35,388 nt of DNA from Herbinix sp. (lineage in GTDB: Bacteria; Bacillota; Clostridia; Lachnospirales; Lachnospiraceae): contig JAQZBD010000064.1 of assembly GCA_029239235.1 (NCBI GenBank), forward strand, positions 1 to 35,388. The letters run 5' to 3'. Shown here in pieces: positions 1 through 35,388 of this stretch (position 1 is its first letter; the number at the start of each line of letters is the position of its first letter). The notes under the pieces were generated by a model. The model did no database searches. It had not been told where the DNA came from and saw nothing but the letters and a program-made list of their open reading frames with translations. The position numbers and the translations under genes were made by a program.

Positions 1-80
1 CAATTTAAATATATATTTTATGCAATTTGCGAAGTTTAAGTTAAAATAATCTGTGAGGTACACAAAATAAAATATTTTAG

Positions 81-109
81 TTGAAATTAGAAATTTGGTA
101 TGTTATAAT
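81..109 (+). promoter_or_regulatory. sigma-A-type promoter of tRNA-Leu
   Basis: A -35 box TTGAAA (81-86) and a consensus -10 box TATAAT (104-109) are separated by 17 bp. Transcription should begin near 116, about 25 bp before the mature tRNA. The rest of the stretch from 1 to 80 is AT-rich and shows nothing else I can support. Confidence 0.8.
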
Positions 110-141
110 TCACTTTGTTCCGTAGATTCGGTAACATGTCT

Positions 142-225
142 GCAGTTGTGGCGGAATTGGCATACGCGCTAGATTCAGGTTCTAGTCCGGGTAACTGGGT
201 AGGGGTTCAAGTCCCCTCAACTGCA
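142..225 (+). tRNA. tRNA-Leu, anticodon CAG
   Basis: Class II tRNA with a long variable arm. The acceptor stem GCAGTTG (142-148) pairs with CAACTGC (218-224), followed by discriminator A at 225; CCA is not encoded. The anticodon stem CTAGA/TCTAG encloses the loop TTCAGGT, placing anticodon CAG at 176-178, which reads the leucine codon CUG. The T arm is GGGGTTCAAGTCCCC. The gene stands alone, with its own promoter upstream and a terminator just downstream. Confidence 0.95.
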
Positions 226-236
226 TTACTTATAAA

Positions 237-280
237 ATAAGGGTTCCAGAGTTTATAAAGTCTCTGGAACCCTTATTTTG
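237..280 (+). terminator. Rho-independent terminator of tRNA-Leu
   Basis: A long perfect stem reading AAGGGTTCCAGAG against CTCTGGAACCCTT, with a short AT loop, is followed by ATTTTG. It lies 12 bases after the tRNA. The U tract is short but the stem is strong. Confidence 0.85.
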
Positions 281-320
281 TTCTTGGAATGCAATCAAAA
301 TGTAACGTTTGAATCCATAT

Positions 321-392
321 GCAATTGCAACTTATAAATTTAGATTGGCAACTTACAATTAAAAATTTAGAATGGCAACTTACAATAAAAAT
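321..392 (+). repeat. imperfect short tandem repeat over the start of the flavin oxidoreductase gene
   Basis: A roughly 27-bp unit containing TTTAGATTGGCAACTTACAA (339-358) is repeated as TTTAGAATGGCAACTTACAA (366-385). A shorter partial copy, ATTGCAACTTATAAA, lies at 324-338. The second full copy supplies the ATG used as the start of the downstream gene. The first copy has TTG at the equivalent position, so the repeat probably arose by a local duplication that reshaped the start region. Confidence 0.7.
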
Positions 393-2369
393 CCAATAAT
401 AACAAAACAAACATATAATGAATACAACATCCGTGCAATACATAATCACATTTTAAGTCCATTTAAAATTGGACAACTTGAAATCCCAAACCGTTTTGTA
501 ATGCCAGGTATGGGAGTAAATCATAATGGTACGGTGGACGAGACTACACTTGCTTGGTATGGCGCTCGTGCACAAGGGGGATTCGGTCTTATCATTACTG
601 AGTTTTTTGCAATAGAGAAACGAGGTATTGCAGTACCGGGTGAAATTGTTTTTGATAATGATGACTTGATACCATCCGTTTCGAAATTACCCGAACATAT
701 ACATAATCTTGGGACAGGAACTAAAATTTTTATGCAGATTCATCATGCCGGCCGAGAAACTGTAAGTTACTTTACGGGAGAACAACCGGTATCTGCTTCA
801 GCAATTCCATGTCCAGTAAATCGTGAACTGGTGAAAGAGCTTTCTACGGATGAGACATATGAACTGATTGAGAAATTCGGCGATACAGCACTACGTGCGA
901 AAAAAGCCGGATTTGATGGCATTGAACTACATGCCGGTCATGGATACCTTCTAACACAGTTTATGTCATCCTATGTCAATCGTAGGACAGATGAATTTGG
1001 AGGTGATCTGACAAGTCGTGCCAGATTTGGTGTTGAAGTAGTAAAGAATATTAAAAAGAAATGTGGTTCCGATTTCCCTGTCTGTATGAGATTAAGTGGC
1101 GACGAGGTTGTTGAAAGCGGAAGAAACATAAGAGAAACTGCTCTCCTTGCCAAATTACTTGAAGAAGCTGGAGTTGATGCGTTCAACATTTCAACCGGTG
1201 TATATGCTGTTATGCATTATCAGGTTGCTCCCTATCCTGTGACACCTGGCTTTAATGTGAGTGCAGCAGAGGCAGTGAAGAAAGCAGTAAGCGTACCGGT
1301 TATTGCAGTCGGAAGAATTAATGATCCTGTATTAATGGAAAGTCTAATTGAAGAAGGTAGTTGCGACTTTGTTGCATTGGGACGTGAGAGTATCGCGGAT
1401 AACGCATTGCCAAACAAGATCAGGGATAATAAAATTGATGAGATATCGCCATGTGTTGGATGTAATACACGCTGTCAGGGTGCATCAGGAAGTGTTCCGG
1501 AAGCTAGGGGTATTTCTTGTGCATTTAATCCGTTTTCCGGTAATGAATTAAACTTAAAAATCCAGCCATCTGACTATAGTAAACATATTGTTGTTATCGG
1601 TGGCGGTGTAGGCGGCCTTGAAGCCGCATGGGTATCCGCATTAAGAGGCCATAAGGTTACTTTGCTGGAGAAATCAGATAAGCTTGGCGGTCAGATCGTT
1701 TATGGCTGCGTACCTCCAAATAAGGCTGAACTTGCCAGAGCTGTTAAATACTATATCACAATGTGTAAAAAATACAATGTAGATATTAAAATGAATTTTG
1801 AAGCCTCAAAGGAAATTGTAGCTGAGTTAAAACCAGATGTTGTTATTTTGGCTACAGGAGCAACTCCAATTCAGCCTAACATTCCCAATGATGGCATTCC
1901 GGTTGTACAGGCACTTGATCTTCTGGGTGGAAAAGTACAGGCTGGAAATCGTGTATTGGTCATTGGCGGAGGTTTAGTCGGGCTAGAAACTGCAGAATTC
2001 CTATCTTCACAGCTGAGAAGCTCATCAGTTATAGAAATGCTTGATACGGTAGGAAATGGGATTGGAGACAGTGTAAAGTATTTTATAATGAAGAACTTAA
2101 AAGAGTCTAATGTAGATATTCATACCGGACTTAAAGTTGAAAAGTTTACAAAAGACGGTGCTATTTGTACGTCAAAAGAGGGTGAAGTTACTCTTACCGG
2201 TTACGATATGGTCGTACTTGCCATGGGAACCAAATCATATAATCCGCTAGAAACAGAATTAAATTCCGAAGATTATGACTTATATGTGATTGGTGATGCG
2301 TTGGATAAAAATGCAAAAACAATTGCTGCAGCAGTTGATTCAGCTGCCAGATTAGCTATAACAATCTAA
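372..2369 (+). CDS. NADH:flavin oxidoreductase, 2,4-dienoyl-CoA reductase / enoate reductase family
   Basis: This 665-aa protein has the layout of FMN/4Fe-4S/FAD ene-reductases such as enoate reductase, BaiCD/BaiH-type and 2,4-dienoyl-CoA reductases, which reduce activated C=C bonds in the cytoplasm. An old-yellow-enzyme TIM barrel (residues about 27-355) carries the family motif HAGHGYLLTQF. A cysteine cluster follows (C361, C364, C368, C383) for the 4Fe-4S centre. Then come a FAD-binding GGGVGG (410-415) and an NAD(P)H-binding GGGLVG (532-537). Length is typical of the family. The start is the only in-frame ATG before the conserved region, but it has no clear ribosome site and lies in a short tandem repeat, and the first 25 residues are unlike the family. 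Substrate is unknown. It is a single gene, convergent with an AraC-type regulator. Confidence 0.9.
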   Translation: MATYNKNPIITKQTYNEYNIRAIHNHILSPFKIGQLEIPNRFVMPGMGVNHNGTVDETTLAWYGARAQGGFGLIITEFFAIEKRGIAVPGEIVFDNDDLIPSVSKLPEHIHNLGTGTKIFMQIHHAGRETVSYFTGEQPVSASAIPCPVNRELVKELSTDETYELIEKFGDTALRAKKAGFDGIELHAGHGYLLTQFMSSYVNRRTDEFGGDLTSRARFGVEVVKNIKKKCGSDFPVCMRLSGDEVVESGRNIRETALLAKLLEEAGVDAFNISTGVYAVMHYQVAPYPVTPGFNVSAAEAVKKAVSVPVIAVGRINDPVLMESLIEEGSCDFVALGRESIADNALPNKIRDNKIDEISPCVGCNTRCQGASGSVPEARGISCAFNPFSGNELNLKIQPSDYSKHIVVIGGGVGGLEAAWVSALRGHKVTLLEKSDKLGGQIVYGCVPPNKAELARAVKYYITMCKKYNVDIKMNFEASKEIVAELKPDVVILATGATPIQPNIPNDGIPVVQALDLLGGKVQAGNRVLVIGGGLVGLETAEFLSSQLRSSSVIEMLDTVGNGIGDSVKYFIMKNLKESNVDIHTGLKVEKFTKDGAICTSKEGEVTLTGYDMVVLAMGTKSYNPLETELNSEDYDLYVIGDALDKNAKTIAAAVDSAARLAITI

Positions 2370-2398
2370 GTAAGCTGAGCTAATATTAATGTTTATGT

Positions 2399-2448
2399 AT
2401 CGTGAAGTATTTGTAATAACAATGGTATTACAGGCACTTCACGATATT
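2399..2448. terminator. bidirectional hairpin terminator between convergent genes
   Basis: ATCGTGAAGT pairs with ACTTCACGAT, and inside it TGTAATAC-type sequence pairs with GTATTACA, giving a long two-part stem in the 81-bp gap between the two convergent genes. Flanking AT-rich sequence on both sides suits termination in either direction. Confidence 0.75.
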
Positions 2449-2450
2449 TA

Positions 2451-3644
2451 TTACCTACGCTTACACTGGTTACGGTATGTCTGCGGTGTCATATTATTAA
2501 ATTTTTTAAATTTAGTCTGAAAATGGCTTTGACTTGAGAATCCAAGTAAGCTGCTTATTTCACTTAAGGGTTTCTCTGTAAATGCTAATAAATTTTTTGA
2601 TTCTTCTATTTTGCTTTTAAAAATATATTGATTCAGATCGGTTCCACACTCAATTTTAAAACGATGTGAAAGATAGGATCTATTAAAATTCATTGCCTCG
2701 GCAATATTTTGAACACTTAATTTCTGATATATGTTTTCACTCACATAGTTTTGAATCTGATGTATAAAGGTATTTATTTCGGTCGATTTCATACTGGCGG
2801 CAGTTCTTCTTGTGAAATCGTAAGATGCTTGTATTATTAATTTATCAACGGATGCACTATCAGTAAGCTTTTCTGCCTGCTTAATATATAATTCTGCAAG
2901 TCGATATGAATTAGAAGCAAGAAGACCTCCTTTTATTGCAGAGCGGGAAATTGATGTTACGGCTATAATAAATTCATTTTTCCGTTGGCGCAGATAGCTA
3001 TTACTTGTTTGTGAAACTTGGTATTTTTCATAAGATAACGAATCATAAAATTGTTGTAGTTTCTTTATATTACCGGTTTCAACATAGTAATATAGCTCTT
3101 TTTCGATTTCATAGTTATATTTAAATTCAGCTTCCTGAGATTGCAAGTCAACCGCCTTGTAGAGTGTTGAATCTAAGGAAATGTATGAGATAGCGTTCGA
3201 GATATTATGAATATCAGATTTTGTTAACTCAGTTTGATTTATCAATAAATTTAACAGTAATATAGTTGCAAGAAAAGTATCCATATCATAGGCAGGAATT
3301 AAGCAATAAAATCGGTCAAAGTTCTCCGAGTTACCGGGACTAATGTTACATCGCTCATGCAGTTTTGATAGAAGCTCTGTTGTATATGGCAATGGGTTAA
3401 CAGGGCCAAGTATCACTATATGCTCTTTGTTTTCCGACTTGATACAACCATAATACGTAAAAGATTTTGTTTCTATAAAAGAAAGATTAAAGTCAGAATT
3501 TAAAAAATTATCTATATAGTCAGAATGTGGATGCAAGTACTTTTCTTGTCTTGGAAAACAACGTAAAAGAGTCTTATTTTTATCGTATATATATACTGGT
3601 ATATGCAATGAGTGATACCAATACTGACATGAAGTATCTATCAT
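2451..3644 (-). CDS. AraC-family transcriptional regulator
   Basis: A 397-aa cytoplasmic regulator. The C-terminal ~100 residues form the two-helix-turn-helix AraC DNA-binding domain, with the phrases LSVQNIAEAMNFNRSYLSHRFK and SSLLGFSSQSHFQTKFKKFN marking the two halves. The N-terminal ~280 residues are a sensor/helical region typical of large Firmicute AraC proteins; I see no recognisable ligand motif. The ATG is preceded by GGAGGGA at good spacing. It is convergent with the flavin oxidoreductase and may control it or a gene outside the window; the sequence does not show which. Confidence 0.88.
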   Translation of the reverse strand: MIDTSCQYWYHSLHIPVYIYDKNKTLLRCFPRQEKYLHPHSDYIDNFLNSDFNLSFIETKSFTYYGCIKSENKEHIVILGPVNPLPYTTELLSKLHERCNISPGNSENFDRFYCLIPAYDMDTFLATILLLNLLINQTELTKSDIHNISNAISYISLDSTLYKAVDLQSQEAEFKYNYEIEKELYYYVETGNIKKLQQFYDSLSYEKYQVSQTSNSYLRQRKNEFIIAVTSISRSAIKGGLLASNSYRLAELYIKQAEKLTDSASVDKLIIQASYDFTRRTAASMKSTEINTFIHQIQNYVSENIYQKLSVQNIAEAMNFNRSYLSHRFKIECGTDLNQYIFKSKIEESKNLLAFTEKPLSEISSLLGFSSQSHFQTKFKKFNNMTPQTYRNQCKRR

Positions 3645-3719
3645 GATATGCTCTCTTCCCTCCCTATATTATTTCTAGAATAATCATACATAAATTCATA
3701 AATCAGCCTTTAAATAATT

Positions 3720-3761
3720 ATATGACTAATATAGGATGAATCCAACCTATATTAGTCATTT
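3720..3761 (-). terminator. hairpin terminator of the GntR-ABC operon
   Basis: ATGACTAATATAGG (3722-3735) pairs perfectly with CCTATATTAGTCAT (3746-3759) around a 10-base loop. On the minus strand it lies about 115 bases past the end of the ABC membrane protein gene and about 80 bases before the AraC start. The following U-rich stretch is interrupted, so an attenuator-like role for the AraC gene is a weaker alternative. Confidence 0.6.
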
Positions 3762-3875
3762 CAAAATATTTTCTCTATTCTCTTTTATTCACTTCTAAAG
3801 AACTCATAAGGATGGATCTTCGCAAATAAAAATCAGGTGCACCTATCTTTAAGTCGGCACCAACTCAACCTCATA

Positions 3876-4535
3876 TCAAGCAAAATCCTTATGCTCAATA
3901 ATCCTACTAGACACTGATATCCCAACAAAAAACACAAAAAGCCCAACCAACACACACAAAAGTGAAAGCTCAACCTCACGCTCCAAAACCCACTCCAGAT
4001 TGGTACCATCTCCACTCTTGATCCAATCCGATAAGTATGTGCCAAGAAAGAACATTACGAAGGACGGAATCATACGGATGATAGCCATCATTTGATTACT
4101 CTTTCCCTTTCCGATGGAATAAAACAGAACATACTGCAACGAGCAGATTACCATCGCACATCCAAAGAGTATACAGGATACTGACATAACCGGCTCCAGG
4201 CTAGTATCTTTGTAAATATCATATATTGATACAGCAATTACCCCAACAAGTACCGAAAATAAAGTGAGAGCTAATGCAAATAAGTATCTTCCGGTCACCC
4301 GGTCTCTCTTCGTTCCCGGCAGCATATTAATAAATCCTGACTCCGACGCACTCTCCATCGTAAATGGTTGGGTTGAAAATATAATAGCACCGAATACCAC
4401 ATAGGCATTGATAAACAGTTCATTATCCATACCACCAAAGACCAATGCTATCGCTATTAAGGGAAGTATCGCCATAACCCTTAATTGCGATTTACAGCGG
4501 AGCCAATCCACTTTTAAGAACTTTAATGCCTTCAT
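3876..4535 (-). CDS. ABC transporter membrane protein (ABC-2-like)
   Basis: A 219-aa integral membrane protein with about six hydrophobic segments, for example around residues 24-45, 86-106, 118-136, 147-168 and 190-209. It starts with the basic stretch MKALKFLKVDWLRCK. The ATG lies one base after the stop of the upstream ATPase gene (TAG-G-ATG) and has GGAGGGAG in front, so the two are translationally coupled. Weak sequence conservation is usual for permeases of YtrA-type operons, which export or sense cell-envelope-active compounds or peptides. The substrate cannot be read from the sequence. Confidence 0.8.
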   Translation of the reverse strand: MKALKFLKVDWLRCKSQLRVMAILPLIAIALVFGGMDNELFINAYVVFGAIIFSTQPFTMESASESGFINMLPGTKRDRVTGRYLFALALTLFSVLVGVIAVSIYDIYKDTSLEPVMSVSCILFGCAMVICSLQYVLFYSIGKGKSNQMMAIIRMIPSFVMFFLGTYLSDWIKSGDGTNLEWVLEREVELSLLCVLVGLFVFFVGISVSSRIIEHKDFA

Positions 4536-4536
4536 C

Positions 4537-5400
4537 CTACACTCCCTCCAAACTGTTACGAATCAAGTGTACCATAATCTTGTCAATCGAAGGTTTATTA
4601 ATGACAAACCCTTTTGGAACATTTCTTGCTTCATCACTCTTAATTAACGCCTCAAATCCAAATTCCTTCTTTTCTAGCCCTATCAGCCGGCTTCTTAGTT
4701 CTGTAGTTAATTCTTTATAGTCACCCTTGATTAGAATATAGGATTCTAACAGGTCATCCTTCGTCTCACTAATAATTATTTTCCCTTGATCAATAAAGAC
4801 GATATAGTCTGCTATCTGCTCTAGATCCTCCAGCATGTGGGTCGAAAAAAGGATACTTCTTTCGCCATCAGAGATGTAATCCTGAAGAATTTGCAGCACC
4901 TCTGAACGTATCACCGGGTCAAGACCATTGGTCGCTTCGTCTAATATTAATAATTTCGTGTCCCTGGATAGCGCTGCCGCAAACATCAGCTTCACCTTCA
5001 TACCTCTGGAGAACTCAGAAATTTTCTTCTTCTCAGGGAGTTTAAATCTTGCAATCAATTGGTCAAATTCAGCCTCCTGAAAGCTTCGATAGAAAGTTTT
5101 TTGAATGCTGCGAATATCTGATATTCTCATTTCCTTTGGAAAATAGGATTCATCACCAATAAAACCAATCTCTTCTTTATACTGTATCGGATCTTCTTTG
5201 TACATACGACCATTTAAGTAGATTGTGCCACTATTGGCATGGCAAATCTGATTAATACAGTTTATTGTCGTCGTCTTTCCTGCTCCGTTCTGTCCAACGT
5301 ATCCCATGATATACCCCTTGGGCAAAGAAAAGGATATATCATCCAGCAAAAATCCCTTATAACGCTTTGTTAAGCCCTTTACTTCTAATAGCTCCATCAT
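4537..5400 (-). CDS. ABC transporter ATP-binding protein
   Basis: A 287-aa ATPase with Walker A GQNGAGKT (residues 36-43), a modified signature FSRGM (about residue 132, in place of the usual LSGGQ), Walker B LLILDEA followed by the D-loop NGLDP, and the switch histidine in STH. The C-terminal ~80 residues are the variable tail seen in CcmA/YtrB-like exporter ATPases. Tandem ATG codons open the gene just after the GntR stop, with AAAGAGTGAG upstream. It pairs with the following membrane protein to form an export or detoxification transporter controlled by the first gene of the operon. Confidence 0.9.
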   Translation of the reverse strand: MMELLEVKGLTKRYKGFLLDDISFSLPKGYIMGYVGQNGAGKTTTINCINQICHANSGTIYLNGRMYKEDPIQYKEEIGFIGDESYFPKEMRISDIRSIQKTFYRSFQEAEFDQLIARFKLPEKKKISEFSRGMKVKLMFAAALSRDTKLLILDEATNGLDPVIRSEVLQILQDYISDGERSILFSTHMLEDLEQIADYIVFIDQGKIIISETKDDLLESYILIKGDYKELTTELRSRLIGLEKKEFGFEALIKSDEARNVPKGFVINKPSIDKIMVHLIRNSLEGV

Positions 5401-5401
5401 C

Positions 5402-5773
5402 TCACTCTTTCCACAACTTATGCAATAAGTTTACAAGTTCATCTTCCTTCATTCCGATTCTTTTCGCCGTCTCTACCGCTGTTCCCATGCCCTCTTCAAT
5501 TCGTAACAGATATTTTTCCTTTAAGAATTCATTTTCTTTCGAGAGTACCATGCTGCCCTTCCCTTGCATGGATGAAATAAAGCCCTCTTCTTCAAGATCA
5601 TTATAAGCACGGGTTGTAGTGATTACACTCACCCCAAGCTCTTTTGCCAATTTACGGATGGACGGAAGCTCTGTTCCTGCCTCAATTTGTCCGTTTAGTA
5701 TCTGTTCTTTTATCTGTTCCTTGATTTGAGCATAAATTGGTAGCTCAGACTGATTCGATATTAATATCTTCAT
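5402..5773 (-). CDS. GntR-family (YtrA subfamily) transcriptional repressor
   Basis: A 123-aa protein with an N-terminal winged helix containing the hallmark LPSIRKLAKELGVSVITTTR, and only a short helical tail, as in YtrA-type regulators. I place the start at 5773, because GGAGGT lies 3 bases before that ATG. The 20 extra upstream codons that are open in frame have no ribosome site. It heads an operon with an ABC ATPase and membrane protein. A perfect inverted repeat covers its promoter, so it almost certainly represses its own operon until an effector, in known relatives often a cell-wall-active antibiotic, releases it. Confidence 0.9.
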   Translation of the reverse strand: MKILISNQSELPIYAQIKEQIKEQILNGQIEAGTELPSIRKLAKELGVSVITTTRAYNDLEEEGFISSMQGKGSMVLSKENEFLKEKYLLRIEEGMGTAVETAKRIGMKEDELVNLLHKLWKE

Positions 5774-5831
5774 TGTACCTCCAGTACACCGTATGATATT
5801 CTGCAGTAATATCACAAGTGTTTCACTTTGC

Positions 5832-5875
5832 AAAGCATATACTGTATATATACAATTATATACAGTATATGCTTT
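5832..5875. promoter_or_regulatory. perfect 19-bp inverted repeat, candidate GntR operator
   Basis: AAAGCATATACTGTATATA (5832-5850) and its exact reverse complement (5857-5875) are separated by TACAAT. The core ACTGTATATA...TATATACAGT matches the general style of YtrA-type operators. It lies about 60 bases upstream of the GntR start and overlaps the promoter, as expected for autorepression. Confidence 0.8.
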
Positions 5876-5882
5876 TTGTCAA
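5855..5882 (-). promoter_or_regulatory. sigma-A-type promoter of the GntR-ABC operon
   Basis: On the minus strand TTGACA (5877-5882) and TATAAT (5855-5860), both consensus, are separated by 16 bp. The spacer and -10 box lie inside the inverted-repeat operator, so a bound repressor would block polymerase directly. Confidence 0.8.
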
Positions 5883-5948
5883 TAGTCTTTATTTTAAGAT
5901 TGTATTAATGTCGTGTAGCCCATAATCAACACTGCCAGTGTTAACACT

Positions 5949-5980
5949 GCTTCGGAGCGAAAGCTAAGCCCGAAGGAAGC
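5949..5980. repeat. dispersed stem-loop motif 2, first copy
   Basis: The stem GCTTC/GAAGC (5949-5953 with 5976-5980) encloses GGAGCGAAAGCTAAGC, then CCCGAAG. Inside it AGC-GAAA-GCT forms a small hairpin with a GNRA tetraloop. The same motif recurs at 35091-35120 with a different outer stem (GTTT/AAAC) and a GGAA tetraloop, so changes keep both pairing and loop class. It sits upstream of the promoter at 6017 and so outside the transcript made from that promoter. The rest of the 5774-6117 gap holds the operator and two promoters, plus a small hairpin CTTAC/GTAAG near 5990-6010. I cannot name a known RNA family. Confidence 0.6.
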
Positions 5981-6016
5981 CATATAAAACTTACCGTTGC
6001 TGACTGTAAGCTTCTT

Positions 6017-6046
6017 TTGACCTAATTATAAATATTATGGTATAAT
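6017..6046 (+). promoter_or_regulatory. sigma-A-type promoter of the solenoid-MoxR-VWA genes
   Basis: TTGACC (6017-6022) and consensus TATAAT (6041-6046) are 18 bp apart, predicting a start near 6053 and a leader of about 65 bases before the 6118 gene. Confidence 0.75.
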
Positions 6047-6117
6047 CAATCTGTTTTCATAAACTTAATCAAAGTATATAACATCATTCCGCATAGCTAA
6101 TAAAGGAAAGGAACTAC

Positions 6118-6918
6118 ATGGAACAGTCACAGCTTATTGAAATGATAAAGAACAATCCTAATGCTATCAAAACCCTTTATCAGCCCTCGGAAGAGCTGAA
6201 ATTAATCGCTCTAAAAAGAAACGGGCTTTTGTTGGAGTATTTCGAAAACCCAACCCAGGAAATGCAGGAGTTAGCATTTGATAACAATATCCGGGCAATC
6301 AAATTTATTAAGAATCCCACAGAGGATATGATGATAAAAGCCATCAAGAGCGGATGGACTAATTTAGAATATCTGAAGCATCCCACCAATAGGGTAATAC
6401 GTTTAGCAATTTCGCAAGCCGGTTGGGCTATCCGGTATATCGACCATCCCAGTGAGGAATTACAGCTATTAGCAGTAAGACAAAATTATGACTCCATTAA
6501 ATTCATCAAGGAGCCTTATGAAAGTGTTCAGGAGGAGGCTGTAGCAATCAATTATGAAGCTCTGAGGTTCATTGCTTCACCTGCCTATAAGGCGGAGTTG
6601 ATTGCCGTTAGGAGTAATGAGAGTTCAGTCAAATTTATTACTGACCTGAATAAGAATAAGATATTAGAATTCCTAAAAATAAATTTTCTGGTACTTAAGT
6701 ATGTACTGAAAGAGGTAACAAAGTCAGAGCTGGAAGGAGTATTAAAAGAGGTCTTGTCAAAGGAAGACGTGGAAGAAAAATATGTTCGGGATTTCCTGAC
6801 CTATAATACCATTGATCACAGTACGATTAAGGACATGAATAAAATGCTGTTCCTCTATCAATACGGGAGTAAAAAGGCTAAAAAGATTGCGGTGGATGAA
6901 AAGCTAAAACTGATATAG
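6118..6918 (+). CDS. alpha-solenoid repeat protein of unknown function
   Basis: A 266-aa protein made almost wholly of a regular 22-residue repeat. Units begin near residues 13, 35, 57, 79, 101, 123, 145, 167 and 189. The pattern is roughly N-x4-(L/I)-x-(Y/F)-(I/L)-x-x-P-(T/S)-x-x-(M/L)-x-x-x-A-(I/V)-x-x, for example NIRAIKFIKNPTEDMMIKAI. Such units form helical hairpins stacking into a binding surface. There is no signal peptide or membrane segment. AAAGGAAAGGAA precedes the ATG and a clear promoter lies at 6017. It is followed on the same strand by a MoxR ATPase and a VWA/metallopeptidase gene, suggesting it is an adaptor or substrate-recognition part of that set. I recognise no exact family; DUF4116-like repeats are the nearest style. 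Confidence 0.75.
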   Translation: MEQSQLIEMIKNNPNAIKTLYQPSEELKLIALKRNGLLLEYFENPTQEMQELAFDNNIRAIKFIKNPTEDMMIKAIKSGWTNLEYLKHPTNRVIRLAISQAGWAIRYIDHPSEELQLLAVRQNYDSIKFIKEPYESVQEEAVAINYEALRFIASPAYKAELIAVRSNESSVKFITDLNKNKILEFLKINFLVLKYVLKEVTKSELEGVLKEVLSKEDVEEKYVRDFLTYNTIDHSTIKDMNKMLFLYQYGSKKAKKIAVDEKLKLI

Positions 6919-6929
6919 TTAAATAATAT

Positions 6930-7085
6930 GATTCGAGAGTCAAAAGTCAGATTTAGACATTGTGCTGACTATGTATGTATATATATCCATCTGGACTTGC
7001 CTTACCATTCCATGAATTGCCTGAAAAGAAGGCAATTCATAGATGCCGGTCTGCGCCATCTGGATATATTTTTGACCCTCGAATC
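6930..7085. repeat. dispersed structured element 1, first copy (candidate ncRNA or stem-loop DNA element)
   Basis: The core has two conserved blocks: CATCTGGACTTGCCTTACCA (from 6988) and GATGCCGGTCTGCGCCATCT (from 7042). Between them is a hairpin with stem ATGAATTGCC/GGCAATTCAT. Outside, ATATATCC pairs with GGATATAT (6981-6988 with 7062-7069), then GATTCGAGAGTCAAAA (6930-6945) pairs with 7070-7085 with one mismatch. A side hairpin GTCAG/CTGAC interrupts the left arm. Both blocks recur 28 kb away (34897-34968) with different but still complementary stems. The octamer TGACTATG lies exactly 14 nt before block 1 in both copies. It fills the gap between the solenoid and MoxR genes. The transcribed strand is uncertain and the family is unknown to me. 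Confidence 0.7.
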
Positions 7086-7155
7086 ATAATATACGGTGCA
7101 GCACTAGTGAAAATCCAGCTTATAAAGAAATGTGATGGTGCAAAGAAAGGAGTGT

Positions 7156-7191
7156 ATGACGTATAGACACATAACACGTCATACAGGGTAA
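7156..7191 (+). CDS. possible 11-residue leader peptide upstream of moxR
   Basis: An ATG with an excellent ribosome site (AAAGGAG at 7146-7152) opens an 11-codon frame, MTYRHITRHTG, ending in TAA two bases before the MoxR ATG. The MoxR ATG itself has only a weak AGGG. TATGACGT (7155-7162) can pair with ACGTCATA (7176-7183), which would fold the mini-frame. Translational coupling from this frame into moxR is a plausible inference. The frame could also be chance. Confidence 0.35.
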   Translation: MTYRHITRHTG

Positions 7192-7193
7192 GA

Positions 7194-8324
7194 ATGAATT
7201 TTACAGATACATTAAAAAGCGTTGAATTGGTACTCATGACGGATGAAGTACCTTTAATTGTAGGTGAAAGCGGAATTGGAAAAACAGCCTTAGCCAAGGA
7301 GCTTGCAACAGAACATAATTGGAGTCTGATTGTCATTGACGGTAATCTTCTAAAGGAGGGCGAGATCGGCGGTCTGCCAACGATTGAAGCTTATACCGAT
7401 ATTAATACTAAGGGAGCTCAGACACAAAAAAAGACTACCGTATATGCGATACATCATAAGCTACGAGAAATCGATGAAAAGATCGCTGAAGGAAATACCG
7501 TTCTCTTATTTATTGACGAGATTAACCGATGTGAGCATACCGTGCAGCAGGAGCTTATGAATTTAATACTCAATCGTGAAATCAACGGCTATCAGCTGAA
7601 TAAGAGTGTTAAAATAATTGCTGCCATGAATCCTTCCGGTAAATATGGTTCGGAGTTTGATTATCAGGTTGTGGATATGGATGCTGCTCAGGAGAATCGC
7701 TTTGTATGGCTCTTTATGGAACCAGATCACCTGCAGTGGCTGGAATGGGCAATTGATACCGGTCTGGAACAAAAGGTAATTGAATTCATTCAGACGTTCC
7801 CGGAATATTTACATAAGATAAACGAGGACAGTATCCGCGCCACCCCAAGAAGCTATGAACGCATCTCAAAGGCTTATACCATCTACAGGGAACGAAAAGC
7901 TTCCATACTCAAGTCTGTATTCTTAAATGTTATTAAAGGAAATGTAGGCAAATTGATCGCTGAAGAGTTTATAAGCTTTATTGAATCCGACCATAACCCT
8001 CTTCTATCCTACGAAGACATTTTTTCCGAAGAAGTCCTCTCGGAGTCAGTAAAAGAGCGTATACAAAAGGAAAGCCACACCCGTCTCTATCTATTAGCTA
8101 AGAATATTTTAAAGAGCGTGGCGTTTCGTATAAAAAGCAATGATCAGGAGCCTGGATTTTATATCAGCCGATTGATTGAGTTTTTAAGACTCTATCCTGC
8201 GGACTTAAAAGTCGGAATCATGAAGGATATCAAAAGCAACTATCAAGAGATTTATAAACATGCTATTGAAAATGAAGCCTTTGTAAATATGTATTTTGAA
8301 GCCTATGGCTTCTCTGAGGAGTAA
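7194..8324 (+). CDS. MoxR-type AAA+ ATPase
   Basis: A 376-aa ATPase with Walker A GESGIGKT (24-31), Walker B VLLFIDEIN (103-111), sensor 1 AAMNPSGK (143-150) and an arginine-finger-like ENRF (167-170), the usual MoxR order. MoxR ATPases act as chaperones that remodel or load partner proteins and are nearly always paired with a von Willebrand A protein, as here: the next gene starts four bases later. The C-terminal ~150 residues are a helical region without recognised motifs. The start at 7194 is the first ATG in frame after an upstream stop. Its own ribosome site is weak, so coupling to the small upstream frame is possible. Confidence 0.9.
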   Translation: MNFTDTLKSVELVLMTDEVPLIVGESGIGKTALAKELATEHNWSLIVIDGNLLKEGEIGGLPTIEAYTDINTKGAQTQKKTTVYAIHHKLREIDEKIAEGNTVLLFIDEINRCEHTVQQELMNLILNREINGYQLNKSVKIIAAMNPSGKYGSEFDYQVVDMDAAQENRFVWLFMEPDHLQWLEWAIDTGLEQKVIEFIQTFPEYLHKINEDSIRATPRSYERISKAYTIYRERKASILKSVFLNVIKGNVGKLIAEEFISFIESDHNPLLSYEDIFSEEVLSESVKERIQKESHTRLYLLAKNILKSVAFRIKSNDQEPGFYISRLIEFLRLYPADLKVGIMKDIKSNYQEIYKHAIENEAFVNMYFEAYGFSEE

Positions 8325-8327
8325 TAC

Positions 8328-9731
8328 ATGGAGCATTATCTTGACAATCGGATACAGGAGCTGCAGAGAAAATCCATCAAACTAATTCAGACCTTTTCTA
8401 AAGCGAGTACTCAGGCAGAGAAATTCGTGGTAACAATGCCGGAGGATTTTCAAAGGGATTTTTTCAGCCTTATTGATCAGGTCAATCTTAGTCTTATGGA
8501 AGATGAGAACAATTTCTATGGGTATTTTTTATTTCAGATGTCCAAGGAGATAAGATATGATATCAGCAGTCCTACGGCAGTTAATTTTAAAGGGGCTCGC
8601 TATGTAATTTATTTTAATCCCCTCCTATTTTTGAAACTGAATATCAGACAAATGCAGAGCTCTATTCAGCATGAAATACTCCATATTCTATCACTTCATT
8701 TAATAAGAGCCGTAAAATTAAAGAGTCGCATCCACAAGGCAGCCATAGAAATGGCTATGGACATCGTAGTGAATGTATATTTAGATCATTTGCCGCCTTA
8801 CGCAACCACCCTTGAGTGGGTTAATAAAACCTATTCCCTTAAGCTAAAGCCCTATCAGCCTTTTGAATATTATGTGGAAGAGCTTAATTCCACCATTGAT
8901 TTTCCCAGAGCAGATAAAGATAAGTCCTCGGAAAATCGTGAGCCGAATGATACCATCAAAACAGAATATGAGGCCGGGAAAACTCACGATATCTGGGATG
9001 AATCCGATCTCATTGATGAGAGCACACAGCAGGAATTTACGGAAAAGATACTTCAGCTCTCGAGGAAGGGCGAAATACCCACTCATGTTAAGGTCTTAAT
9101 CGACTTACTAAAAAACAGCAAGGGGGAGCTGCCTTGGAATCTATATCTCAACCGGCTGATGGGTACCGTGGAAAGCAATCCGAAGAAGACCATTACCAGA
9201 AGAGATAGAAGACAGCCGGACAGATTGGATTTAAGAGGGGAACTTAGAAGTCATAAGGCTAATATTGCCGTCGCCATTGATATAAGCGGAAGTATCAGCG
9301 ACGAAGAATTTAAGCAAGCCCTGAAAGAGGTACTGGGTATCGTTAAAAATTATAATCATGAAATCACTATGATTGAATGTGATAATGAAATTCGGCGGGT
9401 TTACCCTGTTAAGTCAGTAAAGGATCTGAAAGACAGGCTTCATAAAAAAGGCAGTACTAAATTCAGCCCTGTATTCGAATATGCCAATCATCATAAAGTG
9501 AATTTATTGGTGTATTTTACAGATGGGAAGGGTGAAGATAAACTTAGCGTAATACCTCGCGGATATCAGATATTATGGGTTATCTCCGGACGAGGGGAAG
9601 GGCTTTCCCTGAAAAATCCCTATGGAGTCGTAAAAAAGCTAAGCAGCGTTGAAGTAAAGGATACCGCATTGGATGTCACTGATGTGAAAAGCGGCGGCTT
9701 CTCCATGAATAATCAGGAGAGATTTATTTAG
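8328..9731 (+). CDS. DUF2201-type metallopeptidase-like / VWA domain protein, MoxR partner
   Basis: A 467-aa protein with two halves. The N-terminal half (about 40-190) holds a zincin-like HEILH (115-119) in a hydrophobic context, matching DUF2201-type predicted metallopeptidases. The middle (190-240) is charged and probably disordered. The C-terminal half is a von Willebrand A-like domain with a complete MIDAS motif DISGS (318-322), a threonine in GSTKF (T377) and a later YFTDG (396-400). GAGGAG inside the end of moxR serves as ribosome site, with a three-base gap, so the two are co-translated. Known MoxR-VWA pairs cooperate in metal insertion or protein maturation; whether this zinc site is proteolytic is unknown. 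It ends the plus-strand cluster begun at 6118. Confidence 0.85.
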   Translation: MEHYLDNRIQELQRKSIKLIQTFSKASTQAEKFVVTMPEDFQRDFFSLIDQVNLSLMEDENNFYGYFLFQMSKEIRYDISSPTAVNFKGARYVIYFNPLLFLKLNIRQMQSSIQHEILHILSLHLIRAVKLKSRIHKAAIEMAMDIVVNVYLDHLPPYATTLEWVNKTYSLKLKPYQPFEYYVEELNSTIDFPRADKDKSSENREPNDTIKTEYEAGKTHDIWDESDLIDESTQQEFTEKILQLSRKGEIPTHVKVLIDLLKNSKGELPWNLYLNRLMGTVESNPKKTITRRDRRQPDRLDLRGELRSHKANIAVAIDISGSISDEEFKQALKEVLGIVKNYNHEITMIECDNEIRRVYPVKSVKDLKDRLHKKGSTKFSPVFEYANHHKVNLLVYFTDGKGEDKLSVIPRGYQILWVISGRGEGLSLKNPYGVVKKLSSVEVKDTALDVTDVKSGGFSMNNQERFI

Positions 9732-9770
9732 ATTTCTTTATTAGGTTTCTTTATTATTCATACCCCAAAA

Positions 9771-9794
9771 ATGGATATCTGTTTAGGTATCCAT
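9771..9794. terminator. hairpin terminator between vwa and crp-like genes
   Basis: ATGGATA pairs with TATCCAT around a 10-base loop. On the minus strand the hairpin is followed by TTTTTGG, so it fits termination of the convergent Crp/Fnr gene best, and it may serve both directions. Confidence 0.6.
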
Positions 9795-9817
9795 CTTAAT
9801 CTATCATATTCTCAGCC

Positions 9818-10489
9818 TTAGCTTAATTCCATCGGAGCATAGCAATCCTGAGCCAGTGCCTGAAGTCCCTCCATATCCCGTATTACAAAGGCATGATTAT
9901 CTTTTTCTAATATCCCATCTTTACATAAATTCTCTAATGTCCTTAAGAGGTGCCGGTAGCTGATGCCCAATAGCTCAGCTACTTTCGTTAAGTTCGCTTG
10001 GAAACGTCCCTCCACATTGCTAAGCAGAACATAAGAAGACACCTTCGTATCTGCTAAGTTCAATATATTCAATGTAGTATTTTGAACACTACGAGTTAAT
10101 TTCTTCGCCAAGGACAAGCCCAGGAACGATAAAAATCTCTCATTTCCTCCTACACCCCGTATCTGGGCAAAAGGAATGATCAGAAGTAAGGTACGGTTAA
10201 TCGCCTGAGCACTGGTGGTTGCCAAGCCGTCCGTAAAAAACTCAATCTCGCCTAATAAGGTGGGGTTTGTACAGATCGACAGCAATAGTGTCTTGCCGTT
10301 ATTTGAAGTTACACTAACGTTAACCTTTCCATTGTATAGCAGATAGATACATCCAATCTGCTCTCCCTGCTGAAATAGATATTCTCCCTTATGATAGGCA
10401 CGGAGATAAATGTACTCAGTATTAACAAATTCCAGCCCATTGGCTTCGAGAAAATCTATATGCTCCTTATTAATCTTTAACAGCCTCAA
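9818..10489 (-). CDS. Crp/Fnr-family regulator, YeiL-like
   Basis: A 223-aa regulator with an N-terminal cyclic-nucleotide-binding-type beta-roll (about 25-120, with NGKVNVSV and LLGEIEFF) and a C-terminal helix-turn-helix containing VAELLGISYRHLLRTLENL. The phrases GEIE and GISYRHLL closely resemble E. coli YeiL as I recall it. It lacks a four-cysteine Fe-S cluster, so it is not a classical Fnr. The start has GGAGGTGAG upstream. It is divergent from two small DMT-type membrane genes with a perfect palindrome between them, so it probably controls those genes and perhaps itself. The effector is unknown. Confidence 0.87.
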   Translation of the reverse strand: MRLLKINKEHIDFLEANGLEFVNTEYIYLRAYHKGEYLFQQGEQIGCIYLLYNGKVNVSVTSNNGKTLLLSICTNPTLLGEIEFFTDGLATTSAQAINRTLLLIIPFAQIRGVGGNERFLSFLGLSLAKKLTRSVQNTTLNILNLADTKVSSYVLLSNVEGRFQANLTKVAELLGISYRHLLRTLENLCKDGILEKDNHAFVIRDMEGLQALAQDCYAPMELS

Positions 10490-10520
10490 ACCTACTCACC
10501 TCCTTAATTTTTACAATAAG

Positions 10521-10536
10521 TATGACATATGTCATA
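10521..10536. promoter_or_regulatory. palindromic Crp/Fnr-type operator
   Basis: TATGACATATGTCATA is a perfect 16-bp palindrome in the divergent intergenic region. Its TGACA-N2-TGTCA core has the shape of Crp/Fnr family sites. It lies 32 bp from the regulator start and about 88 bp before the DMT gene start. Confidence 0.7.
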
Positions 10537-10623
10537 TTTATTTTCAATGGGATTATATAAAATTGAGCTACAACGTAAATTGCAGTAATGCAAAGCACAA
10601 GCTTAATTAGGGAGGATTTTATC

Positions 10624-11046
10624 ATGTTTAATATAGTATCTATTTTTATCGGTGCTTTAATTGCAACCATGGTAGTATTTAACGGGGAACTATCTGCTGC
10701 CATCGGAAGCTATCCAGCAACGGTCATCATCCATATCGTCGGATTACTGATTAGTATTGTTCTTTTACTCATCAAGCGCGAGAAGAGGCCATCACTGGCG
10801 AAAGTCCCCTTCTCCTTATACTTAGGAGGCGTCGTCGGTGTGGGTACAACGCTGTTCACAAATCTAGCCTTTGGCATCATCAGTATTTCAGTAATTCTTG
10901 CTCTTAGCCTGCTTGGAGAAAGTGTGACTTCCTTAGTCATTGATCAATATGGTCTCTTCGGATCAGCAATCCGAAAGATTAACATAAAAAAAATGCTTGG
11001 GCTAATCTGTATTATTGCAGGCATCGCAGTAATGATTATTTTTTGA
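10624..11046 (+). CDS. small DMT-superfamily membrane protein (YdcZ/DUF606-like), first of a pair
   Basis: A 140-aa protein with about five hydrophobic helices and little else, the size and pattern (opening with MFNIVSIFIGAL, then FNGELSAAIGSYPATVIIH) of YdcZ-type half-size drug/metabolite transporters. The start at 10624 follows GGAGG at 10611-10615; 12 codons of open frame upstream lack a ribosome site. A homologous gene follows 13 bases later, and the pair probably forms a heterodimeric transporter, as inferred for other tandem YdcZ genes. The divergent YeiL-like regulator and the palindrome point to joint control. The substrate is unknown. Confidence 0.85.
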   Translation: MFNIVSIFIGALIATMVVFNGELSAAIGSYPATVIIHIVGLLISIVLLLIKREKRPSLAKVPFSLYLGGVVGVGTTLFTNLAFGIISISVILALSLLGESVTSLVIDQYGLFGSAIRKINIKKMLGLICIIAGIAVMIIF

Positions 11047-11059
11047 AAGGAGTATATCT

Positions 11060-11506
11060 ATGTATATTGCTATTCTGTTCGCCTTTTTAACAGGAGTTAC
11101 AAAAGTTGTTTCCCGACATATTAACGCAGAGCTCTCTGCAAAAGTGGGATCTATGAGAAGTACTGTCTATAATTTTACCTTTGGACTCATTACCTCCTGT
11201 CTGCTCTTACTGATTACGAATACATTTCGGTTTTATACTCAGCTCCCTGATATTAAGGGCTGGATGTTACTCGGCGGTGTTTTAAGTGTAGGAGTTGTTT
11301 TTCTCCTAAACGTTGTTGTTGTGAAAATACCTTCCATCAATATGACTCTGCTATTGTTTGTCGGCCAAATGGTGGCGGCTCTAATTCTGGATGCCCTGCT
11401 CGAGGGTAGCTTTTCCTTCGGCAAGCTAATGGGCGTGGTTTTCGTGACCTTGGGTCTGATTTTCATATTACTAAACAATAAACGGACGCCAGAATCCCAA
11501 GGATAG
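11060..11506 (+). CDS. small DMT-superfamily membrane protein (YdcZ/DUF606-like), second of a pair
   Basis: A 148-aa protein with about five transmembrane helices, sharing the N-S/AxLSAKVGS-type motif with its upstream neighbour (NAELSAKVGSMRSTVYNF here against NGELSAAIGSYPATVIIH there). AAAGGAG precedes the ATG. The basic, polar C-terminus (LLNNKRTPESQG) fits a cytoplasmic end. It is the last gene of the short operon and is followed by a strong hairpin. Confidence 0.85.
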   Translation: MYIAILFAFLTGVTKVVSRHINAELSAKVGSMRSTVYNFTFGLITSCLLLLITNTFRFYTQLPDIKGWMLLGGVLSVGVVFLLNVVVVKIPSINMTLLLFVGQMVAALILDALLEGSFSFGKLMGVVFVTLGLIFILLNNKRTPESQG

Positions 11507-11561
11507 CCTAAACATAACATAAGAAATAACGTATTATCTTAATTCACAAATCATGAAAGAA

Positions 11562-11607
11562 AAGGCTGCTTCTCTGCTAACTAATCTGTTAGCTTTGAAA
11601 CAGCCTT
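11562..11607 (+). terminator. hairpin terminator after the DMT pair
   Basis: AAGGCTG pairs with CAGCCTT, and the inner GCTAAC pairs with GTTAGC, with an internal loop between them. AT-rich sequence follows but no long T run. Confidence 0.6.
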
Positions 11608-11631
11608 CATTAATTCCATGAGTATTTATCT

Positions 11632-11662
11632 TGAGTGTTTAAACAAGGTCTTTGACACTCAA
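11632..11662. other. inverted repeat between convergent genes
   Basis: TTGAGTGT pairs with ACACTCAA across 15 bases. It may be a terminator for the convergent secreted-protein gene, but no T run follows on the minus strand. Confidence 0.35.
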
Positions 11663-11739
11663 ATCATCCTATGATTCGCCCGACAAAAGTCTACATCACC
11701 TCTCAGCCTAAATCTTTCCCATTTGTCGCCTTAATCATC

Positions 11740-13698
11740 TTATTTTACAATACTTACTACAACATCTGTAGAAATACCGGCTTTCACAGCAGTTTGTTTT
11801 CCACCAACAGTCATAACCACCTTATAGCCTTTCGGAGCAGTAATACTGGAGGTCTTATCTATGGTTAAAGTGTTGATATAGGAAGTTCCGCTGCATACCC
11901 AATTAGTGCCTGATTTCAAGGTCAAATTCACACCATTATTAACGGCTTTACTAGCTTTATTAACCACTCTTCCGGCAAAGGTATAGGTGGTTGGATCGTT
12001 TGCACTAATAAAGGTTCCGCCTGGTATAAGCTTTCCGCCTTCATCAACATGATTTGCATTCGATGAAGAGATAATACCTACCAGCTTTGAATTTTTTAAG
12101 GTTACATCCAGAGCCTGATTCACTGTATAAACAGAATTATAGATATTTCCTGTTGTATTAATATCTGTAAAGGTAGCCTTTGCCGTTGTTGTTACCTCCT
12201 CCACCGGAGCTATTGTAGACCAATCATTTTCCGTAGTTGGGATGGTATAGCCGCTGGCAAATGGGCCCCCTGCGTCATCGCTTTCTAACAGCTGATAGAG
12301 AACACCACTATAGCTATCCTTTCCCGCAATGCTTAATTTTGTTCTATCCACGGTTAAAATGGGCGTGGCTGTATTTCCTTTTGTGCTCTTACATAAGAAC
12401 ATGATATCGGAAGTGGTCCAGGAACCATCAATCAGACTTAAGGCTCCGCCTTGATTTTGGTGCCACATTGCTCCAAATCTCTTAGATACGCATACTGTTT
12501 GAAGACCGGTATAATATGCACTCGAAGTTTTAGAAGCCAGAATCTGAATATAATCCGGTGCATAGAATTGTACATTATCATAATGGTTCACTACTCCTGC
12601 ATCTGCATAGGTTACATAACCGCTGTTTGCAATGGTTAAACCATATTTAACGCCCTTAACTGTTTTTACAGCATCATATTTTTTAGGAGCCTGAGCTACC
12701 TCCAGATATCCGATACCGCCAAGGACATTCTCAACGAATAAAGCATCTGTTCCGCTCACACCGCTGTCTGTTGATAAAGCTCCCCAGCTTTCCGATACAA
12801 CGATGCTATCCGAATAATTTGCTGTTGCACTTCCCAGTACATTGGTGGCACGGATATTTCCTTCCAGCCCCAGCGCCCAGGGGACGCGTACTAACATCGG
12901 AACAATCAGATCAGTAGAATCTCCAGCGAAGGCCTGAATAACTGAATTCTTAACATTGATTGTGGATTTCTCACCGCCTGCCCAGATCGCTGTTCGGATG
13001 ATACCCTTTGTATTAATCTTCGCGTTATCAATCTCTACGTTAGACTCCAAACCGGTCACCGTAATACCTGCCCCCCAACCATTAAAGTCATCACCGCCAT
13101 CACCCAGCAATGTCATATCTAGGTTCGTAATAGAATAGTCAGAGCCCTTGATATAAAATCCGTTAAAAAAGCTTCCCTTTGAATTGATGGTAACATCTGT
13201 TGCTTTGGTATCGGTTACTTTACCGGATTTTATTGCCTTTGATACGGAATAATCCTTTAATAAACTGCCATCTTTAATAAAGGCTGCTGCTCGAAAGTAA
13301 TAATCAATCGAAGCTGTCATATCCAACCCGCCTACTAGAAATACACCAGGCCCTGATACATTCTGATGAATGGATTCATCCTTTGCAGTTAAATTAATAA
13401 CTGTATCCTTCTTATATTGAAATGATTTGCCCTCAACAATATCATATTGAACCCCGTCAACTGTTAATGTTGCTAATTTATCAGAAGAAACGGGCAATGT
13501 TGTTTGTACCCCCTCATCTGTATAAGTTACCGATGTAATTGTGCTAAACTTCTCCGTTGTAGTGTCCGCAGTTCCATCATAAACTACCTTGTTAATCGTA
13601 AATGTTTTATTAGCTGCTGCAAATACTGTTGTTGGAAGGAGTGAAAATAACAATGTCACTACCGCCATCAACCCAATTACCTTCTTTTTAAACTGCAT
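11740..13698 (-). CDS. large secreted protein, probable beta-helix fold
   Basis: A 652-aa exported protein. A typical signal peptide (basic MQFKKK, hydrophobic core, cleavage after VFA at residue 27) is followed by a Thr/Ser/Asn/Gly-rich, beta-strand-rich body with recurring short phrases of the type 'DNAKINTKG', 'NSVIQAF' and 'VTLKNSKLVG'. These resemble right-handed parallel beta-helix surface proteins. The end, with a block around TIDKTSSITAPKGYK, resembles cell-surface polysaccharide-associated repeats. There is no LPxTG sorting signal or S-layer domain, so it is probably released or loosely bound. GGAGG precedes the ATG. It stands alone and I recognise no named family; enzyme or adhesin cannot be decided. 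Confidence 0.75.
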   Translation of the reverse strand: MQFKKKVIGLMAVVTLLFSLLPTTVFAAANKTFTINKVVYDGTADTTTEKFSTITSVTYTDEGVQTTLPVSSDKLATLTVDGVQYDIVEGKSFQYKKDTVINLTAKDESIHQNVSGPGVFLVGGLDMTASIDYYFRAAAFIKDGSLLKDYSVSKAIKSGKVTDTKATDVTINSKGSFFNGFYIKGSDYSITNLDMTLLGDGGDDFNGWGAGITVTGLESNVEIDNAKINTKGIIRTAIWAGGEKSTINVKNSVIQAFAGDSTDLIVPMLVRVPWALGLEGNIRATNVLGSATANYSDSIVVSESWGALSTDSGVSGTDALFVENVLGGIGYLEVAQAPKKYDAVKTVKGVKYGLTIANSGYVTYADAGVVNHYDNVQFYAPDYIQILASKTSSAYYTGLQTVCVSKRFGAMWHQNQGGALSLIDGSWTTSDIMFLCKSTKGNTATPILTVDRTKLSIAGKDSYSGVLYQLLESDDAGGPFASGYTIPTTENDWSTIAPVEEVTTTAKATFTDINTTGNIYNSVYTVNQALDVTLKNSKLVGIISSSNANHVDEGGKLIPGGTFISANDPTTYTFAGRVVNKASKAVNNGVNLTLKSGTNWVCSGTSYINTLTIDKTSSITAPKGYKVVMTVGGKQTAVKAGISTDVVVSIVK

Positions 13699-13754
13699 AA
13701 AAACCTCCCATAAGGAATTATTTTTGTAGGCTTTACAGTCCTACGAATAGGTTA

Positions 13755-13783
13755 ATTATTCCAAACTCTTTGCTTTACAGCAA
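13755..13783 (-). promoter_or_regulatory. candidate promoter of the secreted-protein gene
   Basis: On the minus strand TTGCTG (13778-13783) and AATAAT (13755-13760) are 17 bp apart. The leader would carry a small GTAGG/CCTAC hairpin near 13727-13743. The rest of the 13699-14050 gap is AT-rich, with an imperfect GAATGAA/TTCATT inverted repeat near 13961-13985 and nothing else clear. Confidence 0.45.
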
Positions 13784-14050
13784 TGATGTTTTTTTAGAAA
13801 ATAGTTATGATACTTTTCATCTGTGCGGCATTATTATTGTATATGCGACTATTTCGGCGGGAGAACATAATTTTTGAACATGCTTACATATAAAACTTCC
13901 CTTGAATCTTTTATTTCCATCTATTACAATAGACGAAATGGTATCGGCAATTGGGAAGAATGAATGTATATTCACATATTCATTTCAATATATAAATCCG
14001 AATTTTGATACTTGAACCCTATATAAATATACATCCAAAGGAGAATCCAT

Positions 14051-14338
14051 ATGTTAGCCGTATATGCAAAATGTATTGTCGTAGAAAAAAATGCTGATCA
14101 ATTTATGGAATGTGCAAAGGGATTAATTGAAGAAACCAGAAAAGAACCGGGGAATATTACTTATGAGCTGGTACGTGGCATTGAGAACAAAAGCTTATTT
14201 GCCTTCGTAGAAAAGTGGGAAAACAAAGAAAGCCTGGACGCACATATGCAGACAAATCATTTTAAGACCATCCTTCCAAAGCTTCAGGCATTATCAGTCG
14301 GTGATACTGAGATTGCCGTGCATGAAGTGGTCATTTAA
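14051..14338 (+). CDS. putative quinol monooxygenase, ABM domain
   Basis: A 95-aa protein matching the antibiotic-biosynthesis-monooxygenase (ABM/YgiN-type) ferredoxin-like fold across its length. The N-terminal strand is followed by FMECAKGLIEETRKEPGN, then YELV, LFAFVEKWENKESLDAH and a C-terminal HFKTILPKL segment. Proteins of this group act as small dimers on quinones or related aromatics without a cofactor; many have unproven roles. AAAGGAG precedes the ATG by 7 bases. It is monocistronic, closed by a strong hairpin. Confidence 0.85.
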   Translation: MLAVYAKCIVVEKNADQFMECAKGLIEETRKEPGNITYELVRGIENKSLFAFVEKWENKESLDAHMQTNHFKTILPKLQALSVGDTEIAVHEVVI

Positions 14339-14354
14339 AAATTAGTGAAGCAAC

Positions 14355-14415
14355 AAGGCTCTTGCTGCATGAGAAACAGAGTTACACATCCTGTTTCCAT
14401 GCGGCAAGAGCCTAT
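14355..14415. terminator. strong bidirectional hairpin terminator
   Basis: GGCTCTTGCTGCATG pairs with CATGCGGCAAGAGCC (one mismatch), with AAACAG/CTGTTT inside. It lies between the convergent ABM and phosphohydrolase genes, and AT-rich flanks on both sides suit both directions. Confidence 0.8.
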
Positions 14416-14448
14416 TTATAAACCTTTATTAATTTAACCTAATCCTAA

Positions 14449-16500
14449 TTACAATTCCTCAGATAAAATCTGATAGATCGGTGCACCTTCGCATTGTGCC
14501 GGAATTCTTACTCCCAGCAATATAGCTATGGTAGGAGCCACATCTACCTGGCGTATCACACGATCTGTAATAAAATTACTCTTCAAGCCCTGGCCTGCTG
14601 CAAGGAAAATTGGTGCTACTGAGGTATCCTTATAGCCCTGTGCAGTAGTCAGCCCATCTCCGTGCAAGCGGTTAAAGCCTTCTTCAATTGTAAAAAAGAT
14701 GTCTCCGCACTCCGGCCCATTGGTACCTAGAAGTACCGCGTCCTTATTCCTTAAGGCAATTCCCACCACGCGCTTTCCGGTAACCTCATCTCTATAGTTA
14801 TACAGATCAGAAATAATCTGTTCTTCTAAATCATATTTGTCCTTCGGATCTACGATTCCATGCTGATCACGGCCTTTGAGGTTGACGTAGATGTAGTTAC
14901 TGCGAATCTGAATCGCACGTGTCTTCTCCCAATCAACTTCGTCAATGGAATTGCCAGCTTCGTCTTTCTTTAATACAGTATAACCCAGCTCTTCCATAAC
15001 CTTTGTGTTGAGACCTGCATATTCACCCAGAATAGGGGGTACATTTTCTCCTACCAGGAGACCATGATCGGATACCACAAAGATGGTATAACCCTTGTCC
15101 AGATAGTGTAAGAAGCGTCCAAGGTAGCGATCCGTCTGAAGGTAGAACCGCTCCATTAATTCCTGGTACACATTTTCATCCGTGTGCTTCCATGGCTCCA
15201 AAGTCTTTCCCAGATGCCAGATCTGATGTCCTGCGCAATCGATATTATGCAAATGGCTAAAGACCACATCGTACTCCTCATTATCCAGCAGATATCCCAG
15301 ACAATCTGCCTGCCACTGGTTATAAAGCTCCCAGGACGGTTCAAATATCTGATCCACCAGCTCGGAATCTTCTCCTCCAATTAAGCTGACAGGCGGAATA
15401 TGACCTACGGCAGTTACAATTTTATCATGAACTGTGAGGGGATGCCAGAGCATGTCGTTCGTAGTATCAAGAGCATTGCTGATCCATAATCGCAGATTGG
15501 TGCCATCGGGACTCAGCTCTAAAATCTTATAAGATCTGCAGCAAGGCTTTGTTACACCCTTTTTGGTAGCATCATCTACTATACCGGATACCATCTCCCC
15601 AGTTGGAATAGTCACAAAGGGCTCTGAATCCTCCTTGGAACGGTAAAGAGCTACCGAATCAAAGATACCCTCGGGATTTTGAAGGATCAGTCCATATCGC
15701 TCTTCTTTACCTGCAGAAACTAATACAGTGAATTCCAGCGCGTTTTCAGGCGCACTCTTCCAAGCCTTTGCCGGCTCTACCGGAGAAAAGATCATATCAT
15801 AGGCTACTTTTGCACCTATCATCATCTCAGTATCATCCAAGGATTTAATATAGGTTCTGATTTCTCCGCCCTTTCTGGCTTCATCTCCCCACCAGAGCTC
15901 CATCATCTCATCTTCTTCGTCATTGATGGACAAGGCTTCCTTCATATCGGTGATGTTGCATCCAACACCGGCTGCCTTCTGAGTATGGGGAATAAATTTC
16001 ACCTTTTTGGTTCCGGCGGATGCATAGATAATCTTCTCCCAATCCATCTGTGCTACACCCATGTTCACTGACCCCGGCTGGGTGCCATCCACCACATGGA
16101 GCAACGGGTTCTTAGAGCTTGGCGGCCATGAAGAGCCGGGCCAATGCCATACCAATGTCTTTAAGCCTTCTTCTACCGTGGAATTCCAAAGCTGTTCTGC
16201 TTTGCAATGCCTAGAGTCCATATTATATACTACGCCGTCCAGGCTGTCCGGTGACTGACGCCAATAGCAGGTAATTCCATGAGTTCCCGGGTATGCTCCC
16301 GTGGCAAGCGTCGTCCAGCAGGGTGGGGTAATCGTTGGATGGGCTCCTATCATATGGAGGTCTTCTCTAGCCGCTCCGTGCTCCATATATTTTTTAATAT
16401 TCGGCAATTTTCCTTCATCCAATAACCGCTTTGTCATGACCGGATCCATTCCGTCAATTCCTAAGACAATCACCTTTTTCGTCCTGGCTGCTCTGTTCAT
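14449..16500 (-). CDS. alkaline phosphatase superfamily phosphohydrolase/phosphodiesterase
   Basis: A 683-aa cytoplasmic enzyme of the AlkP superfamily, close in layout to type I phosphodiesterase/nucleotide pyrophosphatases and COG3379-like predicted phosphohydrolases. The N-terminus has the metal-binding GIDGMD (14-19). The nucleophile region HPTITPPCWTTLATG places the likely nucleophile at T58, by analogy with the NPP motif. Further metal ligands are likely in HNIDCAGH (about 418-425) and SDHG (about 476-479), and a late HGDG segment. There is no signal peptide. AAGGGA lies before the ATG. It is divergent from a LysR gene followed by an EamA transporter and a TauABC-like transporter, so it may process an imported phospho- or sulfo-compound. 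The substrate is not determinable here. Confidence 0.85.
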   Translation of the reverse strand: MNRAARTKKVIVLGIDGMDPVMTKRLLDEGKLPNIKKYMEHGAAREDLHMIGAHPTITPPCWTTLATGAYPGTHGITCYWRQSPDSLDGVVYNMDSRHCKAEQLWNSTVEEGLKTLVWHWPGSSWPPSSKNPLLHVVDGTQPGSVNMGVAQMDWEKIIYASAGTKKVKFIPHTQKAAGVGCNITDMKEALSINDEEDEMMELWWGDEARKGGEIRTYIKSLDDTEMMIGAKVAYDMIFSPVEPAKAWKSAPENALEFTVLVSAGKEERYGLILQNPEGIFDSVALYRSKEDSEPFVTIPTGEMVSGIVDDATKKGVTKPCCRSYKILELSPDGTNLRLWISNALDTTNDMLWHPLTVHDKIVTAVGHIPPVSLIGGEDSELVDQIFEPSWELYNQWQADCLGYLLDNEEYDVVFSHLHNIDCAGHQIWHLGKTLEPWKHTDENVYQELMERFYLQTDRYLGRFLHYLDKGYTIFVVSDHGLLVGENVPPILGEYAGLNTKVMEELGYTVLKKDEAGNSIDEVDWEKTRAIQIRSNYIYVNLKGRDQHGIVDPKDKYDLEEQIISDLYNYRDEVTGKRVVGIALRNKDAVLLGTNGPECGDIFFTIEEGFNRLHGDGLTTAQGYKDTSVAPIFLAAGQGLKSNFITDRVIRQVDVAPTIAILLGVRIPAQCEGAPIYQILSEEL

Positions 16501-16599
16501 TCTTTCAATCCCTTCTAAATAAATTCATATCAATTCATAGTTATCATATATATTTACTATATTACATGATTCCTTTTCGTATGAGTAGCTTATAATTCG

Positions 16600-16632
16600 A
16601 TTATGGGGTATCGAAAAATACGATGGCATAAT
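16600..16632. promoter_or_regulatory. nested dyad, candidate LysR operator
   Basis: ATCG (16610-16613) and CGAT (16621-16624) flank an A-rich centre, and ATTATG (16600-16605) with CATAAT (16627-16632) forms an outer, nearly concentric dyad. It lies immediately upstream of the LysR -35 box in the divergent region, the normal place for a LysR recognition site. Confidence 0.55.
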
Positions 16633-16643
16633 GAAAATTTCGC

Positions 16644-16672
16644 TTGACGAACCATAAAATAAGGTCTATAGT
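16644..16672 (+). promoter_or_regulatory. promoter of the LysR gene
   Basis: TTGACG (16644-16649) and TATAGT (16667-16672) are 17 bp apart, each with one departure from consensus. Confidence 0.65.
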
Positions 16673-16730
16673 AAGATTATTCATACTATTCTTATATGTA
16701 TTGTAGAATTAAATTCTGGAGGTGTCTTTC

Positions 16731-17636
16731 ATGAAGTTTGAGCAGCTTTTTTTCTTAAGGGAAGCAGCGAAATATGGCTCCATTTCCGTTGCTGCTGAGA
16801 AGAACTATATGTCACAATCTTCTGTTAGCCATTCTATCTTAAATTTAGAAAAGGAATTGGGTACCACTTTACTAAAGCGCACCAACGCCGGAGTCGCTCC
16901 AACACAACTAGGTGAGATGGTTCTACTTAAAATAGAAGATATCACTCAGTCTCTTAATGAGATTGTTGATATAACGAAGGAACAGCGTAATTCCGGTGAA
17001 GTGAATATTTCCTGTATTCCCTGTATCTGCGAGTGGATTATCCCACAAACGCTGCAGCAGCTGAAGGACAATTCCATGAATGTCCAGCTTTCCGTCTCAA
17101 CAGCAGAAAGCAATACAGTCGTCCAGAACGTATCCTCAGGTATCTCAGAGTTTGGTATTATTATTCGATATGATGGCCTGGAGCGCATTTCTGAATTAAA
17201 ATATACTCCCCTGTTTCGTGATGAATATTGGCTTTATGTGGGACCCAAATCCCCTTATTGGGATAAGGACAGCATCACCTATGAACAATTATTAAAGGAG
17301 CCCTACATTGCATACCGTGATGAGTTCAAGCATTATAATGGCGGACTAACGAATATGATTAGCTCCAGTGATATCCCTAATATCATCTTCCGTACAGATA
17401 ACTTGGATTCTATTAAGAATATGATTGCACAGAATAACTACATCGCATTCTTCCCAAAGCACATGTCTGCAAATGATATCTACCTTCAAAGCGGGCATAT
17501 CAGACGAATCAGAATCTCCGATCGAAAGCTGGATTTTGAGGTTGGCTATGTGGAAAGCGTTAAGTATAAACAGAAAAACATTGATAAGATTGTCCTTGGT
17601 GTAATTAAGGACACCATTAAGGATATTATCTCGTAA
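16731..17636 (+). CDS. LysR-family transcriptional regulator
   Basis: A 301-aa regulator with the N-terminal LysR winged helix (FLREAAKYGSISVAAEKN and SSVSHSILNLEKELGTTLLKR, residues about 8-58) and a C-terminal periplasmic-binding-like effector domain. I start it at 16731, where the ATG lies 9 bases after GGAGG; a GTG at 16722 is too close to the ribosome site. It is divergent from the AlkP-type phosphohydrolase and upstream of an EamA transporter and a TauABC-like transporter. It is therefore the likely local regulator of this 7-kb group. Confidence 0.9.
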   Translation: MKFEQLFFLREAAKYGSISVAAEKNYMSQSSVSHSILNLEKELGTTLLKRTNAGVAPTQLGEMVLLKIEDITQSLNEIVDITKEQRNSGEVNISCIPCICEWIIPQTLQQLKDNSMNVQLSVSTAESNTVVQNVSSGISEFGIIIRYDGLERISELKYTPLFRDEYWLYVGPKSPYWDKDSITYEQLLKEPYIAYRDEFKHYNGGLTNMISSSDIPNIIFRTDNLDSIKNMIAQNNYIAFFPKHMSANDIYLQSGHIRRIRISDRKLDFEVGYVESVKYKQKNIDKIVLGVIKDTIKDIIS

Positions 17637-17760
17637 GAGTTTTATCTCTTATGGATATAATTCTTAGGGTATTATTCTTAGGGATGTTATTAAGATATAT
17701 TATTCAGGTATATTATAACGTAAAATTTATCGCTTAAGGGAACTTGATCCTATCTAATAA

Positions 17761-17775
17761 GGATGATAATCATCC
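17761..17775. promoter_or_regulatory. short palindrome upstream of the EamA transporter gene
   Basis: GGATGAT-A-ATCATCC is a perfect 7-bp inverted repeat around one base, about 85 bp before the transporter start. It could be a second regulator site. The rest of the 17637-17858 gap holds two direct copies of ATTCTTAGGG near 17660-17682 and a small TAAGAG/CTCTTA hairpin after the LysR stop. Confidence 0.4.
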
Positions 17776-17858
17776 GAGGTAAAATTTCAAACTTGAGTAC
17801 ATCAATGCTTTGATCTGCTTTCAGAAATATTTCATATTTTAATCAGGAGGTAATCATT

Positions 17859-18797
17859 GTGATCTATGGACTTGGAGCAGGAATAGTATGGGCTGCGGAA
17901 ACCCTACTTCTTTCCTTCGTGCTTGCTGCCGGGATTTTTGAAGGCTCTAAAGAGGCTATCTTTCTGGCTCCTTTTGTAACAGCATTTTTTAACGATACTT
18001 TTTCCTGTACTTATGTGTTTTTTTACAGGAAAGCCAATAAAACTCTTCGAAGAAACAATATCTTCAACGCCTTAAAAACAAAAAGGGGAAAATTACTTCT
18101 TTTAAGCGGTCTATGTGGTGGTCCTCTGGGTATGGGTTCTTATTTATTAGCTATAAAATACATTGGAGCTTCCTATACGTCAGTAATCTCAGCCCTTTAT
18201 CCGGCTATCGGCTCCGTTATAGCATGGCTCTTCCTAAGGGAGCTTCTGTCAAAAAAACAATTGGCAGGTCTAGCTCTATGTACCCTTGGAACCATTGGCA
18301 TAGTAGGTTTACCCGGCGGCTTCTCCGGTAATCCGATTTATTTTCTTTTTGCATTTTCCTGTGCACTCTTTTGGGGTCTTGAGGCAGTTATCTCCTCCCA
18401 GGCAATGAAAGATGGTAACATTTCATCCGAGGATGCCCTTCAGATCCGACACCTCACCTCGATCCTATGCTACGGCGTTATCTTCTTACCTTTATTAGGA
18501 GCCTGGAATTTCACATTACAAATTTTCCTGCTACCGCAGACTCTTGTCTTATTCGTGGTAACTGCACTGCTTGAGACATGTTCCTACCTATTATACTATA
18601 AAGCAATTAGTAAAATAGGCGCACCAAAGGCTATGTCTCTCAATGTAACTTACATCGTATGGGCTGTGCTTCTTGGCATCTTTGTTCTTAAGGAAATACC
18701 AAAGGCTTTTGTCCTCGTCAGTATGGCAGTCTTGTTACTTGGCGTACTCTTTGTTGTAACCCAGGCAAACAAGCATGAGGAAAAATCTACCGTATGA
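17859..18797 (+). CDS. EamA/DMT-family permease
   Basis: A 312-aa membrane protein with ten hydrophobic segments arranged as two EamA halves. The first half ends with the conserved SYTSVISALYPAIGSVIAWLF region and the second with GAPKAMSLNVTYIVWAVLLG. The protein starts at GTG 17859, 8 bases after AGGAGG; no better start exists. DMT permeases move small organic solutes or act as exporters. Its place between the LysR gene and a TauABC-like transporter suggests it exports or imports a product of the same pathway, which is inference. Confidence 0.87.
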   Translation: MIYGLGAGIVWAAETLLLSFVLAAGIFEGSKEAIFLAPFVTAFFNDTFSCTYVFFYRKANKTLRRNNIFNALKTKRGKLLLLSGLCGGPLGMGSYLLAIKYIGASYTSVISALYPAIGSVIAWLFLRELLSKKQLAGLALCTLGTIGIVGLPGGFSGNPIYFLFAFSCALFWGLEAVISSQAMKDGNISSEDALQIRHLTSILCYGVIFLPLLGAWNFTLQIFLLPQTLVLFVVTALLETCSYLLYYKAISKIGAPKAMSLNVTYIVWAVLLGIFVLKEIPKAFVLVSMAVLLLGVLFVVTQANKHEEKSTV

Positions 18798-18917
18798 AAA
18801 TAATTAATACCCCATATGAAAGAACGGTGGGTTCCATATTCTAAAATTATCATGTAAAGTAACAACATCTTAAACATACTATACATATCTATATAATATG
18901 AAAAGGAGGGGGCAACA

Positions 18918-19694
18918 ATTCAACCCAAAAGAAAAAATAACTACCTGATCAGCATTTTAACTGGCCTCGTTATCTTGCTCCTATGGGTATTCGCTACAAG
19001 AAACGGAAAGATCTCCAGCATCATCTTTCCCTCACCAGAAAGTGTATGGAATACGTTTGTGAATCTCCTTCAAAACGGCTACAAGGATCATTCCTTATGG
19101 GAGCATCTTGCTTCCAGCTTAAGAAGATTATTGATTGCATACTTCTTCGCAGTAATCACAGCGATTCCGCTGGGACTATTCAGCGGTTATTCCGAAAAAG
19201 TAAGAGCGGTTTTTGAACCCATAATTGCGTTCATCAGGCCACTCCCGCCTTTAGGCTATTATACCATTATCATTTTATGGATGGGAATTGGGGACAGTTC
19301 AAAGGTATTGCTATTATTTTTGGGTGCATTTGCTCCGATCTATCTTTCCTGCGTTGCCGGAGTCACCAGAGTGAAAATTGATTACATCCGACGTGCAAGA
19401 ACATTGGGCGCCAACAACGGACAGATCTTCTTCTACGTAATCTTCCCCTCTGCCCTGCCTGATATCTTTGTAGGCTTGCGTAATGCCATGAGTACCGCCT
19501 ATGCAACCAGCGTAGCCGCAGAAATGGTCGCTACTGTAACAGGTATTGGCTGGATGGTACTGGATGCCAGCAAATATATGCGCAGCGATGTCATATTTAT
19601 AGGTATCATTATCATGGGTATCACAGGCATCATACTGGATAAGATACTGCTTATACTTGAGAAACAGATTGTATTTTGGAAAGGGAAAAATTAA
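18918..19694 (+). CDS. ABC transporter permease (TauC/SsuC-like), probable ATT start
   Basis: A permease of the nitrate/sulfonate/taurine ABC class, about 258 aa with six membrane segments. The cytoplasmic EAA-like loop is IRRARTLGANNGQIFFYVIFPSALP-like, divided here by positions about 158-182. An in-frame stop at 18894 and the absence of ATG, GTG or TTG before the first membrane helix leave ATT at 18918 as the best start. It is 8 bases after GGAGG (18905-18909) and gives a normal basic N-terminus (M)QPKRKNNYL before helix 1. Starting at TTG 18975 would cut that helix. The gene is followed by the binding protein and ATPase of the same transporter. Confidence 0.8.
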   Translation: MQPKRKNNYLISILTGLVILLLWVFATRNGKISSIIFPSPESVWNTFVNLLQNGYKDHSLWEHLASSLRRLLIAYFFAVITAIPLGLFSGYSEKVRAVFEPIIAFIRPLPPLGYYTIIILWMGIGDSSKVLLLFLGAFAPIYLSCVAGVTRVKIDYIRRARTLGANNGQIFFYVIFPSALPDIFVGLRNAMSTAYATSVAAEMVATVTGIGWMVLDASKYMRSDVIFIGIIIMGITGIILDKILLILEKQIVFWKGKN

Positions 19695-19723
19695 TTAGAA
19701 CCATTATAAGGAGGAACTAAGTT

Positions 19724-20839
19724 ATGAAAACAATCAAGAAATTATTAAGCGTTAGTTTATTACTCGTGCTGGGAAGCTTCCTCATTGCTTGCGGTAATAA
19801 ATCTGACACAACAACTACCACTTCAACACCTGCTCCAACCATCGCTTCCAGCGAGGCTGCAACCCCTGAGGCGACTGCTGAGAATGTAGATGCAACCACC
19901 GGAGAGACCTATCCTGATGTGATTAACATCGGTGTCATAGAAGGCGGACCTGAATCCGCTATCTTAGTACAAGAGAAATTACTTGAGAACCTTGGTGTTA
20001 AAGCTAATATTGTCAGCTATTCGGCAGGAACAGATATTAACAATGCAGTTGTATCCGGTGATGTAGACTTGGCTTGCTTTGGATCATCTCCAATTGCTCT
20101 TGGTCTTGCCAATGGCATCAATTATAAAGCAGTTTATGTAAGCTACTTAGAAGGCGGTAATATTGAAGCCCTCGTTGTGAAGAATAGCGCTGGCTTAAAC
20201 AGCGTTGCTGAGTTAAAAGGTAAAACCATTGCAACTCCCTTTGGCACAACCTCCCACTATGCATTATTAAATGCACTGGAGCTTGCCGGCTTATCTGCTT
20301 CTGATGTTAGCCTCCTTGATATGGGTGGTGCTGATATCGTAGCTGCTTGGACCCGTGGTGATATTGATGCAACCTACATTTGGAGTCCGGCTCAGGATGA
20401 ATGCGTGAAAGATGGTAAGATACTTACCAATGATGGCGAATTAGCAGAGCAAGGTATCACCATCCCTGAGATTGCTGTAGCCAGAAATGAGTTTGCAGAA
20501 AAATATCCAACCCTTGTAACCGCATATGTAAAAGCACTGATTAGCGTATCCGATTTAGTGAACAACGATCCAGAAAAGGCAACTGAAGATGTTGCAGCCT
20601 GGGAAGGAATTTCCGTAGACAGCGCAAAGGGTCAGGTTAATGATAACATCTGGATCTCCGGTGCTGACCAGTTAACCGGTGATTACTTAGGAACAGCAGA
20701 CAGCAAGGGCAAGTTAGCAGATACCTTAAAGACGATTGCTGATTTCCATGCAGAGCAGGGCAACCTAGGTTCATCCCCTGATGTTTCACTGTTTAAAGAT
20801 GCCATTGACACCTCTTATGTAGAAGCGGCTTTAAAATAA
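19724..20839 (+). CDS. ABC transporter substrate-binding lipoprotein (TauA/SsuA-like)
   Basis: A 371-aa lipoprotein. The signal peptide ends in the lipobox LIAC, with the lipidated cysteine at 23, and is followed by a Thr/Ala/Pro linker (about 25-58) that holds the domain off the membrane. The binding domain belongs to the NMT1/TauA group, with GDVDLACFGSSPIALGL and TPFGTTSHYALLNAL, both typical of taurine- and sulfonate-binding proteins. GGAGGAAC precedes the ATG. The likely cargo is a small sulfonate or similar anion, but related proteins bind thiamine precursors or aromatic acids, so this is unproven. The strong hairpin after the gene suggests raised expression relative to the ATPase. Confidence 0.87.
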   Translation: MKTIKKLLSVSLLLVLGSFLIACGNKSDTTTTTSTPAPTIASSEAATPEATAENVDATTGETYPDVINIGVIEGGPESAILVQEKLLENLGVKANIVSYSAGTDINNAVVSGDVDLACFGSSPIALGLANGINYKAVYVSYLEGGNIEALVVKNSAGLNSVAELKGKTIATPFGTTSHYALLNALELAGLSASDVSLLDMGGADIVAAWTRGDIDATYIWSPAQDECVKDGKILTNDGELAEQGITIPEIAVARNEFAEKYPTLVTAYVKALISVSDLVNNDPEKATEDVAAWEGISVDSAKGQVNDNIWISGADQLTGDYLGTADSKGKLADTLKTIADFHAEQGNLGSSPDVSLFKDAIDTSYVEAALK

Positions 20840-20865
20840 ATATAACTGAAATCAAAGAAATATGT

Positions 20866-20896
20866 GTTCTGAGGACGAAGCACTCGTTCTCAGAAC
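20866..20896 (+). terminator. intra-operon hairpin between binding protein and ATPase genes
   Basis: GTTCTGAGGACGA pairs with TCGTTCTCAGAAC, a 13-bp stem with one G-U pair and the loop AGCAC. No T run follows and a ribosome site begins 4 bases later. It is more likely an mRNA-stabilising or partial-termination hairpin that raises the binding-protein level than a full terminator. Confidence 0.6.
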
Positions 20897-20909
20897 TTTG
20901 GAGGCAAAT

Positions 20910-21761
20910 ATGAGTGATGCAAACTACAAGCTGAATCAGAACACTGATTCATTTGTCATGAATAATAACATTGACACATTTTTCGAAACAAATAATGAAC
21001 TAATCTCTATGGAAAATGTATCTTTGGTATATGACAAAAAGTCAGCCACCGTCCCTGCCATTGATAACATCAATATTAATATCTATCCGGGAGAATTCGT
21101 ATGTGTTATGGGTCCCAGCGGCTGTGGAAAAAGTACACTTTTGAATATCTTAGCTGGTTTCATCACACCAACCGGCGGAAGCGTCAAATTAAACCAGAAG
21201 GAAATCAAGGGTATTGACTCCAATCGGGGCGTCGTCTTCCAACAACCTCCTCTCTTTGAGTGGTTTTCCGTTCGTAAGAACATTGCCTTTGGTCCAAAAA
21301 TGAAGAAGGTTTCTAAGGATAAGATCGCGACGGACGTTGAGACCCTTTTGGATCAAGTGGGACTGAAGGCCTTTGCAGACAAAAAAGTATATGAGCTTTC
21401 GGGCGGTATGAAGCAAAGGGCTGCCATCGCCAGTGCTTTAATCAATAATCCTGATATTCTTTTGATGGATGAACCCTTTGGTGCTCTGGACGCATTAACC
21501 AGAGAACAGATGCAGGGTTTAACTCGTAATATATGGTGGAAGACCGGAAAAACCATCTTCTTCATTACTCATGACGTTGATGAAGCCTTGCTGCTTGGAA
21601 CACGGGTTCTGGTTATGTCAAAGCATCCGGGCCGGGTTATTGCCGATATTCCGGTAGACTTTACAAAGAGCTATGTGGAAGAGAACTCCGATGATGTACG
21701 GTATACGGATCGCTTCCATCAGAAGCGAAATCATATCCTTAGTTTGATTAATGGTCAGTAA
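20910..21761 (+). CDS. ABC transporter ATP-binding protein (TauB/SsuB-like)
   Basis: A 283-aa ATPase with Walker A GPSGCGKS (68-75), Q-loop VFQQPPLFEW, signature LSGGMKQR, Walker B ILLMDEPFGALD and switch FITHDVDEA, the pattern of taurine/nitrate/sulfonate importers. GGAGG at 20900-20904 sets the start at 20910; 16 earlier codons open in frame lie in the hairpin and lack a ribosome site. An unusual Asn/Asp-rich extension of about 33 residues precedes the first beta strand, and a later ATG (residue 34, before ENVSLVY) is a conceivable alternative start without a good ribosome site. It powers the permease encoded at 18918. Confidence 0.9.
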   Translation: MSDANYKLNQNTDSFVMNNNIDTFFETNNELISMENVSLVYDKKSATVPAIDNININIYPGEFVCVMGPSGCGKSTLLNILAGFITPTGGSVKLNQKEIKGIDSNRGVVFQQPPLFEWFSVRKNIAFGPKMKKVSKDKIATDVETLLDQVGLKAFADKKVYELSGGMKQRAAIASALINNPDILLMDEPFGALDALTREQMQGLTRNIWWKTGKTIFFITHDVDEALLLGTRVLVMSKHPGRVIADIPVDFTKSYVEENSDDVRYTDRFHQKRNHILSLINGQ

Positions 21762-21765
21762 GATA

Positions 21766-21812
21766 AAAGAGATGAATCTGTAGTATACGCACGCAGATCC
21801 ATCTCTTATTTT
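21766..21812 (+). terminator. Rho-independent terminator of the TauABC-like operon
   Basis: AAGAGATG-A-ATCTG pairs with CAGAT-C-CATCTCTT around a 13-base loop, followed directly by ATTTTAT. Confidence 0.85.
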
Positions 21813-21914
21813 ATACATCTTATTTATTTTTAATACCTTTTTAAATATCTCTTATTTTATATCTCTTATTTTATTTTTTTATCTTATATTTCTTACTTTA
21901 TATCTCATACTTAA
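21801..21914. repeat. degenerate AT-rich tandem repeat
   Basis: Units close to ATCTCTTATTTTAT recur at about 21801, 21847, 21861 and, more degraded, near 21817, 21881 and 21901. The first unit is part of the terminator stem, so the array looks like slippage from the terminator tail. It has no coding potential. Confidence 0.6.
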
Positions 21915-21971
21915 TAGCACATCTTACCATTGTCAATTCAACTATGATAATCCTACATTTCTGCCGGCCCC

Positions 21972-22661
21972 TTATTCTAAGAAATGAGCCAATTCTTCCT
22001 TATTCATAAGTTTAAAGCTGTTCCCGTAAAAATCAATCAAGCCTTCCTCTTTCATTCTCGTCAGCTCACGGCACATGGAGGTACGGGATACATTCAGATA
22101 ATCAGCCATTTCCGTTCGGTTTAACATAATCTGAAACATATTGCTGCTTTTCTCATTTGCTTCATTTAATAAGAAGCTGGATATCTTCTCCCGCATCCCC
22201 TTCAATGTTAAAAGCTCCAGTTTACGGTTTAAATTAACATTCTTCTCCCCGAGAACCACCATCATGTTCTGAATCAGCCCCACATGGAAGGTACAGCTAT
22301 TTCCGCAGGATTTTATAATTCTTTCATAGGGAATGAAGAGAACTTTTCCCTCCTCCTTCACTCTCACCGTTACAGGTGAAATACGACGTGCCGTACATAC
22401 AATTCCCTCTGCAAACATGTCAGATGCACCTAGGATTGCAACAATGTGCTTATTACCAGCCAAGTTCTCCTTCATAACCTCAACCATACCTGATAACACG
22501 ATTCCTACATGATTTACCTGATCACCGGAAAAGAAAATATACTCATCTGTTTTAAAGCTTTTCACCTGTATTCCCAAGCATTGCATTAAGGATTCAATTT
22601 CCCGGTCGTCCATTCTACGGAACAGTGCGCAGTTTTTTAGAACATTATAGTTTAGCTCCAT
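21972..22661 (-). CDS. Crp/Fnr-family regulator, probable HcpR-type
   Basis: A 229-aa regulator with an N-terminal cyclic-nucleotide-binding-like domain (about 15-130) and a C-terminal winged helix with MADYLNVSRTSMCRELTRM. It has scattered cysteines (C12, C28, C86, C118, C122) but not the Fnr N-terminal cluster. Position divergent from hcp across a perfect palindrome matches known HcpR/Fnr-type regulators, which sense nitric oxide or related stress through haem or an unknown cofactor and turn on hcp. Which of these applies here is unknown. GGAAGGAGAACGC precedes the ATG. Confidence 0.85.
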   Translation of the reverse strand: MELNYNVLKNCALFRRMDDREIESLMQCLGIQVKSFKTDEYIFFSGDQVNHVGIVLSGMVEVMKENLAGNKHIVAILGASDMFAEGIVCTARRISPVTVRVKEEGKVLFIPYERIIKSCGNSCTFHVGLIQNMMVVLGEKNVNLNRKLELLTLKGMREKISSFLLNEANEKSSNMFQIMLNRTEMADYLNVSRTSMCRELTRMKEEGLIDFYGNSFKLMNKEELAHFLE

Positions 22662-22760
22662 GCGTTCTCCTTCCTATTAAGCTTACAAAAGCAAGCTCCT
22701 TTCACCTACGTAAATTCCTCTTTATTCGATAAAAAAATAATTTCAAAATTTTTTTCGTTT

Positions 22761-22776
22761 TGTAGCTGCAGCTACA
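22761..22776. promoter_or_regulatory. perfect 16-bp palindrome, candidate HcpR operator
   Basis: TGTAGCTGCAGCTACA lies about 100 bp from the regulator start and 142 bp from the hcp start. Size and symmetry fit a Crp/Fnr dimer. It should control hcp and possibly the regulator. I find no unambiguous -35/-10 pair nearby. Confidence 0.75.
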
Positions 22777-22917
22777 CTTTAATTAATGTATCTGTATTAT
22801 ACTCATCTTGTTCCCAAGAAGTCAACAGAAAATGAACTTAGAAATCTTCACATGGAACTGAAAATTCATTTTTAAAAATATAGAACAATAAAATTCAAAT
22901 AATAAGGAGAATGGATA

Positions 22918-24558
22918 ATGGAAAACAAAATGTTTTGCTATCAATGTCAAGAAACTGCAGGCTGCACAGGATGTACCAAGGTTGGTGTCTGTGGTAAATC
23001 CCCTGAGTTATCAAACATTCAGGATTTATTAATCTACACAACAAAGGGACTTAGTGCTGTAACAACTGCTCTCAGAGCACAGGGTGATACCATCTCAGCA
23101 GAAGTTAATCACTATGTTACAATCAACTTATTTACAACCATCACAAATGCAAATTTTGATGATGAAATCTTCTATCAGAGAGTTGCAGAAACTCTTGAAA
23201 TAAAGAATAAATTACTTGCTAATGTAAAAGATACCGCTTCTCTTCCAGCAGCTGCAACCTGGACAGCATCCTCTAGAGAAGAAATGGATACAAAATCCTC
23301 TTCTGTTGGTGTTCTGGCTACTGAAAATGAAGACGTAAGAAGCCTTCGTGAGTTAATCATCTATGGTTTAAAGGGTCTTGCAGCTTACTTAAAGCATGCA
23401 AATGAATTAAAATATGACAGCGAAGAAGTAGCTGCATTTATGCAAAAAGCTCTTGCAGCTACTCTTGATGACAGCTTAAGCGCTAATGACTTAATCGCAC
23501 TTACTCTGGAAACAGGTAAATTTGGTGTTGACGGTATGGCACTTCTTGATTCTGCTAATACAGGTACTTATGGAAATCCTGAAATTACAAAGGTTAACAT
23601 CGGTGTTGGTACAAGACCTGGTATCTTAATTTCCGGACATGATTTAAGAGATTTAGAGCAGTTATTAGAGCAGACAAAGGGAACCGGCGTTGACGTATAT
23701 ACTCACTCCGAGATGCTTCCTGCTCACTACTATCCAGCGTTTAAGAAATACGATAACTTCGTTGGTAACTATGGTAATGCATGGTGGAAACAGAAGGAAG
23801 AATTCGAAGCATTCCGTGGTCCAATCTTAATGACTACTAACTGCGTGGTTCCTCCTGCTGCTTCCTACAAAGATAGATTATTTACAACAGGTGCTACCGG
23901 TGTTGCTGGTTGTGCACATATCGATAGAGATGAGAATGGCTTAAAGGACTTCTCCCAGATCATTGAATTAGCTAAGACCTGTGAAGCTCCTGTTGAGTTA
24001 GAGAAGGGTGAGATCGTTGGTGGTTTCGCACACAATCAGGTACTTGCTCTTGCAGATGCTGTTGTTGGCGCTGTTAAGTCCGGTGCAATTAAGAAATTCT
24101 TCGTTATGGCTGGTTGCGATGGACGTCAGAAGTCCAGAAATTACTACACAGACTTTGCTAAGGCTCTTCCAAAGGATACTGTTATTCTTACAGCAGGCTG
24201 TGCAAAATATAAATACAACAAGCTTGATTTAGGTGATATCGGTGGTATTCCAAGAGTACTTGATGCAGGTCAGTGTAATGACTCCTACTCCTTAGCTTTA
24301 ATCGCTCTTAAGTTAAAAGAAGTGTTTGAGCTTCAAGATATCAACGAGCTTCCAATCGCTTTCAATATCGCTTGGTATGAGCAGAAGGCAGTTATCGTAC
24401 TTCTTTCCCTTCTCTACTTAGGCGTAAAGAATATCCACTTAGGACCAACATTGCCAGCATTCCTTTCTCCAAACGTAGCAAAGGTTCTTGTTGAGACCTT
24501 CGGTATTGCAGGAATCGGAACAGTAGAAGACGACATCGAATTATTCATGGCAATGTAA
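22918..24558 (+). CDS. hcp: hydroxylamine reductase / hybrid-cluster protein Hcp
   Basis: A 546-aa Fe-S protein. The N-terminal C7-x2-C10-x8-C19-x5-C25 binds the 4Fe-4S cluster in the arrangement of strict anaerobes. The hybrid-cluster ligands lie in the conserved [48 protein letters not shown] and GQCNDSYS segments. Hcp acts in the cytoplasm as a nitric oxide or hydroxylamine reductase and protects against nitrosative stress. AAGGAG precedes the ATG. It is the first gene of a three-gene operon with an unrecognised gene, starting on the last base of its stop codon, and a hemerythrin-like gene. The promoter region holds a perfect palindrome for the divergent Crp/Fnr regulator. Confidence 0.97.
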
Positions 24559-25139
24559 TGACAGAGGATAACAAAATACAGCAGCAACAAGCAATTGTAG
24601 ATGAACTCTATGTTTTAGGTGAGAAAAACGCCTTATCTCTGGAAACTGAATGCAATAACAACTTCGGCACCTTTGAAAATAAACCTCTGGAAGAAATGAT
24701 TGATCACGGAAATATCCATGGGTGGCTGCAAGAACGCGTATCCCAGGTTGAATATAAATATGCATATTGTATTACAAAGCTGTTAGAAAAGAACTTGGAG
24801 CTTAAAGCTTCTATCACTGACATTGTTGCAGGTAACGCGGCAAATTTGGCAGCTTCTTTAAAAGAATACTCACTGGATGCAGCGGGAATTTTCAAAGTAA
24901 TCGAAGATAATCTTCTGGATGGTATGCCTTGCGATCATGCGAACCGTGTGCTCAGCAAGAGTGCCGACAAAGTTACTTGGATTCGCACCCTATGTGTTCA
25001 CAGTAACTATTGGGCAGAGGTTGGCGGCGACATTACTATTTACTATGAGCTGCGTGATGCTTGGATTCAGGCCTTAGTGAAAGAACTTGGGTTTGGCTTT
25101 GAAAAGACAGAGGATGCTACTTATTCCATTGTAGCTTAA
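24558..25139 (+). CDS. hypothetical protein coupled to hcp
   Basis: A 193-aa soluble, mainly helical protein that I do not recognise. Its ATG shares a base with the hcp stop (TAATG), so it is translated by coupling. There is no signal peptide or membrane segment. Candidate metal- or thiol-active positions are C125-D126-H127 in GMPCDHANRVL, and C146 with H148 in LCVHSNYW; C32 and C71 are isolated. It sits between hcp and a hemerythrin-like gene under a Crp/Fnr-type operator, so a role in nitrosative or oxidative stress, such as maturation of, or electron supply to, Hcp, is a reasonable guess, but nothing in the sequence shows it. Confidence 0.8.
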   Translation: MTEDNKIQQQQAIVDELYVLGEKNALSLETECNNNFGTFENKPLEEMIDHGNIHGWLQERVSQVEYKYAYCITKLLEKNLELKASITDIVAGNAANLAASLKEYSLDAAGIFKVIEDNLLDGMPCDHANRVLSKSADKVTWIRTLCVHSNYWAEVGGDITIYYELRDAWIQALVKELGFGFEKTEDATYSIVA

Positions 25140-25185
25140 GTATAAAGGTAAGATTAATAAATCGATTAGATTGGAGGTATCAGTT

Positions 25186-25740
25186 ATGGACAGTATAAAA
25201 TTAATGATGGAAGAACACAAATACATCCTGCGTATGCTGGCAGTTGTCCGTAAAGCTTGCTACGGTGTTATGCATGGCGAAGATATTAATTATGAGGATT
25301 TTGAAAAGATGATTGACTTCATCCGTAATTATGCAGATGCCCATCACCATGGCAAGGAAGAAAAAATGCTCTTTAATGAAATGGTAGTTCATTTAGGAAG
25401 CCTGGGCAATAAATTAATCACTCATGGTATGCTTGTAGAGCATGACTCCGGACGCTTATTTATTCGAGAACTGGAAGAAGCTTTAGCTCGTGTTAAAGCT
25501 GGTGATGAAGAGAGCCGCTTGGATGTTATTGCAAATGCCATCAGCTATACTCATCTTCTTCATAGACATATTGAGAAAGAGGATACTGTAGTTTATACCT
25601 TCGCTGAACGTCAATTGTCACCGGATATCATAGAAAAGGTAAATCAAGAGACCATCGATTTTGAAGCTGCCGCTACTGAAAAAGGAACACAGCAGCACTA
25701 TATGAATCTGGTAGAAGAGTTGGAAAAAAAGTATCAATAA
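25186..25740 (+). CDS. hemerythrin domain-containing protein
   Basis: A 184-aa four-helix-bundle protein. Likely di-iron ligands are H11 in MMEEHKYI, the cluster H53-H55 with E58/E59 in ADAHHHGKEE, H86-D87 in VEHDSGR, and H126/H128 with E129 in LLHRHIEKED, in the usual hemerythrin order. Such proteins bind oxygen or nitric oxide, or repair Fe-S clusters (RIC/YtfE relatives). GGAGG sets the start at 25186, and five earlier in-frame codons open with TTG inside the ribosome site. As the third gene of the hcp operon it probably handles nitric oxide or oxygen stress alongside Hcp. Confidence 0.92.
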   Translation: MDSIKLMMEEHKYILRMLAVVRKACYGVMHGEDINYEDFEKMIDFIRNYADAHHHGKEEKMLFNEMVVHLGSLGNKLITHGMLVEHDSGRLFIRELEEALARVKAGDEESRLDVIANAISYTHLLHRHIEKEDTVVYTFAERQLSPDIIEKVNQETIDFEAAATEKGTQQHYMNLVEELEKKYQ

Positions 25741-25830
25741 ACCTCGTCTATTTCTCATTCCCCTTATTATATATCAGAAAATAAACTACTTGTTGACACA
25801 ATTATGATGAACTTTATGTAAGTTAAAGAT

Positions 25831-25890
25831 TAGGACTACATCAAGATGTTAAGCCGTCTTATTCTGGCTCTCCATCCCGATGCAGTCCTA
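25831..25890 (+). terminator. long hairpin after the hcp operon
   Basis: TAGGACT-A-CATC pairs with GATG-C-AGTCCTA across a large loop, followed by TTTCTTTG. It probably ends the hcp operon, 91 bases past the last gene. A perfect -35 hexamer TTGACA lies at 25793-25798, but no good -10 follows at the right distance. The rest of the 25741-26084 gap is AT-rich and shows only a short tandem repeat near its right end. Confidence 0.65.
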
Positions 25891-25993
25891 TTTCTTTGTT
25901 GAGGTATATAAATTCTCGTCCCCCAATATTTCACGTTTTATACTTAGTAGTTGTTCAATGGCAGCCAAATTAATTAGAACAATAATATCCCTT

Positions 25994-26031
25994 AGTTCTT
26001 AGTAATATAGTTCTTAGTAATATAGTTCTTA
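25994..26031. repeat. short tandem repeat
   Basis: AGTTCTTAGTAATAT occurs twice head to tail, followed by AGTTCTTA. It is non-coding and lies just downstream of the chemoreceptor gene on the minus strand. Confidence 0.75.
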
Positions 26032-26084
26032 AATATCTGAATCAGCCCCTATTCTTCTTTGATCCAACCGATTATTATCTTCAA

Positions 26085-27878
26085 TTAAACCGTAAAACTA
26101 GCGATCTCCTCCTGTAATTGCATCGAACTATCTCTTGATATCTCAACCTGCTCCGTTACCCCAGCAGATTTATCCGTAATACTAGCAATCTTTTCTGCAA
26201 TATCCCCAGTACCGATTGCTCCCTCTGTTGCCGCCTGAGCAACTTCATTTACAGCACCCATCATATTCTCAATAGAGGCTAACAATTCCTCGGAAGTGGC
26301 ACTGAATTCAGTGATTAATTCATCCATATATGAAGCATCCTCCTTATAGGAATCCGCGACCTCCAGCATTCTCTGCAAGCTATTATTGATATCCGTGGAC
26401 ACATAATGCAGCAGTGCACTGGAGCTCTCGGAGAGATTAGATACCGCCTGCGTTACTTCCGTAGTAACCTCCCCAATCTTTCCTACTGCTATTTTGGACT
26501 GATCCGCTAAGTGACGTATTTCATTTGCAACAACAGCAAATCCTTTTCCACTTTCGCCCGCTCTCGCAGCTTCAATTGAAGCATTTAAGGCTAGAAGATT
26601 CGTCTGTTCTGTAATACTCATAATGGATTCTGTCAGCACTCCGATCTGGGCTACCACCTTTGACTGCTCCAAGGCAAGCTTTAGCTTTCCCTCTATTTCC
26701 AAGCCAATGGCATTTGCCTGTTCTTTGGACAGCTGTACATCCTTCTTTGTATTCTTAGCACGTTTGCTGATTTCAATCACCTGCAATGAAGCCTCTTGTG
26801 ATTTCATGGCGATACTGCGACTAGCTGTTTCAATCTCATTAGAGGTGGTTGTCATTGCCTCAGCGGAGGCTGCTGTTTCCTCCATACTTGCTGCCAGCTC
26901 CTCGGTAGTTGCAGCAACATCTTCAATATTATTGTTAAGCTCCTTCATGTTACCATTTACGTTAGACACAACTGCAATTATCTTATCTGCCTCAATCTTA
27001 GCACTGCCCACCAGCTTAGCAACGGACTCCTTCATAGTCTCGATTTCATTTCCCAGAACTCCGAAGTCATCCTTTCTCCTTGTATATCCTTCCGGCAAGC
27101 TTATTGTAAAATTCCCGGTAGCTAACGTATTAAAATACTTACCCAGCGTGGTAAAATCCTTATTAAGAGCACGTGAGAAAAAGATTGTAATGAAAACAGA
27201 TATCACAATGGACGCACCCAGGATTATGCTAAAGCCGATTATATTAGCATATAGCTCTTTATTTCCCTGTTCCTTTACCGCCTGAACCTCTGCATCGATA
27301 AAATCCGTATAATTACCGGTTCCTATAACCCATTGATAAGGTTCGTAAGCCAACGTATACCCCCGCTTAGGTAAGGGCTCGGTTCCGTCTGCCTTAGGAA
27401 AATAATAATCCGTAAAGCCGCCACCCTCTTGTTGTCCGGCAGTAATCAGCGCCTTAATAAAATAGAAATCATTGTCATCCTGCTTATCCATTCTATTGGT
27501 ACCTTCTGTTTCATTCCCTAATAATACAACATTATCTCCTTCATAGGTATCAATCCAAAAATACCCGTCCACACCATAGCTAAGCTCTCTTACTAAATCT
27601 GCTGCCTGCTTTTTTGCTTCCTCTAAGGTATACTCTCCCTTTTCCCGCTTTGCATCAATGCTAGCTATTAACGACACTACATTTTGTACTTGATTTTTTA
27701 TATTAGTGTCATAGCTCATCCTTATACTGCTTTCTACCTCCTCCAGCTTTTTCTCATTCGCTACTACCTTTTCATAGATAGATACTCCTGAAATCATTGC
27801 CATTACAATAAGCAGAAACGTCGATAAAAGTACAACCTTCGTCCTCACCTTCATATTTTTTAGGCTGAGTTTCTTCAT
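26085..27878 (-). CDS. methyl-accepting chemotaxis protein with single-Cache-type sensor
   Basis: A 597-aa transmembrane chemoreceptor. Membrane segments at about 14-35 and 210-234 frame an extracellular Cache domain with the tell-tale phrases [12 protein letters not shown] and [15 protein letters not shown] (sCache_2 style, often binding small carboxylates or similar ligands). A HAMP-like linker follows, then a long coiled-coil signalling domain with the universal hairpin tip [32 protein letters not shown] lies before the ATG. It is a lone gene with no che genes nearby, so it feeds a central chemotaxis array elsewhere. The antisense frame at 26623-27285 is not a gene. Confidence 0.93.
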
Positions 27879-28134
27879 CCGTAATCCTCCAGTTCTTAAT
27901 TAATATTCGCATAAAATTTATAATTTTTACTTTTTCTTTTTATATACTAATTCTACAATAAACGACAATATTTTGCAATGTTCTCTAATGCCTAGACATG
28001 AAATGTTTACAATCAATTTAGGCAACCAAAGAAAGATCAGAATGGTTTATTGGTCTTCTTATTTACTGAAAACACTAAAAAACTCGTATAGACTTCTGCC
28101 ATATTTTTCGTGTGAACTTACCTTATAAATAAAA

Positions 28135-28177
28135 AAGAATCTGCAAACATCAACTTAGCTGACGTTCACAGATTCTT
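28135..28177 (-). terminator. Rho-independent terminator of the polyol operon
   Basis: AAGAATCTG pairs with CAGATTCTT, with further pairing inside, and on the minus strand a TTTTTTATTT tract follows. It is about 100 bases past the aldo/keto reductase stop. Nothing else is visible in the 27879-28275 gap, which is AT-rich. Confidence 0.8.
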
Positions 28178-28275
28178 CTTATATCATAACTACAAGGTTG
28201 GTTCTTTCCCGAAAAGGTTCCTCGCCTTTTCATCCTTATGAGTAATACTGCGCCATTTTTTACTTAATAAATCTA

Positions 28276-29283
28276 TTACTGAACAATGAATCCTTCTTCA
28301 TCCCAAAGATCATGCCAGTCTTTTGCACCTTCCCAAAGGAATACCTGGCCTTTTACGAGACGGTTGTTTTTCTCAAGTGTCGCGATAATAGCCATCTCTT
28401 CTTCGGTCAAAGGATCTTCTGTCGTGCATTTTAAGTTACTTACATATTCCATCTCATGTACAGAGAAAGGAATCGGAATCTGTCCACGCTGTACTGCCCA
28501 CTTTAATGCTACTACTGCCGGATGAATACCGTGTGCTTCAGCAATTGCTTTCATCTGTGGAAGCTGGATATCAGCAACATCCTCCGGAGCCATATCACGT
28601 TCTGGTCTGGTAGGAGAACCGATTGGCATGAAGCCGATTGGCTGAATCTTATGTGCTACCAGATAGTCAAAGAGCTCTTGCTGCTGGAAGCAAGGATGAA
28701 TCTCCATCTCACAAGCAACGGGCATAATCTTCATCATTGGTAATACTGCTTCTAATTTTGGAATGGTCATGTTAGAAATACCGATGGATTTAATCAAGCC
28801 TTTTTCTACCAAAGCTTCGCATTGTCTGTAGGTGTTAATAAAGCGCTCTGGGCTAAATGGCTTGGAATCCGGATTACGGGAATCTACATCACAGCCAGGT
28901 GCATGATAGTTAGGGAAAGGCCAGTGAATGAAGAACAAATCAATATAATCGCTTCTTAAGTCTGCGATACTCTTTCTGCAGGATTCCTCTACTCTGTCAT
29001 GCATATCATTCCAAACCTTTGTCATGATATAAAGATCTTTACGTTCTACTACGCCTTCATCAAAGGCTGCCTGGAACACGTCACCGATCTGTGCCTCATT
29101 GCCGTAGCAAGCAGCACAGTCAAACATACGGTATCCACAACGAATTGCACCGCCTACAGCCGCAGATACCTGCTCTGGAGTAAAACGGTCGGAACCGAAG
29201 GTTCCCATACCCACGAAAGGAATTTCCTCACCAGTATAAAGTTTTGCTTTTGGCACGATTTTTGGATCAATAAATTGGCTCAT
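28276..29283 (-). CDS. aldo/keto reductase
   Basis: A 335-aa NAD(P)H-dependent reductase of the AKR superfamily, a TIM barrel reducing aldehydes or ketoses to alcohols. The catalytic tetrad is in place: D55 and Y60 in FDCAACYGN, K89 in IMTKVW, H120 in FFIHWPF. The start at 29283 follows AAGGAG; 22 earlier codons open in frame form a poor basic leader with no ribosome site. It is the last gene of the polyol operon, 94 bases after the epimerase-like gene. Here it may interconvert a sugar and polyol, or clear glyceraldehyde; the sequence does not decide. Confidence 0.9.
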   Translation of the reverse strand: MSQFIDPKIVPKAKLYTGEEIPFVGMGTFGSDRFTPEQVSAAVGGAIRCGYRMFDCAACYGNEAQIGDVFQAAFDEGVVERKDLYIMTKVWNDMHDRVEESCRKSIADLRSDYIDLFFIHWPFPNYHAPGCDVDSRNPDSKPFSPERFINTYRQCEALVEKGLIKSIGISNMTIPKLEAVLPMMKIMPVACEMEIHPCFQQQELFDYLVAHKIQPIGFMPIGSPTRPERDMAPEDVADIQLPQMKAIAEAHGIHPAVVALKWAVQRGQIPIPFSVHEMEYVSNLKCTTEDPLTEEEMAIIATLEKNNRLVKGQVFLWEGAKDWHDLWDEEGFIVQ

Positions 29284-29377
29284 AATTAATCTCCTTTTCT
29301 TTTTTATATTATTTAATCTTAATTTAAGTTGCTTATATCCTAATATCAATTTCTCTTATGTCTTTTTACGAATATTA

Positions 29378-30259
29378 CTATAGAAGACGAATGGTAATGG
29401 TTAATTCCTTTATTTCATCTGGTTTAGCAAAGAGCATATTACGTTTTTGCTCAAAATTGTCATCCTCATCACTGCAGGTTGACAGACCGGACCAAGGCTC
29501 GATGGCAATAAATGGACCATGATTCTGGGTAGACCATAGAATCAGATATGGAAAATCTTCAAATTCTACGCCAACACCTTTCCCTGTGTCTTTGTGATAT
29601 ACCTTCACCTTTCTGGATTGTAGCTCATCGAAAATAACGGCGTCCACCTCAAACATCTCATGACTTAACCCGATGGTTTTCTGGTGATCCAGGTATAAAT
29701 TCCGGTGTTCCATATCAATCAATCCTGTTGCTGTGATTGGTGTTGGAACGCTGCAGTACTCTTCTTTTTCAAACTCTAACAGATAGTCTGAGTACGCTTC
29801 TCCTTCCTGTAAAGGACAGTTAAAGCCCGGATGACCACCGATGGAAAATGGCATGACCTTTGTACTTTTGTTATGAATCTGATAGGTTACTGATACCCCA
29901 TCTTCCAGTAGTTTGTATTCAATGGAAAGTCGGAAGTCATAAGGAAACGCTTTCTTTGTATCCAGATCACTGTCAAAGTAAAAGCAGATGCTATCGTTAC
30001 TCAGCTTCTTAAGCTCAAACTCTTTTTTTCTTACGATTCCATGGCGAGGCATATTCGTTGTCAGCCCATTCTTCAATACTGCCTCATCAGCTCTTAAGCT
30101 TCCGCAGATCGGGAATAATACAGGAGATTGACCGCCCCAGAAGTTTGCATCCCCCTGCCATAAATATTCTAATCCATCCTTGTCCTTAATTGAGGTCAAT
30201 GAACCTCCGCTCGTTGTAAACTGAACCTTTAATTTTTGATTCTTCAGCTCGTAGTTCAT
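29378..30259 (-). CDS. aldose 1-epimerase family protein (LacX-like)
   Basis: A 293-aa galactose-mutarotase-fold protein of the LacX group. It opens with SGGSLTSIKDKDGLEYLWQ, contains PVLFPICGSLR and the conserved IGGHPGFNCPL segment with a catalytic-type histidine, and ends near FIAIEPWSGLS. It would interconvert anomers of a sugar or sugar phosphate. The ATG lies 4 bases past the PfkB stop, with GAGGGG upstream, so the two are translated together. Confidence 0.87.
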   Translation of the reverse strand: MNYELKNQKLKVQFTTSGGSLTSIKDKDGLEYLWQGDANFWGGQSPVLFPICGSLRADEAVLKNGLTTNMPRHGIVRKKEFELKKLSNDSICFYFDSDLDTKKAFPYDFRLSIEYKLLEDGVSVTYQIHNKSTKVMPFSIGGHPGFNCPLQEGEAYSDYLLEFEKEEYCSVPTPITATGLIDMEHRNLYLDHQKTIGLSHEMFEVDAVIFDELQSRKVKVYHKDTGKGVGVEFEDFPYLILWSTQNHGPFIAIEPWSGLSTCSDEDDNFEQKRNMLFAKPDEIKELTITIRLL

Positions 30260-30263
30260 CAGT

Positions 30264-31199
30264 TTACCCCTCTATCTTTAAAATCTGAATCTGATCAAAA
30301 AGCTGCTCCATATCTTCCTTTACAAAGAATCCGGTTTCTTCACGAAGAGCTGCCGCTGCGGAAATGGCACTGGCTAACCTTAATGTCTCCTGAATCGTAA
30401 GCCCACGTTCAAACCCAAGTGCAAAGCCTGCGATCATAGAATCTCCGCAACCCACGGTATTCACCGCATCAATTCTCGGAACTACAGCCTGATAGATACC
30501 TTCCTTGCAAACAATTAAGGAACCATCCGCTCCAAGGGAAATCACTACCGTTTCAACACCCTGTGCATGAATCTTCTTAGCTGCTTCAATGAGTTCTTCT
30601 CTTGTGTCACAAGTTTTTCCGGTTAAGAAGCGTATCTCATCAATATTCGGTTTAACCAAAGTAGGCTTTGCTTCTATTCCTGCCCGTAAAAGTTCACCAC
30701 TGGTATCTAAAATAACTTTCTTACCTGCACCCTTCGTAATTGCCACCAGTCGCTGATAAGAAGAAGTCTCAAGTCCCTTCGGAACACTACCGGATATTGC
30801 AACTACGTCAGCTTCCTTCACTAATTCGGTGAATTTCTCTACAAAACCTTCCCAGTTCTCCTTCGATACCGTAAACCCAGGTTCCAAATATTCCGTCTGC
30901 ACCTTATGAACGCTATCCCAGATATTAATACAGGTACGGCTTTCCGCAGCCACATGATAAAACTCACTCTGAATTCCAAAATCCTTCAAGGCATCCACAA
31001 TGAAATTACCTGCATGCCCTCCTACAAAACCGGTGGCAACCACCTTAGCCCCAGCTATGGAAGCAGGCTTAGACACATTCAAGCCTTTACCACCCGGAGT
31101 ATAGGAACACTCAAGTACTCTGTTCACCTCACCCATTTTGGCATCTTCCACGACATAACGCTTATCAATTGCTGCATTCAGCGTCACTGTCAAAATCAT
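30264..31199 (-). CDS. PfkB-family sugar kinase (1-phosphofructokinase / tagatose-6-phosphate kinase type)
   Basis: A 311-aa ribokinase-fold kinase of the FruK/LacC branch. It has the opening TVTLNAAIDKRY, the substrate-binding GGKGLN (36-41) and the ATP/anion-hole motif with catalytic base D253 in NTVGCGDS, where the usual alanine of GAGD is cysteine. The segment NVSKPASIAGA also departs from the usual NVSRVLKALG. FruK and LacC add the second phosphate to a ketose phosphate to give the 1,6-bisphosphate that a class II aldolase cleaves, which fits this operon. GGAGGG precedes the ATG. Confidence 0.9.
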   Translation of the reverse strand: MILTVTLNAAIDKRYVVEDAKMGEVNRVLECSYTPGGKGLNVSKPASIAGAKVVATGFVGGHAGNFIVDALKDFGIQSEFYHVAAESRTCINIWDSVHKVQTEYLEPGFTVSKENWEGFVEKFTELVKEADVVAISGSVPKGLETSSYQRLVAITKGAGKKVILDTSGELLRAGIEAKPTLVKPNIDEIRFLTGKTCDTREELIEAAKKIHAQGVETVVISLGADGSLIVCKEGIYQAVVPRIDAVNTVGCGDSMIAGFALGFERGLTIQETLRLASAISAAAALREETGFFVKEDMEQLFDQIQILKIEG

Positions 31200-31268
31200 A
31201 GTAACCCTCCATTCCTATCGTCCCACAATCCTATAATTATGTTCCGATTAAAAACAAATCATGTTCTC

Positions 31269-32318
31269 CTATGCTTCACTATCAATCAATATCTTACCCT
31301 TGACAGCCCCCGGCACCTTAAACAACTCAAAAGCATCAGGAATCTGGCTCAACGGAATCTTCTTAAAGATCAGTGATTCATCAAATTTCAAATCTCCGCG
31401 TTTGAAATAATGAGCTGTCAGCTCCCATTCCTTGCCCGGGAACGGCGCACTATAGGACATCCAGGAACCGGTTAAGGTAAATTCCTTACGATTCATATTC
31501 TCCCATTCTTCCACGCTAAAGGTTAATTCCTTTGTAGGAGTTCCGATAAAGCAAACGCCTGCTTTATTTGCTGCCAATGGGAAAGCCATCTTCATGGTAA
31601 TCGTGTTACCTGCGGTTTCATAGACATAATCATAGCCTTTTCCACCGGTAAGCTCTTTTGCTTTCTTCATAAAGTCAGGATCCAGCGTATTGATTACAGC
31701 TGTCGCTCCAAGAGCCTTTGCCAGCTCCAAACGTTCCTCAGCGATATCAAATACTACGACTTCCTTTGCGCCATAGATCTTGGCCCACTGCATGGTGAAC
31801 AAACCAATGGTTCCGCCACCTAAGATTGCTACGGTCTTTCCGCCCTCATAATCCAGTCTATGCAAACCGTGAAGTGCAACTGTCGCCGGTTCAAAAAATG
31901 CACCCTGCTCAAAGCTTACTTCCTCATCAAACTTAACTGCATTCTTCTCTGGCATTACTACGTATTCTGCGAAGCTTCCAAATTCTCTTGATCCGATAAA
32001 GCTGTAATGCTTACATAAGGAATAATTTCCTTTGAGGCAATCCTCACATTTCATACAGGGAACCAAAGGAACACCTGCTACCCTATCTCCTACCTTCAAG
32101 GAAGCAACTCCTTCTCCCAACTCTTCCACCACACCGGAGAATTCATGTCCCAGTACATTGGGGAAAAAGTGGCAGGCATCCCCATTGACACGGGGAATAT
32201 CGGATCCACAGATTCCGGTATATTTTACCTTGATTAAAACCTGTCCTGCCTTAGGGCTTGGCTTTTCAATATCATCATAACGAATATCATTTTTTGCATA
32301 TACGACTCCAGCTTTCAT
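31269..32318 (-). CDS. zinc-dependent polyol dehydrogenase, GatD-like
   Basis: A 349-aa medium-chain dehydrogenase strongly resembling galactitol-1-phosphate 5-dehydrogenase (GatD): GICGSDIPRVNGDACHFFPNV-like and TLTGSWMSYSAPFPG segments are close to the E. coli enzyme as I recall it. Catalytic zinc ligands are C37, H58 and E59 (GHE). Structural zinc cysteines are C88, C91, C94 and C102. The NAD site is GGGTIG (167-172). It would oxidise a polyol or polyol phosphate to a ketose or ketose phosphate. The ATG at 32318 shares a base with the kinase stop (TGATG) and has GGAGGT upstream; the GTG one codon earlier is less likely. Confidence 0.9.
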   Translation of the reverse strand: MKAGVVYAKNDIRYDDIEKPSPKAGQVLIKVKYTGICGSDIPRVNGDACHFFPNVLGHEFSGVVEELGEGVASLKVGDRVAGVPLVPCMKCEDCLKGNYSLCKHYSFIGSREFGSFAEYVVMPEKNAVKFDEEVSFEQGAFFEPATVALHGLHRLDYEGGKTVAILGGGTIGLFTMQWAKIYGAKEVVVFDIAEERLELAKALGATAVINTLDPDFMKKAKELTGGKGYDYVYETAGNTITMKMAFPLAANKAGVCFIGTPTKELTFSVEEWENMNRKEFTLTGSWMSYSAPFPGKEWELTAHYFKRGDLKFDESLIFKKIPLSQIPDAFELFKVPGAVKGKILIDSEA

Positions 32319-33841
32319 CACTTGCTACCTCCGTTTTTGCTCATTAAATCCTTTAAGTTCCGGTACAATTCCAGGTAAATATCATAATTTTTTTGATAGG
32401 ATTCCTGATTTTCCGGGTTAGGCTCATGCCTTCTGGTCACTTTTACTGTGGTACGAATTGCTTCTTCGAAATCTTCATAAATTCCAACACCGACTCCTGC
32501 CAGAACCGCAGCTCCCTGGGTCGTTGCAGTGTCTGAGGATGGTACTGCGATCGGTTTACCGGTAATATCAGCTTTGATCTGAGTCCATAGCAGGGAGTTT
32601 GCACTTCCTCCCATCGCCCAGAGTTCCTCCGCCTTTGCTCCGGTTGCTTCTGCGATATCCAGATTGTGCTTCAGTGAAAAAGCTACGCCCTCCATTGCTG
32701 CACGAATCATATGTCCCTTGGTTTTACTAAAATCAAGTCCGTAGAAAACTCCCTTGGCGTTCGGATCCCAGATAGGGGAACGCTCTCCCGCCATATAAGG
32801 TAGGAATACCAAGCCATCACTTCCTGCTGGAACTTCCCCGGCAATATCATTAAATTGAACCAGTGAGGACTTACCTTTTTCTTTTGCCACACTTCTTTCA
32901 TAATCACCCAGTTGCTGCTCTAACCAGCGCATCACGCCACCGCCGCCGGTAGTACCGCCCTGAAGCAGCCATCTGTCAGGAGCTACGTGAAAGCTAAGAA
33001 TCATTCTTGGATCAGCCGCATATTGATCAATACAGATACTCATGCCTCCGGCTTGACCGCCCTGCTCCTGAGTCTCTCCTGCATGAAGTACACCTGCGCC
33101 CAGGGTACCGCAAGCTGCATCCAGCCCTCCCGCTACTACGGGAGTTCCAATCATAAGCCCGGTTTCTGCTGCTGCTTTTTCTGTTACTGTGCCTACCACC
33201 TCATGACACTGATACAGGTCTGACATGAAGGAGAAAGGTATTCCAAGCTTCTCACACATTTCCTTGTTCCAGGTGCCTGTTCTCATATCAAAGCAATGCA
33301 TACCATAGCCCTGTGACATATCGTGGGAACAGATTCCGGTCATCCGATATACGATAAAGGCATTGGACTGGAGTATTTTATAAATTTTATCATACATTTC
33401 CGGTTGATTTTCTTTATACCATATAATCTTTGCAGTGGAATAAGAGGGCTGCAGAGAATTTCCTGCTACCTCAAAAATCTGCTCCGCACCAATGCTGTCA
33501 TTTAACTTATCGCAGATATCCTTTGCTCTTGTATCCATCCAGATTGGGGTATTTGCCAGTACATTACCGTCCTGATCAATGGGAATGGCCGACCAGCTCT
33601 GTCCGTCAACACCAATCCCGGCAATATCCTCAGCCTTCACTTTTCCCTCGGATAATATCTTTTTAATTGCCTGGCATACCGCCTGCCACCATTCCTCGGG
33701 ATTTTGCTCAGCCCAGCCGGGCTTTGGATAATACACATTGTAATCTCCGGTGCAGCTTGCAATTACCGAACCACTTTTATCGAATACGGCTACTTTGCAG
33801 GCACTTGTTCCGATATCAATGCCTAATAATAAATTTTTCAT
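32318..33841 (-). CDS. FGGY-family carbohydrate kinase (xylulokinase-like)
   Basis: A 507-aa FGGY kinase with the phosphate-1 motif GIDIGTSACKVAVFD near residue 8, GWAEQNPEEWW, the catalytic GVDGQS region (likely base D in GIGVDGQSWSA), and the late adenosine motif GGSANSLLWTQIKADI. It is most like xylulokinases, which phosphorylate ketopentoses at O5, but FGGY kinases also make ketose-1-phosphates. With a PfkB kinase and class II aldolase in the same operon, a ketose-1-phosphate product is worth considering. It is coupled to the GatD-like gene by a one-base overlap. Confidence 0.9.
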   Translation of the reverse strand: MKNLLLGIDIGTSACKVAVFDKSGSVIASCTGDYNVYYPKPGWAEQNPEEWWQAVCQAIKKILSEGKVKAEDIAGIGVDGQSWSAIPIDQDGNVLANTPIWMDTRAKDICDKLNDSIGAEQIFEVAGNSLQPSYSTAKIIWYKENQPEMYDKIYKILQSNAFIVYRMTGICSHDMSQGYGMHCFDMRTGTWNKEMCEKLGIPFSFMSDLYQCHEVVGTVTEKAAAETGLMIGTPVVAGGLDAACGTLGAGVLHAGETQEQGGQAGGMSICIDQYAADPRMILSFHVAPDRWLLQGGTTGGGGVMRWLEQQLGDYERSVAKEKGKSSLVQFNDIAGEVPAGSDGLVFLPYMAGERSPIWDPNAKGVFYGLDFSKTKGHMIRAAMEGVAFSLKHNLDIAEATGAKAEELWAMGGSANSLLWTQIKADITGKPIAVPSSDTATTQGAAVLAGVGVGIYEDFEEAIRTTVKVTRRHEPNPENQESYQKNYDIYLELYRNLKDLMSKNGGSK

Positions 33842-33913
33842 CTGGTTTCTCCATTCTGATACTGGATCATTATCTTGAATGCTTGTTATTTCGAAATTCA
33901 GGTGTCCTCTAAC

Positions 33914-34765
33914 TTATTCAGCTTTACCGGCACATCCGCACACCTTCATGCGGTTCATAACCAAGGACTTTACCGCTGCCATGCTTGCTTTTCCGTAAGC
34001 CTTAGGATCATACTGCTTTGTATTCTCCTTATACAACTGATTCCAGCCTTCTGTGAAGGCAACTCGAAGCTCAGTTGCAAAGTTTACCTTGCAAATACCT
34101 CTTCTTACACAATCCATAACTTCCTCATCACTGATTCCGGAAGCTCCGTGAAGTACCAGTGGAATGGAAACCACCTTTGCAATCTCGGATAATCTATCCT
34201 TATCGAGTACCGGAATTCCAGCATAGAAGCCATGTGCGGTACCGATAGCAACCGCCAGGGAATCCACGCCTGTTCTCTCTACAAATTCCTTCGCCTGCTG
34301 TGGATCTGTGTTAGTATCAGCTTCTGTTTCAAGGTCATCCTCTTTACCGCCAACCTTACCTAGCTCTGCCTCTACCGGAATTCCTTGCTCTTTCGCATAA
34401 TCAGTTACCTTCTTGGTAATTGCTATATTATCTTCAAAGCTTTCATGAGAACCATCAATCATAACGGATGTATATCCATCCTTAATACACTCAACTACCA
34501 GCTCATAGCTGCTGCCATGATCTAAGTGCAGACATACCGGAACCTTCGCTCTGGCTGCTTCTGCTTTTACAATTCCTGCATAGGTAGCACTTGTACCGTA
34601 GCGGATGGTTGAAGGTGTTGTCTGTATCATAACCGGCGCATTTAACTCTTCTGCTGCAGCTATGATTGCCTTTATCATTTCCATATTTTCTGCATTGAAG
34701 GCTCCTACTGCATATCCGCCCTTTTGCGCTGCTAATAGCATATTTTTTGAATCAACTAATGGCAT
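33914..34765 (-). CDS. class II fructose/tagatose-bisphosphate aldolase (GatY/KbaY-like)
   Basis: A 283-aa metal-dependent aldolase. Catalytic D82 and zinc ligand H83 are in LHLDHGSS; further zinc ligands are H178 (GTAHG) and H206 (LHGASG). E132 and E134 lie in VEAELGKVGG. This is the GatY/KbaY/FbaA layout, cleaving a ketose-1,6-bisphosphate into dihydroxyacetone phosphate and glyceraldehyde-3-phosphate. It is the first gene of the minus-strand operon, with AAGGAGG before the ATG and a lone TATAAT about 45 bases upstream (34810-34815) that lacks a good -35. A conserved structured element and a divergent AraC-type gene lie beyond. Confidence 0.92.
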   Translation of the reverse strand: MPLVDSKNMLLAAQKGGYAVGAFNAENMEMIKAIIAAAEELNAPVMIQTTPSTIRYGTSATYAGIVKAEAARAKVPVCLHLDHGSSYELVVECIKDGYTSVMIDGSHESFEDNIAITKKVTDYAKEQGIPVEAELGKVGGKEDDLETEADTNTDPQQAKEFVERTGVDSLAVAIGTAHGFYAGIPVLDKDRLSEIAKVVSIPLVLHGASGISDEEVMDCVRRGICKVNFATELRVAFTEGWNQLYKENTKQYDPKAYGKASMAAVKSLVMNRMKVCGCAGKAE

Positions 34766-34872
34766 AATTGTATCCTCCTTATTAACTCCTGATTTTTTTT
34801 ACTATCTTCATTATAGATTTTATACCGTAAAAAGTAAGAGAGATACAAGACAACCGGAGGATTAGGTATTGA

Positions 34873-34992
34873 GATGACTATGCGCTTCTATGTATTCATC
34901 TGGACTTGCCTTACCATCAAGTGTTCGCCAAATGCAGGCGACCACTCGATGCCGGTCTGCGCCATCTGAACACATAGAAGCGCATAGTCATC
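34873..34992. repeat. dispersed structured element 1, second copy
   Basis: A perfect 21-bp terminal stem (34873-34893 with 34972-34992, starting GATGACTATG) closes an internal loop made of CATCTGGACTTGCCTTACCA (from 34897) and GATGCCGGTCTGCGCCATCT (from 34948). An inner hairpin lies between them, with stem GTG-T-TCGCC/GGCGA-C-CAC and an AAATGCA loop. Both blocks are identical to the copy at 6988-7062, and the octamer TGACTATG lies exactly 14 nt before block 1 in both, while the stems differ and still pair. Read on the minus strand, the junction gives CAGAUGG against CCAGAUG, i.e. a tandem G-A/A-G mismatch flanked by true pairs, a common structured-RNA feature. The family is unknown to me. Confidence 0.7.
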
Positions 34993-35067
34993 GCCAAGTG
35001 TATTGAAGACATATAGCTGAATCCTGATGAAGGATATAGATAGATTGTAAAACCAATAAACTTTAGC

Positions 35068-35158
35068 AATTGTATACATAGCATATACTTGTTTGGAGCG
35101 GAAGCTAACCCGAAGGAAACGTTGGAGCAGAGTATTAGTATCTACGTTGTATACAATT
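35068..35158. repeat. dispersed stem-loop motif 2, second copy, inside a larger fold
   Basis: The core at 35091-35120 has GTTT/AAAC closing GG-AGC-GGAA-GCT-AA-CCCGAAGG. It matches the copy at 5949-5980 at nearly every unpaired position while the outer stem differs compensatorily and the tetraloop changes GAAA to GGAA. Around it, ATACT pairs with AGTAT and an 11-bp perfect stem AATTGTATACA/TGTATACAATT (35068-35078 with 35148-35158) closes the whole. It lies upstream of the AraC-type gene and 75 bases from the second copy of element 1. Confidence 0.6.
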
Positions 35159-35220
35159 ATAATAACTAGATTGATTGATTCGCAATACCTTACTAAAAAC
35201 AGATAGAAAGGAGTGAAGAC

Positions 35221-35388
35221 ATGCGTACGGCATATACGGATTTAGATATTAAGATAACTATTGATGATACTACCTTTCATGTGTTGCAAATTGTGTTTGA
35301 ACATTTTAAGCGTCCTATGCCTAGACATAGTCACGGTAATAATAGCTATGAGCTACACTATATTCCTCATGGGTGTGGTACCGTTAAT
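35221..35388 (+). CDS. AraC-family regulator, N-terminal part (runs off the window)
   Basis: An open frame of 56 codons with no stop before the window edge, starting at an ATG with AAAGGAG 8 bases before it. The readable part, with PMPRHSHGNNSYELHYIPHG, is the cupin-like sugar-sensing domain of AraC regulators, with the usual histidine pair. It is divergent from the polyol operon and so is its likely regulator. The DNA-binding domain is outside the window. Confidence 0.8.
   Translation, partial: MRTAYTDLDIKITIDDTTFHVLQIVFEHFKRPMPRHSHGNNSYELHYIPHGCGTVN

Follow-up and report, generated by a model that had tools for sequence, protein, structure and literature searches.

A MITE-like mobile repeat of Lachnospiraceae, probably recognised through the fold of one strand

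Introduction

The nearest described kinds of element to the one reported here are the bcr repeats, the Correia elements and the REP elements. In the Bacillus cereus group, bcr1–bcr18 are interspersed intergenic repeats, among which bcr1–bcr3 have been called MITE-like (excerpt of PMC3446304, citing Kristoffersen 2011), while for bcr10 and bcr18 the secondary structure is conserved and an RNA function predicted (PMC3446304). Correia repeat enclosed elements of Neisseria are 69–151 bp long, have inverted ends and a characteristic core, are mostly intergenic, and number slightly more than 100 copies in one species and roughly double in another (excerpt of PMC5039591). REPs are palindromic repeats of 20–40 bp with a terminal GTAG; in the system of GTAG REPs and RAYT tyrosine transposases they are recognised as single-stranded DNA, and residues bordering the loop are important for cleavage (excerpt of PMC3733652).

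Here we describe a repeat family found through two intergenic sites in a contig of Herbinix sp. (JAQZBD010000064.1, positions 1–35,388; hereafter the window, meaning this whole 35,388-nt stretch). Integron attC sites also enter the comparison: they lie behind stop codons, have variable stems with a kept structure, and fold from the bottom (antisense) strand. The broad kind, a mobile repeat, is already known. A description of this particular family we could not find in the literature, and no named family of this kind in Lachnospiraceae appeared among the titles and abstract beginnings searched, which came mostly from papers outside subscription.

Results

Anatomy of the two copies in the window

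The original prediction described two sites, at 6930–7085 and 34873–34992, that share two 21-nt blocks, and both the sites and the exact blocks are present. Block A (CATCTGGACTTGCCTTACCAT) lies at 6988–7008 and 34897–34917, and block B (GATGCCGGTCTGCGCCATCTG) at 7042–7062 and 34948–34968. Read along the minus strand, a full copy consists of P1 (GATTCG...), J1, a stem P2 of ~25 pairs, a core internal loop made of block B and then block A that encloses the terminal hairpin P3, and the mirror image of the outer parts. The covariance-model match is ~126 nt long, and the element with both ends ~170–200 bp. The internal loop is near-invariant and asymmetric, with AGACCGGC opposite GGTAAGGC, and the tandem G-A/A-G step that had been noted between the blocks is readable on the minus strand (CAGATGG / CCAGATG). 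P3 is very variable in length, from almost none (L078) to more than 100 nt including an additional conserved motif (L177, L179, L181).

Copy 1 opens on the plus strand with the left P1 end GATTCGAGAGTCAAAAGTC, a terminal inverted repeat recognised by the family end pattern (6930–6948), and continues through J1 (TTTAG...) and the left P2 arm (6949–6987; alignment A1), block A as one side of the core loop (near-invariant in alignment A2), the P3 hairpin, which is variable but paired according to fold and covariation (7009–7041), block B as the other side of the loop (alignment A2), a remnant of the right P2 arm (7063–7068; alignment A1) and the right P1 end TTTTTGACCCTCGAATC, again by end pattern (7069–7085). 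Outside the inverted ends stands a target-site duplication, ATAATAT at 6923–6929 repeated exactly and directly at 7086–7092. In alignment A1 copy 1 lacks most of its right P2 arm and the adjacent side of J1, and its outer stem is for this reason the terminal repeat P1 (GATTCGAGAGTCAAAA / TTTTGACCCTCGAATC). In copy 2 the predicted fold pairs the left P2 arm (34873–34898) with the right arm (34967–34992) around block A, the P3 hairpin (34918–34947) and block B, so that its outer stem is P2; its P1 ends are unrecognisable in alignment A1. The two outer stems are therefore non-homologous.

Covariance model R2 matched the minus strand, the one on which the fold is kept, at 6960–7085 for copy 1 (E 3.2e-18) and at 34869–34994 for copy 2, over P2, core and P3 (E 3.1e-34), these E-values being rough. 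Against 200 shuffles, the minus-strand fold had z-scores of -8.3 (copy 1) and -11.9 (copy 2), and the plus-strand fold -6.6 and -9.6; folding energy was lower on the minus strand in both copies.

A core-less derivative of the family, found by end-pattern match, occupies 11673–11736 on the plus strand, with ends GATTCGCCCGACAAAAGTC ... CCTTAATC and flanks ATCCTAT / ATCTTAT that differ by one mismatch. A lone right end, GTCTTTGACACTCAAATC (11648–11665), stands directly before it. Between copy 2 and the next gene lies a separate palindromic element (35069–35157) with ends ATTGTATACA / TGTATACAAT. A short hairpin, ATGACGTATAGACACATAACACGTCAT (7156–7182), precedes the AAA ATPase gene, where the related genome G024 has a different short hairpin-like sequence.

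Copy number and distribution

Block A occurs 33 times at up to three mismatches (25 times exactly) in the 4.97 Mb genome that holds the window and not once in a reversed control, so that sharing of the blocks by chance is excluded. The end pattern gave 58 matches at up to three mismatches (reversed control, 3), and a covariance model of 34 copies found at least 62 distinct places in several subfamilies after removal of opposite-strand echoes, with three truncated copies besides. The element had been noted as present twice in the window; both of those copies are real, but they belong to a dispersed mobile family of this size, and its mobility had been missed. Nine core-less derivatives with family ends were also read.

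Beyond this genome, 49 copies were fetched from one genome of the same genus, and a genome of another genus gave 67 model matches with both strands counted. The element matched in 11 of 34 genomes of the genus, when 103 candidates per genome were scored. Wide scans scored eight candidates per genome and are thus insensitive: model R2 matched 5 of 397 genomes in a family sample and another wide scan 4 of 397, the own genome counted in each, while in a class sample of 391 the only match was the own genome. Absence in these multi-genome scans is weak evidence because so few candidates were scored. Element-matching genomes in other genera were G332, G132, G203 and G057.

The exact element pattern had no match in viral contigs; 12 matches to a shorter 16-base pattern all lacked the second block and by eye resembled coding sequence, and a virus-borne element was rejected. 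One distant search each of plasmids and of phages, with a G332 copy and window copy 2 as queries, returned no match. One subfamily of the own genome (L111, L112, L113, L114:4165 and L115–L119) has a small hairpin, TTTACAGAAGCAAGCTTCTGCGG or close to it, inserted next to the core, and this suggests a recent burst. At L096, L011, L110, L102 and L086, two copies stand ~250–1140 bp apart in opposite orientation.

Covariation and strand preference

In the alignment of 34 copies, both partners vary at 31 of 45 pairs, compared with 14.9 ± 2.2 after shuffling, and none of 500 shuffles reached as high; 97.1% of cells pair, against 27–46% with a slid partner. In a set of 42 copies chosen for diversity from several genomes, both partners vary at 26 of 31 pairs, against 15.9 ± 1.8 after shuffling. 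The covariation that the original prediction proposed to check is accordingly well above the shuffled and slid controls, and compensatory change is real across the family, although the two outer stems first compared, P1 in one copy and P2 in the other, do not correspond. Many copies with identical stems had been named as the mark of an ordinary repeat: copies are indeed many, but the stems are not identical and vary pair by pair.

Mismatches in the P2 arms, read on the minus strand, favour G.U over A.C by 80:15 in the 62 own copies and by 99:39 in the 76 copies taken from other genus genomes. A stricter alignment gave 51:9 and 76:22, and 35:9 and 68:22 once the richest position was set aside; 35 of 42 position counts in P2 lean to G.U. 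P3 showed 28:6 in 34 copies, weaker data than for P2, 19 of its 28 G.U coming from one position. P1 had no bias (28:22 in 32 copies), and it differed from P2 with p 0.004, p-values here being optimistic because related copies were treated as independent. These counts bear out the preference for the minus strand. The P2-core-P3 fold is kept on the minus strand, besides the DNA ends, and the core is conserved across genera.

Marks of mobility

The element family is mobile. From 168 places given to a script, 43 copies had readable terminal inverted repeats, paired ends of type GATTCGAGnGTCAAAAGTC. Exact flanking direct repeats of at least 6 bp bordered 13 of these 43, where re-paired flanks predicted 0.5, and repeats of at least 7 bp bordered 8 (0.28 expected); the other 30 had no exact duplication of at least 6 bp. 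The duplication around copy 1 stands outside this test. The family thus has the terminal inverted repeats and target-site duplications of a MITE, and it is short, multi-copy (at least 62 copies) and non-coding, with no inserted gene inside any copy read.

Among 34 genus genomes, both genes that flank copy 1 were matched in four besides the own genome (G024, G005, G004, G029), and in all four they stand side by side without the element. The exact empty site is unreadable at this junction because the spacer has diverged in the relatives.

No autonomous transposon with the same ends appeared among 20 end-pattern regions or among 6 inspected of 14 core matches beyond the known copies (reversed control, 10); the six, drawn from outside eight one-mismatch matches, were the three truncated copies and three apparent chance matches in genes. 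Y1 (HUH) transposase (PF01797) had no match in the element-bearing genomes G024, G005, G026, G030 and G032 and was present in the other 6 of 11, and reverse transcriptase (PF00078) had no match in G007, G023, G026 and G030 (61–89% complete) and was present in the other 7 of 11. The presence of neither tracks the element across the 11 genomes; Y1 transposase was rejected as a partner, and reverse transcriptase is an unlikely one.

Genomic setting and orientation

Among 107 co-directional gaps in three genome sets, 89 hold a copy whose minus strand runs antisense to the genes on either side: 36:6 in the own genome (62 copies), 38:11 in the other genus genomes (76 copies) and 15:1 in G332 (25 copies). 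Shorter flanks left the first two at 35:6 and 36:11. The gene that faces the 3' side of the minus strand has its stop within 50 nt of the model match in 27 of 45 own cases and 19 of 21 in G332, and the median distance from model end to this upstream gene's stop is 41 nt and 26 nt, respectively. On the other side the own-genome median is 177 nt, and just 4 of the 43 own genes come within 50 nt. This position behind stop codons could reflect survival instead of insertion preference. Copy 1 conforms to this setting, with both flanking genes on the plus strand and a stop codon at a distance of 11 nt. The genes around copy 2 are divergent, and this copy stands upstream of the one for class II fructose-bisphosphate aldolase.

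The 265 neighbouring ORFs, called with a simple script, are diverse, their larger clusters being response regulators, ABC transporters and other common families. Some genes have an adjoining copy in two species, each of its own subfamily (L008/L084, L067/L094, L013/L085 at the aldolase gene, L036/L083), which suggests hot spots or concerted evolution; L075 stands in opposite orientation at the gene shared by L067 and L094. Replication fork direction alone does not explain the orientation because copies on one contig (C33 of G024) run in both directions, unless an origin or terminus lies there; two '+' copies inspected on this contig sit between convergent genes and are uninformative on fork direction.

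One-sided tandem arrays

Tandem arrays within 150 nt of the element lie beside 31 copies on the 5' side of the minus strand and beside 4 on the other. The 5' counts are 7 of 62 copies in the own genome, 7 of 76 in other genus genomes and 17 of 25 in G332, with 2, 2 and 0 on the opposite side; further off in G332, 11 array calls are 5' and 7 are 3'. Units beside G332 copies include (TTTTATC)n, (TTTG)n and (CTTGGTCTTGTC)n, and units may change stepwise towards the element, for example from (TTTTAGC)n to (TTTTGGC)n. Long microsatellite-like arrays are, to our knowledge, unusual for a bacterium; in G332 such arrays, with units of 4–16 nt, stand beside element copies at L179, L198, L200, L206, L211 and L215, with a stepwise change of unit in some. 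We infer that the arrays arose from polymerase slippage at a plus-strand hairpin, a retro-element tail being less likely.

Search for known RNA families

The sole Rfam match to the window at the gathering threshold was a tRNA. When both copies and 11 loci were scanned permissively, every match at the element fell below threshold, the best being a microRNA hairpin (30.9 bits against a gathering score of 95), which leaves no convincing weak match; the Rfam check that had been advised thus turned up no family, and identity with a known Rfam RNA was rejected.

Discussion

Both window sites represent, with a probability of roughly 0.55, a single MITE-like mobile repeat of Lachnospiraceae, non-autonomous and recognised via its folded strand. 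The original prediction had listed a structured RNA, a ligand- or protein-binding leader and a DNA element recognised as a folded strand; the last is the best fit, and an RNA is retained beside it. A cis-regulatory leader, including a riboswitch, is unsupported because the neighbours look unrelated, with no visible common function, and the fold is mostly antisense to them. The molecule that folds would be single-stranded DNA or an antisense RNA, and the protein that reads it is putative. In the mechanism that we propose, P1 would serve as double-stranded DNA ends and P2-core-P3 would have to fold as one strand, most likely of single-stranded DNA; a putative mobility protein, supplied in trans, would bind this strand at the internal loop; insertion or survival of copies would occur chiefly right after stop codons, the folded strand running antisense to the gene; and slippage of the polymerase against the plus-strand hairpin would give birth to the one-sided arrays.

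A wider and tentative idea is that the mobility or retention of a bacterial element may depend on the fold of one strand, read at an asymmetric internal loop with stems free to change if they pair, in combination with inverted ends of the conventional sort, a site after stop codons and the birth of arrays on one side. Such an element would be a structure-recognised transposon that is neither of the IS200/REP type nor an integron. The 163 natural variants of one fold examined here (62 from the own genome, 76 from the same genus, 25 from G332) are a resource for finding its reader. As far as we know, few reports combine the marks of a transposon with covariation specific to one strand and with tandem repeats on one side of a hairpin. 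A caution also follows for multi-copy covarying 'RNA candidates' in Lachnospiraceae, which can be mobile repeats.

Other readings share parts of this evidence. The minus strand might instead be transcribed, as an antisense or stand-alone RNA whose core binds a protein or ligand, within a mobile repeat in which P1 would be no more than the transposon end. Tolerance of G.U, like tandem G-A steps, is typical of RNA, the strand bias is found in P2 and P3 and absent from P1, the core is kept across genera, and a simple scan placed two weak minus-strand promoter-like sites just upstream of the folded strand of copy 1 (four weak sites in that region, against 1.7 ± 1.5 in shuffles). The same scan gave no promoter-like site for copy 2 and no terminator-like site for either, a -10-like TATACT is confined, on visual inspection, to some subfamilies, and the antisense orientation and the empty Rfam result also speak against a functional RNA, to which we give about one chance in four in our weighing of the whole.

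The repeat may also be an ordinary MITE whose paired changes come from template switching between the arms during replication, with the fold unselected. Long inverted repeats can undergo arm-to-arm correction, internally deleted copies are common in the family, and P1 lacks a strand bias. However, such correction predicts neither the one-strand excess of G.U over A.C in P2 nor the near-invariant internal loop, and deamination of cytosine on the sense strand would, by reasoning, give the opposite bias; we regard this reading as improbable. Very improbable is a SINE-like retro-element, in which a plus-strand RNA template copied at the target would leave a 3' tandem tail and target duplications of variable length. 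The strict one-sidedness of the near arrays in G332 would suit it, but four element-bearing genomes, though only 61–89% complete, gave no reverse transcriptase match, matched inverted ends with duplications are a trait of DNA transposons, and at L110:1885, the one copy compared, whose array counts just 2.3 units, the array stands beyond the duplication.

The present repeat can finally be set beside the known systems. At the level of general anatomy it resembles integron attC in its site behind stop codons, its kept structure and its folded antisense strand, and it differs in that there are no cassette arrays, the conserved part is mid-stem and copies are scattered beside unrelated genes. Identity with REP/RAYT was rejected: no Y1 transposase matched in five element-bearing genomes, and here the element is ~200 bp long with ends GATTC...GAATC and target duplications, in place of the terminal GTAG and 20–40 bp length described for REPs in the excerpt of PMC3733652. 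Correia elements are alike in inverted ends, a characteristic core, multiple copies and a mostly intergenic place, and they differ in their 26-bp Correia repeat ends and Neisseria host, strand-specific covariation being unmentioned in the passage of PMC5039591 that describes them. The bcr repeats are alike as interspersed intergenic sequences with MITE-like or structured members, in the part of PMC3446304 that covers them; compared by description and not by sequence, the present family differs in uniting mobility marks and a strand-specific fold in one family, in its host family, in its orientation behind stop codons and in its one-sided arrays. From all three nearest kinds, bcr, Correia and REP, the repeat described here is set apart by joining marks of mobility to strand-specific covariation, an orientation behind stop codons and arrays on one side.
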